From Methylopila capsulata (GTDB taxonomy: Bacteria > Pseudomonadota > Alphaproteobacteria > Rhizobiales > Methylopilaceae): 64,000 bases of DNA. The first letter of the stretch is position 1. Every line of letters starts with the position of its first letter. The stretch lies in the NCBI RefSeq assembly GCF_016907975.1, contig NZ_JAFBCY010000005.1, positions 62,001 through 126,000 of the forward strand. Reading direction: 5' to 3'. The notes beneath the pieces are model-generated. The model saw only the letters and a program-made list of their open reading frames with translations. It had not been told where the DNA came from and made no database searches. The position numbers were made by a program, and so were the translations under genes. This document shows, piece by piece, positions 1-64,000 of this stretch.

Positions 1-779
1 TGCGGACGCCGCCGGGCGAGGCGCCCGCCGCGGGCTGGCCCGTGATCTATCTCCTCGACGGCAACGCCGTGTTCGCGACCGCCGTCGACGCGCTCCGGTC
101 ACAGACGCCCTGGCCGATGGGGACGGGGATCTCCGACGCCGTGGTCGTCGCAGTCGGCTATCCCACGGACGGGGCCTACGACAGCGTGCGCCGCTCCTGG
201 GACTACGGCCCGCCGCCCGGCGCGACCTACCCCCGCCACACGCCGGACGGTCCCGAGGTGCGGACCGGCGGCGCGGCCGACTTCCTCGCCTTCCTCGCGG
301 ACGAGCTGAAGCCCGAGATCGCCCGCCGGGTCGCGACCGACCCGGCCGGGACCGCGCTGTTCGGCCACTCCTTCGGCGGCCTCTGCGCGCTCTACGGGCT
401 GTTCACCCGGCCCGAGGCCTTCTCGCACTGGATCGCGGTGAGCCCCACGATCTACTGGGAGGACTTCAACCTCCTCCCCCACGCCGACCGCTTCGGCGCC
501 CGCGCCGACCGGCCCGCCGGCCTCAAGGTGCTGATCTCGGTCGGCGAGTACGAGGAGCGGCTGGCGCCCTTCCAGATCGGCGCCGCCGACGAGGACAAGC
601 GCCGCGCGGCGCAGGCGCGTGCGCAGACTGAAAGCCACGCGCGCGCCATGCACGCGCGCCTGGGCGCGCTCGACGGCGTGACTAGCGCCTTCGCGCTGAT
701 CCGCGGCGAGACCCACATGTCGGTGCTTCCGACAGCAGTCAACCAGGCCATCCGCTTCGCCTTCGGCGCATGGGACTGA
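1..779 (+). CDS. Siderophore esterase-like alpha/beta hydrolase (5' truncated)
   Basis: The reading frame is already open at the left edge, so the N-terminus is missing and about 258 residues are visible. The visible part starts with GWPVIYLLDGNAVF, the first core strand of the esterase D/Fes/IroE-type hydrolase family (PF00756). The nucleophile elbow GHSFGG carries the catalytic serine at visible residue 123, and a late histidine in GETHMS is the likely third member of the triad. Members of this family hydrolyse ferric siderophore esters in the cytoplasm or periplasm to release iron. The gene lies 147 bases before a TonB-dependent siderophore receptor and a Fhu-type transporter, which supports that role. 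The actual siderophore cannot be named. A GTG at position 42 is an internal codon, not a convincing start. Confidence 0.8.
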   Translation, partial: RTPPGEAPAAGWPVIYLLDGNAVFATAVDALRSQTPWPMGTGISDAVVVAVGYPTDGAYDSVRRSWDYGPPPGATYPRHTPDGPEVRTGGAADFLAFLADELKPEIARRVATDPAGTALFGHSFGGLCALYGLFTRPEAFSHWIAVSPTIYWEDFNLLPHADRFGARADRPAGLKVLISVGEYEERLAPFQIGAADEDKRRAAQARAQTESHARAMHARLGALDGVTSAFALIRGETHMSVLPTAVNQAIRFAFGAWD

Positions 780-926
780 TTTCGTTTGATTGTAAAAATT
801 AAAAACGCCTCACGCGATAGTTCACGACCGCGTCATCTCGAGGGTCTGACTTCGACGGCGCACTGAAATAGAACGGCGCGACTGGACGTTCCGGTCGGGG
901 ATCTGCGGGACATACTGAGACTGGGG

Positions 927-3143
927 ATGGCGATGAAGGCTGATGTACTGAAGTTGACGCGCGCGGCGTCTCTGGCGGGCGCGGCGACGGCCGCGGTTCT
1001 CTGCGCCGGCGGGGCTCAAGCCCAGGAAGGCGGGACCACCGCGCTGGAGGAGATCCAGGTCACCGGCGAGGGCCGCAAGGACACCGCGCGCGGCCCGGTC
1101 GAGGGCTACGTCGCCACCCGCTCCAGCGCCGGCACTAAGACCGACACGCCCATTCTCGAGACCCCCCGCTCCGTGGAGGTGATCGGGCGGCAGGAGCTCG
1201 AGGACCGCGGCGTGACCACGCTGCCGGAGGCGGTGCGCTACTCGCCGGGCGTGACGACCAACGGCTCCGGCTTCGACCCCCGCTTCGACCAGATCTCGAT
1301 CCGCGGCTTTGCGGTCAACACTTATGGCGACTACAAGGACGGCCTGCGGCAGACGCAGGGCCAGTTCGCCACCTTCCGCAGCGAACTGTTCGGTCTGGAG
1401 CGCATCGACATCATCAAAGGGCCTGCCGCCGTGCTCTACGGTCAGACGACGCCCGGCGGCCTAATCGACCGCATCTCCAAGCGTCCGACCGAGGCGCCCC
1501 GCCTCGAGATCATGACGAATATGGCGAGCACCGGCCGCTACGAGAGCGGGGTCGACGTCAGCGGACCACTTAACGCGGCGGGCACGGTGCTCGGCCGAAT
1601 GGTGGCTCTGGGTCGGATCGGCGAACTCGACTACGACATCAAGGACGAACGGGCGATGCTGGCGCCGTCGCTGACCTTCGCGCCCAACGATCAGACGAAG
1701 TTCACGATCTACGGGCTCGTGCAGAAGGACGAGACCGACAGCAACGTCGCCGTGATGAACACGTCGAGCGGCGACCCCTTCAATGTCAGAGCGAGCGATC
1801 CAAGCTACGATCACCTGAAGCAAACCCAGTATCAGGCCGGCTACGAATTCTCGCATGAATTCAATGACACGTTCACGTTCCGGCAAAACGCTCGCTACAA
1901 CTACCTCGACATGGACGCTCGTTACCTGACAGCGAACGTCTCTGGCGGCGGATACGATCCAACTCGCCCCAACGTCTATCGACGTGGCTCATACGCGATC
2001 GAGGAAACCGTTGAAGCGACGCAGATCGATAACCAGCTCGAAGCGAAGTTTGAAACCGGCTTCGTTCGACACACCATGCTGTTCGGCGTGGATCATCAGT
2101 GGTCCAAGTCCAAGCAGGGAACCGGGTCGCTCGCGGCCAATCCGGATTACGAACTCGATGTCGACGACCCCAATTTCGGCCTAGATGGGCCGACCCCGCC
2201 CATCACGACGCGGACCGATGTCGGCTTGAAGCAACTCGGCCTCTATGCGCAGGATCAGATCAAGATCGGCGATCACTGGAACATCGCCGCAGGCATTCGG
2301 CATGACTGGGCGAAGCGGACATCCGACGTCACGCGGTACGACGGCTTGCCGCTCACGTCTTCGCAGTCGCCGGTCGAGCGCAAGGACAAGGCGCTGACCT
2401 ACAACATCGGCGTGCTCTATGCGTTCGACAACGGCTTCTCGCCATACGCCAGCTACGCCACTTCGTTCCTGCCCGCAGCGGTGCGCGCAAGCGGCGGAGG
2501 CGGCCTTCTCAAGCCGACCGAGGGCGAGCAGTTCGAAGTGGGTTTGAAGTATCAGCCGCCGGGCACCACCAGCCTCTTCACTGCGGCGGTCTATCATCTG
2601 ACCGAGAAAAACGCGGTGAAATATGACCCGACAACCAGCGCGCCCCTTGCGATCGGCGAGATCGAAACAAAAGGCGTAGAGTTGAGCGCGCGCGTCGACT
2701 TGTCCCTAGGGGCAAAGATTATCGCATCCTACAACTACAACGACGCTGAGATCACGAAAGACTCCGTTGAGGCCAACATCGGCAACGAACCGCTTGTGAC
2801 GCCGCGACACACAGCGTCGCTTTGGGCGGACTACACCTTCCAGAACGGCGTTCTTGAAGGCTTTGGCCTAGGCGCTGGCGTGCGTTACGTCGGCAGCACC
2901 TTCTCCACCAACTCCAACGTGACGAACATACCTGGAAACCTCGCGCGAAAGAACGACGCCTACACGCTGTTCGACGCCGGCGCGCGCTACGACTTCGGAA
3001 AGGCGAGCCCCAAGCTTCAGGGCGTCACGCTCGCCGTCAACGCCACCAACCTCGCCGACGACGAGGCAGCTGTCTGCAACAGCGGTCGGTGTTATCTGAG
3101 CCAGGGCCGCACCGTCATCGGGACGCTGCGCTACCGCTGGTGA
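927..3143 (+). CDS. TonB-dependent siderophore receptor (FhuA/FoxA-like)
   Basis: Outer-membrane gated beta-barrel that imports ferric siderophores using TonB energy. The 738-residue length is normal for the family. A signal peptide covers about residues 1-33, with an alanine-rich core and an AQAQ cleavage region. The plug domain follows (about 65-190) with the segments TPRSVEVIGRQ, SIRGF and GPAAVLYGQTTPGG, typical of ferrichrome- and ferrioxamine-type receptors. The protein ends in LRYRW, with the terminal aromatic residue expected of a BAM substrate. ATG 927 is used here; ATG 933 is an in-frame alternative two codons later. The gene is followed by substrate-binding, permease and ATPase genes, and preceded by an esterase, so it belongs to one uptake cluster. 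I found no convincing Fur, Irr or RirA box in the 147 bases upstream. Confidence 0.93.
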   Translation: MAMKADVLKLTRAASLAGAATAAVLCAGGAQAQEGGTTALEEIQVTGEGRKDTARGPVEGYVATRSSAGTKTDTPILETPRSVEVIGRQELEDRGVTTLPEAVRYSPGVTTNGSGFDPRFDQISIRGFAVNTYGDYKDGLRQTQGQFATFRSELFGLERIDIIKGPAAVLYGQTTPGGLIDRISKRPTEAPRLEIMTNMASTGRYESGVDVSGPLNAAGTVLGRMVALGRIGELDYDIKDERAMLAPSLTFAPNDQTKFTIYGLVQKDETDSNVAVMNTSSGDPFNVRASDPSYDHLKQTQYQAGYEFSHEFNDTFTFRQNARYNYLDMDARYLTANVSGGGYDPTRPNVYRRGSYAIEETVEATQIDNQLEAKFETGFVRHTMLFGVDHQWSKSKQGTGSLAANPDYELDVDDPNFGLDGPTPPITTRTDVGLKQLGLYAQDQIKIGDHWNIAAGIRHDWAKRTSDVTRYDGLPLTSSQSPVERKDKALTYNIGVLYAFDNGFSPYASYATSFLPAAVRASGGGGLLKPTEGEQFEVGLKYQPPGTTSLFTAAVYHLTEKNAVKYDPTTSAPLAIGEIETKGVELSARVDLSLGAKIIASYNYNDAEITKDSVEANIGNEPLVTPRHTASLWADYTFQNGVLEGFGLGAGVRYVGSTFSTNSNVTNIPGNLARKNDAYTLFDAGARYDFGKASPKLQGVTLAVNATNLADDEAAVCNSGRCYLSQGRTVIGTLRYRW

Positions 3144-3186
3144 CGTTCCCGCCTGCGCGGTCTTGCGCTAAGGGGCTGCCTAGACA

Positions 3187-4329
3187 TTGAGAACGGCTGC
3201 TGGAGCGAGGTGCGTGCTTCGAGACCCCGACCTCCGGTCGGCTCCTCAGCATGAGGACGTTGGTGTTTCGGGAGATAAAGCTCCTCATGCTGAGGAGCCC
3301 GCCTCTTGGCAGGCGTCTCGAAGCACGCAACGCGCCCGTCAAAACCGCCCCTCCCATGCGGGCTCCAAGCCTCGGCCAAACAGGCTCTTTCCACAGAAGG
3401 CCTTCGACCTGAAACCGCCGTTCGCACGTCCCTCGCTCCCCTTCCCCGGCCCGGCGCTCACGCGCCGGGCTTTTGCGCGTCTGGCGGGGATGGCCGTGCT
3501 GGCGGCGCCGGCGGTCGCGCGGGGGCAAGCGGTCGCGCCGCCGCAGCGGGTGGCCTCGCTCGATTACGCCATCGCGCAGACGCTGATCGAGATCGGCCGC
3601 CCGCCGATCGCGCTCGCGGGCGCCGACGGCTGGGACAAGTGGTGCGTGGAGCCGGCCCTGCCCGCCGGCCTCGTCAATCTCGGGACCGCGCGGGAGATCA
3701 ACCTCGAGATCCTGCAGCAGCTGAAGCCCGACCTGATCCTCTCGACGCCCTATCTCGAACGCATCAAGCCCAAGCTAGAGCGCATCGCCCGAGTCGAGAC
3801 GCTGCCCGTGCACGCCACCGGCTCGTCGCCCTGGCCGCACTTGGTCGAGGCGACCCGCCGGCTCGGCGACCTGCTGGGGGCGCGCGACGAGGCGGAGGCC
3901 TTTCTCGCCCGCACCGACGCGACGCTCGCGGGCTACCGCGATCGGGTCGCGCCGTTCCGCGACCGGCCTGTCCTGCCGGTGTTTTTCCAGACCGCCCGCA
4001 CCGCCTGGGTGTTCGGCCGGAACAGCCTCTACAACGACGGGCTCGTCCGGCTCGGCCTCGTCAACGGCTGGCCGCGGCAGCCCAACGCCTGGGGCTTCTC
4101 GCAGGTCGGTCTCGAAGCGCTGGCGGAGGCGCGCGAGGCGCGGCTGATCGCCTTCGAGCCGGTGCCGGCCGACGCGCTGGCGCTGCTCCGGGACAGCCCG
4201 ATCTGGCAGGCGGTGGGCTTCGCGGAGCCGGGGCGGACGATCCGTCTGGCGCCGACGCTCGCCTTCGGCAGCCTGCCGGTGCTCACCCGCTTCGGCCGCC
4301 TGCTGGCGGAGGCCGCCGACCGTGCATGA
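3187..4329 (+). CDS. Iron-siderophore ABC transporter substrate-binding protein (FhuD-like), start uncertain
   Basis: Periplasmic binding protein of the FhuD/BtuF fold (PF01497). The domain begins near VASLDYAIAQTLIEIG and includes LKPDLILSTPYLERIKPKLERIA. It hands the ferric siderophore to the FhuB-like permease encoded next, which it overlaps by 8 bases. Before the domain there is a twin-arginine-like leader, LTRRAFARLAGMAVLAAPAVA. No ATG precedes that leader in frame: the only standard starts are TTG 3187 and GTG 3214, and the frame then runs through a palindromic repeat (3211-3329). ATG 3490 lies inside the leader and would remove its two arginines. Coordinates therefore give the maximal frame. 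The true protein probably starts shortly before the RR motif and is about 290-305 residues long. Product call is firm; start is not. Confidence 0.85.
   Translation: MRTAAGARCVLRDPDLRSAPQHEDVGVSGDKAPHAEEPASWQASRSTQRARQNRPSHAGSKPRPNRLFPQKAFDLKPPFARPSLPFPGPALTRRAFARLAGMAVLAAPAVARGQAVAPPQRVASLDYAIAQTLIEIGRPPIALAGADGWDKWCVEPALPAGLVNLGTAREINLEILQQLKPDLILSTPYLERIKPKLERIARVETLPVHATGSSPWPHLVEATRRLGDLLGARDEAEAFLARTDATLAGYRDRVAPFRDRPVLPVFFQTARTAWVFGRNSLYNDGLVRLGLVNGWPRQPNAWGFSQVGLEALAEAREARLIAFEPVPADALALLRDSPIWQAVGFAEPGRTIRLAPTLAFGSLPVLTRFGRLLAEAADRA
3211..3329. repeat. Intergenic nested palindromic repeat (alphaproteobacterial type)
   Basis: A 119-base element made of nested inverted repeats. The outer arms are 15 bases, perfect, at 3211-3225 and 3315-3329. 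The inner arms are 17 bases, perfect, at 3240-3256 and 3283-3299, and contain the core CCTCAGCATGAGG and its complement. Elements with this CCTCATGCTGAGG core are common between genes in Hyphomicrobiales genomes (recalled, not searched). It lies between the TonB receptor and the substrate-binding protein and is read through by the longest frame of the latter. Confidence 0.85.
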
Positions 4330-6292
4330 CGGCTTTCGACCGGCGCTGGCGGCCGCGCTCGCGCTGCTGGCGCTGGGCTGTCTCGCGCTCGGGCTCGGCC
4401 TCGCCGCCCGGCTGCCCGCGGCCGACTGGCCGCAGGCGCTGTTTGCGCCCGACGCCTCGAGCCTGCCGCAGCTTCTGGTGCACTACAGCCTGGCCCCGCG
4501 GGCGACGCTGGCGCTGCTGGTGGGCGCGGGCCTCGGCCTCGCCGGCGCCGCGCTCCAGCAGGCGCTGCGCAACCCGCTCGCCTCGCCCTCCACGCTCGGC
4601 GTCTCGGCCGGGGCGCAGCTCGCGCTCAGCGTCGCGACGCTTTTCGCGCCCGCCCTCGTCGGCGCTGCGCGCGAGCTGGTGGCGCTCACCGGCGGCGCGG
4701 CGGCGGCGGCGCTGGTCTTCCTGCTGTCGTGGCGCGCGCGGTTCACGCCGCTCACCGTCATCCTGTCGGGCATGGTGATCACCATGTTCGCGGGCGCCGC
4801 CGCGGCCGGGCTGACGCTGTTCAACGAGCATGCGCTGATGGGCGTCTACGTCTGGGGCAGCGGCGCGCTGAATCAGCAGGACTGGTCGCTGGTCGGGCCG
4901 CTGGCCTGGCGCGCGGGCCTCGCCGCCCTGGCGATCGCGCTGCTCGCCCGGCCGTTGCAGCTTCTGGAGCTGGACGAGCCCGCCAAGAGTCTCGGGCTCT
5001 CGGTGACGCGGCTGCGGCTCATCTGCCTCGGCGTCGCCGTCGCGCTCTCGGCCTCGCTCGTCAGCGCGGTCGGCGTCATCGGCTTCATCGGGCTCGCCGC
5101 CCCCGCGCTCGCGCGCGGGCTCGGCGTGCGCCGGCTGAAGCATCGCCTGGTCTGGAGCGCCGTGCTGGGCGCCGGCGTGCTGTTCGCCACCGACGCCTGG
5201 CTGCAGACGCTCGAAAGCTGGACCGCGATCAACATCCCGACCGGCGCCGCGACGGCGCTGATCGGCGCGCCGGTGCTGCTGCTGCTCGCGCCCCGGCTGA
5301 AGCGCACGCCTTCGCCGGAGGCGGCGTCCGCGCCCGCGCCGCGCGGCGAGCGCGCCGGGCTGGTGCTCGCGGCGCTCGCGGTCAGCCTGCCGCTGCTCGC
5401 CCTCGTGGCGCTCGGCCTCGGCCGCACGCCGGACGGCGGCTTCAGCTTCGCCTCCGGCCCGGAGCTCGGGGCGCTGCTGCCCTGGCGCTGGCCTCGGGCG
5501 CTCGCCGCGGTCGCGGCCGGCGCGATGCTCGCGACAAGCGGCCTCTTGCTGCAGCGCCTAACGCGCAACCCGATCGCGAGCCCCGAGGTGCTGGGCGTCA
5601 GCTCCGGCGCAGCGCTCGGCCTCGTGCTCGCGCTGATGTTCGCCGCGTCCCCGACCTACGCGGTCCAGATCGGCGCGGCGGCGCTGGGCGCGGGGCTCAC
5701 CGCCGGCGTGCTGCTCGCCTTCGGCGCCAAGGCGCGGGCGCCGGAGCAGCTGCTCATCGGCGGCGTCGCGCTGGGCGCCATGGTGGCGGCGGTGCTCGCC
5801 ATGCTGATGGCGACCGGCGACCCCCGCATGCTGCTGATCGCCAACTGGATGGCGGGCTCCACCTACGACGTCGAGCCCGGCACGGCGCTCGCCGTCACCG
5901 CGATGGGGGCGGCGCTGCTCGCGCTCTCCGGCCTGGTGCTGCGCTGGCTCACGCTCGCGCCGCTCGGAAGCGCGACCATGCGCGCGGTGGGCGTGCGGCC
6001 CGCGGGCGCGAGCTTCGGCATTCTCGCGCTCGCCTCGGCGCTCGCGGCCGGCGCCACCATCGCGGTGGGCCCCTTGAGCTTCGCCGGGCTGATCGCCCCC
6101 CACCTCGCCGCCCGCCTCGGCCTCGGCCGGCCCGCCGCGCAGCTCGTCGCCACCGCCCTGATCGGCGCGCTGGTGATGCTGGGCGCCGACTGGCTCGGAC
6201 GGGTGATCTACCCGCCGTTCCAGGTGCCGGCCGGCCTCATCGGCATGTTGGCGGCCGGCCCGCTCCTGATGTGGCTGCTGCAGCGACGCTGA
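4322..6292 (+). CDS. fhuB: Iron-siderophore ABC permease, duplicated FecCD domain (FhuB-like)
   Basis: Inner-membrane permease of ferric hydroxamate-type uptake. At 656 residues it has the double length of FhuB: two FecCD units (about 1-320 and 330-656) fused in one chain, so it can serve alone instead of a heterodimer. Each half carries the paired motif LRNPLASPSTLGVSAGA (first) and LTRNPIASPEVLGVSSGA (second), and a later IGFIGLAAPALAR or LSFAGLIAPHLAAR segment that contacts the ATPase. The start is GTG 4322, overlapping the preceding stop by 8 bases, so the two genes are translationally coupled. The ATPase gene follows. Confidence 0.92.
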   Translation: MHDGFRPALAAALALLALGCLALGLGLAARLPAADWPQALFAPDASSLPQLLVHYSLAPRATLALLVGAGLGLAGAALQQALRNPLASPSTLGVSAGAQLALSVATLFAPALVGAARELVALTGGAAAAALVFLLSWRARFTPLTVILSGMVITMFAGAAAAGLTLFNEHALMGVYVWGSGALNQQDWSLVGPLAWRAGLAALAIALLARPLQLLELDEPAKSLGLSVTRLRLICLGVAVALSASLVSAVGVIGFIGLAAPALARGLGVRRLKHRLVWSAVLGAGVLFATDAWLQTLESWTAINIPTGAATALIGAPVLLLLAPRLKRTPSPEAASAPAPRGERAGLVLAALAVSLPLLALVALGLGRTPDGGFSFASGPELGALLPWRWPRALAAVAAGAMLATSGLLLQRLTRNPIASPEVLGVSSGAALGLVLALMFAASPTYAVQIGAAALGAGLTAGVLLAFGAKARAPEQLLIGGVALGAMVAAVLAMLMATGDPRMLLIANWMAGSTYDVEPGTALAVTAMGAALLALSGLVLRWLTLAPLGSATMRAVGVRPAGASFGILALASALAAGATIAVGPLSFAGLIAPHLAARLGLGRPAAQLVATALIGALVMLGADWLGRVIYPPFQVPAGLIGMLAAGPLLMWLLQRR

Positions 6293-6355
6293 GGCTTGAC
6301 CCGCCCGCCCGGCCGGGCGACGACGAACCCGTTCCCTTGCGAGAGAAACCCGCCG

Positions 6356-7168
6356 ATGATCTTCGCCAACCGCGCGGTCCGCACCGACGACGCCGCGCCC
6401 TCGTTCGAACTCGACGGGCTGACCTTCGCCATCGACGGCCGCACGCTGCTGCAACCGCTGACCCTCGGCTTCGAGGGCGCGCGCGTGGTCGGGCTGATCG
6501 GCCACAACGGTTCTGGCAAGTCGACCCTGCTCAAGCTGATCGCCCGCCAGCAGCAGCCGACCGGCGGCTCGGTGCGCTTCGGCGGCGAGCCGATCGCGAG
6601 CTGGGGCTCGCGCGCCTTCGCCCGCGAGGTCGCCTACCTGCCGCAGCAGCCGCCGGCCGCGACCGGCATGACGGCGCGCGAACTGGTCGCGCTCGGCCGC
6701 TACCCCTGGCACGGCGCGCTCGGCCGCTTCGGCGCGGCGGACGCCGCCGCCGTCAAGACCGCGATGGAGCTGACCGACATCGAGCCCTTCGCCGACCGGC
6801 TGGTGGAGGAGCTTTCGGGCGGCGAGCGCCAGCGGGTGTGGCTCGCCATGCTGGTGGCGCAGGAGGCGAGCTGGCTGCTGCTGGACGAGCCGACCTCGGC
6901 GCTCGACGTCGCCCACCAGGTCGAGGTGCTGGCGCTGGTGCGGCGGCTCTCCGAGGCGCGGGGCCTCGGCGTCATCGTGGTGCTGCACGAGATCAACATG
7001 GCGGCTCGGTTCTGCGACGAGATCGTGGCGCTGCACTCCGGCCGGCTGATCGCCCGCGGCGCGCCGCACGAGATCGTCGACCCCGCGACGCTGGAGCGGA
7101 TCTACGGCGTGCCGATGGAGGTGATCCCCCACCCGCAGACCGCGGCGCCGCTCGCCTTCGTGCGCTAG
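6356..7168 (+). CDS. fhuC: Iron-siderophore ABC transporter ATPase (FhuC-like)
   Basis: Cytoplasmic ATPase that powers the FhuB-like permease. Walker A GHNGSGKST is at residues 49-57, followed by the Q-loop in YLPQQ, the signature LSGGERQRVWLA, Walker B WLLLDEPTSALD and the switch histidine in VLHEINMAARF. ATG 6356 gives 270 residues, normal for FhuC, and has a purine-rich GAGAGAAA stretch about ten bases upstream. TTG 6296 would add 20 residues of low-complexity sequence and is less likely. It follows fhuB by 63 bases and completes the uptake operon. Confidence 0.92.
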   Translation: MIFANRAVRTDDAAPSFELDGLTFAIDGRTLLQPLTLGFEGARVVGLIGHNGSGKSTLLKLIARQQQPTGGSVRFGGEPIASWGSRAFAREVAYLPQQPPAATGMTARELVALGRYPWHGALGRFGAADAAAVKTAMELTDIEPFADRLVEELSGGERQRVWLAMLVAQEASWLLLDEPTSALDVAHQVEVLALVRRLSEARGLGVIVVLHEINMAARFCDEIVALHSGRLIARGAPHEIVDPATLERIYGVPMEVIPHPQTAAPLAFVR

Positions 7169-7183
7169 GCCCGCGAGCGCGCC

Positions 7184-8233
7184 ATGGCCGATCCCGAGAT
7201 CTGGGCGCTCTACGGCCGCCGCGCCGGCGACAACCGCCAGATCGCGACGCTGGCCGAGGCCACGGGCCTGCCGTGGCGGCCGGTGCAACTCGCCTTTAAC
7301 GGCTGGAGCCGCCGCCCGAATTTCCTGCTCGGCGCGACCCGCCTGTCCCTGACGCGCGAAGCCACGGCGGCGCTGCGGCCGCCCTGGCCCGCCGTCGTCA
7401 TCGGCGCGGGGAAGCGCTCCGTCCCGGCGGCGTTGTGGATCCGGAAGGCGTCCGGCGGCGCCACGAAGCTGGTTCACATCGGCCGGCCCTGGGCGCCGCT
7501 CGACTGGTTCGACCTGATCGTGACGACGCCGCAGTACCTGCTGCCGGAGCGGCCGAACGTCATCATCAACGCGCTGCCGCTGAGCCGCCCGCCGGCGCCG
7601 ACGCCGGTCGCGGCCGATCTCGCCGCCCTTCCCGGCCCCCGGCTGTGCGTCATCGCCGGCGGAAACAGCCGACCGCTGGTCTTCGACGACGCCGCCGCCC
7701 GCGCCCTCGGGGCGGAAGCCGTGCGCCGGGCGCGGGACAGCGGCGGCTCGCTGATGGTGGCGACCTCGCCGCGCACCTCGGCGGACGCCGCCACAGCGCT
7801 TCAGGAGGCGCTGGCGGGCGCGGACGTTCCGGTTCGGCTCTCCCTGTTCGGCGCGGGCGCCGATCGCTACCTGGACTTCCTCGCTGCCGCCGACGCCTTT
7901 CTCGTCACCGACGACAGCGCCGCGATGACCGCCGAAGCGGCGCTGCGGGGAAGGCCCGTGGCGCTGTTCCGGTTGGAGCGGCGGCCGGACCGGAAGACAT
8001 GGCGGATCGACATCGCGCGCCGACTGGCCGCCCGCAGCGCTCTGACGCGCCGGGCGTTCGCCGCACTCGAAGCGTCGGGGATCGTGTCCACCGACCGCGA
8101 CCTCGACGCCTTCGCGCAGTCCCTGGACCAGACCGGCCTGCTTCAGGGGGGCATGCGGGCCGCGACGCGCGCGTCGGAGGAATTGGCGGCGGCGGCCGCC
8201 GCCGTGAGATCCGCGGCGGGGCTCCGGGTCTGA
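7184..8233 (+). CDS. Mitochondrial fission ELM1-like protein (PF06258)
   Basis: The protein belongs to the bacterial ELM1-like family, recognised by NGWSRRPNFLLGATRLSL near the N-terminus, then VIGAGKRSVPAALWIRKASGG and LVHIGRPWAPLDWFDLIVTTPQY. Its second half (CVIAGGNSRPL, then VTDDSAAMTAEAALRGRPVALF) resembles the nucleotide-sugar side of GT-B glycosyltransferases. Plant ELM1 recruits a dynamin to mitochondria; the bacterial proteins have no established function that I know of. It starts 15 bases after fhuC and may be co-transcribed with it, but it also opens the surface-carbohydrate region, where a GT-B-like protein would fit. Function unassigned. Confidence 0.82.
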   Translation: MADPEIWALYGRRAGDNRQIATLAEATGLPWRPVQLAFNGWSRRPNFLLGATRLSLTREATAALRPPWPAVVIGAGKRSVPAALWIRKASGGATKLVHIGRPWAPLDWFDLIVTTPQYLLPERPNVIINALPLSRPPAPTPVAADLAALPGPRLCVIAGGNSRPLVFDDAAARALGAEAVRRARDSGGSLMVATSPRTSADAATALQEALAGADVPVRLSLFGAGADRYLDFLAAADAFLVTDDSAAMTAEAALRGRPVALFRLERRPDRKTWRIDIARRLAARSALTRRAFAALEASGIVSTDRDLDAFAQSLDQTGLLQGGMRAATRASEELAAAAAAVRSAAGLRV

Positions 8234-8245
8234 AACCGCGCGGCG

Positions 8246-9571
8246 TCAGCGCGCGGTCAGGCGAAACACGCGCTCGGAACGGGCGGCCACCTTGGGTGGG
8301 CGGATCCCCAACCGCTCGCCATACGCGTCAAGCCGACGCTGCACATCCGCCGCCGCCATGGCCGGAAACTTGTCGGCCGGCGGCGCCTCGCCGTCCGTCT
8401 TCTTGAGCTTGCGATAGCGCCGGACCATCGAGCTGATCTTGCCCGCCAGCCGGCCCGCCGGGGAGCCTCGGGGCAGATCCCCCCGATCGAACAGCTCCGA
8501 GAGGACCGTCGCGATCTCCTCGCTGGCGAGCGGGCCCGCCCGCTGGGCGACCATATGGTCGAGCTTGCGAAGAAGGTCCTGAGAGCGCGCAGCCCCGCCC
8601 GCAGGATCCGACAGCAGCCCGACCAGCTCATCCTCGCTGCTTGCGATGACGCTCGCGGCGCTGGACTGCCGGAACTCCAGACCGGCTTGCGGATAGGGCC
8701 GGTAGTAGATCGGGTCGAGGCCGATGAAGGCGGCTTCGATCGCGGTCGTGCTGCCGGAATGGATCATGTGGCGAGCGGCGGAAAGCCAGGTCACAATCTC
8801 GAGGTCATTGCGTATGACGACGTTCGCAAGCCCTGCGGCGGCGGCCCGCCACACCTCGACGTCTTCGGCCGGGTGCGGCCGCAGGACGATCTTCCGGTCG
8901 GGAAACCGGCGCGCGAGCTCCGGCAGCAGGCGCTGGAAGGCTTGGAACGTCTTCCAGCTGTTCTCAACATACTCAGGCGTAAACTGGGATTCGTCGGAAA
9001 TCTTCTGAAGATCGTCGCTCGAAAGTGGCCAGCTTCGTTTATATCGGCGGTCGTTTATCCATCCGAAACTCGAAGTGACGAGAATAAAATCGCCCAACTC
9101 CTGCTTCAACGCGGCGGCGTCGTTCGCCTTGGCGGCGCAGATCTCCGGTCGGAGCAGATCTATACGCGGGTGCCCGGTCTCGACCACTCTCACGGGAAGA
9201 TCGCGACCTGCGGACCGCAGGATGTCCCCCTGCTCCTTGCCCCACGCAAATACAACGTCGAGATTGGCGAGCGTCTTCAAGCTTATCCGGCGATGGCAAT
9301 AGCTTTCGGCGTCATGCCAGACGAGCCCTGCTTCGTCGAAGGCCGCTGTGGCGTGGCCAAGCTGCCGGGCGATCGCGGATATCTTCGCGCTGCCTGCGGT
9401 GAAGCTTGGGCAGATATAGACGCCTGGCTTGAACAAATGGAGATCGAGATTGATCATCGTGTGGCTTCCGATGATGGAATCGATCCCGGCGCGCGCGGCG
9501 TGGAGCGCCATAAGCAGCTTCGCATCCAGCTCCCGGGTCGACACGATCACGGGAATGATAACTTGTCTCAT
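8246..9571 (-). CDS. Surface carbohydrate biosynthesis protein (GT-B-like, TIGR04396 type), copy 1
   Basis: From ATG 9571 the protein has 441 residues and opens with VIIPVIVSTRELDAKLLMALHAARAG, the hallmark N-terminus of a family annotated as surface carbohydrate biosynthesis protein. Further marks are a DEAGLVW block, GHPRIDLLRPE, a central ILVTSSFGW strand, RKIVLRPHP and SGSTTAIEAAFIGLDPIYYRP. The last two resemble the donor-binding region of glycerophosphotransferases and GT-B enzymes. It is a paralogue of the gene at 12305-13657; even the C-terminal tail RVFRLT is shared. No signal peptide is seen. It is probably a cytoplasmic transferase of the adjacent glycan pathway; donor and acceptor are unknown. 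An upstream frame extension to 9655 has no similarity support. Confidence 0.75.
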   Translation of the reverse strand: MRQVIIPVIVSTRELDAKLLMALHAARAGIDSIIGSHTMINLDLHLFKPGVYICPSFTAGSAKISAIARQLGHATAAFDEAGLVWHDAESYCHRRISLKTLANLDVVFAWGKEQGDILRSAGRDLPVRVVETGHPRIDLLRPEICAAKANDAAALKQELGDFILVTSSFGWINDRRYKRSWPLSSDDLQKISDESQFTPEYVENSWKTFQAFQRLLPELARRFPDRKIVLRPHPAEDVEVWRAAAAGLANVVIRNDLEIVTWLSAARHMIHSGSTTAIEAAFIGLDPIYYRPYPQAGLEFRQSSAASVIASSEDELVGLLSDPAGGAARSQDLLRKLDHMVAQRAGPLASEEIATVLSELFDRGDLPRGSPAGRLAGKISSMVRRYRKLKKTDGEAPPADKFPAMAAADVQRRLDAYGERLGIRPPKVAARSERVFRLTAR

Positions 9572-9772
9572 GCCTAGCCCGCTAAGCTGGTTGTCTTGGA
9601 TGCGGAGCGCAGCCTCCGCCCCGACGATCCCGCGCTCCGCCGCCGGCAGGAACAACGAGCGGCCGGCTGTGCGTCAGCCGTGGACGCAACGCCTTCAAGG
9701 TCAAAGGGAAAAGTCGAGCGCTCAGCCGGGTCCCGGCCGCTCACGCCCGGTCCGGAGCCCCCGGATCGCACC

Positions 9773-10678
9773 TCATAGGGCTCGCCGGGGCAGTTCCAGG
9801 ACGTCGAACAGGTTCTCGGCGCTTTCGGGAAACGTCGCCATCGAGCGATCGTGGAAGCCGGACCGGACCGTCGTGTCCCACGCCAGCGACCAGTGAACCG
9901 GGCTCGGCAGAAGCACCAACGACATCATGTGGCGGACGCCGCGGCTCGGAAGAAACCCGCGGTGCAGCACCCGCGAGGGGAAGAAGATAAAGGCCTGACC
10001 GGCCGCAAGCTCGGGGCGCTCGACTTGAGGAGCCACTCCGATCTGGGCGCCGAGCCGCTTCAGATCCGGCACGCGCTCCTTGTTGGGGCCGAAGGTGTAG
10101 CCGACGCGCTCGAACGCCGCCGACTGCCCGAGATCGATGAACTCCGTGGTCCCGCCGTGATCCTCGGTCGCATCCAGGAACATGTTGATCTTCAGAAAGT
10201 TCAGCGGTCCGCGGTCGCAATGCCACAGGAACGAGCGCTTCGACGCCTTCGCCGGCATGGTGCGATTGACGACCAGCGAGTGGACGTAGAACTCGCTTCC
10301 GAACACCGCCTTGACCTTTTGCGACATCTCCGGCGAGAGCATTTTCTCGACCACGCCGCGCAGAAACTCGGTGTTCTCGAACGAAAGCACGTCGGCGTAA
10401 TCGATTTCCGCCTTCGCAGCTTCCATCTTCTTGGCGTTCGCGAGGCAGGCCTCCTTCGCGCTCTTCGCCTCTTCGGGCGAGAGCAGCGTCACGATCTCGA
10501 AGCCGTCGGCGTCGAGACGGCCTCCGTCTCCGCCCGCAGGCGCCGCGGCGCCCGATTGGCAAAACGCCTGCCACGCGTCGTATTTGCCGTCGGCGTCGAA
10601 GGCCTGCCGAGCCTGACGCGTGCGGCTCGGATCGAGCCGGGGCGTGCGGGAAGGCCTCAGGAAGGACAGAAGGTTCAT
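9773..10678 (-). CDS. Phytanoyl-CoA dioxygenase-like 2OG-Fe(II) oxygenase
   Basis: A 301-residue protein with an apparent Fe(II)/2-oxoglutarate site. LWHCDRGPLNFLKINMFL gives the HxD pair, followed by EDHGGTTEFIDLG, and AFIFFPSRVLHRG supplies the distal iron-ligand histidine. This order and spacing match phytanoyl-CoA hydroxylase-like enzymes. ATG 10678 is chosen because AGAGG lies just upstream; a longer frame to 10729 lacks support. It sits between surface-carbohydrate and nucleotide-sugar genes on the same strand, so a hydroxylation of a glycan or lipid precursor is plausible but is only an inference. No signal peptide is visible. Confidence 0.65.
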   Translation of the reverse strand: MNLLSFLRPSRTPRLDPSRTRQARQAFDADGKYDAWQAFCQSGAAAPAGGDGGRLDADGFEIVTLLSPEEAKSAKEACLANAKKMEAAKAEIDYADVLSFENTEFLRGVVEKMLSPEMSQKVKAVFGSEFYVHSLVVNRTMPAKASKRSFLWHCDRGPLNFLKINMFLDATEDHGGTTEFIDLGQSAAFERVGYTFGPNKERVPDLKRLGAQIGVAPQVERPELAAGQAFIFFPSRVLHRGFLPSRGVRHMMSLVLLPSPVHWSLAWDTTVRSGFHDRSMATFPESAENLFDVLELPRRAL

Positions 10679-10777
10679 CGTCGGAACGCCTCTTGCGCTG
10701 TTGCGAGCGTGGCGACCGCTATAACGCAACTGCCTGCGCCGCGCATCAGCTCTCGCTTGGGAAACCGCCGCGTCGCG

Positions 10778-12118
10778 TCAGGCCATCACCGTGTTCTGCG
10801 TGGACAGGCCGCGGCGGGCGATCGCGTTGCGCGTGTCGATCACGAGGTGCGCCTCGCGCGCGATCAGTTCGTAGTCGACCGCGTCATGGTCCGTGGAAAT
10901 CAGAACCGCGTCGAAGGTCTTCAGCGTGTCCGCGTCGAGCGCCACCGACCGTCGTCCGGCGAGCGCCGCGTGTTCGCGCGTCGGAGGGACCTCGGACACA
11001 TGCGGATCATGGAAGGCGGTCGCGCCGCCCCGTTCTTCAATCAACTCGATCAGTCGGAACGACGGGCTTTCGCGCACGTCCGACACGTTCTTCTTATAGG
11101 CGAGCCCGATCACCAGAACTTTGGCCCGGCTGAGAGCGACGCCGCGCCGGCGGTCGAGCGTCTCCGCCAAGCGCTCGACCACATGGCGCGGCATCGCGGA
11201 GTTGATCTCGCCGGCGAGCTCGATGAAGCGGGTCGGCAAGCCGAACTCGCGCGATTTCCATGTGAGATAGAACGGGTCGATCGGAATGCAGTGCCCACCG
11301 AGGCCGGGGCCGGGATAGAACGGCATGTATCCGAACGGCTTCGTCTTGGCCGCGTCGATCACTTCCCAGATGTTGATGCCCATCGCGTCAAAGACGACCT
11401 TGAGCTCGTTAACAAGAGCGATGTTCACGGCCCGGAATATGTTTTCCGTTATCTTGGACGCTTCGGCGGTGGCGTTGGTCGATACGGGCACGACCTGCTT
11501 CACCACGGCGGCGTAGAACGCCGTCATCAGCTCGAGCGCCTGCGCGCCGTCGCCTGCGACCACTTTCGGGATCGTCACCGTCTCGAACTGCGGATTGCCC
11601 GGGTCTTCGCGTTCCGGCGAGAACCCGAGGTAGAAGTCCACGCCGCAGCGAAGCCCCGAGGTTTCGAGCAACGGACGCAGCACCTCGTCGGTGGTGCCGG
11701 GATAGGTCGTGGACTCGAGCGCGACCAGCTGGCCCGGCCGCAGCCTCAGGGCGATTTCGCGGCCCGTCTCCTCGATGAACCGAAGGTCGGGCTCGCGATG
11801 CCTGGTGAGTGGCGTGGGGACGCAGATGATGACGACGTCGCAGTCGGCGAGCAGGGCGAAGTCGGCGGTCGGCTGCAGCCGGCCGATCGCCATCGCGTCC
11901 GCCACATGGGCCGGCTGGACGGTGCCGAGATAGGACTGGCCCGCCTCGAGCTGAGACACCTTGTCCGCGTCGATATCGAACCCCTTGACGAAAAATCCCG
12001 CCCGCACGATCGCAAGCGCCAGCGGCAGGCCGACGTAACCTAGGCCGACGACGCCGGCGGTGGCGGTCCGCGACACGATCCGGGAGAGCAGCGAAGCGAA
12101 GGGGTCTGCGGCGGTCAC
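10778..12118 (-). CDS. Nucleotide-sugar dehydrogenase (UDP-GlcNAc/UDP-ManNAc 6-dehydrogenase, WbpA-like)
   Basis: NAD-dependent four-electron oxidation of a UDP-sugar to the uronic acid, in the cytoplasm. The Rossmann motif VGLGYVGLPLA is at about residues 24-34. FSPEREDPGNP, KITENIFRAVNIALVNELK and the catalytic GGHCIPIDPFY (Cys277) follow. FSPEREDPGN is typical of the WbpA/UDP-GlcNAc dehydrogenase branch rather than UDP-glucose dehydrogenases. GTG 12118 gives 446 residues and a normal short lead before the Rossmann fold; a GAGACGG stretch precedes it. ATG 12190 is an alternative. The gene is divergent from the paralogous glycan gene at 12305. The product would be a UDP-N-acetyl-hexosaminuronate for surface polysaccharide. 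Confidence 0.88.
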   Translation of the reverse strand: MTAADPFASLLSRIVSRTATAGVVGLGYVGLPLALAIVRAGFFVKGFDIDADKVSQLEAGQSYLGTVQPAHVADAMAIGRLQPTADFALLADCDVVIICVPTPLTRHREPDLRFIEETGREIALRLRPGQLVALESTTYPGTTDEVLRPLLETSGLRCGVDFYLGFSPEREDPGNPQFETVTIPKVVAGDGAQALELMTAFYAAVVKQVVPVSTNATAEASKITENIFRAVNIALVNELKVVFDAMGINIWEVIDAAKTKPFGYMPFYPGPGLGGHCIPIDPFYLTWKSREFGLPTRFIELAGEINSAMPRHVVERLAETLDRRRGVALSRAKVLVIGLAYKKNVSDVRESPSFRLIELIEERGGATAFHDPHVSEVPPTREHAALAGRRSVALDADTLKTFDAVLISTDHDAVDYELIAREAHLVIDTRNAIARRGLSTQNTVMA

Positions 12119-12304
12119 GTTCCGTCTCGTGTGCGCCTCGCGCCTACGAGATGACAGCCTGGGAAGCTGTTCCGTTCGGGCGTCGAGCATGGGAGAGGAC
12201 GCATACATCGCCGGACTGTCCGCCCGTTGCAAGCCGGAATCGGATGGTGTACCCCGCCGGCATTGGGCGCGAGCGTCTCCGGTCCGCACCCGCCGGGAAC
12301 CCCA

Positions 12305-13657
12305 GTGGACCATCGCCAGAAGCACCTGATCATTCCGGTAGAGACCGCGGCGCGTGAGCTCGACGCGAAGTTGCTACTGTCGTTGCACGCCGCGCAACGT
12401 GGCATCGCCGTGACGATCGGCGTCAAAGCCCTGGTCAATCTTTCGATCCACCGCCTCTCGCCCGGGGTTTTCCTTCCGCCGAATTTTCATCGCTCCAGCG
12501 ATGTCATGATAAAGATTGCTGGGAACCTTGGCCATGTGGTGGCGGCCTGGGACGAGGAAGGCATGGTGTGGTTGAACGAGCCGTCCTATCGGGAACGCCG
12601 CGCAAGCCGCGCGGCGCTCGCGGGGCTCGACGCGATCTTCCTCTGGGGCGCGCAGCAGGCCGCGGCGCTGGCGCCGGCGCTCGCAGGCCTGTCGGCCGAC
12701 GTCTCGCTCGTCGGAAATCCGCGCGCGGACCTTTTGAGGCCAGAATTGCGGACGCCGTACCAAGCGCGCGCGGCCGCGCTGAAGGCCGAGCATGGCGACT
12801 TTATCCTCATCAACTCGAACTTCGGCTGGGTGAACCACCTGCTGGGGCATGGGCAGGGCGGAGACGGCAGCCGCGATCTGGAGGCGATCGCCCGCAAGTC
12901 CAAATTCCCGGCGGCCTATCTCGCCCACCGTCTGGCGCTCTACGAAGAGATGACCGCCGTGCTGCCTGCGATCGCGCGCCGGTTTCCAAACCGCCGGATC
13001 GTCGTACGCCCGCACCCCGACGAGAACGACCGACGCTGGCGCGAGGCGAGCGCGGGTCTGCCCAACGTGATCGTGCGCTACGACTCGGACCTGCTGCCCT
13101 GGCTGCTCGCCGCCGGACACATCGTGCAGAACGGCTGCACCACCGCGATCGAGGCCGCGATGCTCGACAGGGTCGCGATCTCCTACCGTCCGATCGTCGC
13201 GCCGGACCACGAAATCCCTCAGCCGACGCAGGTGAGCCTCGACGCGCGGACTCCGGACGCGCTGCTCGAGATGCTGGCTCAGGCCGATCTGACTGACTCC
13301 TTCCCGGCCGACAAACGCGCCGCGCTCGAAACCATGGTCGCCTCGATCGACGGCCGGCGGTCGAGCGAGCGGGTGATCGACACGATCGAGGCGCTGCTCG
13401 CCGCCGGGCGCCCCGCGCCTTCGCCATGGCGCCGTGTCATCGGCCACGGCCAGGCCTTGCGCCGCAGGATCAGCCAGAAGCGGCGCGCCGGCGTCCCCGG
13501 ATCCTCGGCGAGCCCGGCCTACTTCTCCCACAAGTTTCCGCCCATCGAGACGTCCGAGATCGAACGCCGGCTCGCCGCTTTCGGCGAAGCGCTGGCGATG
13601 AAGCCGCCCTCCGTGCGGCGGATCTCCGATCGCATCTTCCGTCTGACCCCAACGTGA
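12305..13657 (+). CDS. Surface carbohydrate biosynthesis protein (GT-B-like, TIGR04396 type), copy 2
   Basis: Paralogue of the gene at 8246-9571. From GTG 12305 it has 450 residues and begins HLIIPVETAARELDAKLLLSLHAAQRG. It shares with copy 1 the blocks AWDEEGMVWLNE, GNPRADLLRPEL, ILINSNFGW, RRIVVRPHPDE, NGCTTAIEAAM and the tail RIFRLT. An upstream TTG at 12227 would add 26 residues with no family match. The gene heads a plus-strand run leading into neuB (17 bases later), so it is probably transcribed with the nonulosonate cassette. A role as a transferase that uses or carries the CMP-activated sugar is possible but unproven. Confidence 0.75.
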   Translation: MDHRQKHLIIPVETAARELDAKLLLSLHAAQRGIAVTIGVKALVNLSIHRLSPGVFLPPNFHRSSDVMIKIAGNLGHVVAAWDEEGMVWLNEPSYRERRASRAALAGLDAIFLWGAQQAAALAPALAGLSADVSLVGNPRADLLRPELRTPYQARAAALKAEHGDFILINSNFGWVNHLLGHGQGGDGSRDLEAIARKSKFPAAYLAHRLALYEEMTAVLPAIARRFPNRRIVVRPHPDENDRRWREASAGLPNVIVRYDSDLLPWLLAAGHIVQNGCTTAIEAAMLDRVAISYRPIVAPDHEIPQPTQVSLDARTPDALLEMLAQADLTDSFPADKRAALETMVASIDGRRSSERVIDTIEALLAAGRPAPSPWRRVIGHGQALRRRISQKRRAGVPGSSASPAYFSHKFPPIETSEIERRLAAFGEALAMKPPSVRRISDRIFRLTPT

Positions 13658-13673
13658 AGCCGATCCCCGCAAC

Positions 13674-14732
13674 GTGACGACCCCCCTCGCCCCCCACTGG
13701 CTCGCCTCTCCCGAACCTGGCGCCTCCTGCGCCGTCATCGCCGAGATCGCGCAGGCGCACGACGGCAGCCTGGGACAGGCGCACGCCTACGTGGACTGCG
13801 CCGCGCGGGCCGGCGCCCACGCCGTCAAGTTCCAGACGCACATCGCCCAGGCCGAAAGCACCGCCGCCGAGCCGTGGCGTCTCAAGTTTTCCCAACAGGA
13901 CGACAGCCGCTTCGACTATTGGCGGCGCATGGAGTTCACGGCCGAACAGTGGGCCGGCCTGAAGGAGCACGCGGAACGCCGCGGGCTGGTCTTCCTGAGT
14001 TCGCCGTTCTCGCCGGACGCCGTCGAGCTGCTGCGCAGGCTGGGCGTCGCTGCCTGGAAGGTCGCGTCGGGCGAGCTCACGAACCTGCCGATGATCGCCG
14101 AGATGGCGAAAGATCGACGGCCGATCATGCTCTCGACCGGGATGAGCCCGCTGGACGAGATCGACCCCTCGGTCGCGCTCGCGCGCGCCGCCGGAGCCCC
14201 GTTCTCCGTCTTTCAGTGCACCACGCGCTACCCCTCGCCGCCGGAGGCGATCGGCCTCAACGTGCTGGACGAGCTGCGCGCGCGCTACGGCTGCGCGGTC
14301 GGACTGTCGGACCATTCGGGTACGATTTTCCCGGCGCTGGCCGCGGTCGCGGCGCATCGCGCGGAGGTCGTCGAGGTCCACCTCACCATGAGCCGCGAGA
14401 TGTTCGGGCCTGACGTCGCCGCGTCGGTGACGCCGGACGAGCTGAAGACGATCGTGGAGGGCGTCGCCTTCGTCGAGCGCATGCGGGCGGCTCCCCTCGA
14501 CAAGACGGTGGTCGGGTCCGACGTCGCCGGCATGCGCGACATCTTTTTCAAGAGTGTGGTCGCGGCGCGCGACCTGCCGGCCGGCGCGCTGCTCGCCCGC
14601 GACGACCTCGCCCTGAAGAAGCCCGGGGGCGGGATTCCCGCCGCCGAGCTGGACACGCTGATCGGCCGCCGTCTCGCCCGGGACGTGGCGAGGGACACTC
14701 GGATTTTCCGCAAGGATATCGCACCGTCATGA
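13674..14732 (+). CDS. neuB: N-acetylneuraminate/nonulosonic acid synthase (NeuB-like)
   Basis: Condenses phosphoenolpyruvate with a 6-carbon amino sugar (ManNAc or a derivative) to give a nine-carbon nonulosonic acid. The TIM barrel begins with CAVIAEIAQAHDGSLGQAHAYV and KFQTHIAQAEST; further conserved segments are KVASGELTNLPMI, LSTGMSPLDEI, FQCTTRYPSPPEAIGLNV, VGLSDHSGTIFPALAAVA and the metal-binding EVHLTMSR. The C-terminal part (about 285-352, ending LIGRRLARDVARDT) is an SAF/antifreeze-like domain as in NeuB. The GTG start at 13674 gives 352 residues, the usual size. Its stop overlaps neuC by four bases. The substrate form (Neu5Ac, legionaminic or another) cannot be decided from motifs. 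Confidence 0.9.
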   Translation: MTTPLAPHWLASPEPGASCAVIAEIAQAHDGSLGQAHAYVDCAARAGAHAVKFQTHIAQAESTAAEPWRLKFSQQDDSRFDYWRRMEFTAEQWAGLKEHAERRGLVFLSSPFSPDAVELLRRLGVAAWKVASGELTNLPMIAEMAKDRRPIMLSTGMSPLDEIDPSVALARAAGAPFSVFQCTTRYPSPPEAIGLNVLDELRARYGCAVGLSDHSGTIFPALAAVAAHRAEVVEVHLTMSREMFGPDVAASVTPDELKTIVEGVAFVERMRAAPLDKTVVGSDVAGMRDIFFKSVVAARDLPAGALLARDDLALKKPGGGIPAAELDTLIGRRLARDVARDTRIFRKDIAPS

Positions 14733-15892
14733 CGCGAAAAGTCTGCGTGGTCATCACCGCGCGCCCAAGCTACTCACGCGTGCGGACGGCGCTCGAGGCG
14801 ATCCGGGACCATCCGGACCTCGAACTGCAGCTCGTCGTCGCCGCTTCGGCGCTGCTCGACCGCTACGGCGGCGCGATCAAGGTCATCGAGAGCGACGGCT
14901 TCAAGGTCGACAGAACCGTCTACATGATCGTCGAGGGGGAGAACCTCGTGACCTCGGCGAAATCGACCGGGTTCGGACTTGCCGAACTCGCGACCGTGTT
15001 CGACGATCTCAAGCCTGACATGGTCATCACCATCGCAGATCGCTACGAGACCATCGCGACGTCGATCGCCGCCGCCTACATGAACATTCCTCTGGTTCAT
15101 CTGCAGGGCGGGGAAGTCACCGGCTCGATCGACGAGAAGACCCGCCACGCCAACACCAAGCTCGCCGACGTCCATCTCGTCTGCTGCGAGAGCGCCCACA
15201 AGCGGGTGCAGCTTCTGGGCGAGCGGCCGGAACGGATCTTCTTGACCGGCTGCCCCTCCATCGACCTGGCTAGGCAGGCGCTGGAGGCCGACCCGGCCGA
15301 CATCTCGGCCATTGTCGGCCGCTACGCAGGCGTGGGGCCGGGGATCGACGTCACGCAGCCCTACGTCGTCGTGATGCAGCACCCCGTCACGACGGAGCAC
15401 GACCAGAGCCGCGCGCAGGCCGAGGCGCTCATCGACGCCGTCGAGGCGGCCGACAAGCCGACGCTCTGGTTCTGGCCCAACGTCGACGCAGGGTCGGACG
15501 GCACCTCGAAGGCGCTCCGCGTCGCGCGCGAGCACGGCAAGCTCAGGCGGACGCATTTCTACCGCAACATGCAGCCGCTCGACTTCCTCAAGGTGCTGAT
15601 CGGAAGCCGCGGCATCATCGGCAACTCCTCGGTCGCGCTGCGCGAATGCGCCTACCTCGGCGTGCCGGCCGTCAACATCGGAACGCGCCAACAGGGCCGC
15701 GACCGAGGCCGGAACGTCGTCGACGTCGGCTACGGGAGCGACGACATCGCCGCGGCCATCGAGCGGATGTGGACGCTGTCGGAACGGCCCCGCGACTTCA
15801 TCTACGGCGACGGGTTCGCGGGCAGGCGCATCGCCGAGGTGCTCGCGACCGCCGATCTCTCGATCGAAAAGATGCTGACCTACTCATGGTGA
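14729..15892 (+). CDS. neuC: Hydrolysing UDP-GlcNAc 2-epimerase (NeuC/LegG-like)
   Basis: Converts UDP-HexNAc to free ManNAc-type sugar plus UDP, providing the NeuB substrate. VCVVITARPSYSRVRTALEAI, ITIADRYETIATSIAAAYMNIPLVHLQGGEVTGSIDEKTRHANTKLADVH (read in parts) and GNSSVALRECAYLGVPAVNIGTRQQGRDRGRNV are characteristic of NeuC. HLQGGE and RHANTKLAD contain the conserved catalytic acidic and histidine residues of the 2-epimerase family. It is 387 residues long, normal for the family, and couples to neuB through an ATGA overlap and to neuA through a seven-base overlap. Free ManNAc rather than an epimerised UDP-sugar is expected from this subfamily. Confidence 0.9.
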   Translation: MTRKVCVVITARPSYSRVRTALEAIRDHPDLELQLVVAASALLDRYGGAIKVIESDGFKVDRTVYMIVEGENLVTSAKSTGFGLAELATVFDDLKPDMVITIADRYETIATSIAAAYMNIPLVHLQGGEVTGSIDEKTRHANTKLADVHLVCCESAHKRVQLLGERPERIFLTGCPSIDLARQALEADPADISAIVGRYAGVGPGIDVTQPYVVVMQHPVTTEHDQSRAQAEALIDAVEAADKPTLWFWPNVDAGSDGTSKALRVAREHGKLRRTHFYRNMQPLDFLKVLIGSRGIIGNSSVALRECAYLGVPAVNIGTRQQGRDRGRNVVDVGYGSDDIAAAIERMWTLSERPRDFIYGDGFAGRRIAEVLATADLSIEKMLTYSW

Positions 15893-16596
15893 GGGGCGAA
15901 CCGCTCACCGCGATCATTCCGGTCCGGGGCGGGTCAAAGGGCATCCCGGGGAAAAACATGCGCCCCGTCGGCGGCGCCACCTTGCTGGAGCGCGCCATCC
16001 GGTTCGCGCTGGCCAGCCCGCGGATCGACCGAGCCTGGGTTTCGACCGACGACGCGGAGATGCACGCCGTCGCCGGGCGTTACGACGTGCAGACGCCCGA
16101 GCTCCGTCCCGCCCACCTTGCCGACGACGCGGCGACCACGGCCTCCGTGGTCGCGCATCTGATCGGGCAAGGCCTGGTGCGCGACGGCTATCTTCTCATT
16201 CTTCAGGCCACGTCGCCGTTCCGGCGGCTCGACGATCTGGAGAACCTCTGCGCGGCTCTCGAGAGCTCTGACGCGGAAGCCGCCGTCAGCGTCGCCGTTC
16301 ATGACGAGCCTCGTCCGGAAAAGCTCAGAAGGATCGTCGACGGCCGGCTGGTTCCCTACCTCGACGCGGGCTTCGAGGGCCCTCGCCAGGCTCTGCCGCA
16401 GCCCTACCGGCTGAACGGAGCCTTCTACCTCATCTCCGTGCAGCGTTTCCTGCGCGACGGCGTGTTCCTTCCCGCAGGAACGCTGCCCTTCGTCATGCCC
16501 GAAGATCGAAGCCATAATCTCGATTCCCAGACGGACTGGGCGATCATGGAAGCGATGATCGCGACCGGCGGCTGGCGGCTCGAGGATCTGCCCTGA
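15886..16596 (+). CDS. neuA: CMP-nonulosonate cytidylyltransferase (NeuA-like)
   Basis: Activates a nonulosonic acid with CTP to CMP-sugar. IIPVRGGSKGIPGKNMRPVGG is the nucleotide-binding signature, followed by VSTDDAEMHAVA, LQATSPFRR and PYRLNGAFYLIS. The late acidic block EDRSHNLDSQTDW matches the metal/substrate site of CMP-sialate synthetases. ATG 15886 overlaps the neuC stop by seven bases and gives 236 residues. With neuB and neuC it completes a minimal sugar-to-CMP-nonulosonate pathway. No acetyltransferase, aminotransferase or dehydratase of the pseudaminic/legionaminic routes is present in the window. Confidence 0.9.
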   Translation: MVRGEPLTAIIPVRGGSKGIPGKNMRPVGGATLLERAIRFALASPRIDRAWVSTDDAEMHAVAGRYDVQTPELRPAHLADDAATTASVVAHLIGQGLVRDGYLLILQATSPFRRLDDLENLCAALESSDAEAAVSVAVHDEPRPEKLRRIVDGRLVPYLDAGFEGPRQALPQPYRLNGAFYLISVQRFLRDGVFLPAGTLPFVMPEDRSHNLDSQTDWAIMEAMIATGGWRLEDLP

Positions 16597-16751
16597 CGAC
16601 GCCTCCGGACGACCGTCCTGCGGTCCGCCCCGACGACGCGGCGGAAGGTCGACCGATCTCTGCGGTTGATCCCGCGAGTCCGAGCAGGGTTGAGCGCGGG
16701 CGCGATTGGCGGTACCGGTCCCGACCTCGTCCAAGCGGGTTTGAGATCATT

Positions 16752-18497
16752 TTGGCAGCCGTCCCTCCGATCCCGGAACGCGCATCGCACCGACGGCTGG
16801 CGGGCCTGAACCAGCTCGCAACCGTTATTCCCTTGCGGCGCAGCGTCCTTATCCTGTTCTGCCTTGTGCTCGCAGGCGTCGCCGAAGGCCTGGGCGTCGC
16901 AAGCCTGCTGCCGCTGATCACCCTCATCGGCGAGGACGGCGGCGGCTCCAAAGGGGCCAAGGTCGCCGACGTCCTGAGCACCGTCGGCCTGCAACCGACG
17001 ATCGGCGTGTTCCTGGCGATTCTGGTCATCGGCATGGCGCTCAAGGCGACCCTCAGCCTGGTGGCGCTGCACCAGGTCGGCCGCGCCGTCGCCGACGTCG
17101 CGGTGAAGATGCGGCTCCAACTGATCGACGCGCTTCTCGCCGCGCGCTGGTCCTACTACGTGCGCCAACCGGTCGGGCGCTTCTCGAACGCCCTCGGCGG
17201 CGAAGCGAACCAGGCCGGCGAAACCTACAATCAGGCGGCCCAGCTGGTGGCGGACCTGATCCAGGTCGCGACCTACGTCACGATCGTGGCCCTGTTCTCG
17301 TGGAAGCTCGCGCTGCTGTCGCTCGCCGTCGGACTGCTGATGGTGCTGACGCTGAACCGGTTCGTGACCATCGCGAAGCGGACCGCCCGTAAGCAGAACC
17401 GTCACGTCAAGCGCATGATCGGCGGCCTCACGGACCTTCTCGTCGGCATCAAGCCCATGAAGGCCATGGGCCGCCACGCCCGCTTCCAGTCGCTGTTCGA
17501 GCGCGACGCCGAGACGATCCGCAGGGCGCAGCGCAAGCAGTCCTTCGCGCGCCACGCCAACAAGACGCTGCAGGAGCCGATCCTGGCCATCTGCCTCGCC
17601 GCCGGCATCTACGCGGCGCTAGTGCTTGGTAGCGCCCCTCCGGGAGAGGTGCTGGTGATGTCGGTCCTGCTGGTGCGGACCGTGACGACCATCGGCAAGG
17701 CCCAGCAAGGCCTGCAGGCTCTGCGCATCGCCGAAGCCGGTTTCGTGGCGGTGACGGAGACGATCGAGCTCGCCCGACGCGCGCGGGAATCGCTTCATCC
17801 CGGCGCGACGCCCAGCTTCGAGCGCGCGGTCGCGTTCCGGGACGTGAGCTTCGCCTACGACCGCGAGCCCGTCATCGAAAACGCGTCCTTCGAGGTTCCG
17901 AAGGGCCTCGTCACCACGATCACCGGCGGCTCGGGCGCGGGCAAGACCACCACCGTCGACCTGCTTCTCGGCCTGCACGAGCCGACCGCCGGCGAGATCT
18001 TGATCGACGGCGCGCCGCTGGCCGGCCTCGACCTCGTCGCCTGGCGGCGGATGACCGGCTACGTGCCGCAGGAGCTCATTCTGTTCCACGACACTTTGCT
18101 CTCGAACGTCACCCTCGGCCAACCGGAGTTCACCCGCGAGGACGTCGAGCGCGCGCTGGAGGCGGCCGGCGCGGCGGACTTTGTGGCGAAGCTGCCGGAG
18201 GGCGTCGAGACGATCGTGGGCGAGCGCGGGGCGCGGCTCTCCGGCGGGCAACGCCAGCGCATCGCCATCGCGCGGGCGCTGATCCACCGTCCGCAACTCC
18301 TCATCCTCGACGAGGCGACCACCGCGCTCGACCCCGACACCGAGGCCAACATCGTGCGCAACGTGATGGACCTCGCCCGCTCCACGGGCCTGACGGTGCT
18401 CGCGATTTCGCACCAGCCGGCCTGGGCTCGGGCGGCCGACCACGTGGTTCATCTGGCCGAGGGGCGCGTGGTGAAGGTTGACAGCCACGCCGCGTGA
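16752..18497 (+). CDS. Half-size ABC exporter, fused permease and ATPase (MsbA/PglK-like)
   Basis: A 581-residue type-IV ABC transporter half that works as a homodimer in the inner membrane. The N-terminal six-helix domain begins near SVLILFCLVLAGVAEGLGVASLLPLI. The ATPase domain (from about residue 355) has Walker A GGSGAGKTT, the Q-loop YVPQELILFHDT, signature LSGGQRQRIAIARAL, Walker B LLILDEATTALD and the switch region AISHQPAW. The AEGLGVASLLPLI pattern is shared with glycan or lipid-linked oligosaccharide exporters. It follows neuA by 155 bases, so export or flipping of a nonulosonate-containing glycan or lipid is the best guess. The TTG start is not certain. Confidence 0.85.
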   Translation: MAAVPPIPERASHRRLAGLNQLATVIPLRRSVLILFCLVLAGVAEGLGVASLLPLITLIGEDGGGSKGAKVADVLSTVGLQPTIGVFLAILVIGMALKATLSLVALHQVGRAVADVAVKMRLQLIDALLAARWSYYVRQPVGRFSNALGGEANQAGETYNQAAQLVADLIQVATYVTIVALFSWKLALLSLAVGLLMVLTLNRFVTIAKRTARKQNRHVKRMIGGLTDLLVGIKPMKAMGRHARFQSLFERDAETIRRAQRKQSFARHANKTLQEPILAICLAAGIYAALVLGSAPPGEVLVMSVLLVRTVTTIGKAQQGLQALRIAEAGFVAVTETIELARRARESLHPGATPSFERAVAFRDVSFAYDREPVIENASFEVPKGLVTTITGGSGAGKTTTVDLLLGLHEPTAGEILIDGAPLAGLDLVAWRRMTGYVPQELILFHDTLLSNVTLGQPEFTREDVERALEAAGAADFVAKLPEGVETIVGERGARLSGGQRQRIAIARALIHRPQLLILDEATTALDPDTEANIVRNVMDLARSTGLTVLAISHQPAWARAADHVVHLAEGRVVKVDSHAA

Positions 18498-18548
18498 TGC
18501 GACCCGCGGCGGAGCGCCTCCCGCGCCCCTCTTGGACCAAGCCTGCGC

Positions 18549-20231
18549 ATGACGGACCGCCATCCCCCGCACGAGACCATCCTCGACGCGCTCGACGCCG
18601 CGGCGACGGGCGACCGCGGCTTCACATTCCATTCGGCGCGCGGCGAGGTCCTGGCCGATCTGCCCTACGCCCGGCTGCGCGACGACGCCCGCGCTCTGGC
18701 CGCCCGCCTGCTCGCCGCGGGCCTGACGCCGGGCGATCGCGTCGGCCTGATCGCCGAGACCGAGGCCGACTTCGTGCGGCTGTTCTTCGCCTGCGGCTAC
18801 GCCCGGCTGGTGCCGGCGCCGATGCCGCTGCCGATGGCCTTCGGCGGCCGCGAGACCTACCTCGCCCACATCCGCCGCATGGTGGAGACCGCGGACGCCG
18901 CGGCGGCCTTCGCGCCGGCCGCCCTCAAGGCGTGGCTGCTGGAGGCGGTCGACGGGCTGCCGCTGAAGCTCGCGGGGTCGATCGCGGACGTCCCCGAGGC
19001 GGAGGCCGGCGGCGACCTCGACCGTCCGGCGCCGGAGGATCTCGCCTACCTGCAGTTTTCCTCGGGCAGCACGCGCTTCCCGAAGGGCATCATGGTGACC
19101 CACGCGGCGCTGATGGCGAACGCCGCCGGGATCAGCCGCGCGGGGCTCGAAACCACGCCGGACGACCGCTGCGTGTCGTGGCTCCCGTTCTACCACGACA
19201 TGGGTCTCGTCGGCTTCATGCTCACGCCGATCGTGGCCGGGCTCTCGGTCGACTACCTCTCGACCCGCGACTTCGCGCGGCGGCCGCTGATGTGGCTGGA
19301 GCTGATCTCACGCAACCGCGCCACGATCTCCTACAGCCCGAGCTTCGGCTTCGAGCTCTCGGTGCAGCGCGCCGCGACGCTCGACCTCGGCGCGCTGGAC
19401 CTGACGTCCTGGCGGATCGCCGGCATCGGCGGCGACATGATCCGTCCCCATGTGCTGCGCCGCTTCGCCGATCGCTTCGCCGCCCACGGGTTCCGGCTCG
19501 GAAGCTTCGTGCCGAGCTACGGCATGGCCGAGGCCACGCTCGCGCTGTCCTTCGCGCCGCTCCGCGAGGGGCTCCGCACCGAGACGCTCGACCTCGACCG
19601 GCTGGAGAGCGACGGCGTCGCCGCGGCGGCGGGCGAAAGCGTCCGGACGCGCGAGTTCGTGCTGTGCGGCGCGGCCCTCCCCGGCCATGCGATCGAGGTC
19701 CGCGACCCCACGGGCGCGCCGCAGGCGGACCGCGCCGTCGGCCAGGTGTTCGCGCGGGGCCCGAGCCTGATGCAGGCCTATTTCCGCGAGGACGAGGCGA
19801 CGGCCGCCGCGATCGACGCCGCCGGCTGGCTCGACACCGGCGATCTCGGATACCTCGTCGACGGCCAGATCGTGATCACCGGCCGCGCCAAGGACCTGAT
19901 CCTGATCAACGGGCGGAACATCTGGCCTCAGGACATGGAGTGGGCGGCCGAAAGCGAGATCGCCGGCCTGCGCAGCGGCGACGTCGCCGTGTTCTCGGTG
20001 GACTCCGCCGACGACGAGGAGGTCGTGGCGCTAGTCCAGTGCCGCGCGAGCGCGCCCGACGTCCGCGAGGCGTTGCAAGCCGAGGTCGAAAAGGTGCTCA
20101 GGATGCGATTCGGCGTCGCGCCGGTCGTCCGGCTGGTCGGGGCGCACGCGCTGCCGGTCACGTCATCCGGAAAGCTCAGCCGGAGCCGCTCGCGGGAGCT
20201 CTATCTTTCGCTGGGTTCCGCTCAGGCCTGA
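18549..20231 (+). CDS. Fatty acyl-AMP ligase / acyl-ACP synthetase (candidate AasR-like, sphingolipid pathway)
   Basis: ANL-superfamily adenylating enzyme, 560 residues. It activates a fatty acid as acyl-AMP and is expected to load it on a carrier protein. The ATP-binding loop is YLQFSSGSTRFPKGIMVTH. WLPFYHDMGLVGFMLTPI is typical of fatty acyl-AMP ligases. SYGMAEATLALSF, then GWLDTGDLGYLVDGQIVITGRAKDLILINGRNIWPQD, mark the hinge, and the C-terminal lysine lies in SSGKLSRS. The gene precedes an acyl carrier protein and serine palmitoyltransferase in the same orientation. In Caulobacter an acyl-ACP synthetase, a dedicated ACP and Spt are all needed for ceramide synthesis, which is the basis for the role proposed here. 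There are 51 bases between the ABC exporter and this gene. Confidence 0.85.
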   Translation: MTDRHPPHETILDALDAAATGDRGFTFHSARGEVLADLPYARLRDDARALAARLLAAGLTPGDRVGLIAETEADFVRLFFACGYARLVPAPMPLPMAFGGRETYLAHIRRMVETADAAAAFAPAALKAWLLEAVDGLPLKLAGSIADVPEAEAGGDLDRPAPEDLAYLQFSSGSTRFPKGIMVTHAALMANAAGISRAGLETTPDDRCVSWLPFYHDMGLVGFMLTPIVAGLSVDYLSTRDFARRPLMWLELISRNRATISYSPSFGFELSVQRAATLDLGALDLTSWRIAGIGGDMIRPHVLRRFADRFAAHGFRLGSFVPSYGMAEATLALSFAPLREGLRTETLDLDRLESDGVAAAAGESVRTREFVLCGAALPGHAIEVRDPTGAPQADRAVGQVFARGPSLMQAYFREDEATAAAIDAAGWLDTGDLGYLVDGQIVITGRAKDLILINGRNIWPQDMEWAAESEIAGLRSGDVAVFSVDSADDEEVVALVQCRASAPDVREALQAEVEKVLRMRFGVAPVVRLVGAHALPVTSSGKLSRSRSRELYLSLGSAQA

Positions 20232-20467
20232 ACACATTCGGCGCCGTTCTGTTTCAATGCCGGACAGCTCCGACGGCGCACGCGCCAAGACGCCGTGCGG
20301 CTCTGCAACGTCCAGAGCGCGTCACACGCGCCGCCGACCGCGCAGACGCTTCGTTAACCAGCTGTGCCGTTTTCTGGATTATCAGGAGTTTTCACCGCTG
20401 GAAGGCCGCCCAGGAGGGCGCCGCCCCGACCGGAAAGCCAGGAGCGACACGCGGTCTGGGCATCCCT

Positions 20468-20496
20468 GCCGGCCCATCGGCCGGCGTTGCCTTTTT
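20468..20496 (+). terminator. Possible rho-independent terminator after acyl ligase
   Basis: GCCGGCC (20468-20474) pairs with GGCCGGC (20479-20485); six bases later comes a run of five T (20492-20496). The gap between stem and T run and the 236-base distance from the stop codon make it tentative. Confidence 0.35.
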
Positions 20497-20637
20497 CGCA
20501 ACACTTGCCGGCGGAACGACCGGCCGGCGAAACATTCGGCCGAATTCGGCCCCGGGGGAGACATCACGCATGTGTAACACGCTGAATCCCCTGTTGATTT
20601 GCTGACATGCTCAGAAACTTTACAGATCGACGACAAC

Positions 20638-20670
20638 TCCATATTTTCCGCGCTGACAACGAAATATGGA
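20638..20670. promoter_or_regulatory. Inverted repeat upstream of the ACP gene
   Basis: TCCATATTT (20638-20646) and AAATATGGA (20662-20670) are perfect 9-base arms with a 15-base spacer, ending 21 bases before ATG 20692. The AT-rich arms stand out in GC-rich surroundings. It could be an operator or a 5'-leader hairpin; nothing in the sequence tells which. Confidence 0.4.
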
Positions 20671-20691
20671 TCCGTCCGCCTGGACGAAAAG

Positions 20692-20943
20692 ATGAGTGAA
20701 GAGAAAAACGAGTTGCTCGCCGAGATTTCCGAAGTGCTAGAGACGGTAGTCAATCGGCGGGTCGAGTTACGGACGGATATGAACATCGTGAACGATCTTG
20801 GCCTTGATTCAATTGCCGTGATGAACTTCTGCATGGCGCTGGAGGACAAGTTCGACATCTCGATTCCGCTGCATGACATGGCGAGTGTTGTGACCGTCGA
20901 CGATCTAGCGAAGACGATCCAAGCTCTGCGGAGTAATGCGTGA
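20692..20943 (+). CDS. Acyl carrier protein (sphingolipid locus)
   Basis: An 83-residue stand-alone carrier protein. The phosphopantetheine serine is Ser40 in NDLGLDSIAVMNF, followed by the acidic recognition helix ALEDKFDISIPLHD. ATG 20692 gives MSEEKNELLAEI, the usual helix-1 start; the longer frame from 20599 is not supported. It is visibly richer in A and T than its neighbours, with codons such as gta, tta and cta that are rare nearby. It is placed directly before serine palmitoyltransferase (one base between the stop and ATG 20945) and after an acyl-AMP ligase, so it probably presents the acyl group used by SPT. Caulobacter uses a comparable dedicated ACP for ceramide synthesis. Confidence 0.9.
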   Translation: MSEEKNELLAEISEVLETVVNRRVELRTDMNIVNDLGLDSIAVMNFCMALEDKFDISIPLHDMASVVTVDDLAKTIQALRSNA

Positions 20944-20944
20944 T

Positions 20945-22246
20945 ATGTCGATTTTTGGTAAGTTTGCGGCGCTCAGCGCGCGGTACGATCGTCTGAAGCA
21001 GAGCGGGGCCGATCCGTTTTCGGTGAAGTTCGACGACATCCTGTCCTCGGTCGAAGGCGTCGTGCGCGGCAAGAAGACCTTGCTGTTCGGCACCAACAAC
21101 TACCTCGGCCTGACCTTCGACGAGGTCGCCATGGAGATGTCGGCGGACGCCATCCGCCACCACGGCACCGGCACCACCGGCTCCCGCATCGCCAACGGCA
21201 GCTACAAGGTCCACGCCGAGCTCGAGCGCGAGCTCGCGGACTTCTACCGCCGCAAGCACTGCATGGTGTTCTCCACCGGCTATCAGGCCAACCTCGGCAT
21301 GATCTCGACGCTGGTCGGCAAGGACGACCACCTGTTCCTGGACGCCGACAGCCACGCCTCGATCTACGACGGCTCGCGCCTCGGCCACGCGCCGGTGGTC
21401 CGCTTCCGCCACAACAACCCCGACGACCTCGCCAAGCGCCTCCGCCGCCTCGCCGACCAGCCGGGCGACAAGCTGATCGTGGTCGAGGGCATCTACTCGA
21501 TGCTGGGCGACACCGCCCCGCTGAAGGAGTTCGTCGACGTCAAGCGCGAGTACGGCGCCTACCTGATGGTGGACGAAGCGCACTCCATGGGCGTGCTCGG
21601 CCGCGACGGCCGCGGCCTCGCCGAGCGTGAGGGCGTCGAGGACGACGTCGACTTCGTGGTCGGCACCTTCTCGAAGAGCCTCGCCAGCGTCGGCGGCTTC
21701 TGCGTCTCGAGCCTCGAGGGCTTCGAGATCCTGCGGCTCGCCTCGCGGCCCTACATGTTCACGGCCTCGCTGCCGCCCTCGATCATGTCCTCGACGATCT
21801 CGGCGCTGAAGACGCTGCGGCGCGAGCCGGAGCGTCGGACGAAGCTCACCGCCAACAGCCGCCGGTTCTACAACGGCCTGCGCGGCGCCGGCTTCAACGT
21901 CGGCCCGGAGTGCACCCCGATCGTGGCGGTCATCATCGACAACCCCGACATCGCGGTGGCGTTCTGGAAGCGGCTGCTAGAGGAGGGCATGTACCTCAAC
22001 CTCGCGCTGCCGCCCGCAACGCCGAACGCGTCAGCCTTCCTGCGCTCCAGCGTCAGCGCGGCGCATTCGGACGAGCACATCGACTTCGCGATCGCCCTGA
22101 TGACCCGCATCGGCCGCGAATTCGGCCTGCTGCCGAACGAGACCAACGTCTGCCCGTTCCCGGTCAGCGCAGAACGCCTCGGCGCCACAGCCGCCACAGC
22201 ACGGGCCCTGCCGACAGCAGTGGGTGCCGGCGCTGGAATGGCGTGA
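20945..22246 (+). CDS. spt: Serine palmitoyltransferase (alpha-oxoamine synthase family)
   Basis: PLP enzyme that condenses an acyl thioester with serine to 3-ketosphinganine, the first step of sphingoid base synthesis. Key sites are NNYLGLTFDEVAMEM, HGTGTTGSRIANGSYKVHAELE, FSTGYQANLGMIS, DADSHASIYDG, VVEGIYSMLGD, DEAHSMGVLG and the Schiff-base lysine K244 in GTFSKSLASVGG. The family also contains 8-amino-7-oxononanoate and 2-amino-3-ketobutyrate enzymes. GVEDDVDFVVGTFSKSLASVGGF (read in part) and the dedicated ACP next door favour SPT. ATG 20945 is placed 11 bases after a GGAG; ATG 20936, overlapping the ACP stop, is the alternative. The last 83 bases overlap the 3' end of the opposing gene. 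Confidence 0.88.
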   Translation: MSIFGKFAALSARYDRLKQSGADPFSVKFDDILSSVEGVVRGKKTLLFGTNNYLGLTFDEVAMEMSADAIRHHGTGTTGSRIANGSYKVHAELERELADFYRRKHCMVFSTGYQANLGMISTLVGKDDHLFLDADSHASIYDGSRLGHAPVVRFRHNNPDDLAKRLRRLADQPGDKLIVVEGIYSMLGDTAPLKEFVDVKREYGAYLMVDEAHSMGVLGRDGRGLAEREGVEDDVDFVVGTFSKSLASVGGFCVSSLEGFEILRLASRPYMFTASLPPSIMSSTISALKTLRREPERRTKLTANSRRFYNGLRGAGFNVGPECTPIVAVIIDNPDIAVAFWKRLLEEGMYLNLALPPATPNASAFLRSSVSAAHSDEHIDFAIALMTRIGREFGLLPNETNVCPFPVSAERLGATAATARALPTAVGAGAGMA

Positions 22247-23120
22247 CGACGATCGCGTGGCCCGAGTGCCGCTCGATCTTCCAGGCGATGTAGTCCACGC
22301 CGCCTGAGAACGTGAAGACCGCCTTGGCGAGCCGCGCGAGATTGAGCGGCTTCGCCAGGCGCCGCCGCCGGGCCCAGGCCTTCGCGGCTTTGGCGCGGCT
22401 CTCCGGAGCGACGCGCGGCGACAGCGCCCCATCCGTCTCCGTCGCGAACGGCACGCCCTCCGCGGCCCATCCCAGCGTCAGCATGCGCGCAAAGCGCTCC
22501 GGCGCCCGCTCGACGATCGAGGACGGCCGCGCGGCGCTCTCCACCCGCAGCTCCGAGGCGTAGGTGCGCTGGAACAGCGCCGTCCAGAACGCCGCCGCCG
22601 GCCCGCGCTCCGGCCCCAGATGCGCCGCCCACCACGCCGCGGCGCCGACCGCGGTCGCCACCGCATCCGCGATCGCCCTCGCTGCGGCTTCGTCGCGCGC
22701 GTAAGGCAGGGCCGCCGGCTGGCAGAAGCGCGTCCAGATCGTGGTGTCGCGGCTCAGAGCCCGGGCGTGGCGCGCGAACTGCGCCACCGACATGATCGCC
22801 ACCTTGGCGCGGAGCTGCGGGGCGTCGCCTGCGCTCTCGGCGTACTCCACGTTCGGCGGCAGCAGCCGGTTGCCCGCGGTCGCGAACCGGCTCTGGTTCC
22901 ACGCCGCGAGGTCGTCGAGCAGCACGTAGAAGTCGAGCAGGCCGTCGGTCTCGCCGGTGCGCAGCGCCGAGCCGTAGAACAGCACGCCCGCGACGCCCCC
23001 TCCCCCGCGCGCCGCCAGCTCGGCCGCGAAGGCCCGCACGGCCTCAGGCTGAGGCGCGGCGAGCTCCGCGGCGACGGCGGACGTCAGGGGCGCTCGTGCG
23101 GGGTTCGGGAGAGGCGGCAT
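22164..23120 (-). CDS. Nucleotidyltransferase-fold protein of the lipid locus
   Basis: A 318-residue protein with an apparent nucleotidyltransferase core near residues 45-70: VLFYGSALRTGETDGLLDFYVLLDD, a GS followed by spaced acidic residues. The C-terminal half (AVFTFSGGVDYIAWKIERHSG) resembles what I recall of proteins annotated as phosphatidate cytidylyltransferase/Tam41-like, but I am unsure. ATG 23120 is preferred; upstream codons to 23219 lie in non-conserved sequence. It is encoded convergently with SPT, whose 3' end it overlaps by 83 bases, and lies upstream of no gene on its own strand in this locus. Its place beside a lipid kinase and a CDP-alcohol phosphatidyltransferase suggests a role in headgroup activation; substrate unknown. 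Confidence 0.7.
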   Translation of the reverse strand: MPPLPNPARAPLTSAVAAELAAPQPEAVRAFAAELAARGGGGVAGVLFYGSALRTGETDGLLDFYVLLDDLAAWNQSRFATAGNRLLPPNVEYAESAGDAPQLRAKVAIMSVAQFARHARALSRDTTIWTRFCQPAALPYARDEAAARAIADAVATAVGAAAWWAAHLGPERGPAAAFWTALFQRTYASELRVESAARPSSIVERAPERFARMLTLGWAAEGVPFATETDGALSPRVAPESRAKAAKAWARRRRLAKPLNLARLAKAVFTFSGGVDYIAWKIERHSGHAIVVTPFQRRHPLLSAGPVLWRLWRRGVLR

Positions 23121-23226
23121 GGGATCAGAGCGCTTTGGGTGGGGATGTTCGGGGGCCGGGATGGGAAGCGAAGATGGCGGTTTGTGACCCGCGCCGGTTG
23201 CATCCACGTGACGAACCACGACGTCA

Positions 23227-23312
23227 TTCCGGCCGAAGCGCCGGAATCCATCACCCCGCCGCCCAGCGTCTGCGTGATCGGCGGGGTGATGGGCCCCGGG
23301 ACAAGCCCGGGG
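23227..23312. repeat. Intergenic triple-hairpin repeat
   Basis: Three hairpins in a row. TTCCGG/CCGGAA pairs 23227-23232 with 23241-23246. A 13-base perfect stem pairs 23249-23261 with 23279-23291. CCCCGGG/CCCGGGG pairs 23294-23300 with 23306-23312 around an ACAAG loop. It lies between two minus-strand genes. The third hairpin shares its CAAG loop with the element at 56651-56730. Confidence 0.75.
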
Positions 23313-23369
23313 CGACCGCGGAGCGTGAGACTAAGTCGCGCGCTCCCGGCGCGAAACAGCTCCCGCCGC

Positions 23370-24287
23370 TCAATACGTCACGAACGTCACCGCCGGCCCG
23401 GTCGCGATCTCGACCTTGCGGTCGGGACCGGCGTGGAACGTGTCGCCGTCGAGGATGAAGGGCGCGGCGAGGTCGAGCGCGACGTGGTCCGCGCGCTGGC
23501 TGACGTAGCCGGCCTCCGCCATCCACGGGGCCGGGCTCCGCCGGCCGACCGCGAGCAGCGCCCGCGCCAGCCGCCGCGGCGGCGCGGCGACGTCGAGCAG
23601 GCGGATCGCGCCCTCGCCCTCGCCCCAGAACGGCCAGAGCCCCAGCATGAGCTTGTGGAGCGAGGTCGCGAGCAGGACGAAGCGGTCTTGCGCGACGGCG
23701 GGCCCGCCGTCGACCGCGACGGAGGCGGCGACGCCGCTGCGCCACGCCTGCCGCTCGGCCCCGGAGAACGCGGCGCTGATGCTGGAGGCGACCGCCAAGC
23801 CAAGGCCGACGCCCTGCGCGAAGCCGCGCTTGTGGACCTGGGCGTTGGCGAGCCGGACGCCGCGCTCGAAGGCGCCGCAGCCGAACACGAAGCCGTAGCG
23901 CGTGACGCCGTCCGCGGTGACCCGCATCGGCCGGCGGATCTCGCGGCGGCGCGGCGGCGCGCCGGACGCGACCGCCGCGGCCAGGCCTGCGAGGTCCTTC
24001 ACGCCGCCGACGTCCGCCGCCGCCACGTTGGTCTTGCCGCGGGGCACGAAGGCGATCGGCGGCGGCGCGCCGTCGTAGGCCGCGATCAGCGCGGTGAGCG
24101 CCTCGCGCAGGGTGCCGTCGCCGCCGGCGATCGCGATCACCCCGACGCCGCCGGCCTTCAGCCGGGCGATGGCCGGGGCGTAGCCGTCGATCCCGTCGGG
24201 CGTTTCCGCCACGACGCCGGGCGCGCCGACAAGGCCCTCGACGCCGCGCCAGCTCTTGGCGTTCGCGAGAACGCCAAGCGTCGTCAC
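23370..24287 (-). CDS. Lipid kinase with DAGK catalytic domain (candidate ceramide/sphingoid kinase)
   Basis: A 305-residue kinase of the diacylglycerol/sphingosine kinase superfamily. IAIAGGDGTLREAL is the nucleotide-binding GGDGT loop at about residues 50-63, and PIAFVPRGKTNVAAADV is the second substrate-binding block, here with GKTN where many relatives read GTxN. GTG 24287 is fixed by the GTGA overlap with the upstream gene; the frame continues open to 25520 but that part is the shadow of the neighbour. Next to SPT, a ceramide or sphingoid base is a sensible acceptor: Caulobacter has a ceramide kinase of this superfamily in its sphingolipid locus (CpgB). Diacylglycerol is the alternative substrate. 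Confidence 0.82.
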   Translation of the reverse strand: MTTLGVLANAKSWRGVEGLVGAPGVVAETPDGIDGYAPAIARLKAGGVGVIAIAGGDGTLREALTALIAAYDGAPPPIAFVPRGKTNVAAADVGGVKDLAGLAAAVASGAPPRRREIRRPMRVTADGVTRYGFVFGCGAFERGVRLANAQVHKRGFAQGVGLGLAVASSISAAFSGAERQAWRSGVAASVAVDGGPAVAQDRFVLLATSLHKLMLGLWPFWGEGEGAIRLLDVAAPPRRLARALLAVGRRSPAPWMAEAGYVSQRADHVALDLAAPFILDGDTFHAGPDRKVEIATGPAVTFVTY

Positions 24288-25420
24288 GCCGCGTCCAGCC
24301 AGGAGACGATCGGCGTGCGGCGGCGGGCGATCACCGCCTGGACGATCTGGGCGGTGTGCACGAGGAAGCTCAGCACGATCCACACGATCACGGCGTACAT
24401 CCCGAGATCGGGACGGCCGAAGAGCGTGAAGGCCGTCAGCAGCACCAGGTTCGGATTGCGGCGGGCGGTGATCAGCCGGAAGAAGCTGTCGAACGGCCGC
24501 CAGACGTGCATGTGCATCCCGAACAGCCTGAGGAAGATGCCTTCCTCCACCCGCTGCAGGATGTAGCCGCCGAAGATGATCGCGATCATCCACTCGGCCC
24601 CGGCTCCCGAAAACCCGGCCGCCGGAAGGCCGAAGACCCAGGCCATCCACCAGAACGGCGGGTGCACCAGGTCGATGCCGTGGTCCAGCACGTTGCCGAA
24701 CTCGCTCGAGGTCATGGTGACGCGGGCGAGCTTGCCGTCGACGGTGTCGAGGAAGGTCATGATCCAGGCGGCGACCAGTCCCGTGCCGTAGTGCCCGTTC
24801 CAGAACGCCCAAAGCGCGTAGAACACCAGCGCGAGGCCGACATAGGTGACCGCGTTCGGCGTTATCCGGCGCACGGCGCACCACTTGGTCACGATGCGCG
24901 CCGGAACCGGCCAGACGTATTTGGTGACCGCGTCGGTGACGCCCTTGTAGGAGCCCGCGAAGCTGCGCGCCTCGACCTCGTCCACCGTCTCGGGGCTGAG
25001 CGGGATCAGGTAGGCGATCTCGCGCTTGCGCAACTTCCTGTTGTAGGAGCCGGCGAGCCCCTCGGAATCGAGCCGCTCCACCGTCGCGGGCAGCCCCGTG
25101 GCCGCCCCCTGCGCGATGGCCGCGGCCACGCCCGGCGCCTCGGCCGCCGGCACATGCGCCGCGACCGGGACCGCCCCGTCGAGCAGCACGGCGCCCGGCC
25201 GCTCGGCCAGCGCGTCGATCAGACGCTGCTCGAACGCGTAGTCCACGCGCAGCAGCAGAACCGCGCCCTGGTCGGGAAGCGCATCCGCCGTTTCGCGCAC
25301 CTCCGCCACGCCGGCGCGCGCAAGCTGTCGGGTCAGGCGTTCGGCCGAGGACATCCCCCAGATGCGCGCGTCGGACCGTCCGAGAAGGACAGCGACGGCT
25401 GCCTGGCGTAGCTGCGTCAT
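24284..25420 (-). CDS. CDP-alcohol phosphatidyltransferase with N-terminal extra domain
   Basis: Inner-membrane enzyme of 378 residues. It carries a complete CDP-alcohol phosphotransferase motif, DG-x2-AR-x8-G-x3-D-x3-D, as DGKLARVTMTSSEFGNVLD followed by HGID at about residues 222-244, so the active site is intact. Hydrophobic segments follow. The first roughly 150 residues are not part of this domain. They look like a remnant nucleotidyltransferase-type fold (VLLLRVDYAFEQRLIDALAERPGAVLLDG) without an obvious LAAGxG loop, an architecture resembling fused IPCT/DIPPS-type enzymes. It overlaps the lipid kinase by four bases and is divergent from the HIT-LptF-LptG operon. The proposed role is headgroup transfer to a sphingolipid or phospholipid acceptor. 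Confidence 0.85.
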   Translation of the reverse strand: MTQLRQAAVAVLLGRSDARIWGMSSAERLTRQLARAGVAEVRETADALPDQGAVLLLRVDYAFEQRLIDALAERPGAVLLDGAVPVAAHVPAAEAPGVAAAIAQGAATGLPATVERLDSEGLAGSYNRKLRKREIAYLIPLSPETVDEVEARSFAGSYKGVTDAVTKYVWPVPARIVTKWCAVRRITPNAVTYVGLALVFYALWAFWNGHYGTGLVAAWIMTFLDTVDGKLARVTMTSSEFGNVLDHGIDLVHPPFWWMAWVFGLPAAGFSGAGAEWMIAIIFGGYILQRVEEGIFLRLFGMHMHVWRPFDSFFRLITARRNPNLVLLTAFTLFGRPDLGMYAVIVWIVLSFLVHTAQIVQAVIARRRTPIVSWLDAA

Positions 25421-25534
25421 AATTTGGTCGTCCGCATCGTCGTTCGTGTGAATGCGTGCTCTTTAAAGCCGAAACGCCTATCCTGCCAGCCGCCGCGTCC
25501 ATGGCGCTCCCCCAAGCCAACGCACTCGAAGCCC

Positions 25535-25972
25535 ATGCCCAATCCTACGATGATCAAGTTCGGCCACCCCGAGACCGTGGTCGGGGAGACCGACCTGTGG
25601 TCGATCCAGATCCGCCCGAAGCAGCCCGGCTTCGGGTCTCTGGTGCTGGTCTGCAAGGAGGACGCCTCCGCCTTCGGCGCCTTGAGCCCTGCGGCGTTCG
25701 CGGAGCTGGGTCGCGTCGTCGCGAGCCTGGAGCCGGCGCTGAAGCGCTTGGCCGGCTACGACAAGATCAACTATCTGATGCTGATGATGGTCGACCCCGA
25801 CGTCCACTTTCACGTGATCCCCCGCCACGAGACGCCGCGCGCCTTCGAGGGCGTGACCTTCGTCGACGCCGGATGGCCCGGGCCGCCCGCGCTCGGCGAG
25901 GGACCCGAACTCGACGCCCGGACCATCGCCGCGCTCCGGACCGCCCTGGCGGCCATCTGGACCGCGCCGTGA
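25535..25972 (+). CDS. HIT-family protein
   Basis: A 145-residue histidine-triad-fold protein. The conserved core is YDKINYLMLMMVDPDVHFHVIPRHE. The canonical triad is H-x-H-x-H; here the first histidine is aspartate (DVHFH), as in some HIT-like branches, so hydrolase activity on nucleotide conjugates cannot be assumed. ATG 25535 is chosen; ATG 25550 is an in-frame alternative and the frame further upstream is not conserved. It is the first gene of a tightly overlapping run (HIT, LptF, LptG, N-acyltransferase, NTP transferase) and its stop overlaps the LptF start (GTGA). The product might act on a nucleotide-activated headgroup intermediate; this is conjecture. Confidence 0.82.
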   Translation: MPNPTMIKFGHPETVVGETDLWSIQIRPKQPGFGSLVLVCKEDASAFGALSPAAFAELGRVVASLEPALKRLAGYDKINYLMLMMVDPDVHFHVIPRHETPRAFEGVTFVDAGWPGPPALGEGPELDARTIAALRTALAAIWTAP

Positions 25973-27207
25973 CGCAACCGTCCAAGGCGCGCGGAACGGC
26001 GCTCGGCTTCGGCCTGCTGCAGCGCTACGTCACGGGGCTGGCGCTGCGGCCGATGATGCTGTCGCTGGGCGTGGTGCTCGCGGGGCTGCTGCTCGAGCGC
26101 GTGCTGCGCATCGTCGACGTGCTGGCCGCGGCGGGAGCCCCGGTCTATCTCGTGTTCGCGCTCTCGGCGAACCTCGTCCCGCATTACCTCGGCTTCGCCA
26201 TGCCGGCCGCCTTCGCGCTCGGCGTGTTCGCGGCGTTCTCGCGGCTGTCGAGCGGGTCCGAACTCGAGTCGATGCTGTCCTCGGGCGTCTCGGTCTGGTC
26301 GCTGGCGAAGCCGCTGATGGCGATCGGCGCCGTGATCGCCGCGCTCAACCTGCTGGTCTCCGGCTACCTCGACCCCTACAGCCGCTACAGCTACCGCGCG
26401 ATCCTGAACTCCTCGGTGTCCTACGCCTGGCGTGCGCACGCGCCGGCCGCCACCTTCATCAACGTCCGCGACGGGCTGACCGTCACCGCCGACGAGGTCG
26501 ACAACACCGGGCGCAACCTGACGGGCGTCTTCATCGAGGATCGCGCCGGCGACCTCGAGACCCTGACCACGGCGCGCGCCGGCAAGCTCGAGGTGACGCC
26601 GGACGGAAAGCAGCTCCAGCTGCGGCTCTCCGACGGCGTCGTGCTGCGCAACGCCGATGGGCAGCGTCCGAACACGCTCCGGTTCCGCGAGCTGGTGTTC
26701 GACAAGAAGTTCGCTCTGGAGGCGCCGCCCTTCCGCCCGCGCGGCGGCAACGAGCGCGAGATGACGATGAACGAGCTCTGGAGCGAGATGGGCGAGGCCG
26801 CGCCCTCGGCCTCCTATCCCAAGCTGTCGGCGGAGTTCCACTCGCGCATCGTCCGCTCGCTCGCGATCGTGTTCCTGCCGCTGCTGATCATCCCGTTGAG
26901 CATGACGATGCGGCGGCAGAACCGGGTGGCCAACATGGGGGTCGCGGCGCTCGCGCTGATCCTGTTCCAGAACGTGCTGCAGATCGGGGAGACGCTCGCC
27001 GAAAAAGGCTTGGCCCCCGCGCCGCTGCTGACCTGGGGGCCGCTGGCCGGCCTCGTGCTGGTCTCGGCGTTCCTGTTCACGACCGGCACAGATCGACCGG
27101 GGGATTCCGCGATCTCGCGCTTCACCGACCAGCTCTCGGCGCTCGGCGCCGCGGCGGGGCGCGCGCTCGCGCCGCTGTTCCGCCGTCGGGCGGCCGCGAG
27201 GGGCTGA
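25969..27207 (+). CDS. LptF-like permease (YjgP/YjgQ family)
   Basis: A 412-residue inner-membrane protein of the LptF/LptG family. It has transmembrane segments near the N-terminus (LSLGVVLAGLLLERVLRIVDVLAAA), a periplasmic jellyroll-like middle (about 150-270, ATFINVRDGLTVTADEV onward) and C-terminal membrane helices (RSLAIVFLPLLIIPLSM). AMPAAFALGVFAAFSRLSSGSELESMLSSGVS is the conserved coupling-helix region. GTG 25969 is set by the four-base overlap with the HIT gene. Canonical alphaproteobacterial lptFG normally sit with lptD, surA, pdxA and ksgA. This pair sits in a lipid locus instead, so it is probably a paralogue moving another lipid. No dedicated LptB ATPase is encoded nearby. Confidence 0.88.
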   Translation: MTQPSKARGTALGFGLLQRYVTGLALRPMMLSLGVVLAGLLLERVLRIVDVLAAAGAPVYLVFALSANLVPHYLGFAMPAAFALGVFAAFSRLSSGSELESMLSSGVSVWSLAKPLMAIGAVIAALNLLVSGYLDPYSRYSYRAILNSSVSYAWRAHAPAATFINVRDGLTVTADEVDNTGRNLTGVFIEDRAGDLETLTTARAGKLEVTPDGKQLQLRLSDGVVLRNADGQRPNTLRFRELVFDKKFALEAPPFRPRGGNEREMTMNELWSEMGEAAPSASYPKLSAEFHSRIVRSLAIVFLPLLIIPLSMTMRRQNRVANMGVAALALILFQNVLQIGETLAEKGLAPAPLLTWGPLAGLVLVSAFLFTTGTDRPGDSAISRFTDQLSALGAAAGRALAPLFRRRAAARG

Positions 27208-28319
27208 TGCGCGTTCTCCGCTACATGAGCCTGCGCTTCCTTGCGCTCGCGACCGTCGCCACCCTCGTGCTCGCCTCGATCGCGGAGGTGCTCGACCTCG
27301 TGGACAACGCGGGCGACATCCTCGATCGCGGCCAGGGCGCCGCGGGCTTCGGAACCTACCTGCTGCTGCGCGTGCCGACGCTGATCTCCCACGCCATTCC
27401 GCTCGGCGTTCTGGTCGGCGCGCTGATGACGCTCAGCCTGCTGGCCCGCAACAGCGAGATCGTCGCGATGCGGGCCTCGGGGCGCAGCTCCTGGAACCTG
27501 TTCGCGATGATGTTCCCGGCCGCCTTCGTGATCGCGAGCGTCCATTGCGTGCTGCTGGACGCGGTGCTGCCGAAGACCGAGCAGCGGCTCGCGCTGTGGT
27601 GGGCGGAGGGCCAGGATCCGAAGTTCGACGGTGCCAAGCCCGTGTGGCTGCGGATCGGCGACGACGTCGTGTCGTTCGAGGGCATCGCGAACCGCGGCCG
27701 GACGCTGAAGAACCTCAAGGTGTTCGAGCGGGCGCCCGACAAGACCGCGACGGGAAAGCTGACGGCGGCGGAGGCCCGCTGGGAGAAGAAGCGCTGGATG
27801 CTGACAGGCGGGACCTACGCCTCGTTCAAGCGCGGAGCCTCGAACGCGGCCACGCCGGCGGACGGGGAGTGGAAAACCACCTTCACCCCGGCCGACGCCG
27901 TCGCCGCCATGGAGCCCTTCGGCCAGATTTCCGCCGCGGCGGCGCAGGCCGTGATCAGCGGCCAGCGGGTGGCGAACGCGCCGCTCTCGTTCTACGAAAC
28001 CCAGTTCCACCGGGTCTTCGCGGCCCCCATGGCGGCCGTCGTCATGCTGCTGCTCGCGATGCCGGGCGCCTTCGTGAACTGGCGCGACGCACGCTCGGCG
28101 AAGCACGCCATGGCCGGGCTCGCGCTCGGCCTCGTCTTCCTGGTCTGCGACGGGCTGCTGACCTCGCTCGGTCTCGCGGCGATTCTGCCGCCGATCGTCG
28201 CCGCCTGGTCCGGAACCGTCCTGTTCCTCGGGATCGGCGCCTTGAACCTCAACCGCATGGAGCAGGGCCTCGCGCGGCCGAGCCGCCGGCGGACGCTCGC
28301 CCTGGAGACCGGCCGATGA
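27207..28319 (+). CDS. LptG-like permease (YjgP/YjgQ family)
   Basis: Partner of the preceding LptF-like protein, 370 residues. ATG 27207 shares one base with the upstream stop (TGATG). The conserved segments are LRVPTLISHAIPLGVLVGALMTLSLLARNSEIVAMRASG (coupling region), a periplasmic domain in the middle (VSFEGIANRGRTLKNLKVFE) and three C-terminal helices (VFAAPMAAVVMLLLAMPGAFV onward). The two proteins would form the transmembrane core of an Lpt-type ABC machine that extracts a lipid from the inner membrane. The ATGA overlap with the following N-acyltransferase gene suggests co-translation. Confidence 0.88.
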   Translation: MRVLRYMSLRFLALATVATLVLASIAEVLDLVDNAGDILDRGQGAAGFGTYLLLRVPTLISHAIPLGVLVGALMTLSLLARNSEIVAMRASGRSSWNLFAMMFPAAFVIASVHCVLLDAVLPKTEQRLALWWAEGQDPKFDGAKPVWLRIGDDVVSFEGIANRGRTLKNLKVFERAPDKTATGKLTAAEARWEKKRWMLTGGTYASFKRGASNAATPADGEWKTTFTPADAVAAMEPFGQISAAAAQAVISGQRVANAPLSFYETQFHRVFAAPMAAVVMLLLAMPGAFVNWRDARSAKHAMAGLALGLVFLVCDGLLTSLGLAAILPPIVAAWSGTVLFLGIGALNLNRMEQGLARPSRRRTLALETGR

Positions 28320-29440
28320 GCCAGATCGACGTCCGTCCGGTGGAGGGCAAGCGCGACCTCGACCGCTTCATCACGCTGCCGAACCGGCTGCAGGCGGCCG
28401 ACCCGAACTACGTCGCGCCGCTGATGATGGAGCGGCGCGAGTCGCTATCGCCGGCCAAGAACCCGCTGTTCCGGCACGTCGACGCGCAGTTCTTCCTGGC
28501 CTGGCGCGACGGCGTTCCGGTCGGCCGCATCAGCGCCCAGAGCGACGACCGGGTGGCCGACTGCGGCCACTTCGGCCTGCTCGCGGGCGAAGACGACCCC
28601 GAGGTGTTCCGCGCCCTGTTCGCGGCCGCCGAGGGCTGGCTGAAGGCGAAGGGCCGGACGGAGGTCCGCGGGCCGTTCAACCTGTCGATCAACGAGGAGT
28701 GCGGCCTGCTGATCGACGGCTTCGACACCCAGCCGATGCTGTTCATGCCGCACGACGCGCGTTACGTCGCGGCCCGCGTCGAGGAGCAGGGCTACGCCAA
28801 GGCGATGGACCTGTTCGCCTATCTGCACCTCACCAGCGACCCCTTCCCCAAGGCGATCGAGCGCATCATCGAGCGCCCGCGGCCGCCGGAGGTCGTGGTG
28901 CGGCACCTCGACTGGAAGCGCTACGACGAGGAGATCGCGACCGTCATCGACATCTTCAACGACGCCTGGTCGGAGAACTGGGGCTTCGTGCCGTTCAGCC
29001 CGGAAGAGCTCCATCACCTCGCGAAGTCGCTGAAGCTGCTGATCGACGAGCGGCTGCTCTGGATCGTCGAGGTGTCCGGCCGCGCCGCGGCCTTCGGCGT
29101 CGGGCTGCCGAACCTGAACGAGATGATCGCGGACTTCGACGGCAAGCTGCTGCCGTTCAACTGGGCGAAGCTCGTCTGGCGGCTGAAGCGCATGACCTAC
29201 ACCAGCGGTCGGGTGGCGCTGATGGGCGTGCGCAAGGAGTACGCCCGCTCGTTCCTCGGGCGCGCCATGCCGATCTACATCTTCGACGAGTTCCGCAAGG
29301 AGGGTCGCCGCCGCGGGATCGAGCGGGTCGAGATGTCCTGGGTGCTCGAGAGCAACATGCCGATGCGGCACATGGGCGAGGCGCTCTCGAACGGCTCCGC
29401 CTACAAGACCTACCGCATCTACCGCAAGGCGCTGGCGTGA
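28316..29440 (+). CDS. GNAT-fold N-acyltransferase, candidate bacterial ceramide synthase (bCerS)
   Basis: A 374-residue protein with two GNAT-like halves. The N-terminal pattern includes FITLPNRLQAADPNYVAPLMMERRE, KNPLFRHVDAQFFLAWRDGVPVGRI and RGPFNLSINEECGLLIDGFDTQPML. The second half has WSENWGFVPFSPEELHHLAKSLK and a C-terminal NMPMRHMGEALSNGSAYKTYRIYRK that resembles an acyl-CoA-binding end. This is the kind of protein reported as ceramide synthase in Caulobacter (CC_1154, an N-acyltransferase unrelated to eukaryotic ceramide synthases); I recall the resemblance but could not align them. Its operon partners LptF/LptG and the nearby SPT support acylation of a sphingoid base. A generic N-acetyltransferase is the alternative. 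Confidence 0.62.
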   Translation: MSQIDVRPVEGKRDLDRFITLPNRLQAADPNYVAPLMMERRESLSPAKNPLFRHVDAQFFLAWRDGVPVGRISAQSDDRVADCGHFGLLAGEDDPEVFRALFAAAEGWLKAKGRTEVRGPFNLSINEECGLLIDGFDTQPMLFMPHDARYVAARVEEQGYAKAMDLFAYLHLTSDPFPKAIERIIERPRPPEVVVRHLDWKRYDEEIATVIDIFNDAWSENWGFVPFSPEELHHLAKSLKLLIDERLLWIVEVSGRAAAFGVGLPNLNEMIADFDGKLLPFNWAKLVWRLKRMTYTSGRVALMGVRKEYARSFLGRAMPIYIFDEFRKEGRRRGIERVEMSWVLESNMPMRHMGEALSNGSAYKTYRIYRKALA

Positions 29441-30174
29441 CCCGCACCGCGCTCGTGCTGGCGGGCGTCCGGCCGGGCCGCGACGCGCTCGCCGACTTCG
29501 CCGGCGTCACCCACAAGGCCCTGATCCCGATCGGCGGCGTTCCCATGGTGGAGCGGGTGATCGCGGCGCTGCGCGACAGCGGCCGGATCGACCGCATCGT
29601 CGTCTCGATCGACCGGCCGGAGCTGATCGACCTTCCCGGCGTCGAGATCCTGACGTCGTCGACCTCGGTCAGCCGGAGCGTGGGCGAGGCCTTCGAGGCG
29701 CTCGGCGCGCCTCTGCTCGTCACCACCGCCGACCACGCGCTGCTGGAGCCGGAGTGGATCCGCTGGTTCCTCGACCACCTGCCGGACGCGGACGTGGTGG
29801 CGGGGCTGGCGCGCGACCGCGACGTGATGGCGGCGGCGCCGGACACCAAGCGCACCTTCCTGCGCTTCCGCGACGGCCGCTTCTCCGGCTGCAACCTGTT
29901 CTACCTGCGCGACCCGCGGGCCGTGCGGGCGATCCAGATGTGGCAGATCGTGGAGAACGAGCGGAAGAAGCCCTTCACCCTGCTCCGCCGGCTGGGAGTG
30001 AGGGCCGTGGTCGCCGCCCTGTTCGGGCGCCTGACGCTTGGCTACGCCATGCGCCGGATCGAGCAGATCGCCGGCTGCTCGGCGGGGGTCGTCGAGCTGC
30101 CCTTCGGCCGCGCGGCGATCGACGTCGACAAGCCGTCCGACCTGATGCTGGTCCGGAAGATGGTCGAGGGCTGA
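29437..30174 (+). CDS. MobA-like NTP transferase
   Basis: A 245-residue nucleotidyltransferase of the MobA/NTP_transf_3 type. It has an altered loop at the N-terminus, LVLAGVRPGRDALADFAGVTHKALIPIGGVPMVERV, in place of the usual LAGGxGxRMG, then VTTADHALLEPEWI with the metal-binding aspartate and GCNLFYLRDP. The acidic IDVDKPSDL near the C-terminus matches the second metal site of the family. GTG 29437 overlaps the preceding stop (GTGA) and this is the last gene of the operon. It may activate a headgroup precursor with CTP or GTP; the substrate is unknown. Confidence 0.78.
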   Translation: MTRTALVLAGVRPGRDALADFAGVTHKALIPIGGVPMVERVIAALRDSGRIDRIVVSIDRPELIDLPGVEILTSSTSVSRSVGEAFEALGAPLLVTTADHALLEPEWIRWFLDHLPDADVVAGLARDRDVMAAAPDTKRTFLRFRDGRFSGCNLFYLRDPRAVRAIQMWQIVENERKKPFTLLRRLGVRAVVAALFGRLTLGYAMRRIEQIAGCSAGVVELPFGRAAIDVDKPSDLMLVRKMVEG

Positions 30175-30359
30175 CGCCCGAGCCGACGAAAAGGACGAGC
30201 GGTTCACGCCGCTCGTCGAAGTCGGGGGCGTCGACGCCCCGGCGCTGGCCGGGACGGTCGGACGGCGCCTCCGCGCATGCCGCGGACGCGCCGAAGCTTA
30301 TGGTTCGTGTGACGTCGGGGGACCGCCGCAGTGAGCGGCGATCCCTCGGAGGCCGCGTG

Positions 30360-31652
30360 TCAGACCGCGCGCAGGGGCGCCTCGGCGGCGAGCGGGATCG
30401 TCGGCTGCTCGTCCTGCGACAGGTAGCGCAGCCGGAGCGGCTTGAGCACGAGCAGCGCGAGCAGCGCCGCGGCGACGTTCAGGCCGATGATCAGCGCGAA
30501 CACGGCGGACCAGCCGTAGGCCGCGGACAGCACGCTCGCGAACGGGACCAGGAAGGCCGCCGAGCCCTTGGCCGTGTAGAGCAGGCCGGCGTTCGTGGCT
30601 GCGAACTTCGACCCGAAGGTGTCGCCGCAGGTGGCCGGGAACAGGCTGTAGATCTCGCCGAACACGCCGAAATAGGCCGCGGTCGCGAACACGAAGACGA
30701 TCGGGTTGTGGCCGAAGGTCAGCAGCGTGCAGACGGCGGCCGCGGCGATCGAGAACGCCAGGAACATCGTGTTCTCACGGCCGATCTGGTCGGAGAGATA
30801 GCCGAACAAAGGCCGGCCGAAGCCGTCGAAGATGCGGTCCAGCGAGATCGCGAGCGTCAGCGCCGCCATCTGCAGGCCGAACATGCTGACGGGGACGCCC
30901 GCCACGTTGAAGTCCTTGGCGATCGGCGCGATCTGCGCCGCGGCCATCAGCCCGCCGGACGCCACCATCACGAACATCGCGTACATCACCCAGAACACGG
31001 GCGTGCGCAGCGCCTCGCCCGGCTTCCGATCCACCGAACTCTGCGGCAGGCGGAGCGTCTTGCGGCGGATGGGGGCGAGCACCGCGGGCTTCTTCAGCAG
31101 GAAGGAGACCACGACGACCACCGCGCCCTGGATCAGGCCGAAGGTCAGGAACGCGCTTTCGTAGCCGCTCGAGGCGATCATCTTGGCGATCGGCACGACC
31201 GTCAGCGCGGCGCCGGCGCCGAAACCCGCCGCCGTCGCGCCTGCCGCCAGACCGCGGCGGTCGGGGAACCACTTGAGGGCGTTGCCGACGCAGGTGCCGT
31301 AGACCGACCCGGCGCCGACGCCGCCGATCACCGCGGCGAGGTACAGCAGGGGAAGCGAGTCCGCGTAGGAGTCGAGCACCCAGGCAAGCGAGATCATGAC
31401 GCCGCCGAAGCCGACGACGACGCGGGGGCCGTAGCGGTCCACGAACCAGGCCTCGACCGGCACCAGCCAAGTCTCGGTCGCGACGAACAGGGTGAAAGCG
31501 AACTGGATGGCCGCGCGGCCCCAGTGAAATTTGGCGTCGATCGGATCGACGAACAGCGTCCAGCCGTACTGGAGGTTTGCGATCATCGCCATGCACAGCA
31601 CGCCGAGAGCGAGCTGCGACCACTTGGTCGCAGATACGTTTGCGTTTTCCAT
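30360..31652 (-). CDS. MFS transporter, oxalate/formate antiporter (OxlT) family
   Basis: A 430-residue major facilitator with twelve predicted membrane helices. LQYGWTLFVDPIDAKFHWGRAAIQFAFTLFVATETWLVPVEAW (read in parts) at the N-terminus, DRYGPRVVVGFGG and GVGAGSVYGTCVGNALKWFPDRRGLAAGATAAGFG match the OxlT-like family annotated as oxalate/formate antiporter. That transporter exchanges extracellular oxalate for formate across the inner membrane. No oxalate-degrading genes (frc, oxc) lie in this window, so the substrate is not supported by context. ATG 31652 is followed upstream by a 217-base region carrying a terminator of the neighbouring operon. It is convergent with the lipid operon, 185 bases away; that gap shows nothing recognisable. 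Confidence 0.85.
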   Translation of the reverse strand: MENANVSATKWSQLALGVLCMAMIANLQYGWTLFVDPIDAKFHWGRAAIQFAFTLFVATETWLVPVEAWFVDRYGPRVVVGFGGVMISLAWVLDSYADSLPLLYLAAVIGGVGAGSVYGTCVGNALKWFPDRRGLAAGATAAGFGAGAALTVVPIAKMIASSGYESAFLTFGLIQGAVVVVVSFLLKKPAVLAPIRRKTLRLPQSSVDRKPGEALRTPVFWVMYAMFVMVASGGLMAAAQIAPIAKDFNVAGVPVSMFGLQMAALTLAISLDRIFDGFGRPLFGYLSDQIGRENTMFLAFSIAAAAVCTLLTFGHNPIVFVFATAAYFGVFGEIYSLFPATCGDTFGSKFAATNAGLLYTAKGSAAFLVPFASVLSAAYGWSAVFALIIGLNVAAALLALLVLKPLRLRYLSQDEQPTIPLAAEAPLRAV

Positions 31653-31791
31653 CCCACACTCTGTTGTTGTTTGAATTCAGAGATTGGGATGAGCCTGCGC
31701 GCATCCTCTGGCATACGGAATGCCACTTATTGGAATGCCAGCCATGCGACGTTCGGACACATCCGGGAGGGTGCGCGCCATGATTTCGCTG

Positions 31792-31839
31792 CAAACAAAG
31801 AGGCGTCGATCACGGCTCCGTGATACGCCTCTTTGTTTG
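31792..31839 (-). terminator. Rho-independent terminator of the ribBX-NTP transferase operon
   Basis: Perfect 15-base arms (31792-31806 and 31825-31839) enclose a second 5-base stem, ATCAC/GTGAT. On the minus strand the stem ends in CTCTTTGTTTG. It lies 31 bases after the stop of the minus-strand NTP transferase and before the MFS gene, which it separates. Confidence 0.75.
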
Positions 31840-31869
31840 GCGTAAGCGACGATCGGACGGCGAGCGGCG

Positions 31870-32616
31870 CTAGAGCCCGCGTTCGACCCAACGGCCGGTC
31901 AACTCCACCGCGTGATCGACGTCGGCGGGGAAATCCAGTTCGCCCCATTCGAGGCCCTCGATCGAGCGCACGCCGACGCCGCCCTTGTAGCGGGCAATGC
32001 CGTCGATGGCGGAGAGGTACCAGCGCTTGAGGCCCTCCTCCGAGCGCATCAGGCGCTCGATCTCGCTGACGAAGGTCGCGCCGCCCTCCTCCGTGAAGCG
32101 CAGGAAGCCGATCGACTCGCCGGTGACGAGATCGTCCGGCAGCGTCTTGCCGATGGCGAGCAGCCGGCCGCCCTCCTCGCGCACCTTCATGTCGTCGGTG
32201 TCGTAGTCGGGCTTGCGGTCGATCGTCACCGTGATCGGGGCGGTCGCTGGGCTTTCCAGCACGCGCCGGACGATGCCGGGTTCGATCAGCGTGTCGCCGT
32301 TCAGGATCAGGAATTCGCCGGTCATCCGATGACGGGCGATCCAGCAGCTCGCGAGGTTGTCCGCGAGCTCGTAGAATGGGTTGTGCGTGGTCCGCAGCGT
32401 CGCGCCGGGCAGGTCGATCTCGGCCAGCGCCGCCTCGACCTTCTCGGCCTCGAAGCCGGTGACGACGGTGACGTCGTCGACGCCGGCGGCGACCAGCGCC
32501 CGCACCTGCCACTCAAGCAGGCTGCGCCCGGAGAACGGGATCAGGCACTTCGGCGTCTCGGCGGTGAGCGGGAGAAGGCGACGGCCCTGCCCCGCGCTTA
32601 GGATGACGACCTTCAC
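31870..32616 (-). CDS. Sugar/alcohol-phosphate nucleotidyltransferase (LicC-like)
   Basis: A 248-residue NTP transferase. The nucleotide loop LSAGQGRRLLPLTAETPKCLIPFSGR is intact, the catalytic LILNGDTLI aspartate is present, and KWYL-type and FPADVDHAVEL segments close the domain. The HNPFYELADNLASCWIARH region resembles choline-phosphate cytidylyltransferases (LicC) and related enzymes acting on small phosphorylated alcohols. ATG 32616 overlaps the ribBX stop by four bases, and a strong terminator follows, so the two are one transcription unit. The pairing with riboflavin synthesis is unexplained. The enzyme might instead supply a CDP-alcohol for the CDP-alcohol phosphatidyltransferase 7 kb away. 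Confidence 0.78.
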   Translation of the reverse strand: MKVVILSAGQGRRLLPLTAETPKCLIPFSGRSLLEWQVRALVAAGVDDVTVVTGFEAEKVEAALAEIDLPGATLRTTHNPFYELADNLASCWIARHRMTGEFLILNGDTLIEPGIVRRVLESPATAPITVTIDRKPDYDTDDMKVREEGGRLLAIGKTLPDDLVTGESIGFLRFTEEGGATFVSEIERLMRSEEGLKRWYLSAIDGIARYKGGVGVRSIEGLEWGELDFPADVDHAVELTGRWVERGL

Positions 32617-33740
32617 GCGGGGGCATCCTCTTCATCGACGATCTCGGTGGTCTCGATCGCGATGCCGAAGCCGGCGAGACCGACGAACTGGCGCTCATGG
32701 CCGGCCAGCAGGCCGATCTTGCGCACGCCGAGGTCGCGCAGGATCTGCGCCCCGACGCCGATCTCGCGCCAGCGGGCGCGGCGCTGGCGCGCGCTCATGT
32801 GCTTTTCCTCGGACGGGTCGGCCGGGCCGCCCTCGTCGGCGGCGTCGCGCAGCACCGAGGGGTCGCGGATCAGCACGAACACGCCTCGCTTGGCGTCGCC
32901 GAAGCGGGCGAGCGCGTTGTCGAGCCAGCCCTTGGAGGTGGCCGCCCCGCGCAGCAGGTCGGACAGCAGGTGCTCGCGGTGGATGCGGCAGGGCGTGGCG
33001 CCGGCCGCGCCGACGTCGCCCACGGTGATCGCGAGGTGCTGCGTCTGCTCGAACGGCGTCTCGTAGATCGTGATGGTGGCGTCGCAGCCGTTGATCCGGC
33101 GCTCGAACCGGTCGATCCGCTTCACGAAGGTCTCGCGGCGCGAGCGGTGGTCGATCAGGTCCTCGATCGAGACGATCTTCAGCCCGTGCTCGCGGGCGAA
33201 GGCGATCAGCTCCGGCAGGCGCTTCACCGTGCCGTCGTCGTTCACGACTTCGGCCAGCACGCCGACCGGCGGCAGGCCGGCGAGGGTCGCGAGATCGACG
33301 CCCGCCTCGGTGTGGCCCGAGCGGGTCAGCACGCCGCCCTCGCGGGCGATCAGCGGGAAGATGTGTCCCGGCCGCAGGAAATCGGCGGCGACGGCGTTGT
33401 CGCTCGCGAGCCCGCGCACGGTGTTCGCCCGCTCCTCCGCCGAAATACCGGTGGTGAGGCCGATTTTGTAATCGACCGAGACCGTGAAGGCGGTGCGCAT
33501 CGGGTCGCGGTTGTTCGCCACCATCGGCGCGAGGTTGAGCTCGTCGGCGCGGTCGGCCGTCATCGGCGCGCAGATGATGCCGCTGGTGTGGCGGATCATG
33601 AAGGCGAGCGTCTCGGGCGTCGCCTTCGAGGCCGCCATGATGAGGTCGCCCTCGTTCTCGCGGTCGGTGTCGTCGACCACGACCACCAGTTCGCCCGCCG
33701 CGATCGCCGCGACCGCCGCATCGATGCTGTCGAGTTCCAT
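32613..33740 (-). CDS. ribB: 3,4-dihydroxy-2-butanone 4-phosphate synthase with degenerate RibA-like domain (RibBX type)
   Basis: The N-terminal domain (about 1-205) makes the four-carbon unit of riboflavin from ribulose 5-phosphate. Active-site features are VVVDDTDRENEGDLIMAA, the TSGIICAPMT block and REGGVLTRSGHTEAGVDL. The C-terminal domain (about 210-375) aligns in position with GTP cyclohydrolase II. It lacks the zinc-binding cysteine cluster (the CDCGFQL-type loop) expected in RibA: AGATPCRIHREHLLSDLL has a single cysteine. Proteins of this kind, called RibBX, do not show cyclohydrolase activity, so a separate RibA is expected elsewhere. ATG 33740 is used. I found no FMN riboswitch upstream. 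Confidence 0.88.
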   Translation of the reverse strand: MELDSIDAAVAAIAAGELVVVVDDTDRENEGDLIMAASKATPETLAFMIRHTSGIICAPMTADRADELNLAPMVANNRDPMRTAFTVSVDYKIGLTTGISAEERANTVRGLASDNAVAADFLRPGHIFPLIAREGGVLTRSGHTEAGVDLATLAGLPPVGVLAEVVNDDGTVKRLPELIAFAREHGLKIVSIEDLIDHRSRRETFVKRIDRFERRINGCDATITIYETPFEQTQHLAITVGDVGAAGATPCRIHREHLLSDLLRGAATSKGWLDNALARFGDAKRGVFVLIRDPSVLRDAADEGGPADPSEEKHMSARQRRARWREIGVGAQILRDLGVRKIGLLAGHERQFVGLAGFGIAIETTEIVDEEDAPA

Positions 33741-33906
33741 CTGCCCACGCTCGTTTCGCGCGGTTTTTTTACCGCGCCGGTCGAATGCACCCCATGTCAC
33801 GGGGGGTCAAGTGCGACGGACGCCGGGCCACTGCGCGCCGACCGGGCGCCTTGACCCCGCCTCCGCCGCCGCTAGCCTCCTGCTCCCCAACGTTCGTGAG
33901 TCCGGC

Positions 33907-34674
33907 ATGCCCGCAGAAATCGTCCTGATCCCCTGCCTCTCCGACAATTACGCGGTGCTGATCCGCCATGGCGCGAGCGAGACCACTGTGCTGGTGGACG
34001 CGCCCGAGGCCGGCCCGATCCTGCGGACGCTGCAGCTGAAGGGATGGGACCTCACCCATGTGCTGATCACTCACAAGCACCCCGACCATATCGACGGCCT
34101 GCCGGCGCTGAAGGCGAAGTACCATCCGCGGGTGTACGGCCCCGCGGCGGAGGCCGACGCCATCCCCGGCCTCGACTTCGGCATGGGCGAGGGCGACGTC
34201 GCCGAGATCGGCGGCTTCCGCTTCGAGGCGATCGAGACGCCGGGGCACACCAAGGGGCACATCGTGTTCCACGAGCCGAACGAAGGCTGGCTGTTCGCGG
34301 GCGACACGCTGTTCGTCATGGGCTGCGGGCGCCTGTTCGAGGACACGCCCAAGGCGATGTGGCGCTCGCTGTCCAAGCTCGCCGCGCTGCCGGCCTCGAC
34401 GCGGGTCTGGTGCGGGCACGAGTACACCCTGTCGAACGCCAAGTTCTGCGCGTCGATCCTCCCCGAGGATCAGGCGATCGCCGAGCGGCTCGCCAAGATC
34501 GAGACGGATCGCGCCGCCGGCAAACCGACCGTGCCGACGACGATCGGGGCGGAGAAGGCGACCAACGTCTTCCTGCGCGCCGGCGAGGCCAAGGTCGCCG
34601 CGGCGCTCGGCATGGACGCGGGCGATTCGGCCGCGGTCTTCGCTGAGCTCCGCGAACGGAAGAACCGGGGATGA
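33907..34674 (+). CDS. gloB: Hydroxyacylglutathione hydrolase (glyoxalase II)
   Basis: Hydrolyses S-lactoylglutathione in methylglyoxal detoxification, in the cytoplasm. It is 255 residues with the metallo-beta-lactamase metal site T-H56-x-H58-x-D60-H61 in LITHKHPDHIDG. ETPGHTKGHIVFH, LFAGDTLFVMGCGRLFED and VWCGHEYTLSNAKF supply the remaining metal and glutathione-binding residues. The C-terminal helical part (about 170-255) has the TVPTTIGAEKATNVFLR segment of true GloB proteins. It starts 166 bases from the divergent ribBX and is coupled to a DUF985 cupin gene through an ATGA overlap. Confidence 0.92.
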   Translation: MPAEIVLIPCLSDNYAVLIRHGASETTVLVDAPEAGPILRTLQLKGWDLTHVLITHKHPDHIDGLPALKAKYHPRVYGPAAEADAIPGLDFGMGEGDVAEIGGFRFEAIETPGHTKGHIVFHEPNEGWLFAGDTLFVMGCGRLFEDTPKAMWRSLSKLAALPASTRVWCGHEYTLSNAKFCASILPEDQAIAERLAKIETDRAAGKPTVPTTIGAEKATNVFLRAGEAKVAAALGMDAGDSAAVFAELRERKNRG

Positions 34675-35132
34675 CCGAGCTCGAAGGCCTTTCGGCGCGC
34701 GAGGTCGTCCGCAAACTAGGACTTCAGCCGCACCCGGAGGGCGGCCATTACCGCGAAACGTTCCGGGACCCCGCCACCGACGCCGCCGGACGGTCGCGCT
34801 CGACCGCGATCTACTTTCTCCTGGGCCTCGACGAGGTCTCGGCCTGGCACCGGGTGGACGCGGTCGAGATCTGGCACTTCTACGCCGGCGCGCCGCTCGC
34901 GCTGACGCTGTCGTCCGACGGCCATGACGCGCAGGCGCACCGGCTCGGCCTGAATTTCGCCGCCGGCGAAGCGCCGCAGATCGTGGTTCCGGCGGGCTGG
35001 TGGCAGGCGGCGGAATCGCTGGGCGCCTGGACCCTGGTCGGCTGCACGGTGGCGCCGGGGTTCGACTTCGCGGGCTTCGAACTCGCCCCGCCGGACTGGC
35101 GCCCGACGCCCCGGCCTTCAGGCCGCGGCTGA
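34671..35132 (+). CDS. DUF985 cupin-fold protein
   Basis: A 153-residue small beta-barrel protein of the DUF985 family. It shows GLQPHPEGGHYRETFRD at the N-terminus, STAIYFLLGLDEVSAWHRVDAVEIWHFYAG in the barrel core and VPAGWWQAAESLGAWTLVGCTVAPGFDFAGFELA at the end. The histidines in AWHRV and WHFYAG could bind a metal. Its biochemical role is not known to me. Its ATG overlaps the gloB stop by four bases. Its last 15 bases overlap the convergent exporter gene. Confidence 0.85.
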   Translation: MTELEGLSAREVVRKLGLQPHPEGGHYRETFRDPATDAAGRSRSTAIYFLLGLDEVSAWHRVDAVEIWHFYAGAPLALTLSSDGHDAQAHRLGLNFAAGEAPQIVVPAGWWQAAESLGAWTLVGCTVAPGFDFAGFELAPPDWRPTPRPSGRG

Positions 35133-36026
35133 CGAGGGCTTGCGCCGATCGCGTCCGCGGAAGGTCGCGATCAGCGCGCCCGCCACGATGAGCCCGCAGG
35201 CGACGGCCAGCGCCGGGGTGGCCTGCGCGTAGCCCGCCGCGATCAGCAGCAGCGTCGAGAGCAGCGGCGCGGCGTAGGACAGCACGCCGAGCAGCCGCAC
35301 GTCGCCGCGCTTCATGCCGACGTCCCAGACATAGAAGGCGAGGCCGACCGGCCCGAGGCCGAGGCCTGCGACCGCGGCCCAGGCGAGCGCGCCCTGTGGC
35401 CAGACGGTCTCTTCGAAGGCGAGATGGCAGAGCGCCGCGAGGAGCGCGGTGGCGAGGCAGAAGCCTGCGACCGCCTCCGTCGGGGTCGTCCGGAACAGCC
35501 GGGAGGCGACCGAGTAGCCGGACCACAGCAGGGCGCAGGCGAAGGCCGCCGCGTAGCCCGGCGCGTAGGCCGCGTCGAAGCCGAAGCCGCCGGAGCGTCC
35601 GCCGATGATGAGCGCCGCGCCGCCGAGTCCCAGCAGCGCGCCCAGGACGTGGCGCAGGCGCAAGCCGCCCCCGGGCAGGAAGGCCGACAGAAGGACGATC
35701 AGAAGAGGCCAGAGATAGGCGATCAGGCTCGCCTCGGCCGGCGGCGCGAGACGCAGCGCGGCGAAGTAGCAGGCGTGGTAGCCGAACAGCCCGCCGACGC
35801 CGTGCAGCCACACCGGCCAGGGCTGGCGAAGGGCCGCGAGGCCGCAGGGCCGGCGCGCGGCGACCGCGAGGCCCACCGAGCCTCCGATCGCGAAGGTCAG
35901 CGCCGTCATCAGGAACGGGGGAACGGCTCCGCTCGCGGCGGTGAGCGTCGCGAGCGAGGACCAGAGCAGGATGGCGAGGGAGCCGACGAGGGTGGCGCGC
36001 AGCGGACTGTTCATGTCGCGCTTCAT
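35118..36026 (-). CDS. DMT/EamA-family exporter (YddG-like aromatic amino acid exporter)
   Basis: A 302-residue inner-membrane protein with ten predicted helices in two EamA repeats (about 10-140 and 155-295). The N-terminus RATLVGSLAILLWSSLATLTAASGAVPPFLMTALTFAIGG (read in parts) is the pattern of the YddG subgroup, which exports aromatic amino acids. ATG 36026 is the likely start and ATG 36014 the alternative; the frame upstream overlaps the LysE-type gene's surroundings and is not conserved. It lies 37 bases downstream of the LysE-family gene on the same strand, so the two exporters may be co-transcribed. Confidence 0.83.
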   Translation of the reverse strand: MKRDMNSPLRATLVGSLAILLWSSLATLTAASGAVPPFLMTALTFAIGGSVGLAVAARRPCGLAALRQPWPVWLHGVGGLFGYHACYFAALRLAPPAEASLIAYLWPLLIVLLSAFLPGGGLRLRHVLGALLGLGGAALIIGGRSGGFGFDAAYAPGYAAAFACALLWSGYSVASRLFRTTPTEAVAGFCLATALLAALCHLAFEETVWPQGALAWAAVAGLGLGPVGLAFYVWDVGMKRGDVRLLGVLSYAAPLLSTLLLIAAGYAQATPALAVACGLIVAGALIATFRGRDRRKPSSAAA

Positions 36027-36063
36027 AATAGGAGTCGCCGGGACCTGAAACGGAGACTGCCCG

Positions 36064-36666
36064 TCAGGCCGTCTCGAAGGCGAACCAGAGGGCGATGGCG
36101 CCCATGGCCAGCGCCAGGCCCCGCCGCACGACGCGTTCGGTCCCTCCGGAGACGAGAAGGCCGCGAAGTCTCGCGGCCAACAGGACGACGGCGACGTGAA
36201 CAGCTGTCGCGACCGACACATAGATCGCTGCGAGCGCCACATTCTGGCCGATGACCGATCCCGCCGCCGGGTCCACGAAGGTGGGCAGCACCGCGACATA
36301 GAAGACCGCGGCTTTCGGGTTGAGGAGATTGACGATCAGTCCCTTGACGAACAATGCGCCGTCGCTCTCGGGCTGGTCGTCGACTTTCGCGACGTCGGCG
36401 GCGTCGCGCCATGCGTCCCAGGCCAGATAGAGCAGGTAGCCGACGCCCGCCCAGCGGAGCGCCTGATAGAAAAGCGGCTCTCCGGCGATCAATGCGGCGA
36501 GGCCGAGAGCTGCGGCCCCGCCGACGATCGCGAGGCCCAGAGCCACGCCCGCCACGGCCGCAAGGCCGGCCCGGCGGCCTCGCTGGAGAGCCAGCGAGGC
36601 GAGGGTTCCCATGTTGGGCCCCGGCGTCAGTTCGAGCACCAGCGCCGTGAGCAGGAACCCCAGCAT
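36064..36666 (-). CDS. LysE/RhtB-family amino acid exporter
   Basis: A 200-residue inner-membrane translocator with about six helices. It carries the family signature ELTPGPNMGTLASLALQRGRRAGL in the first loop, and VNLLNPKAAVFYVAVLPTFVDP in the middle. The substrate within the amino acid and amine range cannot be predicted. It starts seven bases after the phaB stop on the same strand, so it could be read from the pha transcript; a functional connection is not evident. Confidence 0.88.
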   Translation of the reverse strand: MLGFLLTALVLELTPGPNMGTLASLALQRGRRAGLAAVAGVALGLAIVGGAAALGLAALIAGEPLFYQALRWAGVGYLLYLAWDAWRDAADVAKVDDQPESDGALFVKGLIVNLLNPKAAVFYVAVLPTFVDPAAGSVIGQNVALAAIYVSVATAVHVAVVLLAARLRGLLVSGGTERVVRRGLALAMGAIALWFAFETA

Positions 36667-36673
36667 CGACGCC

Positions 36674-37396
36674 TCAGGTGATGTACTGGCCGCCGTTGAT
36701 GGTCAGCGTGGAGCCGGTGACGAAGCCGGCCTTGTCGCCGGCGAGGTAGACCACCGCCTCCGCGATCTCGTCCGACTCGCCGAGGCGGCCGACCGGGATC
36801 GTCGCGATGATGCTGTCGCGCACCTTCTCCGGCACCGCCATCACCATCTCGGTCGCGATGTAGCCCGGGGCGATCGCGTTGACGGTGACGCCCTTCTTGG
36901 CGTTTTCCTGCGCGAGCGCCTTGGTGAAGCCGATCACGCCGGCCTTGGCCGCGGAGTAGTTCGCCTGGCCCATCTGGCCCTTCTGGCCGTTGATGGAGGT
37001 GATGTTGATGATGCGGCCGAAGCCGCGCTCGCGCATGCCGTCGATCACCGGGCGCGTCATCGTGAACATCGAGTCGAGGTTGGTGCTGATGACCTCGCGC
37101 CACTGCTGGAAGGTGGACTTGTGGAACATCGAGTCGCGGGTGATGCCGGCGTTGTTCACCAGCACGTCGATCGGGCCGACCTCGGCCTCGACCTTCGCGA
37201 TCCCCGCCGCGCAGGCGTCCGGATCGGCCACGTCCCACTTGAAGACGGCGATGCCGTGCTCCGCCTTGAAGGCGTTCGCCTTCTCGTCGTTGCCGGCGTA
37301 GGTGGCGGCCACGTTGTAGCCGGCGTTCTTGAGCGCGATCGAAATCGCCTCGCCTATGCCGCGCGTGCCGCCGGTGACGAGCGCCGTCCGTGCCAT
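36674..37396 (-). CDS. phaB: Acetoacetyl-CoA reductase
   Basis: NADPH-dependent reduction of acetoacetyl-CoA to (R)-3-hydroxybutyryl-CoA for polyhydroxybutyrate. It is a 240-residue short-chain dehydrogenase with the cofactor loop TGGTRGIG (9-16), NNAG, and the catalytic Ser-Tyr-Lys in [23 protein letters not shown]. The [20 protein letters not shown] segment is typical of PhaB. It is downstream of phaA by 96 bases, with a hairpin between them. The next gene on this strand is a LysE-type exporter. Confidence 0.93.
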
Positions 37397-37455
37397 TTCA
37401 GCCTCCCAGGAATCCAGACAGAGTCCGGGCGTTGTCCCCGCCCGTGAAGGAATAA

Positions 37456-37477
37456 GGCCGGCCGCGCGCGGCCGGCC
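37456..37477. other. GC palindrome between phaA and phaB
   Basis: GGCCGGCCGC (37456-37465) pairs with GCGGCCGGCC (37468-37477). It forms a very stable hairpin in the phaA-phaB intergenic RNA on the minus strand and might tune transcription or mRNA decay. No T run follows on that strand. Confidence 0.5.
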
Positions 37478-37492
37478 GGAGAGCGGCGCCGC

Positions 37493-38674
37493 TCAGTCGC
37501 GCGCGACCGTCAGCGCGATGCCCATGCCGCCGCCGATGCAGAGCGTCGCGAGGCCCTTCTTGGCGTCGCGCTTGATCATCTCGTGCAGCAGCGTGACGAG
37601 CACGCGGGCGCCCGACGCGCCGATCGGGTGGCCGATCGCGATCGCGCCGCCGTTGACGTTGACCTTCGACAGGTCCCAGCCGAGGTCCTTGTTCACCGCG
37701 CAGGCCTGCGCCGCGAAGGCCTCGTTGGCCTCGATCAGGTCGAGGTCGGCCGCCGACCAGCCCGCCTTCTCCAGCGCCTTGCGCGAGGCCGGGATCGGGC
37801 CGGAGCCCATCACCGAGGGATCGACGCCGGCCTGCGCCCAGCTGACGATGCGCGCCAGCGGCTTCAGGCCCTTGGCGGCGGCGGCCGCCGCGGAGGTCAC
37901 CACCAGCGCCGCGGCGCCGTCGTTGATGCCCGAGGCGTTGCCGGCGGTCACGGTGCCGTCCTTCGAGAAGGCCGGACGCAGCTTCGCCATGGATTCGAGC
38001 GTCGCGCCGTGGCGGATGTACTCGTCCTGGTCGACGATGATGTCGCCCTTCTTCGACGAGATCGTCACCGGGGCGATCTCGTCCTTGAACTTGCCGGCCT
38101 TCTGCGCCGCCTCGGCCTTGTTCTGGGAGGCGACCGCGAACTCGTCCTGCTGCTCGCGGGTGATCTGCCACTGGGTCGCGACGTTCTCGGCGGTGGTGCC
38201 CATGTGGTAGCCGTTGAAGGCGTCCCACAGGCCGTCCTTGATCATCGTGTCGATGAACTTGACGTCGCCCATCTTGGTGCCGGAGCGCATGTGCGCGGCG
38301 TGGGCCGACTGGCTCATGCTCTCCTGGCCGCCGGCCACGACGAAGGCGCTGTCGCCCTGGGCGACGGCCTGCGCGGCGAGCGCCACGGCGCGCAGCCCCG
38401 AGCCGCACACCTGGTTGATGCCCCAGGCGGCCGCCTCGATCGGGATGCCCGCGCCGATGGAGGCCTGGCGCGCCGGGTTCTGTCCCTGCGCGGCGGTCAG
38501 CACCTGGCCGAGGATGGTCTCGGAGATCTCGCCCGGCTCGACGCCGGCGCGCTCGAGCGCCGCCCTGATCGCGATCTTGCCGAGCTCGTGGGCCGGCAGG
38601 GAGGCGAGCGATCCGTTGAAGGAGCCGACCGGGGTGCGCGCGGCGCCCACGATGACGACGTCGGTCTCTGCCAT
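37493..38674 (-). CDS. phaA: Acetyl-CoA C-acetyltransferase
   Basis: Condenses two acetyl-CoA to acetoacetyl-CoA, first step of polyhydroxybutyrate synthesis. It is 393 residues with the acylated cysteine C90 in [15 protein letters not shown], the histidine in [14 protein letters not shown] and the second cysteine in [24 protein letters not shown] and [11 protein letters not shown] are standard thiolase blocks. It opens the minus-strand phaA-phaB pair and is divergent from the regulator phaR, 323 bases away. Confidence 0.95.
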
Positions 38675-38997
38675 GATCTTTCCTCCGGTCCTGTCGGAAA
38701 AGAAGCGGAGCCGTCGCGAGAAGCGACGGCGTCGGGTTGCGTTTATCGGTAGCCCCGCCGCTTGGCGTCAAGACGACGTCCGTCGATCCGCCCGTGTTTG
38801 AGCCCAAAGAACTATGCGGGGATTGGCTCGCCTGCGTCGTTAGCCGTACGGATGGCGTATCGGCCTCGCACTGCACAAAAATCTGGCCGCCGCCCTATTT
38901 TAGCCTTATCGTCCCAATGCCTCGGCGGACTCCGATCCGTGTCGCGCCGCGGGAGGAACGTCGTAAAAAGCCCGGGAAGGGCGGAGATGTGCGCGCT
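38675..38997. promoter_or_regulatory. Divergent phaA/phaR intergenic region
   Basis: A 323-base region without a gene that must hold the promoters of phaA (leftward) and phaR (rightward). An 8-base stem, GCCGTCGC/GCGACGGC with a five-base loop, is at 38710-38730 in the phaA leader. An AT-richer patch, CACAAAAATCTGG and CTATTTTAGCC, occupies about 38873-38905. PhaR-type regulators bind TGC-rich sites; a single TGCAC motif is visible near 38871, but no symmetrical site was found. Confidence 0.45.
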
Positions 38998-39597
38998 ATG
39001 TCGAGTACGACCGATCCGATCACGATCAAGAAATACGCCAACCGGCGCCTCTATAATACGGGCACCAGCACGTATGTGACGCTCGAAGACCTCGCCGCGA
39101 TGGTCAAGAAGGGCGAAGACTTCCATGTGGTCGACGCGAAAAGCGGCGACGACATCACCCATCAGGTGCTGACGCAGATCATCTTCGAGCAGGAGAACAA
39201 GGGGCAGAACCTGCTCCCGATCACCTTCCTGCGGCAGCTGATCCGGTTCTACGGCGACAGCGTGCAGAGCTTCGTGCCGAAGTATCTCGAGCTGTCGATG
39301 GCGGCGCTGACCCGCGACCAGGACAAGATGCGCTCGTCGATGGGCGGATTCGGCGCAGCCGCGCCGTTCCAGTCGGTGGTCGAGGAGCAGATGAGGACGA
39401 ACGTCGCGATCATGGAGCGCGCGTTCCGCATGTTCACCGCCTTCCCCGGCCAGACCGAGGGAGCCGCGGCGGGAGCCGAGCCGGCGGCTCCGGCCCCGCG
39501 GGAAGAAAAGTCCGCGGCCGAACTCGACGACCTTCGCCGCGAGATGGCCGAGATGCGCGACCGCCTCGACCGGATGGCGACGCCCGCGAAGGGCTGA
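38998..39597 (+). CDS. phaR: Polyhydroxyalkanoate synthesis repressor
   Basis: A 199-residue DNA-binding regulator that senses PHB granules and represses phasin and pha genes. The N-terminal PHB/PHA-accumulation DNA-binding domain starts ITIKKYANRRLYNTGTSTYVTLEDLA, followed by VDAKSGDDITHQVLTQIIFEQE and the second conserved domain FLRQLIRFYGDSVQSFVPKYLELSM. The C-terminus (about 150-199) is alanine- and proline-rich and ends in a short acidic coiled-coil-like helix. ATG 38998 is used because the family begins just there; the frame continues upstream to 38737 without similarity. The gene is divergent from phaA. Confidence 0.93.
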   Translation: MSSTTDPITIKKYANRRLYNTGTSTYVTLEDLAAMVKKGEDFHVVDAKSGDDITHQVLTQIIFEQENKGQNLLPITFLRQLIRFYGDSVQSFVPKYLELSMAALTRDQDKMRSSMGGFGAAAPFQSVVEEQMRTNVAIMERAFRMFTAFPGQTEGAAAGAEPAAPAPREEKSAAELDDLRREMAEMRDRLDRMATPAKG

Positions 39598-39635
39598 GCT
39601 GCCGACGGGCGCTCCGGATCCTGCCTTGCGATCAC

Positions 39636-39667
39636 AAAGCCGCGGCTCTGAAACGAGCCGCGGCTTT
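39636..39667. terminator. Bidirectional rho-independent terminator between phaR and pepF
   Basis: AAAGCCGCGGCTC (39636-39648) and GAGCCGCGGCTTT (39655-39667) are perfect 13-base arms. A T run extends to 39670 on the plus strand, and the A run on the left side provides T on the minus strand. It lies between two convergent genes. Confidence 0.88.
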
Positions 39668-39675
39668 TTTCATCG

Positions 39676-41526
39676 TCAGGCCGCCGTGTCTTCCAGCGCC
39701 TCGAGCTCCGCGATCATGCGCTCGATGAGACCGAGGCCGGTCTGCCAGAACGCCGGATCGCGGGCGTCGAGGCCGAACGGCGCCAGCAGCTCCGGATAGG
39801 GCTTGGCCCCGCCCGCCGACAGCAGCGCGAAGTAGCGCTCCACGAAGCCCTCCGACGCGTTCTCGTAGACCGCGTAGAGCGAGTTCACGAGGCAGTCGCC
39901 GAAGGCGTAGGCGTAGACGTAGAACGGCGAGTGGATGAAGTGCGGGATGTAGGTCCAGAAGACCTCGTACCCCTCGCCGATCCGGATCGACGGCCCGAGG
40001 CTCTCGGTCTGCACGTCGAGCCAGATCGCGTTGAGGCGCTCCGAGGTCAGCTCGCCGCTCCGCCGCTCCTCATGCACCTTCCGCTCGAAGGTGTAGAAGG
40101 CGATCTGGCGGACCACCGTGTTCAGCATGTCCTCCACCTTGGAGGCGAGCATCGCCTTGCGCTGGGCCGGCTCCGTGGTCTTGGCGAGCAGGGCGCGGAA
40201 GGTCAGCATCTCGCCGAACACCGAGGCGGTCTCGGCCAGCGTCAGCGGCGTCGGCGCCATCAGCGGGCCGTTCGGCGCGGCCAGCACCTGGTGCACGCCG
40301 TGGCCGAGCTCATGGGCGAGCGTCATCACGTCCCGCGGCCGGCCGAGATAGTTCAGCAGCACATAGGGGTGGGCCGAGGGAACGGTCGGGTGCGCGAAGG
40401 CGCCCGGCGCCTTGCCGGGACGGGTCGGCGCGTCGATCCAGCCGCGCTCGAAGAAGCGGCCGGCGATCTCGGCCATCTCCGGCGCGAAGCCGCCGTAGGC
40501 CCCGAGCACGGTGTCGCGGGCCTCGTCCCAGGGGATCGTGCGGGTCGGGGCGGTCGGCAGCGGCGCGTTGCGGTCCCAGTGATTCAGCGCGTCCATGCCG
40601 AACCACTTGGCCTTCAGCTTGTAGTAGCGGTGCGAGAGCCGCGGATAGGCCTCGCGCACGGCGGAGACCAGCGCGTCCACCACCTCGCGCTCGACGCGGT
40701 TGGCGAGATGGCGGCTGTCGGCCACGTCCTCGAACCCGCGCCAGCGGTCGGAGATCTCCTTGTCCTTCGCCAGCACGTTGGTGATCAGCGTGAAGGTGCG
40801 GACGTTCGCCTTGAAGGTCTTAGCGAGCGCATGGGCGCCCTTCTCGCGCGCCGCCGGGTCTGGGTCGGAGAGCATGTTGAGCGTGGGCTCGAGCGTCAGC
40901 GTCTCGCCGTCAACCTCGAAACGCAGGCCCGCCATGGTCTCGTCGAACAGCCGGTTCCAGGCGCCGCGCCCCGTGACGGACTTTTCGTGGAACAGCTGCT
41001 CGACGCTATCCTCGAGCTGGTGCGGCCGCTCTTTCCGCACGTCGTCGAGGAAAGGGCGGTAGCGGGCGAGCTCGGACTCCACGAGCGCCTGGTCGATGAC
41101 CGCGTCGTCCAGCCGGTTGAGCTCGAGCGTGAAGAACAGCAGGTGCGACCAGACGGTCGTCAGCTTCTCCTGCACGTCGCCGTAGAACTTGGAGCCCTTC
41201 GGACTCGTGGTGTCACCGGCATAGACGAGGCTGGCGTAGGAGGCGACGCGGCCCGTGAGATCGTCCAGCGCCTCGTAGGCCTTCACCGCCTCCACCAGAC
41301 GGCCGCTCGCCGCGAACTCCCCGAGCTTGCCCTTGTAGGCCGCCTCGAAAGCGCGCGCTTCGGTCTCGGCGCGGGCGAGGTCGGCGGCGACCTCCGGACT
41401 GTCGAGGCCGGGATAGAGGTCGGCGAGGTTCCATTCGGGCAACGACCCGAGGGCGGCTGAAACTGTGGACAAGGGCAAGCCTGCTCGTTCGTGGGGGACC
41501 CGGACGGCGCGCGCCCGGCGGCGCAT
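39676..41526 (-). CDS. pepF: Oligoendopeptidase F (M3 family)
   Basis: A cytoplasmic zinc metallopeptidase that cleaves short peptides. The zinc motif is MTLAHELGHGVHQVL, with the third ligand in TLAETASVFGEM. The N-terminal helical domain begins LGSLPEWNLADLYPGLDSPEVA, and GGAKPYPELLAPFGLDARDPAFW lies near the end. ATG 41526 gives 616 residues, but the conserved part starts close to TTG 41472, which also has a GAGCAGG stretch ahead of it; either may be right. It is a single gene with a terminator shared with phaR on its 3' side. Confidence 0.92.
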   Translation of the reverse strand: MRRRARAVRVPHERAGLPLSTVSAALGSLPEWNLADLYPGLDSPEVAADLARAETEARAFEAAYKGKLGEFAASGRLVEAVKAYEALDDLTGRVASYASLVYAGDTTSPKGSKFYGDVQEKLTTVWSHLLFFTLELNRLDDAVIDQALVESELARYRPFLDDVRKERPHQLEDSVEQLFHEKSVTGRGAWNRLFDETMAGLRFEVDGETLTLEPTLNMLSDPDPAAREKGAHALAKTFKANVRTFTLITNVLAKDKEISDRWRGFEDVADSRHLANRVEREVVDALVSAVREAYPRLSHRYYKLKAKWFGMDALNHWDRNAPLPTAPTRTIPWDEARDTVLGAYGGFAPEMAEIAGRFFERGWIDAPTRPGKAPGAFAHPTVPSAHPYVLLNYLGRPRDVMTLAHELGHGVHQVLAAPNGPLMAPTPLTLAETASVFGEMLTFRALLAKTTEPAQRKAMLASKVEDMLNTVVRQIAFYTFERKVHEERRSGELTSERLNAIWLDVQTESLGPSIRIGEGYEVFWTYIPHFIHSPFYVYAYAFGDCLVNSLYAVYENASEGFVERYFALLSAGGAKPYPELLAPFGLDARDPAFWQTGLGLIERMIAELEALEDTAA

Positions 41527-41692
41527 TGGTCGCCAATGATATCGCAAGCGGGTCGCCGCCGATCAATGGCGCGGCCTGAGGAGAAGGCCCCGCGCGGCAA
41601 ATACGCGTTTCGACTTAAGCGGCCATTTACCCTGAGCGCGGATGCTCGCCCGGTTCGCTTCTGATTTCCTTCCGGTTTCGCGAAAGCTCCGT

Positions 41693-43183
<1,491 letters not shown>

Positions 43184-43263
43184 GGCGCCGGACCTGATGC
43201 TGACGATTGAACCGCGCCGCGCCGACGCCCATGGTCGGCCGGCTTTACGGGGGAAGTGACGCC

Positions 43264-45276
43264 ATGATCACCAGCGCTGACCGCGGACCGACGACGGCTC
43301 CGACGCCAAAGCGCGCCTGGCGCGCCGCCGCCCTCGGCGTCAGCCTGTCGGCCCTGACCTTCGCCGGCGCTCTGGCGCAGGCGCCGGGGACGACCGCCGC
43401 CGTCGCGACGCCCGAGGCCGCCCAGACGCCGGCGCCGGCGCCGATCGTCCCCGACGTCACCGGTTCGGTCGACGCCGCGGGCGAGGCCAAGGACGAGCCC
43501 GCCGCGGCGCCCGCGGCCCCCGACGCCGAGCAGGCCGCGCCGGCCACCCCCGGCCCGGTCGAGGCGATCCATCCGACCGACCCGCTGCAGACCGCGGTGA
43601 CCGCGCTGCTCGCCACCGACGGCGCCGGCCAGAGCCTCAAGATGCCCGCCGGCGACCGCGCGGCGCTGATCGCGTTCTACGCCGCCCGCAACGGCTCGCC
43701 ACTGTGGCTCGCCGACAGCCGGTTCACGCCGCAGGCCGACGCGGCGCGCGCGAAGATCGCCTCCGCCGCCGACGACGGGCTCGATCCGAAGCGCTACGCG
43801 CTGCCGAGCTCCCCGGCCTCGTCCGAACCCGCGGTCGTGGCGCGCGCCGACGTCATGCTGTCCGCGGCGGCCCTCGCCTACGCCCGCGAGGCCTGGGGCG
43901 GCCGCGTCAACCCGACCACGATCTCCCGCTCGATCGCCGCCGGCGCGTCGCGCTTCGACGCGGCCGCGGCGCTGGTCGCGATCTCGGCCTCCGCCGACGT
44001 CGCGACCACGCTCGACGGCTTCAACCCGCCGCACGCCCAGTTCCAGGCGCTGCGCAAGCTGCTGATCGCCAAGCGCGCCGAACGGACGGAGGCCCCGAAG
44101 CAGCCCCTGATCCTCGAGGGCAAGCTGCTGAAGCCCGGCGTGGAGGACGAGCGCGTGCCCGTGCTGCGCGCGCGGCTCGGCCTTGACGAGCGTCCGGGCG
44201 ACCTGATGTTCGACGACGCGCTCGCCGAGGCGCTGTCGGCTTTCCAGAAGACGAAGAAGCTGCCGGTCTCGGGCCTCGCCAACCGCCAGACCATCCGCGC
44301 CCTGAACGCCGAGGGCCGCGGCGCCGATCCGACCTCGCTGCTCGTGGCCAACATGGAGCGCTGGCGCTGGCTGCCGCGCGACCTCGGCGCCAAGCACGTG
44401 TTCGTCGATGTGGCCGCGTTCGAGCTGCACATCATGCAGGACGGCCGCTCGATCCACGACACGCGCGTGATCGTCGGCAAGAACTCCAACCAGACGCCGC
44501 TGTTCTCGAACGCGATCGACCACATCGTGGTCAACCCGTACTGGAACGTGCCTACCTCGATCGCCGTCAAGGAGATGCTGCCGCAGCTCCGCCGGGATCC
44601 GAACTACCTCGCCAACCGCGGCTACGAGGTCGTCGTCAGCGACGGCAAGAAGACCCGCGTCGTCGGAGCCGGCTCCGTCGACTGGAGCGGCAACCTGCGG
44701 AACGTCCGCATCCGCCAGCCGCCGGGGGAGCGCAACGCGCTCGGCAACATCAAGTTCATGTTCCCCAACGATTACGCGGTCTACCTCCACGACACGCCGC
44801 AGCGGAACCTGTTCAAGCTCACGAGCCGGGCGCTCAGCCACGGCTGCGTGCGCGTGAACGAGCCGCTGCAGTTCGCGGACGCGCTGATCGGCGACCAGGG
44901 CTGGAGCGGCGAGAAGCTCGGCAAGCTCGTGGGCGGCAAGGAGCGGCGCGTGAACCTCGCGACGCCGATCCCCGTGCACCTGACCTACTTCACCGCCTGG
45001 GTGGGCGCCGACGGCGCGCTCCAGACGCGCTCCGACTTCTACGGCCAGGACCCGCGACTCAAGGCGGCCCTGAACGGCGAGCCGCTGCCGCCGCTGCCGC
45101 AGGCGGCGCCGGTCGTCGCCATGCCCAAGCCCGAGAAGCCGGTTCGCCGCGCTGCGCCCCCGCAAACTCAGGAGCAGCAGGCGCAGATGGCGGAGCAGGC
45201 GCCGGTCCAGCGCCCCCGGACTTTCGGCTCATGGCTGTCGAACGTGTTTGGCGATTCGTCGCGGCGACAACCGTGA
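43264..45276 (+). CDS. L,D-transpeptidase (YcbB/LdtD-like)
   Basis: A periplasmic peptidoglycan cross-linking enzyme of 670 residues. A signal-like hydrophobic segment lies at about 18-40. An Ala/Pro-rich stretch follows (to about 105), then a helical scaffold domain (LIAFYAARNGSPLWLADSRFT), a peptidoglycan-binding repeat (LSAFQKTKKLPVSGLANRQTIRALN) and the YkuD catalytic domain with LSHGCVRVNEPLQFAD (Cys528). The C-terminal tail is Pro/Gln-rich. ATG 43264 follows GGGGGAAG at good distance, so it is preferred over TTG 43207. The next gene on the strand is another peptidoglycan enzyme. Confidence 0.9.
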   Translation: MITSADRGPTTAPTPKRAWRAAALGVSLSALTFAGALAQAPGTTAAVATPEAAQTPAPAPIVPDVTGSVDAAGEAKDEPAAAPAAPDAEQAAPATPGPVEAIHPTDPLQTAVTALLATDGAGQSLKMPAGDRAALIAFYAARNGSPLWLADSRFTPQADAARAKIASAADDGLDPKRYALPSSPASSEPAVVARADVMLSAAALAYAREAWGGRVNPTTISRSIAAGASRFDAAAALVAISASADVATTLDGFNPPHAQFQALRKLLIAKRAERTEAPKQPLILEGKLLKPGVEDERVPVLRARLGLDERPGDLMFDDALAEALSAFQKTKKLPVSGLANRQTIRALNAEGRGADPTSLLVANMERWRWLPRDLGAKHVFVDVAAFELHIMQDGRSIHDTRVIVGKNSNQTPLFSNAIDHIVVNPYWNVPTSIAVKEMLPQLRRDPNYLANRGYEVVVSDGKKTRVVGAGSVDWSGNLRNVRIRQPPGERNALGNIKFMFPNDYAVYLHDTPQRNLFKLTSRALSHGCVRVNEPLQFADALIGDQGWSGEKLGKLVGGKERRVNLATPIPVHLTYFTAWVGADGALQTRSDFYGQDPRLKAALNGEPLPPLPQAAPVVAMPKPEKPVRRAAPPQTQEQQAQMAEQAPVQRPRTFGSWLSNVFGDSSRRQP

Positions 45277-45439
45277 ACCAAAAGCGTCCAAACGATGAAC
45301 CAGCCGCGGTTTTGGACCCCCACAGGCTTTTGCGACTAGCTTTCTCGCGATTCTGAGGCTAACAGGACACACACAAGGGGTTCGGGGGCTCATTTCATCG
45401 CGTCTGGTTCATGTCGCATTAACCAGTTCCGCAGAGACT

Positions 45440-47419
45440 TTGTTGATCAAGTGCTGCGTCGTCGCCCCCGCGACGACGTCACAGGCGATCTATAAGAGTC
45501 AGGCCGGTTCATTGTCCGAAGCGAAAACGTCTCGACGCACCGCCCTCCGCCGCGCTAGCCGCGGCGTAAGCGCTGCACTCCTCGGAGCCTTCGCGCTGAT
45601 CGCGGGCTCCGAAGGCACCCAGAACGCTCAGGCGAACGGCGACACCCGCACCCTGACGCTCTATCACACCCACCGCGGCGACCGGATCACGGTCACCTTC
45701 AAGCGCGACGGCCGTTACGACGCCAACGGATTGAAGCAGCTCAGCTACTTCCTCCGCGACTGGCGCAACGACAAGCAGACGCGCATGGAGCCGAAGCTGT
45801 TCGACATCGTGTGGGAGGTCCACCGCGAAGTCGGCCGCGGCCAGATGATCAACATCGTCTCGTCCTACCGCAGCCCCGAGACGAACGCCTATCTCCGGGC
45901 CCGCTCCCGCGGCGTGGCCAAGTCCAGCCAGCACATGCTCGGCCGCGCGATGGACTTCTACATCACCGGCGTGCCGGTCTCCGCGGTGCGCGAAGCCGGC
46001 ATGCGGCTGCAGCGCGGCGGCGTCGGCTTCTACCCGACCTCCGGGCGGCCCTTCGTGCATCTCGACGCCGGCTCGGTCCGCGCCTGGCCGCGCATGAGCC
46101 GCTCGCAGCTCGCCCGCCTGTTCCCCGGCGGCAAGACCGTCCACCAGCCCGCCGAAGGCGGCCAGATGCCCGGCTATCAGGTCGCGCTGGCCGAGCTGAA
46201 GTCGCGCGGCTCCGTCTCGGTCGACGAGGCCTACTCGGGGTCGTCGTCGGGCGGCAAGAGCTTCTTCGCCCGCCTGTTCGGCTCCGACGAGGGCGACGAG
46301 GCGGACGCCGCTCCGACCGTGGTCGCCTCGGCTCAGCCGGCGACGCGCGGCCGCGCGGCCGCCGCCTCCTCCGCCCCGCAGCGCGGCGGCGACGACGAGG
46401 AAGGCGCGGCCCCCGCCGCCGCTCCGACCTCCGCCCCGCAGGTTCGCATGGTCGCGACGCGCGTCCCGGTTCCCACGCCGCGTCCGGCCGACTTCGCCCG
46501 CGCCGCCCAGCCGGCGATCGTCGTCGCCGCGGCCGCCGTGCCCATGCCGCCGGTCGCCCCGGCCCGCGCCGTCGCCGCGAAGCCGGCGCCCGAGGCGCCG
46601 ATCCAGGTGGCGCAGGCCACGATCCCGACGCCGCCCGCAGGCCCCGACATGGTCTGGCGCTCCGGCGCCCAGCCGCTTCGCGGCGCTCAGCCCGCCGCCG
46701 AGGCCGGCCTCGCCGCCGTCTCGTCGATCCCGACGCCGCGCCCCCGCCCCGCCGCGCCGCAGAGCGCGGTGGCGGTCCTCGCCGCGCTCCCGACGCCGAC
46801 CCCGGCCGAGCGCCAGCCGCGCCAGATCGACGCCGCGACCGCCAGCGCCTATCAGGCCGAGGCGACGATGCTGCCGCCGCTGCCGGACGCCTTCCTCTCG
46901 AAGCGTCAGCCGCAGCCGGAGATGACCCTGGCCTACGCCGCGCCGCAGGCCAGCGCGCCGCAGCCGACCGACAACCGGTCCCGCGCCGTGGCCGCGCCCC
47001 AGGCGCAGCATAAGGTCCCGGCGCCGGTCGTCGCCGCCGACCCGAACGTCCGCGTGCTGTCGCCGGACTCGACGCCGGCCGCGGTCTACGCCGCCGCCAC
47101 CGCCGTTCGCCGCGCCGTCCTGCCCGCGCCGGCCGAGCCGATGGTCAGCGCCCGCTTCGAAGACGCCGTCCGCGTCGCCGTGAGCGCGACGCCGGCCCTG
47201 CGCGACGCCGACGACGCGACCTTCGTCCATCCGGACCAGACGCATGTCGCCGGCCTCATGACGGCTCCCACCGCGGCGCTTGTCGGCGGCTTCGGCGCCG
47301 ATCCGAGCCACGGCGCCCGCATCGACCGGTTCTCCGGCTCGTCGGTGATGCTCCTCAAGGTGCAGTCCTTCGCCCCGGCGGGGTCCAGCACCGCGAGCCT
47401 CGCCCGCTCCCGCGGCTGA
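45440..47419 (+). CDS. DUF882 (YcbK-like, M15-type) peptidoglycan peptidase with proline-rich tail
   Basis: A 659-residue exported protein. A signal segment (about 40-66, SAALLGAFALIAGSEG) precedes the DUF882 domain (about 70-225). That domain has VSSYRSPETNAYLRARSRG, SSQHMLGRAMDFYI and GRPFVHLDAGSVR; the histidine, aspartate and final histidine fit the zinc ligands of M15 peptidases. The rest, over 400 residues, is Ala/Pro-rich and low complexity, with recurring (I/V/L)P(T/V)P segments (VPTPRPADF, IPTPPAGP, IPTPRPRP, LPTPTPAER). The start is uncertain: TTG 45440 is listed, and TTG 45512 just before SEAKTSRR is an alternative. It probably trims peptidoglycan beside the upstream L,D-transpeptidase. 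Confidence 0.82.
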   Translation: MLIKCCVVAPATTSQAIYKSQAGSLSEAKTSRRTALRRASRGVSAALLGAFALIAGSEGTQNAQANGDTRTLTLYHTHRGDRITVTFKRDGRYDANGLKQLSYFLRDWRNDKQTRMEPKLFDIVWEVHREVGRGQMINIVSSYRSPETNAYLRARSRGVAKSSQHMLGRAMDFYITGVPVSAVREAGMRLQRGGVGFYPTSGRPFVHLDAGSVRAWPRMSRSQLARLFPGGKTVHQPAEGGQMPGYQVALAELKSRGSVSVDEAYSGSSSGGKSFFARLFGSDEGDEADAAPTVVASAQPATRGRAAAASSAPQRGGDDEEGAAPAAAPTSAPQVRMVATRVPVPTPRPADFARAAQPAIVVAAAAVPMPPVAPARAVAAKPAPEAPIQVAQATIPTPPAGPDMVWRSGAQPLRGAQPAAEAGLAAVSSIPTPRPRPAAPQSAVAVLAALPTPTPAERQPRQIDAATASAYQAEATMLPPLPDAFLSKRQPQPEMTLAYAAPQASAPQPTDNRSRAVAAPQAQHKVPAPVVAADPNVRVLSPDSTPAAVYAAATAVRRAVLPAPAEPMVSARFEDAVRVAVSATPALRDADDATFVHPDQTHVAGLMTAPTAALVGGFGADPSHGARIDRFSGSSVMLLKVQSFAPAGSSTASLARSRG

Positions 47420-47434
47420 GGCTTCTTAAACGAC

Positions 47435-47478
47435 AAACGAAAAAGCCCCGGACGGCGACGTCCGGGGCTTTTTCGTTT
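47435..47478. terminator. Bidirectional rho-independent terminator after the DUF882 gene
   Basis: Perfect 19-base arms (47435-47453 and 47460-47478) with a GC core, CCCCGGAC/GTCCGGGG, and A5/T5 flanks. It separates the DUF882 gene from the convergent gapR. Confidence 0.93.
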
Positions 47479-47494
47479 GGACCTGCGAGCTCTC

Positions 47495-47752
47495 TCAGGT
47501 CGTGGGCATGCCCAGCGCCTGGAGGTAGAGGTCGAGAATCGCCTCCATCTCGGCGCGCTCGTCCGCGTCCTGCTTGCGCAGCGAGATCACCTTCCGCAGC
47601 ACCTTGACGTCGAAGCCGTTGCCCTTGGCCTCGGCGTAGACCTCCTTGATGTCGTCGGAGATGCCCTTCTTCTCCTCCTCGAGCCGCTCGATGCGCTCGA
47701 CGAAAGCGGTCAGCTGATCCTTGGCGATATCGTCCGGATTGACCGTGCTCAC
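47495..47752 (-). CDS. gapR: GapR nucleoid-associated protein (DUF2312)
   Basis: An 85-residue DNA-binding protein. It shows the family core [43 protein letters not shown] (read in parts) and ends [14 protein letters not shown]. In Caulobacter GapR forms rings around overtwisted DNA ahead of replication and transcription and stimulates type II topoisomerases. It is nearly all helix with a coiled-coil N-terminal part. ATG 47752 gives normal length. A strong terminator follows the gene. Confidence 0.92.
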
Positions 47753-47903
47753 ATGCCTCTCCTCGAAATTTGGAGCGTTCGGTTCGCAGAACCGCGCCCG
47801 GCCGTCAAGCCGGGAGCTATGCGCCGCCCGCGCTTCTCCCGTCCCCTTCGGATCGCGGGACGCGACCGCCCGCCAACCCGGCTACGGTCCCGGCGCGCCG
47901 CCT

Positions 47904-48284
47904 TCAGTGCTTGGCGCGGGCGTCGAAGGCGGCCTTCTGGTCGGGCGTCGCCTCGCTCTGGAAGCGCGCCTTCCACTCCTCGTAGGGCATGCCGTAGACC
48001 GCCTCGCGGGACTGCTCCTTGGTGACGGCGAGGCCGCGGGCGTCGGCGGCGTCCTTCATCCAGTTCGACAGGCAGTTCCGGCAGAAGTTCGCGAGGTTCA
48101 TGAGGTCGATGTTCTGCACGTCGGGGCGGTCGCGCAGGTGCTTGACCAGCCGGCGGAACACCGCGGCTTCGAGCTCGGTCGTGGTCGCGGCGTCGACGCC
48201 CGGCAGCTCGGACGGCGGCAGACGGGTGAGATCGACCTTGGGGGCGTCGGGCTTCGGAGCGTCGGGCTTCGGAGCGTCAGTCAT
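47904..48284 (-). CDS. DUF1244 family protein
   Basis: A 126-residue cytoplasmic protein. A KPDAPKPDAPK repeat occupies the first 16 residues, and the DUF1244 core is AVFRRLVKHLRDRPDVQNIDLMNLANFCRNCLSNWM. FCRNCL gives a CxxC pair that may bind metal. AVYGMPYEEWKARFQSEATPDQKAAFD closes the domain. The function is unknown. Its start overlaps the stop of the N-formylglutamate amidohydrolase gene (ATGA), so the two are co-translated. Confidence 0.87.
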   Translation of the reverse strand: MTDAPKPDAPKPDAPKVDLTRLPPSELPGVDAATTTELEAAVFRRLVKHLRDRPDVQNIDLMNLANFCRNCLSNWMKDAADARGLAVTKEQSREAVYGMPYEEWKARFQSEATPDQKAAFDARAKH

Positions 48285-49108
48285 GGGGTTCTCCTGCGCG
48301 TGTCGGTGCGCGAGCCGAAGTGGGTGATCCGCCGCATCTCCGGCAGATCAAGGATCGGCGGCAGCAGCCGCGCGAACCGGGCGGCCCAGCCGGCCTGGCC
48401 GGCGGCGTCGGCGACGAGGTCCTGCCGCAGTTCGACCAGCACGTGCGGCAGCCCGCGCTCGGTGCCGTGGCGGTGCATGGTGTCGCCCTTCAGGGCGCCG
48501 TCGTAGGGCTCGTTGTCGCCGACGACGAGGTCGCCCTCGGCTTCGAGCGCCGCGAGCAGGGGCTTCGTCAGTCGGTCGTCCTTGTCCCACAGCAGGCCCG
48601 CATGCCACGGCCGCGGGCGGCCCTTCCAGGCGGGGGTGAAGCTGTGGAGCGCGATCACGACCGGCGTCTCGCCGGCGTCGATCATGGCGTCGATGCGCGC
48701 GGTGATCGCGTCGTGATAGGGCCGGTGGTAGCGATCGAGACGGCGGCGGACCTCGGCGGCGTCGACCCGCGCGTTGCCCGGCACCACGGCGCCGTCGGAG
48801 AGCCGCATCACCAGCGTCGGGTCGTCCTCGCCGCGGTTGGGGTCGATCACCAGCCGTGAGGTCGTCGACAGCACGGCGGGAACGCCGAGCGTTTCCGCGA
48901 GCCGCAGCGTCACCCCCCGCATGCCGATGTCGTAGGCGATGTGCCGGTCGAACTCGGACGGCGGCAGCCCGAGGTCGCCGAGCTCGGGCGGCACGCGGGC
49001 GGAGGCGTGGTCGCACAGCAGCAGCAGACGGGCGCCGGGGCGGCCCTCGACGACCTCGAACGCGGCGTATTCGTCTTTGGTTGCGGGCGAAAATGGGTCG
49101 CAGAGCAT
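48281..49108 (-). CDS. N-formylglutamate amidohydrolase-like protein
   Basis: A 275-residue hydrolase of the HutG/FGase family. Conserved blocks are LLLLCDHASARVPPELGDLGL, DIGMRGVTLRLAETLGVPAVLSTTSRLVIDPNRGEDDPTL (in parts), VVIALHSFTPAW and VVGDNEPYDG. The histidines and acidic residues in these blocks are expected zinc ligands. True HutG removes formate from N-formylglutamate in histidine breakdown, but no hut genes lie here. This genome-context branch (next to DUF1244) is widespread and its substrate is uncertain. ATG 49108 is used; the long open frame up to 50116 is antisense to the EamA gene. Confidence 0.83.
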   Translation of the reverse strand: MLCDPFSPATKDEYAAFEVVEGRPGARLLLLCDHASARVPPELGDLGLPPSEFDRHIAYDIGMRGVTLRLAETLGVPAVLSTTSRLVIDPNRGEDDPTLVMRLSDGAVVPGNARVDAAEVRRRLDRYHRPYHDAITARIDAMIDAGETPVVIALHSFTPAWKGRPRPWHAGLLWDKDDRLTKPLLAALEAEGDLVVGDNEPYDGALKGDTMHRHGTERGLPHVLVELRQDLVADAAGQAGWAARFARLLPPILDLPEMRRITHFGSRTDTRRRTP

Positions 49109-49207
49109 GGTCCGGACGACTGTAGTGACGCGCGCCCGTCGATGCCATAGGAAGGGCCGCCCGTCCCGCCGGACGGAGCCGCCAACGACGAAAAGACGCC
49201 GGAGAGG

Positions 49208-50122
49208 ATGAGGACCATCGGGGACACGGCGGAGATCCGCGGGGAGCCGCTCGCCGGCGCCTATGCGGCGCTGTTGCTGGGCGCGCTCGCGATGGGCGCG
49301 TCGCCGATCCTCGTGCGCCTCGCCGACGTCGGGCCGTTCGCGAGCGCCTTCTGGCGCGTCGCGACCGCGCTCCCGTTGCTGTGGGCCTGGAGCCGGCTGG
49401 AGCAGCGCGGAGACGCGAAGCTCGCCGGCGGCTTCACGAAGCCCGTGGTGCTCGCCGGCCTGTTCTTCACCGGCGACCTCGTGTTCTGGCACCTCGCGAT
49501 CATGAACACGACGGTCGCCAACGCCACCTTCTTCGCCACCACCTCGCCGATCTGGGTCGTCGTGTTCTCGGTGCTGCTGCTGCGCGAGCGCGTCGCGGGG
49601 CGCACGCTGCTCGGGCTGGCGCTGGCGCTCGTCGGCGGCGCAGCGCTGATCGGCGAGAGCATGAGCGTCGATCCGGCGCGCCTCGCCGGAGACCTCTACG
49701 GAGTGGTCACCTCGGTGTTCTTCGGGGCCTATTTCCTCGCCGTCAGCCGCGCCCGGCGCAGCCACGGCTCGGGCCGACTCATCTTTCTGTCGTCGCTGAT
49801 CACCGCCCCGGCGCTCGGCGCGATCGCCTTCGCCTTCGAGGACCGGTTGCTGCCCGCGAGCCTGAGCGGCGCCGCAGCGCTGCTCGCGCTCGGGATCGTC
49901 AGCCACGCCGGCGGCCAGGGGCTGCTCGCGGTCGCGCTCGGGCGGCTCCCGGCCACCTTCTCGTCGCTCGTGATCTTCCTCGAGGCGATCGCCGCGGCCC
50001 TGCTCGGCTGGGCCGTGCTCGGCGAGCGCCTCTCCGCCGTCCAGGCCCTGGGCGGCGTCATCATCCTGCTCGGTATCTACGTCGCGCGACCGCGCGCCGT
50101 TCCTGTGGAGCCTCATCCATGA
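49208..50122 (+). CDS. DMT/EamA-family transporter
   Basis: A 304-residue inner-membrane protein with ten helices in two EamA repeats (LAGAYAALLLGALAMGASPILVRLADVGPF, and GDLYGVVTSVFFGAYFLAVS at the start of the second). IMNTTVANATFFATTSPIWVVVFSVLLLRERV is the conserved pore region. The substrate is unknown. ATG 49208 follows GGAGAGG closely. It overlaps the downstream glycerate kinase gene by four bases (ATGA). The transporter could therefore move a metabolite related to glycerate or hydroxypyruvate, but no evidence fixes this. Confidence 0.87.
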   Translation: MRTIGDTAEIRGEPLAGAYAALLLGALAMGASPILVRLADVGPFASAFWRVATALPLLWAWSRLEQRGDAKLAGGFTKPVVLAGLFFTGDLVFWHLAIMNTTVANATFFATTSPIWVVVFSVLLLRERVAGRTLLGLALALVGGAALIGESMSVDPARLAGDLYGVVTSVFFGAYFLAVSRARRSHGSGRLIFLSSLITAPALGAIAFAFEDRLLPASLSGAAALLALGIVSHAGGQGLLAVALGRLPATFSSLVIFLEAIAAALLGWAVLGERLSAVQALGGVIILLGIYVARPRAVPVEPHP

Positions 50123-51414
50123 CGCCAGACGAACGCCGCCAGCTTCTCCGTCGCGCCTTCGACGCCGGCGTCGCGGCCGCCCACCCGGCCGTGTGCATCC
50201 CCGCGCACCTTCCGGCCCCGCCGAAGGGCCGCGTGATCGTGCTCGCCGCGGGCAAGGGCGGCGGCGCCTGCGCCGAGATCGCCGAGAAGGTCTACCGCGA
50301 GCAGTACGGCCTCGGGCCGGACCGGCTGATCGGCCTCGCCGTCACCCGCCACGGCCACGCGCGGCCGACCGAATGGATCAAGGTGATCGAAGCCGGGCAC
50401 CCGGTGCCGGACGCCGCCGGCCTCCAGGGCGCGGCCGACACGCTCGCACTCGCCGAGCAGGCCGGTCCGGACGACCTCGTGGTCGCGCTGATCACCGGCG
50501 GCGGCTCCGCCAACTGGGTGGCGCCGGCGGCCGGCCTCGACCTCGCGGTCAAGCAGGGCACCACCAAGGCGCTGCTGCGCTCGGGCGCGCCGATCGACGC
50601 CATCAACACCGTGCGCAAGCACCTCTCGCGCATCAAGGGCGGCCGCCTCGCCCGCGCCGCCTACCCCGCCAAGGTCGTGACGCTCGCGATCTCCGACGTG
50701 CCGCGGGACGATCCCTCGGTGATCGCCTCCGGCCCGACCGTGCCGGACGCCTCGACCCTGGCCGACGCCCGCGCGGCGCTGGAGCGGTACAAGGTGACGC
50801 CGCACCCGGACGTGGCGCGGGCGCTGTCGGACCCTGCGAACGAGAGCCCGAAGCCGGGCGACCCCGCGTTCGAGCACGCGAGCTTCACCGTCGTCTCGCG
50901 GCCCGCGGACGCGCTGGCCGCGGCGATCAAGACGCTCGAGGACGCCGGCGTCGAGGTGCGGGTGGTCGGCGCCGACCTCGAGGGCGAGGCGCGCGAGGTC
51001 GCCGCCGAACACGCCGCGATCGCGCGCGGGCTCGAAGCGCTGGCGAGGCCGGTGGCGCTGATCTCGGGCGGCGAGCTCACGGTGACCATCCGCGGCCAGA
51101 ACGGACGCGGCGGCCCGAACCAGGAGTACGCGCTCGCGCTGGCCCATGCGCTCCGGGGCGTCTCCGGATGGTCGGCGCTCGCCGGCGACACCGACGGCGC
51201 GGACGGCGGCGGCGGATCGCCGGAGGACCCGGCCGGCGCCGTGGTCGATCCGGGCACGCTCGAGCGCGCCGACGCCAAGGGTCTCGATACCGCCCACTTC
51301 CTGGCGGAGAACGACAGCACCGGATTCTTCGAGCAGACGGGGGACGGGCTCTACACCGGCCCGACGTGCACGAATGTCAACGACCTGCGTATTCTGCTCG
51401 TTGACAGCGTTTAA
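50119..51414 (+). CDS. gckA: Glycerate 2-kinase / MOFRL-domain protein
   Basis: A 431-residue type-2 glycerate kinase that phosphorylates D-glycerate to 2-phosphoglycerate. The N-terminal DUF4147 domain has VIVLAAGKGGGACAEIAEK, LITGGGSANWVAP and INTVRKHLSRIKGGRLA. The C-terminal MOFRL domain has LISGGELTVTIRGQNGRGGPNQEYALALAHAL and LAGDTDGADGGGGSPEDPAGAVVD. It has been misannotated as hydroxypyruvate reductase (TtuD) in some genomes. ATG 50119 overlaps the transporter stop. The pyruvate kinase gene follows after a DUF1036 gene, which suits a path from glycerate to pyruvate. Confidence 0.9.
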   Translation: MTPDERRQLLRRAFDAGVAAAHPAVCIPAHLPAPPKGRVIVLAAGKGGGACAEIAEKVYREQYGLGPDRLIGLAVTRHGHARPTEWIKVIEAGHPVPDAAGLQGAADTLALAEQAGPDDLVVALITGGGSANWVAPAAGLDLAVKQGTTKALLRSGAPIDAINTVRKHLSRIKGGRLARAAYPAKVVTLAISDVPRDDPSVIASGPTVPDASTLADARAALERYKVTPHPDVARALSDPANESPKPGDPAFEHASFTVVSRPADALAAAIKTLEDAGVEVRVVGADLEGEAREVAAEHAAIARGLEALARPVALISGGELTVTIRGQNGRGGPNQEYALALAHALRGVSGWSALAGDTDGADGGGGSPEDPAGAVVDPGTLERADAKGLDTAHFLAENDSTGFFEQTGDGLYTGPTCTNVNDLRILLVDSV

Positions 51415-51468
51415 CCATCGCCGCACAAAGCGCCCTGACGCGTCGCAACGCCAGCGTTCCCCCGCCGT

Positions 51469-52026
51469 ATGACGATTCGCTTTCCAGAATGCCCGCGCGC
51501 TCAGCGCCGTCTCCCGCGTCTCGCGGTCGCAGTCGGCGTCGTCGCGGCGGGCGTCGTGGCGTCGGGGGCGGCGCAGGCGGACTTCCGTCTCTGCAACAAG
51601 ACCGACAGCCGGATCGGCGTCTCGATCGGCTACAAGGACAAGGACGTCTGGTCGACCGAGGGCTGGTGGAACGTCTCCGCCAACTCCTGCGAGACTCTGC
51701 TTCGGGGGCCCTTGGCCGCTCGCTTCTACTACGTCTACGCGATCGACTACGACCGCGGCGGCGAATGGAACGGCAAGGCTTACATGTGCACCCGCGGCAA
51801 GGAATTCACAATTCGGGGGATCGAAGACTGCCTCGCGCGCGGTTATGACCGTTCCGGATTCTTCGAGATCGACACCGGCGAACAGAGGAGCTGGACGGTG
51901 CAGTTGACCGAACCGACCGCGAGGGCGGCCGACCCGGCCCAGACCCAGCCGGCCCCGCGCGCGGCCGTGCCGCCCGCGACGAACGGCGCCAGCGCCGGCG
52001 TCCTGCTGGGCGCAGCGGTCCGATGA
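51469..52026 (+). CDS. DUF1036 exported protein
   Basis: A 185-residue protein with a cleavable-looking signal (AVAVGVVAAGVVASGAAQA, about 20-38) followed by the DUF1036 core DFRLCNKTDSRIGVSIGYKDKD, NVSANSCETLL and FYYVYAIDYDRGGEWNGKAYMCTRGKEFTIRGIEDC (in parts). Four conserved cysteines could form disulfides, in line with a periplasmic location. The C-terminal tail is Pro/Ala-rich. Function unknown. It overlaps pyk by four bases (ATGA), a pairing common in this order as far as I recall. Confidence 0.85.
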   Translation: MTIRFPECPRAQRRLPRLAVAVGVVAAGVVASGAAQADFRLCNKTDSRIGVSIGYKDKDVWSTEGWWNVSANSCETLLRGPLAARFYYVYAIDYDRGGEWNGKAYMCTRGKEFTIRGIEDCLARGYDRSGFFEIDTGEQRSWTVQLTEPTARAADPAQTQPAPRAAVPPATNGASAGVLLGAAVR

Positions 52027-53459
52027 GGCGGCTGCGACGCGTCAAGATTCTCGCGACCCTGGGTCCGGCGTCGTCGACGCCCGAGATGGTCGAGAAGCTG
52101 TTCCGCGCGGGAACCGACGTCTTCCGCATCAACATGAGCCACACCAGCCACGACCGGATGCGCGAGCTCGTGCAGACGATCCGCGACGTCGAGGACGAGG
52201 TGGGCCGCCCGATCGGCATCCTGATCGACCTGCAGGGGCCGAAGCTGCGCGTCGGCAAGTTCGCCGAGGGCGCCGCCATGCTGAAGGCGGGCCAGAGCTT
52301 CACGCTCGATTCCGACGAGACCCCGGGCGATGAAAACCGCGTGCGCCTGCCGCATCCGGAAATCCTCGAGGCGCTTGAGCCCGGCCACACGCTGCTGCTC
52401 GACGACGGCAAGATCCGCCTGATCGCGCGGTCCTGCACGCCGACGTCGACGACCGCCGAAGTGGTGGTCGGCGGCCGCCTGTCGGACCGCAAGGGCGTCA
52501 GCCTGCCGGACACGCTGATCAAGACCTCGGCGATGACGCCGAAGGACCACGCCGACCTCGAGGCCGCGCTCGCGACCGACAGCGTCGACTGGATCGCGCT
52601 GTCCTTCGTGCAGCGGCCGGAGGACATCTCGGAGGCCCGCGACATCATCAAGGGTCGCGTCGGGGTGATGACCAAGATCGAGAAGCCCCAGGCGATGACC
52701 CGGCTCGCCGAGATCATCGAGCTGTCGGACTCGGTCATGGTCGCCCGCGGCGACCTCGGCGTCGAGATGCCGCTCGAGAAGGTGCCGGGCCTGCAGAAGC
52801 AGATGACGCGCGCCTGCCGCAAGGCCGGCAAGCCGGTGATCATCGCGACGCAGATGCTCGAATCGATGATCACGCAGGCGACCCCGACCCGCGCCGAAGT
52901 CTCGGACGTCGCGACCGCGGTGTTCGAGGGCGCGGACGCGATCATGCTGTCCGCCGAAAGCGCCGCCGGCGCCTACCCGGTCGAGGCGGTCGCGATGATG
53001 AACTCGATCGCGACCAACGTGGAGAGCGATCCCTACTACCGCTCGATCATCGACGCCCAGCACGCCGAGCCCGAGGCGACGGGCGCCGACGCGATTTCGG
53101 CCGCCGCGCGGCAGATCGCCGAGACGCTCGACCTCGCCGCGATCATCTGCTGGACGGCCTACGGCACGACGGCGCGCCGCGCCGCGCGCGAGCGGCCGAA
53201 GCAGCCGATCATCGCGCTGACGCCGAGCCTCGAGACCAGCCGGCGCCTCGCGCTCGTCTGGGGCGTGCACTCGGTGCTGACGCACGACGCCCACGATCTC
53301 GACGACATGGTCGACCGCGGCTGCGACATCGCCAAGGACCAGGGCATCGCCCAGGACGGCGAGCGCGTGATCATCTCCGCCGGCGTCCCGCTGCGGACGC
53401 CCGGCGCGACCAACATGCTGCGCATCGCCTATGTCGACGGCGACCACAAGCGCGACTGA
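52023..53459 (+). CDS. pyk: Pyruvate kinase
   Basis: Last step of glycolysis: PEP + ADP to pyruvate + ATP. It is 478 residues and begins VKILATLGPASSTPEMVEKLFRAGTDVFRINMSH. The active-site blocks are MTKIEKPQA (catalytic lysine), MVARGDLGVEMP and ATQMLESMITQATPTRAEVSDVATAVFEGADAIMLS (in parts). The C-terminal allosteric domain ends GATNMLRIAYVDGDH. A strong terminator follows. The preceding glycerate kinase produces 2-phosphoglycerate, two steps upstream. Confidence 0.96.
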   Translation: MRRLRRVKILATLGPASSTPEMVEKLFRAGTDVFRINMSHTSHDRMRELVQTIRDVEDEVGRPIGILIDLQGPKLRVGKFAEGAAMLKAGQSFTLDSDETPGDENRVRLPHPEILEALEPGHTLLLDDGKIRLIARSCTPTSTTAEVVVGGRLSDRKGVSLPDTLIKTSAMTPKDHADLEAALATDSVDWIALSFVQRPEDISEARDIIKGRVGVMTKIEKPQAMTRLAEIIELSDSVMVARGDLGVEMPLEKVPGLQKQMTRACRKAGKPVIIATQMLESMITQATPTRAEVSDVATAVFEGADAIMLSAESAAGAYPVEAVAMMNSIATNVESDPYYRSIIDAQHAEPEATGADAISAAARQIAETLDLAAIICWTAYGTTARRAARERPKQPIIALTPSLETSRRLALVWGVHSVLTHDAHDLDDMVDRGCDIAKDQGIAQDGERVIISAGVPLRTPGATNMLRIAYVDGDHKRD

Positions 53460-53486
53460 CGCGGTCGGATCTGGATCTGACAATCA

Positions 53487-53518
53487 AAGACGGCGCGCCT
53501 GCGAAGGCGCGCCGTCTT
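53487..53518. terminator. Rho-independent terminator between pyk and an alpha/beta hydrolase gene
   Basis: AAGACGGCGCGCCT (53487-53500) pairs perfectly with AGGCGCGCCGTCTT (53505-53518) around GCGA, with TTTT shortly after. It overlaps the last two bases of the convergent gene's stop codon region and can serve both directions. Confidence 0.88.
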
Positions 53519-54503
53519 ACTTTTGAGCGGGCGTCCTCATGGCCAGCGCGTCGATCTCGTCGACCACGCGGTCGGTCGCGCTCCAGTGCGGCATGTGGCC
53601 CACGCCGGGGATGACGACCAGCCTCGCGCCCCGGATCTGCCGCGCGAGCGGACGCGAATGCACTTCCGGCGACACGATGCCGTCCTTGTCGGACGTGACG
53701 ATCGTGGTCGGCACGCGGATGGCCCCGTAGCGCGGAGCCTGGCCGCGGAGGAACGCGTTGAGATCGGTCAGGTCCTGGGCGTTGGCGCGAAACTCCGACG
53801 GCCGCAGGACGAGCTTCGCGTCGGTGCGTTCGACGTAGTCCGGCGGCGGCGGTCGGGGCGCGAACACGCTCGAGATCGCGCGATCAAAGGTGGCGAGACC
53901 GACCGGCGCGACGACCGTCGCCGCGAACAGGTCCCCCAGCACCGGCGTCGCGGCGACGCTGTTGTACCAGGCGACCCCGCCCGGCCAGGGATGGGTCGCG
54001 CCCGAGAGCAGCGCCAGCCCCGACACGTGGTCGGGATGATCGAGCGCGAGGTTCGTTGCGGCCGAGCCCGCCCAGGAATGGCCCACGACGACCACGCGGC
54101 CGATGCGGAGCGCCTCCAGCGCCTGGACGACGGCGTCGGCCTGGGCGGCGGGGGAGGCCATCTCACGCCCGCCGAGACGATCGCTGCGGCCATGGCCCGG
54201 CCGGTCGACGAGGATCACGCGATGCCGCGCGGCGAGCCGCCGGCCGATCGACTCCTCGAGGTCCTTGAGGTTTCCGCTCGCGCCATGGAGCAGAAGCAGC
54301 GTGCGTCCCGAGGCGCGGCCCTGCGGCTCAAGGATGACGACGTTGAGCGCGCCGCCGCGCACAGGCACGCGCAGGGTCTCGGCGTTGGTCCTCGCGGCGA
54401 GCTGCTCGGCCCGCCGGGCCTCGACGGCGGACACGGCGGCCAGCAGCGCCGCAAGCGTCATCGTCGCCGCGACGACGATGGTCGCCACCCTTCCGGAGCG
54501 CAT
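53517..54503 (-). CDS. Alpha/beta hydrolase, membrane-anchored or exported
   Basis: A 328-residue alpha/beta-fold hydrolase with an N-terminal hydrophobic segment (IVVAATMTLAALLAAVSAVEA, about 8-28) that targets it to the membrane or periplasm. The oxyanion region is LLLLHGASGNLKDLE, the nucleophile elbow is VVVGHSWAGSAA (serine), and the acid and histidine are in TSDKDGIVSPEVH and GVGHMPHWSA. The substrate is unknown; small esters or haloalkane-like compounds are typical of this branch. ATG 54503 shares one base with the upstream TPR gene's stop (TGATG). Confidence 0.85.
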   Translation of the reverse strand: MRSGRVATIVVAATMTLAALLAAVSAVEARRAEQLAARTNAETLRVPVRGGALNVVILEPQGRASGRTLLLLHGASGNLKDLEESIGRRLAARHRVILVDRPGHGRSDRLGGREMASPAAQADAVVQALEALRIGRVVVVGHSWAGSAATNLALDHPDHVSGLALLSGATHPWPGGVAWYNSVAATPVLGDLFAATVVAPVGLATFDRAISSVFAPRPPPPDYVERTDAKLVLRPSEFRANAQDLTDLNAFLRGQAPRYGAIRVPTTIVTSDKDGIVSPEVHSRPLARQIRGARLVVIPGVGHMPHWSATDRVVDEIDALAMRTPAQK

Positions 54504-55183
54504 CAGATGGGCTGGCCTTCGACCTTCAGCGTCAGTTCGTCGATCTCGCGCTTCAGCCCCTCGGCGGCGGGATAGAGCGCGTAGGCCCTGCGGTAGGCGG
54601 CGAGCGCCTTGGCGTCCAGACCGGACTCCTGAAGGATGCGGCCGAGCCCGATCCAGACGCCGAAGTGGCGCGGCTCCCGCAGCAGGGTCTCGTGAATGTC
54701 GACCATCGCCTGGTCGTAGTCCTTCGCCTCGACGTGGATCGCGGCGCGCCGGCTCCAGCCTTCGGCGAACTCCGGCTTCAGGCTCACCACCTCGCCAAGA
54801 AGCTTCAGCGCCATGCCGGTGTTGGCCTTGCGTTGCGCTTCGAGAGCCCGGCTGGTGAGGAGATCGATCGTGTCGCTGCCGGAGCGGATCCACAGCGCCT
54901 GGACGGCCATGGCGATGCGCTTCGCGGTCTGCGGGTCGTCGGTCTTGGCGAGACGGGCGAGAAGTTCATCCACCGCCTTTCCGCGACTGTCGTTCGCGCT
55001 CTCGCCGGTGACCGCGGGATCAGCGGCGGGCGGCGACGGCGGGGCCGCGCCGGGCGGCGTCGGAAGGATGGGGGTCGTGGTCTCCGGCGAGCCGTCGAGC
55101 GGCGGCGCAGGCTGCGCGGAGGCTCCGACGCAGCCGAGACCGAGAGCGACGACGACGGTCGCGACCAAGTGAAAACGCATCAT
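54503..55183 (-). CDS. Exported tetratricopeptide-repeat protein
   Basis: A 226-residue protein with an N-terminal signal peptide (about 1-24, ending ASAQ), a proline-rich linker (25-60) and TPR-like helices: RALEAQRKANTGMALKLLGEVVSLKPEFAEGWSRRAAIHVEAKDYDQAMVDIHETLLREPRHFGVWIGLGRILQESG contains at least three 34-residue units (read as blocks). The end EGLKREIDELTLKVEGQPI is probably a capping helix. It is likely periplasmic and protein-binding. It is coupled to the alpha/beta hydrolase gene by a one-base overlap. Confidence 0.85.
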   Translation of the reverse strand: MMRFHLVATVVVALGLGCVGASAQPAPPLDGSPETTTPILPTPPGAAPPSPPAADPAVTGESANDSRGKAVDELLARLAKTDDPQTAKRIAMAVQALWIRSGSDTIDLLTSRALEAQRKANTGMALKLLGEVVSLKPEFAEGWSRRAAIHVEAKDYDQAMVDIHETLLREPRHFGVWIGLGRILQESGLDAKALAAYRRAYALYPAAEGLKREIDELTLKVEGQPI

Positions 55184-55301
55184 GGCCCGAAGCTTACGCT
55201 CCGGACCTGCGCGTCGTCAAAACACAGAAGCCTGCAAGACATGCACGCGGCGCGTGCGCCGCGACGGCGATCCGCAACGGGGCGGAGGCCGTAAAACGCC
55301 T

Positions 55302-55427
55302 TCAGCCCTGGCGGGCCTTGTAGCGCTTCTGGGTCTTGTTGATGATGTAGACGCGGCCCTTGCGGCGCACGATGCGGTTGTCCCGGTGGCGGTTGCGCAG
55401 CGACTTCAGCGAGTTGCGGATCTTCAT
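55302..55427 (-). CDS. rpmJ: 50S ribosomal protein bL36, zinc-ligand-free (type B)
   Basis: A 41-residue ribosomal protein, [18 protein letters not shown] followed by [23 protein letters not shown]. It has no cysteine, so it is the C-minus form that does not bind zinc. This form is the usual L36 of many alphaproteobacteria. The start at ATG 55427 is fixed by family length; the open frame extending to 55688 is not coding. Confidence 0.95.
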
Positions 55428-55701
55428 GGCTCTCGTCCTCAAGACGCCGGCCGCGTGCGCGGCGACTTGCGTCGGTCGTGTTCGTGTCTGTCGGGGGCGG
55501 ACAGGACGCGGATCGGCCGCGACCACGGCGACCGCCGGTTCGGGCCGCCTTCTAGTCGGATGCGGGGCAATTTGCAAGGCCGGAGGCGCGCTCGCCGCCG
55601 TCGCCCACGCCATCTCGCACCTGCGAAAGGCGAGATTGTCCACGCCGCGCGCCTGTGGTCTAGGGGACGTCAAAGACAAATAGAACAAAGGGGATGCGGA
55701 A

Positions 55702-56592
55702 ATGGCCTCGGACCTGCGTCTGCGTCGCAGCGTGCTCTACATGCCGGGCTCCAACCAGCGCGCGCTGGACAAGGCCAAGACCCTCCACGCCGACGCCCTG
55801 ATCCTCGACCTCGAGGACGCCGTCGCGCCCGACGCCAAGGACATCGCGCGCGAGCAGGTCTGCGCGGCGGTGAAGGCCGGCGGCTACGGCGACCGCGAGC
55901 TCATCATCCGCGTGAACGCGCCGCAGACCCCCTGGGGCGAGGCCGACCTCCACGCCGCGATCGAGGCCAAGCCCGACGCGATCCTGATGCCGAAGGTCTC
56001 CTCGCCCGCGGTGCTCGAGAGCATCGCGAACCGCCTCGAGGCGCTCGACGCGCCGGAGAGCGTGAAGATCTGGGCGATGATCGAGACGCCGGCCTCGATC
56101 CTGAACATCCGCGAGATCGCGGCCTCCCGGCGCCTGCTGCCGGGCGCCCGCCTCACCTGCCTGGTGCTCGGCACCAACGACCTCGCCAAGGACACCTGGG
56201 CGCAGATCGTGCCCGGCCGCGTGCCGATGCTGCCGTGGATCATGCTGGCGCTCGCCGCGGCCCGCGCCGAGGGGCTCACCATCCTCGACGGCGTGTTCAA
56301 CGACATCGCCGACGTCGACGGCTGCCGCACCGAGTGCCGCCAGTCGCGCGACCTCGGCTTCGACGGCAAGACCATCATCCATCCCGACCAGATCGAGCCC
56401 GCCAACACCAGCTTCGCGCCGACGGACGAGGAGGTCGCCCGCGCCCGCAAGGTGATCGACGTGTTCGACGAGCCGGAGAACGCCAAGCGCGGCGCGATCA
56501 AGATCGACGGCCGCATGTACGAGCGCCAGCACATCGGCATGGCTCGCCGCGCCGTCGCCTGGCGCGAGGCGATCGACGCCAAGGGGTACTGA
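55702..56592 (+). CDS. HpcH/HpaI aldolase / CitE-like CoA ester lyase
   Basis: A 296-residue TIM-barrel lyase of the CitE/malyl-CoA lyase group. Conserved parts are [76 protein letters not shown] and [15 protein letters not shown] (in parts). The acidic LEDAV and MIETP residues bind the metal and keto acid. The substrate could be citramalyl-CoA, malyl-CoA or beta-methylmalyl-CoA, which motifs do not separate. ATG 55702 follows AAAGGGGA. It is divergent from rpmJ with 274 bases between them, which show no other gene. Confidence 0.87.
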
Positions 56593-56650
56593 GGGGCTCT
56601 CGAAGGCGCGCTGCCGCAGCGCCCTCGGTTCGTGTCCCACCCGCACCGTC

Positions 56651-56730
56651 ATGGTCCGGCTTGACCGGACCATCCACCGGCGGCGTCGAACCCGACGCCT
56701 GAGATGGGTCCTCCGGTCAAGCCGGAGGAC
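56651..56730. repeat. Intergenic triple-hairpin repeat with inverted outer hairpins
   Basis: Three stems: ATGGTCCGG/CCGGACCAT (56651-56659 with 56665-56673), GGCGTCG/CGACGCC (56682-56688 with 56693-56699) and GTCCTCCGG/CCGGAGGAC (56708-56716 with 56722-56730). The loops of the outer stems are CTTGA and TCAAG, reverse complements, so the element is itself an inverted repeat. It lies between two convergent genes. Confidence 0.75.
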
Positions 56731-56787
56731 GACGGCCCGGTGGGACGGCTCGGTGGGAGAGCGGCCCGCGTTAGGCCGCCCCTCCCC

Positions 56788-58902
56788 TCACCAGCGGTAC
56801 TTCACGCCCGCGTAGATCGCGCGGCCCGTGCCCGGCTCGTAGAGCGCGGACGTGGGCGCCGCTCGGTCGGTCACGCTGACGCTCGCGATGTACTTTTTGT
56901 CGAGCACGTTCCGCGCCTCCACATAGGCCGAGAGCGCGCCGCCCGCGTCGTAGCCGGCCTTCAGCCCCAGCAGCGCGTAGGCCTGCGTCTTCGTGGTGTT
57001 GGCGCTGTCGACGTAATAGGCCTGGGGGACCCACTCGACGTTCGGTCCGGCGTAGACGCCGACCGGGTGCTTGTAGAGCAGCTCCGCCCGCAGGTAGTGC
57101 CGCGGCGCGCCGGGAATCTTGTTGTCGCCGAAGGCGTCGTCGTCGTCGAAACGGAAGTCGCTGAACGTGTACGCGAGGTTCAGCCAGACCTTGTCCGGCG
57201 CGTCGCCCTGGACCGCGAGGCCTTTGAGGATCGCCGCTCCGAAGCCGAGCTCGACGCCCTGGTGCATGGTGCGGTCGAGGTTGACCACGGCGCAGTTCCC
57301 GGACGCGCCGTCCCCGGCGTCGCAGAAAAATTCGTCGCGGATCTGGGCGCGGTAGAGCGCGACGTCCCAGGCCACGTCGTCCAGCCGACCCCGGCTGCCG
57401 ATCTCCGCCGTCCACGCCTTCTGCGGTTTTGCGAGCGCGGCGTTCGCAAAGCTGTTCTCGCCGAAGCTCGGGACCTCGACCGAGCGCGAGACGTTGGCGA
57501 ACGCCTGCCACCTCGGATCGATGTCCCACAGTAACCCGACCTTGGGGCTTGCGACCGAGAACGACTTGCGGCCGGAATCATTAGGGTTTGGGTCAGGCGT
57601 ATTCGGATTGCCGTTCAACGGCGGATCCGCAAAGAACCGATCGTCCTGCTTGCGGCGGGCATAAAGGTACTGCAGCGCCGTCACCACGCCGACCGTCGGC
57701 GCGACATAGAACGTGTTCTCGGCATAAGCCGACAGGTTCGATGACGTCTGCTTGGCGTCGAAGGTTTTCGCGCCCTTGTCGCCGAGGACGTTGACGTACT
57801 GCCTGGCGTCGTTCTTGCCGTTGTGCAGCGTCACGCCCGCGATGAAGCGGTTGGCGTGGCCCGCGATCTCGCGCTCGTCGGTGACCCGGCCGAAGCCGCC
57901 GTAGTCGACATACTTGTAGTCCAGCCACTGGAAGATCGGGTGCATGAGGTGGCGGTCGACCACGAAGGCGCCGACGTCGAGCGAGGTGGTCTCGCCGAAG
58001 CGGACGGTGGTCTTGTTGGCGAAGCGGAGCGTGTCGATGTTTCGCTGGGAATCGAACAGGTTGACGTTGCTGGAGGCCGCGGTCTTCGGGTTTTTCAGCG
58101 CGTCCCGCCGGGTCACGGAGCCGGGGATTCGCTGGTCGACGTCGTTGGCGTTCAGGTAGAACCGCGTCTCGACGTCGTCGGAGAAGCGATAGCCGAGGTT
58201 CGCGCTCATGCGCGCCGCGCGCCCCCCGCTGTGGTCGCGGAAGCCGTCGGCCTCCTGCCACGCGCCGGTGACGAAGTAGTCGGCTTTCCCGTGGACGCCG
58301 CCTGAGCTCGCCTGGGTCCGGACGAAGCCGAACGACCCGACGTCGACGCCGCCCTGCGCGACGCTCGCGAGCGGATCCCGGCCCGTGGCGGTGACGAAGT
58401 TGATCGCGCCGCCGAGCGCGTTGGCGCCGTAGCGCAGCGCGTTGGCGCCCTTGTAGACCTCGATCAGCCGGTAGGCGGATGGGTCGATCTCCTGGAAATC
58501 GCCGTAGCCGTCCGCGGTGTTGATGGGGATGCCGTCCATATACAGCTGGACGCCGCGCAGGTGGAAGTTGCGCGCGAGCCCGGACCCGCGGATCGAGAGC
58601 CGGGTGTCGTCGCCCCACTTCGGCTGCGCGAACACGCCCGGCGTGTAGTCCAGCGCGTCCTTGATGGTGAGCGCCGGCGTCGTGCGCTTGTAGCCCTCGG
58701 CGTCGATCACCTCGACGGCCCCGGGGGTGCGCTCGATCTCCCGGCGGCGCTCCTCCAGCGACGGGGCGGTGAGGCTCTGTGAGAGCGCGGAGCCCTCGAC
58801 GGTCAGGGGTTCGAGCGCGATGACGGGCTCCGACTGCGCGGAGGCGGGTGCGGCGTGAAGCGCGCAGGCGAGCGCGGCGCTCGCCGTGAGGCGGGTTTTC
58901 AT
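56788..58902 (-). CDS. TonB-dependent receptor (FecA-like branch)
   Basis: A 704-residue outer-membrane receptor. The signal peptide (1-23) ends APASAQ; the plug domain has RTPGAVEVIDAEGYKRT, TIKDALDYTPGVFAQPKWGDDTRLSIRGSGLARNFHLRGVQLYMDGIP (in parts) and GANALRYGANALGGAINFVT. The barrel ends in IYAGVKYRW. The RGSGLARNFHLRG block is typical of the FecA-like, ferric dicitrate-type group, but the ligand is not known. The start is ATG 58902. A small DUF2946-like gene lies 112 bases upstream on the same strand, which may be relevant to metal specificity. It is separate from the Fhu-type uptake cluster at the left end. Confidence 0.9.
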   Translation of the reverse strand: MKTRLTASAALACALHAAPASAQSEPVIALEPLTVEGSALSQSLTAPSLEERRREIERTPGAVEVIDAEGYKRTTPALTIKDALDYTPGVFAQPKWGDDTRLSIRGSGLARNFHLRGVQLYMDGIPINTADGYGDFQEIDPSAYRLIEVYKGANALRYGANALGGAINFVTATGRDPLASVAQGGVDVGSFGFVRTQASSGGVHGKADYFVTGAWQEADGFRDHSGGRAARMSANLGYRFSDDVETRFYLNANDVDQRIPGSVTRRDALKNPKTAASSNVNLFDSQRNIDTLRFANKTTVRFGETTSLDVGAFVVDRHLMHPIFQWLDYKYVDYGGFGRVTDEREIAGHANRFIAGVTLHNGKNDARQYVNVLGDKGAKTFDAKQTSSNLSAYAENTFYVAPTVGVVTALQYLYARRKQDDRFFADPPLNGNPNTPDPNPNDSGRKSFSVASPKVGLLWDIDPRWQAFANVSRSVEVPSFGENSFANAALAKPQKAWTAEIGSRGRLDDVAWDVALYRAQIRDEFFCDAGDGASGNCAVVNLDRTMHQGVELGFGAAILKGLAVQGDAPDKVWLNLAYTFSDFRFDDDDAFGDNKIPGAPRHYLRAELLYKHPVGVYAGPNVEWVPQAYYVDSANTTKTQAYALLGLKAGYDAGGALSAYVEARNVLDKKYIASVSVTDRAAPTSALYEPGTGRAIYAGVKYRW

Positions 58903-59014
58903 GAGAGCGTTTCCGAAGGGACGTCGGCAGGGCGCGACGCGTCCGCCCAAGCCTCTCGGGGCCTCGGGGCGGTCGCGCGCGCGGGCGGCGCCGGGCACAA
59001 GGCCCGGCGGGGCG

Positions 59015-59395
59015 TCAGCCGATGACGGGCGGCCCTCGAGGTCGTCGAACGACGGCGTCCGCCACCGCGGACGCCGGGGCGTCGGGGTCCGCCGCCGGAC
59101 GCGGCGCGGGTCTCGCCCTGGGATAGTCGAAGCCGGCGACCTCGGGTTCCGACGCCGGGGCGATGGCGACGCCGACGCAGCCGAGCGTGCAGCACGCCGC
59201 CATGTCGGCCGCGTCGTGTCCCGCGGTTTCGGCGCCCCCCTTGGCGAGGGTCGAGCACAGCACCGCGAAGGGATCGGCGCCGGCAAGCGCCGCGTGGCGG
59301 CCGCCGGCGAACCCGCCGAGCGCGGCCTGAGCCACGAGCACATACGCCGCGACCACCGCGAAAATCAGCCTGAAGAGGGTCAGACGACGGCCCAC
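59015..59395 (-). CDS. DUF2946-like small membrane-associated protein
   Basis: A protein of about 126 residues with an N-terminal hydrophobic segment (FRLIFAVVAAYVLVAQAALGG) and a cysteine-rich middle, DMAACCTLGCVGVAI, preceded by LCSTLAKGG. The rest is Pro/Ala/Arg-rich. The cysteine and histidine arrangement recalls DUF2946 proteins, which often sit beside metal-related TonB receptors; I am not certain of the family. GTG 59395 has an AGGAG nine bases upstream and is preferred to TTG 59401. It probably shares a transcript with the TonB-dependent receptor that follows. Confidence 0.55.
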   Translation of the reverse strand: MGRRLTLFRLIFAVVAAYVLVAQAALGGFAGGRHAALAGADPFAVLCSTLAKGGAETAGHDAADMAACCTLGCVGVAIAPASEPEVAGFDYPRARPAPRPAADPDAPASAVADAVVRRPRGPPVIG

Positions 59396-59508
59396 GCGCA
59401 AAGTCTCCTGCCCCTTGGCCGTAGCACAGGCGAAATCGCGGCGAAACTGCGGCAGGGGCCCGCAGCGGAGGATTGCCGCCGGTGACCGGCCGGGTCATAT
59501 CGCCTGTG

Positions 59509-60738
59509 ATGATCGAGCTCTCCCTCATGGACGCGCGGCGCATCGCGCTTCTCGCCTGCGGCCTCGCCGGCCCGCGGCCCGCCCGCGCCGGCCCCGCGGC
59601 CCTCGCCGCGCTCTACGACCGGCTGGCGATGACGCAGATCGACAGCGTCAACGTGCTCGCCCGCGCGCACCTGATGCCGGCGTTCTCGCGGCTCGGGGAC
59701 TACGACGTGGCCCGGCTCGACCGGATGCAGACGGGGCCGAAGCGGGCGCTGTTCGAATACTGGGGCCACGAGGCCTCGCTGATCCGGGCCGACCTGCAGC
59801 CGGCGCTGCGCTGGCGCATGGCGCGCGCCAGGGAGGGCCGCGGGATCTACGCCGGCCTCGCCCGATTTGGACGCGAGCGAAAGGACTTCGTGGAGGCGAC
59901 GCTGGCGGAGGTCGCCCGGCGCGGCCCTCTGTCGGCGGGCGAGCTCGGGGCGGGCGCCAAGGGCGAAGGCGGCTGGTGGGGCTGGAGCGAGGCCAAGATC
60001 GCGCTCGAATGGCTGTTCTGGGCGGGGCTCGTCACCACCCGCTCCCGCCGCGGCTTCGAGCGGATCTACGACCTCACCGACCGCGCCCTGCCCGAGGCCG
60101 CGGCCCTGCCGACGCCGGACGAGCCGGAGGCGCAGCGCATCCTCTTGCGGGCGGCCGCCCGGGCGCTGGGGATCGCGACGGCGGGCGATCTCAGGGCCTA
60201 CTGGCGGATCGGGCCGGAGGACGCCAGGGCGCGGATCCCGGAGCTGGTCGAGGCCGGGGATCTCGTCCCGGCGCGCGTCGAGGGCTGGGCGCAGCCGGCC
60301 TATCTCGCACGCGGAGCCGAGCCTCCGAAGCGGCGGCCGCGGGCCGCGGCGCTGGTCTCGCCGTTCGACCCGCTGCTCTGGGAGCGCGACCGGGCCGAGA
60401 GGCTCTTCGGATTCCGCTACCGCATCGAGATCTACGTGCCGGCGCACAAGCGCGAGCACGGCTACTACGTGCTGCCCTTCGTCATGGGCGAGCGGATCGC
60501 CGCGCGCCTCGACCTCAAGGCGGACAGGGCCGCCGGCCGGCTGGTGGTCGCCGCCGCCCATCTCGAACCCGGCGCGCCCCCGGCGGAGACGGTGGAACGG
60601 CTGGCCCTGGAGCTCGAGCGGCTCTGCGGCTGGCTCGGCCTGTCCGGCGTCGACGTCGCGCCGGCCGGAAATCTGGCGGACGCGCTCCGCCTCCGGATCG
60701 CCCCCGCGGCGATGGCGCTGACGACGGAGTTGGGTTAA
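59509..60738 (+). CDS. YcaQ-like DNA glycosylase (winged-helix, DUF1006/AlkX)
   Basis: A 409-residue winged-helix protein of the YcaQ/AlkZ family that unhooks DNA interstrand crosslinks. MTQIDSVNVLARAHLMPAFSRLGDY contains the QxD motif (QID) of the YcaQ branch, in which the aspartate is catalytic. GPKRALFEYWGHEASLI and WRMARAREGRG are further family blocks, and the C-terminal region has VSPFDPLLWERDRAERLFGFRYRIEIYVP. ATG 59509 is preferred; the TTG at 59473 adds residues without similarity. It stands alone, 39 bases before a response regulator gene. Confidence 0.88.
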   Translation: MIELSLMDARRIALLACGLAGPRPARAGPAALAALYDRLAMTQIDSVNVLARAHLMPAFSRLGDYDVARLDRMQTGPKRALFEYWGHEASLIRADLQPALRWRMARAREGRGIYAGLARFGRERKDFVEATLAEVARRGPLSAGELGAGAKGEGGWWGWSEAKIALEWLFWAGLVTTRSRRGFERIYDLTDRALPEAAALPTPDEPEAQRILLRAAARALGIATAGDLRAYWRIGPEDARARIPELVEAGDLVPARVEGWAQPAYLARGAEPPKRRPRAAALVSPFDPLLWERDRAERLFGFRYRIEIYVPAHKREHGYYVLPFVMGERIAARLDLKADRAAGRLVVAAAHLEPGAPPAETVERLALELERLCGWLGLSGVDVAPAGNLADALRLRIAPAAMALTTELG

Positions 60739-60777
60739 CCGGGGTTAACGGGGGGTCAACACGGGGAGAATCGCGGG

Positions 60778-61248
60778 ATGCGCGTGCTGATCGTCGAGGA
60801 CGACATGGTGATCGCCGGCAATCTGGGCCCGATCATCACGCGGGCCGGCCATGATCTGGTCGGGCTGGCCGCCGAGATGGGAAGCGCGGTCGCCCTGCTG
60901 CGGTCGACCCGCGTCGACGTCGCCTTCATCGACATCCACCTGCTCGACGGCCGGACCGGCGTCGAGGTCGCCCGCGTCGCCGCCGAGGAGGGCGCCGTCG
61001 CGATCTTCACCACGGCGAACCGCGGCCTGGCGCCGCCGGACTTCGCCGGCGCCTGCGGGGTGATCGAAAAGCCCTATCACGACGCGGCGATCGAGGCCGC
61101 GCTCGCCTATGTCGCCGCCCGGCTCGCCGATGGCTGGACCGCCGCCCCGCCGCCGCCCGGCTTCGAGCTGTCGCCGCAGTGGGCCAAGCGTCCGAACGCG
61201 ACCCCTCGCCCCCGGCCCGCCGCGACCGAAAGCCAGCCCAGCGTCTGA
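60778..61248 (+). CDS. Single-domain response regulator
   Basis: A 156-residue receiver protein without an output domain. Phospho-acceptor Asp52 is in DVAFIDIHLLDGRTG, the acidic pocket is VEDD (7-9), the switch threonine is in IFTTANRG and the lysine in CGVIEKPYHD. The tail (about 120-156) is Pro-rich and carries no recognised domain. It may work as a phosphate relay or by binding a partner, as in many alphaproteobacterial stand-alone receivers; no kinase gene is nearby. Just upstream are two TTAAC half-sites (about 60735-60748). Confidence 0.87.
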   Translation: MRVLIVEDDMVIAGNLGPIITRAGHDLVGLAAEMGSAVALLRSTRVDVAFIDIHLLDGRTGVEVARVAAEEGAVAIFTTANRGLAPPDFAGACGVIEKPYHDAAIEAALAYVAARLADGWTAAPPPPGFELSPQWAKRPNATPRPRPAATESQPSV

Positions 61249-61333
61249 AGCGCTTGCGCTCGGGCCCGCGCGCCGGTATCGGCGAAGCGTTCCGGGCGGC
61301 GGCTCCGCCCGGCGACCCAGGGAGAGAGCCCGC

Positions 61334-62293
61334 ATGGCCTCCAAGCTCGAGCAGCTCCGCCGGATGTCGGTGGTCGTGGCCGACACCGGCGAGATCGAAA
61401 CCGTCCGCCGGCTCAAACCCCAGGACTGCACCACCAATCCCTCGCTCATACTGAAGGCGGTGGACGGCGGCGCGGCGGCCGCCGTGGTCGACGAGGGCGT
61501 GGCCTGGGGCAAGCGCCAGTCCGGCGCGCCCGAGGCGGTGGCCCGCGCGGTCTGCGATCGGCTGGCCGTCTCGCTCGGCGTGGAGCTCAGCCGCATCGTG
61601 CCGGGCCGGGTCTCGACCGAGGTCGACGCCGATCTCTCCTTCGACACCGAAGCGACGCTCGCCAAGGCGCGCGCCCTCATCGCCCAGTACAAGGAGCGCG
61701 GCGTCGAGCGCGACCGCATCCTGATCAAGATCGCCGCCACCTGGGAGGGCGCCCAGGCCGCCAGGATCCTCCAGGCGGAAGGCGTCGACTGCAACATGAC
61801 GCTGATCTTCGGCCTGCCGCAGGCCGCAATCTGCGCCGACGCCCGCGCCTTCCTGATCTCGCCCTTCGTCGGCCGCATCCTGGACTGGCACGTCAAGGCC
61901 GGCGGCGGCCCCTACAGCCCGGACGAAGACCCCGGCGTCCGCTCGGTCAAGGCGATCTACGCCGACTACAAGAGCCGCGGCGTCGAGACCGTGGTCATGG
62001 CCGCCTCGTTCCGCAACGCGGGCGAGATCGAGGCCCTGGCCGGCTGCGACCGGCTGACGATCAGCCCCGCCCTGCTCGACGAGCTCGCCGGGGCCGACGG
62101 CGAGCTGCCGCGGCGGCTCGATCCCGCGACGCCGGACGCGGCTCCGGCGGCGGCGCCGACCGACGAGGCGGGCTTCCGCTTCGCACTCAACCAGGACCCG
62201 ATGGCGACCGAGAAGCTCGCCGAGGGCATCCGCCAGTTCGTCAAGGATCTCAACACCCTGCGCGGCCTGATCGCCAAGCGTCTGGAGAGCTGA
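61334..62293 (+). CDS. tal: Transaldolase (TalB type)
   Basis: Pentose phosphate pathway enzyme: sedoheptulose 7-phosphate + glyceraldehyde 3-phosphate to erythrose 4-phosphate + fructose 6-phosphate. It is 319 residues with VVVADTGEIETVRRLKPQDCTTNPSLIL near the N-terminus (Asp17) and the Schiff-base lysine in ILIKIAATWEGAQAARIL. NMTLIFGLPQAAICADA and SPFVGRILDWH are standard. ATG 61334 follows AGGGAGAGAG. It is a single gene with 85 bases to the preceding receiver gene. Confidence 0.95.
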   Translation: MASKLEQLRRMSVVVADTGEIETVRRLKPQDCTTNPSLILKAVDGGAAAAVVDEGVAWGKRQSGAPEAVARAVCDRLAVSLGVELSRIVPGRVSTEVDADLSFDTEATLAKARALIAQYKERGVERDRILIKIAATWEGAQAARILQAEGVDCNMTLIFGLPQAAICADARAFLISPFVGRILDWHVKAGGGPYSPDEDPGVRSVKAIYADYKSRGVETVVMAASFRNAGEIEALAGCDRLTISPALLDELAGADGELPRRLDPATPDAAPAAAPTDEAGFRFALNQDPMATEKLAEGIRQFVKDLNTLRGLIAKRLES

Positions 62294-62396
62294 GCCGCGC
62301 CCGGCGCGGCCGGTGCGCGGGCGCTACAACCAGAGAGGCTTTGACTTCTCACGCAAAGTTGCTGCATCGTTAGCATCTGCAGCATAGGGGAGTCTC

Positions 62397-63752
62397 ATGG
62401 CTGACGAAAGCGCAACTGCAAGTAAAAGCGGTGACAAGCAACACAGAATTGTCACAATGGTCGATGGCAAAAAAAGAACTATCGGTCATTCTTTCAATCG
62501 CGGCGAACAGGCCACCTTCGGCCCTTCTGAATCCCAGCTTACCCGACCGACCGGCCTGCAGCGTTACCTGACCAAGGGCCTGATGCCGGCGGAACGATTC
62601 ATCGAAGCCGACACCACGATCGTCGCTTTCGGCAGCTGCTTCGCCAACAACATCAGCAACTACCTCAACAATCTCGGCTACAACGTAGCCACCAAGAAGG
62701 ACAACGTCGCCTATATTTCGAAGATGGGCGACGGCATGGTGAACACGTACGCCATCCGTCAACAGTTCGAGTGGGCCTGGAACAACGTCGTTCCGAAGGC
62801 CGACCTGTGGCGCGGCTACGACGCCGAAGAGTTCGGGTACGACGAGAACGTCCGCCTGCGCACGGCCGAACTGTTCGACTCCGCGGACGTCTTCATCATC
62901 ACGCTCGGCCTGTCGGAGATCTGGTACGACGAGCCGACCGGTGAGGTGTTCTGGCGCGCCGTGCCGAAGGACAAGTACGATCCCGAACGCCACAAGTTCC
63001 GGGTCGCGGGGTTCAACGAGAGCCTCGAGAACCTGCGCGCGATCTACAGTCTGATCCGCGAGCGCAAACCCGAGGCCACCATCGTCTTCACGGTCTCGCC
63101 GATCCCGCTGGCGGCCACCTTCCGCCCGATCTCGTGCATCGTCGCGAACGCGGAGTCGAAGGCGATCCTGCGCGCCGCGCTCGGCGAATTGCTGCGCGAC
63201 TGTCAGCCGACTGACGCCAAGCTGATGTACTTCCCGTCCTATGAGATCGTGACGGAGGCCTTCCGTCACCAGTTCGGCAGCGACCGGCGGCACGTCTATC
63301 CGCACGTCCTCAACCTGAACATGAAGGCGTTCGAGCGCTTCTACTGCAAGACCGAGCTGTCGGACGAAGAGCTCGAGAAGGTCTACACGGACGCGATCCT
63401 CCGCGACAAGGCGCTCGGCGGCAATGACCAAGCGGCGGAGAGGGCCCGCCTCCACGCAGAGAAAACGGAAGCTCGCCAGAAGCTTATCGCCGATCGCAAG
63501 GCCCGCGGACTGAACACGACCGGCGCCAAGACCCGGGAAGAGCGCGCCGCCGCCCGGGCGAAGGCGCTGGCGGCCCTCGGCAAGACCGACGCGCCCGCCA
63601 AGGGCAAGAAGGTCAAGACGGCGAAGCCCGACAAGGTCAGCGGCGAAGCCAAGCGCGCGGCGACCGCCGCCGAGCGCAAGATCGCGAAGCGCGCCGAGCG
63701 CAAGGCGAAGGCGGGCGCAGCGACGACCGCCATCGACGGCAAGGCGGCCTGA
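62397..63752 (+). CDS. GSCFA-domain protein
   Basis: A 451-residue protein with a GSCFA domain (about 55-330), a family related to SGNH/GDSL hydrolases found in surface-polysaccharide contexts. The eponymous block is VAFGSCFANNISNYLNN, with GLSEIWYDEPTGEVFWR and VSPIPLAATFRPI further on. The serine in GSCFA and the later histidines could form a hydrolase site. After residue 370 the chain becomes a long Lys/Ala/Arg-rich tail (AERKIAKRAERKAKAGAA) of probable coiled-coil or unstructured type. The first about 40 codons are A/T-richer than the rest. ATG 62397 follows GGGGAG at proper distance. Confidence 0.85.
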   Translation: MADESATASKSGDKQHRIVTMVDGKKRTIGHSFNRGEQATFGPSESQLTRPTGLQRYLTKGLMPAERFIEADTTIVAFGSCFANNISNYLNNLGYNVATKKDNVAYISKMGDGMVNTYAIRQQFEWAWNNVVPKADLWRGYDAEEFGYDENVRLRTAELFDSADVFIITLGLSEIWYDEPTGEVFWRAVPKDKYDPERHKFRVAGFNESLENLRAIYSLIRERKPEATIVFTVSPIPLAATFRPISCIVANAESKAILRAALGELLRDCQPTDAKLMYFPSYEIVTEAFRHQFGSDRRHVYPHVLNLNMKAFERFYCKTELSDEELEKVYTDAILRDKALGGNDQAAERARLHAEKTEARQKLIADRKARGLNTTGAKTREERAAARAKALAALGKTDAPAKGKKVKTAKPDKVSGEAKRAATAAERKIAKRAERKAKAGAATTAIDGKAA

Positions 63753-63797
63753 CACGGCCGTCGGCCGGTCGCTGCAGGCCGGTCACTGACCTGAACG

Positions 63798-63826
63798 AAC
63801 GGTCGCTCTTCCCCGGAGCGGCCGTT
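63798..63826. terminator. Probable terminator after the GSCFA gene
   Basis: AACGGTCGCTC (63798-63808) pairs with GAGCGGCCGTT (63816-63826) with one G-T wobble and a seven-base loop, followed by TCGTGTTTC. It lies between convergent genes. Confidence 0.6.
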
Positions 63827-63866
63827 TCGTGTTTCGCCCCGTCGCCGCGCGGCCGCAGCGGCATCG

Positions 63867-64000
63867 TCAGTCCTCGCCCAGCATCTTCGCCCGGATCTGC
63901 TCGACGCGGCCGAGCCGCTCGGCGGCCTCGTGGCTCATGAGTTCGGTCACGCGCGCGACCAGCGCCTCGGTGACCGCCATCAGGCTGGTGAAGCTGTCCC
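63867..64000 (-). CDS. C-terminal end of a minus-strand gene, possibly RpiR-type regulator (truncated)
   Basis: The frame is open from the right edge to a TGA at 63869-63867. The last 43 residues read DSFTSLMAVTEALVARV, then TELMSHEAAERLGRVEQIRAKMLGED. The helical TSLMAVTEALVARV segment is like the end of MurR/RpiR-type SIS-domain regulators, but the fragment is too short for a firm call. It is convergent with the GSCFA gene. Codon use is typical of the window. Confidence 0.6.
   Translation of the reverse strand, partial: DSFTSLMAVTEALVARVTELMSHEAAERLGRVEQIRAKMLGED

Follow-up and report, generated by a model that had tools for sequence, protein, structure and literature searches.

The route by which bacterial sphingolipids reach the outer membrane was called unknown in two papers from 2024 (PMC11324152, PMC11087976). 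In Caulobacter, the steps of serine palmitoyltransferase (SPT) and ceramide synthase (CerS) take place in the cytoplasm and that of the ceramide reductase CerR in the periplasm; the transporters were not known (PMC11087976). Olea-Ozuna et al. (2024) named the Caulobacter proteins LptC2, LptF2 and LptG2 and proposed, from annotation and cofitness, that they transport a phosphosphingolipid; the cofitness of CC_1156 (LptF2) with CC_1159, a predicted phosphoglycerate transferase, is 0.60 (PMC11324152).

The idea of sphingolipid transport by LptF2/LptG2 is already published for Caulobacter (PMC11324152); here we add a further case together with comparative evidence, i.e., phyletic pattern, trees and residues rather than annotation and cofitness. 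A literature search, in which few subscription journals and preprints were covered, found no prior report of the counting rule, of the retention of Lpt proteins with only type-2 permeases in genomes that lack LpxC, or of the headgroup refinement described below; a study of gene essentiality in Zymomonas (PMC10746277) contains nothing on lpt genes.

The case comes from a 64,000-nucleotide stretch of the genome of the methylotroph Methylopila capsulata, referred to as the window, and concerns LptF and LptG, the two membrane proteins that in LPS export extract LPS from the inner membrane. It contains the same lptF2-lptG2-cerS gene order as Caulobacter crescentus CC_1156-CC_1155-CC_1154, which lie within a ceramide/phosphosphingolipid region (PMC11324152). 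The Caulobacter cluster also harbors a proposed LptC2 (CC_1168) and CerR, neither of which was found in the Methylopila window.

The window locus and the Lpt genes of the genome

The features of the sphingolipid cluster are as follows.

16752..18497, + strand: ABC exporter, from its position a candidate ceramide-lipid flippase (ABC_membrane 1.4e-18, ABC_tran 1.9e-30)
18549..20231, + strand: fatty acyl-AMP ligase (FAAL), the acyl-ACP synthetase of the ceramide core (NCBIfam NF006624, 809 bits, cut-off 600)
20599..20943, + strand: acyl carrier protein (ACP) for SPT (Pfam PP-binding 4e-11)
20936..22246, + strand: SPT (NCBIfam NF047599, 668.8 bits, cut-off 500)
22164..23219, - strand: conserved cluster protein, probable headgroup gene (no Pfam or NCBIfam match; homologue in most type-2 loci)
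23370..24287, - strand: lipid-kinase-like protein, candidate ceramide kinase (DAGK_cat 4e-9; homologue in most type-2 loci)
24284..25420, - strand: CDP-alcohol phosphatidyltransferase, candidate headgroup transferase (CDP-OH_P_transf 2.6e-12)
25424..25972, + strand: HIT-domain protein, first gene of the operon (Pfam HIT 1.8e-4; kept beside lptF2 in several families)
25969..27207, + strand: lptF2, sphingolipid-type LptF permease (PF03739 5.1e-63, 213.7 bits; S clade)
27207..28319, + strand: lptG2, sphingolipid-type LptG permease (PF03739 3.6e-63, 214.2 bits; S clade)
28316..29440, + strand: N-acyltransferase occupying the place of the bacterial ceramide synthase (CerS/CC_1154; GNAT Pfam 1.9e-4; ATGA overlap with lptG2)
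29437..30174, + strand: MobA-like/cytidylyl NTP transferase, last overlapping gene (NTP_transf_3 3.5e-13, CTP_transf_3 1.7e-8; GTGA overlap)

A preliminary description of this DNA placed the pair in a HIT/N-acyltransferase operon within a lipid locus, which agrees with the order HIT-lptF2-lptG2-ceramide synthase-nucleotidyltransferase and with the SPT, ACP and FAAL genes nearby. Each gene shares a few bases with the next (GTGA for HIT/lptF, TGATG for lptF/lptG, ATGA for lptG/cerS and GTGA for cerS/NTP transferase), and the five genes are therefore probably translated together. The GTG start of lptF2 overlaps the stop of the HIT gene, whose own true start probably lies further downstream than 25424. 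The pair is thus linked to ceramide synthase, SPT and kinase genes, as expected of LptF2/LptG2 of phosphosphingolipid clusters, and in most of the loci compared the N-acyltransferase in the CerS position adjoins the type-2 pair. The ABC exporter adjoins the FAAL gene in the Methylopilaceae loci L017-L022. In loci L195, L198, L202 and L203 the CerR gene lies between those for FAAL and ACP, but tblastn gave no CerR match in the window or in any other locus of the Methylopilaceae set (L016-L022); it may be encoded elsewhere in the genome, or may have been replaced.

Directly upstream of the sphingolipid cluster, at 13674-16596, are genes for NeuB, a UDP-GlcNAc 2-epimerase (NeuC-like) and a NeuA-like cytidylyltransferase, the last assigned from reading the open reading frame; together they suggest a nonulosonic-acid pathway. 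These genes would fit a model in which the permeases serve a different lipid or glycoconjugate from this locus, e.g., a nonulosonic-acid glycolipid, and SPT is linked to them by genomic position only. Such a model is highly improbable, however, given that the genes that recur beside the pair in the further families compared are those for CerS, SPT, the kinase and nucleotidyltransferases.

Both permeases belong to the LptF_LptG family: their PF03739 scores are far above the curated Pfam cut-off of 27.9 bits and their matches span the full profile (positions 1-351 and 1-350 for LptF2 and LptG2, respectively). The best NCBIfam match is LptF for the first gene and LptG for the second, and relatives of the window LptG are found in Methylopila, Hansschlegelia and Chenggangzhangella. 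A whole-genome profile search of the 4.1 Mb genome, rated 100% complete, yielded four LptF_LptG genes, i.e., two pairs. The other pair is found on contig C1 in the order lptF-lptG-lptD-surA-pdxA, so that the pair of the window is indeed an extra one, away from the canonical LPS-export genes, as had been proposed, and the possibility of its being the only lptFG pair in the genome is excluded. The window locus lacks LptB, LptC and LptA, also as described earlier; each is found in one copy, clustered on another contig (C2:239-241 kb). There is one LptD and one detectable LptC; an LptC profile search of the genome gave no second LptC at E<=0.1. No second LptB was found, the next-best ABC ATPase scoring 168 bits against a cut-off of 240. 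LpxC has two matches in this genome.

One explanation to be considered is that LptF2/LptG2 is a redundant or condition-specific second extractor of LPS (lipid A) that lies in a lipid cluster by chance. Membership of the LptF_LptG family is in line with this explanation, as is the presence of LpxC in its genome, which suggests that LPS is made. Yet the window pair falls below the LPS equivalog cut-offs that the lptD-linked pair of the same genome passes: LptF2 scores 194.9 bits with TIGR04407 (cut-off 230; canonical LptF 265.9), and LptG2 scores 225.8 bits with TIGR04408 (cut-off 240; canonical LptG 287.3).

Trees and co-occurrence across alphaproteobacteria

Tree entries were labelled from neighbourhood only, i.e., S for sphingolipid genes and C for lptD/surA/pdxA; locus L163, where the single S match was a 26% acyl-ligase, was labelled C by hand. 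The trees suggested in the preliminary description show two clean clades, one lptD-linked and the other sphingolipid-linked, with a single change of label needed in each of the LptG (86 rows) and LptF (87 rows) trees, and both window proteins fall in the sphingolipid-linked clade. A joint tree of LptF and LptG kept all four groups apart, and each S/C split was roughly comparable in depth to the divergence from E. coli. All of these trees came from quick searches with SH-aLRT support, which is low (49) for the LptG S clade in the joint tree. Because the S/C split has approximately the depth of that between the alphaproteobacterial and E. coli proteins, the window pair is, judged from these trees, an old paralogue and not the product of a local duplication. 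A recent gene duplication is ruled out by the same depth.

To relate pair number to lipid type, 289 alphaproteobacterial genomes were scanned as one set for LptF/LptG, SPT and LpxC, where LpxC is a stand-in marker for LPS and its absence is the complement of the listed positives. Two LptFG pairs were found in 17/18 genomes with both SPT and LpxC, but in only 2/233 with LpxC and no SPT (Fisher p=3e-23, a value that ignores kinship and so overstates independence). In one of the latter two (G282), a single locus carries a divergent SPT, CerS, a kinase and a type-2 pair. In the other (G018), the second LptFG-like pair (L088, C2:499772-501927) lies at a remote site and has no recognizable sphingolipid neighbours. 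Within each of the families f14, f29, f43, f77 and f109, members with SPT have two pairs and members without it have one. Across alphaproteobacteria the second pair therefore tracks sphingolipid rather than LPS genes, and its near absence from LpxC-positive genomes without SPT argues against a second LPS extractor.

Loss of LpxC is strongly associated with SPT, which is found in 25/38 LpxC-negative and 18/251 LpxC-positive genomes. Among the 25 genomes with SPT and no LpxC, 23 retain LptD along with a single complete LptFG pair, which is always of the sphingolipid-neighbour type; that no other complete pair is found in any of these 23 is difficult to reconcile with LPS extraction. LptD is present in all 23, LptA and LptB each in 22/23 (both are missing from G163, a 160-contig draft), and an LptC match (PF06835) in 19/23.

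These numbers also bear on whether LptF2/LptG2 exports a sphingolipid by a route of its own, with LptC2/LptA-like partners or none, and has only LptB in common with LPS export. The proposed LptC2 (CC_1168) of the Caulobacter cluster (PMC11324152) favors a separate route. The window's genome, in contrast, has one detectable LptC, LptA and LptD, PF06835 yields no clear second LptC in the SPT-containing genomes of the set (extra weak matches fall on LptA genes), and the sphingolipid genomes without LpxC retain LptD and LptA as counted above. We consider a separate route unlikely; LptF2/LptG2 probably borrows LptC, LptA and LptD as well as LptB, as far as gene content can tell.

From the above counts, the number of LptFG pairs was found here to equal LPS plus complex sphingolipid. 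Three SPT-containing genomes depart from a count based on SPT alone: G064, with LpxC, has only the canonical pair, and G055 and G235 (loci L198/L201), without LpxC, have none of LptA, LptB, LptC, LptD, LptF and LptG, although both genomes are large and essentially complete. All three encode a ceramide core (FAAL-CerR-ACP-SPT-CerS); the roughly 20-60 kb inspected around SPT contain no gene of the kinase, nucleotidyltransferase or CDP-alcohol type. Because these exceptions show the ceramide core only over that distance, the pattern suggests that LptF2/LptG2 follows the headgroup genes, i.e., a complex phosphosphingolipid rather than bare ceramide. The three genomes obey such a rule only if they have no headgroup genes at all, and several loci of family f12, in which the pair has no kinase or headgroup gene nearby, count against it. 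On balance, a headgroup-bearing phosphosphingolipid is a more likely substrate than bare ceramide.

Residues on the LptB and substrate sides

In E. coli, the coupling-helix glutamates E84 of LptF and E88 of LptG are needed for LptB binding (PMC5082905). The corresponding glutamates are kept in 45/45 LptF and 46/46 LptG proteins of the S group, including E98 of the window LptF2 and E84 of LptG2, and the pair thus has the expected tandem F and G arrangement with the coupling-helix glutamate. On the substrate side, K40 and K41 of E. coli LptG contact the 4'-phosphate of lipid A and the inner core (PMC6744409). C proteins have Arg at both positions (33/37 each) and S proteins mostly have Gly/Asp and Asp/Glu there, a difference to be read with caution as K40E/K41E had no effect on growth in E. 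coli (PMC5548808). In TM1 of LptF, at E. coli positions 29/30, S proteins have Glu-Arg/Lys (43/45 and 45/45) and C proteins mostly Thr/Gln; two further S-specific residues, Tyr59 and Ala63, lie in TM2. The E. coli LPS-phosphate residues K34 and R136 of LptG proved useless as discriminators: position 34 is mostly Asp in S and C proteins alike, and Arg at 136 is not kept as a rule in either.

This residue pattern fits a scenario with the same motor and a different cargo. The retained glutamates would equally suit a second LPS extractor, but the Arg-Arg at LptG positions 40/41 is replaced, mostly by Gly, Asp or Glu, and with the tree, score and distribution data in mind we regard LPS extraction by the window pair as very unlikely. 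Compared with the canonical LptF/LptG of LptB2FGC, the window-type pair has the same fold family, tandem arrangement and LptB-coupling glutamates, and presumably the same ATPase and bridge; it differs in forming a separate deep clade, in its neighbours, in scoring below the LPS-equivalog cut-offs, in its conserved cavity-side residues and in being retained without LpxC.

A putative route for a ceramide-based phospholipid

The preliminary description had proposed a dedicated exporter for a non-LPS lipid, perhaps the sphingolipid, that borrows LptB, and this proposal gains support from the co-occurrence with SPT (17/18 versus 2/233), the neighbourhood, the two-clade trees, the LptB-coupling glutamates and the single LptB. 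We therefore think it quite probable that the window pair represents LptF2/LptG2 and provides the membrane subunits of a further Lpt extractor, one devoted to a ceramide-based phospholipid, which would use the common LptB and LptC-LptA-LptD bridge.

In the proposed sequence of events, ceramide would be made by FAAL, ACP, SPT and CerS, and an anionic headgroup would be added by the kinase, the CDP-alcohol transferase and the nucleotidyltransferases. The headgroup-bearing lipid would then have to cross the inner membrane, possibly with the neighbouring ABC exporter as its flippase. The choice of flippase is a guess; in G227 a polysaccharide-flippase-like gene lies beside the ceramide core, where the window has the ABC exporter. 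LptF2/LptG2, assembled with the genome's only LptB, would lift the lipid out of the periplasmic leaflet and pass it to the common LptC-LptA-LptD bridge, by which it would reach the outer membrane.

More generally, and with somewhat less assurance, we favor a model in which Lpt is a two-substrate exporter, where exchangeable LptFG modules, one for LPS and one for a headgroup-bearing sphingolipid, operate on one LptB and one LptC-LptA-LptD bridge. After loss of LPS in alphaproteobacteria, the whole bridge would then survive purely as a sphingolipid exporter. The pattern in the number of pairs makes the question of the sphingolipid route directly testable. If the model is true, it would explain why sphingolipid makers without LPS keep an LPS export machine, and the Lpt bridge would turn out to be an all-purpose lipid carrier with interchangeable loaders.
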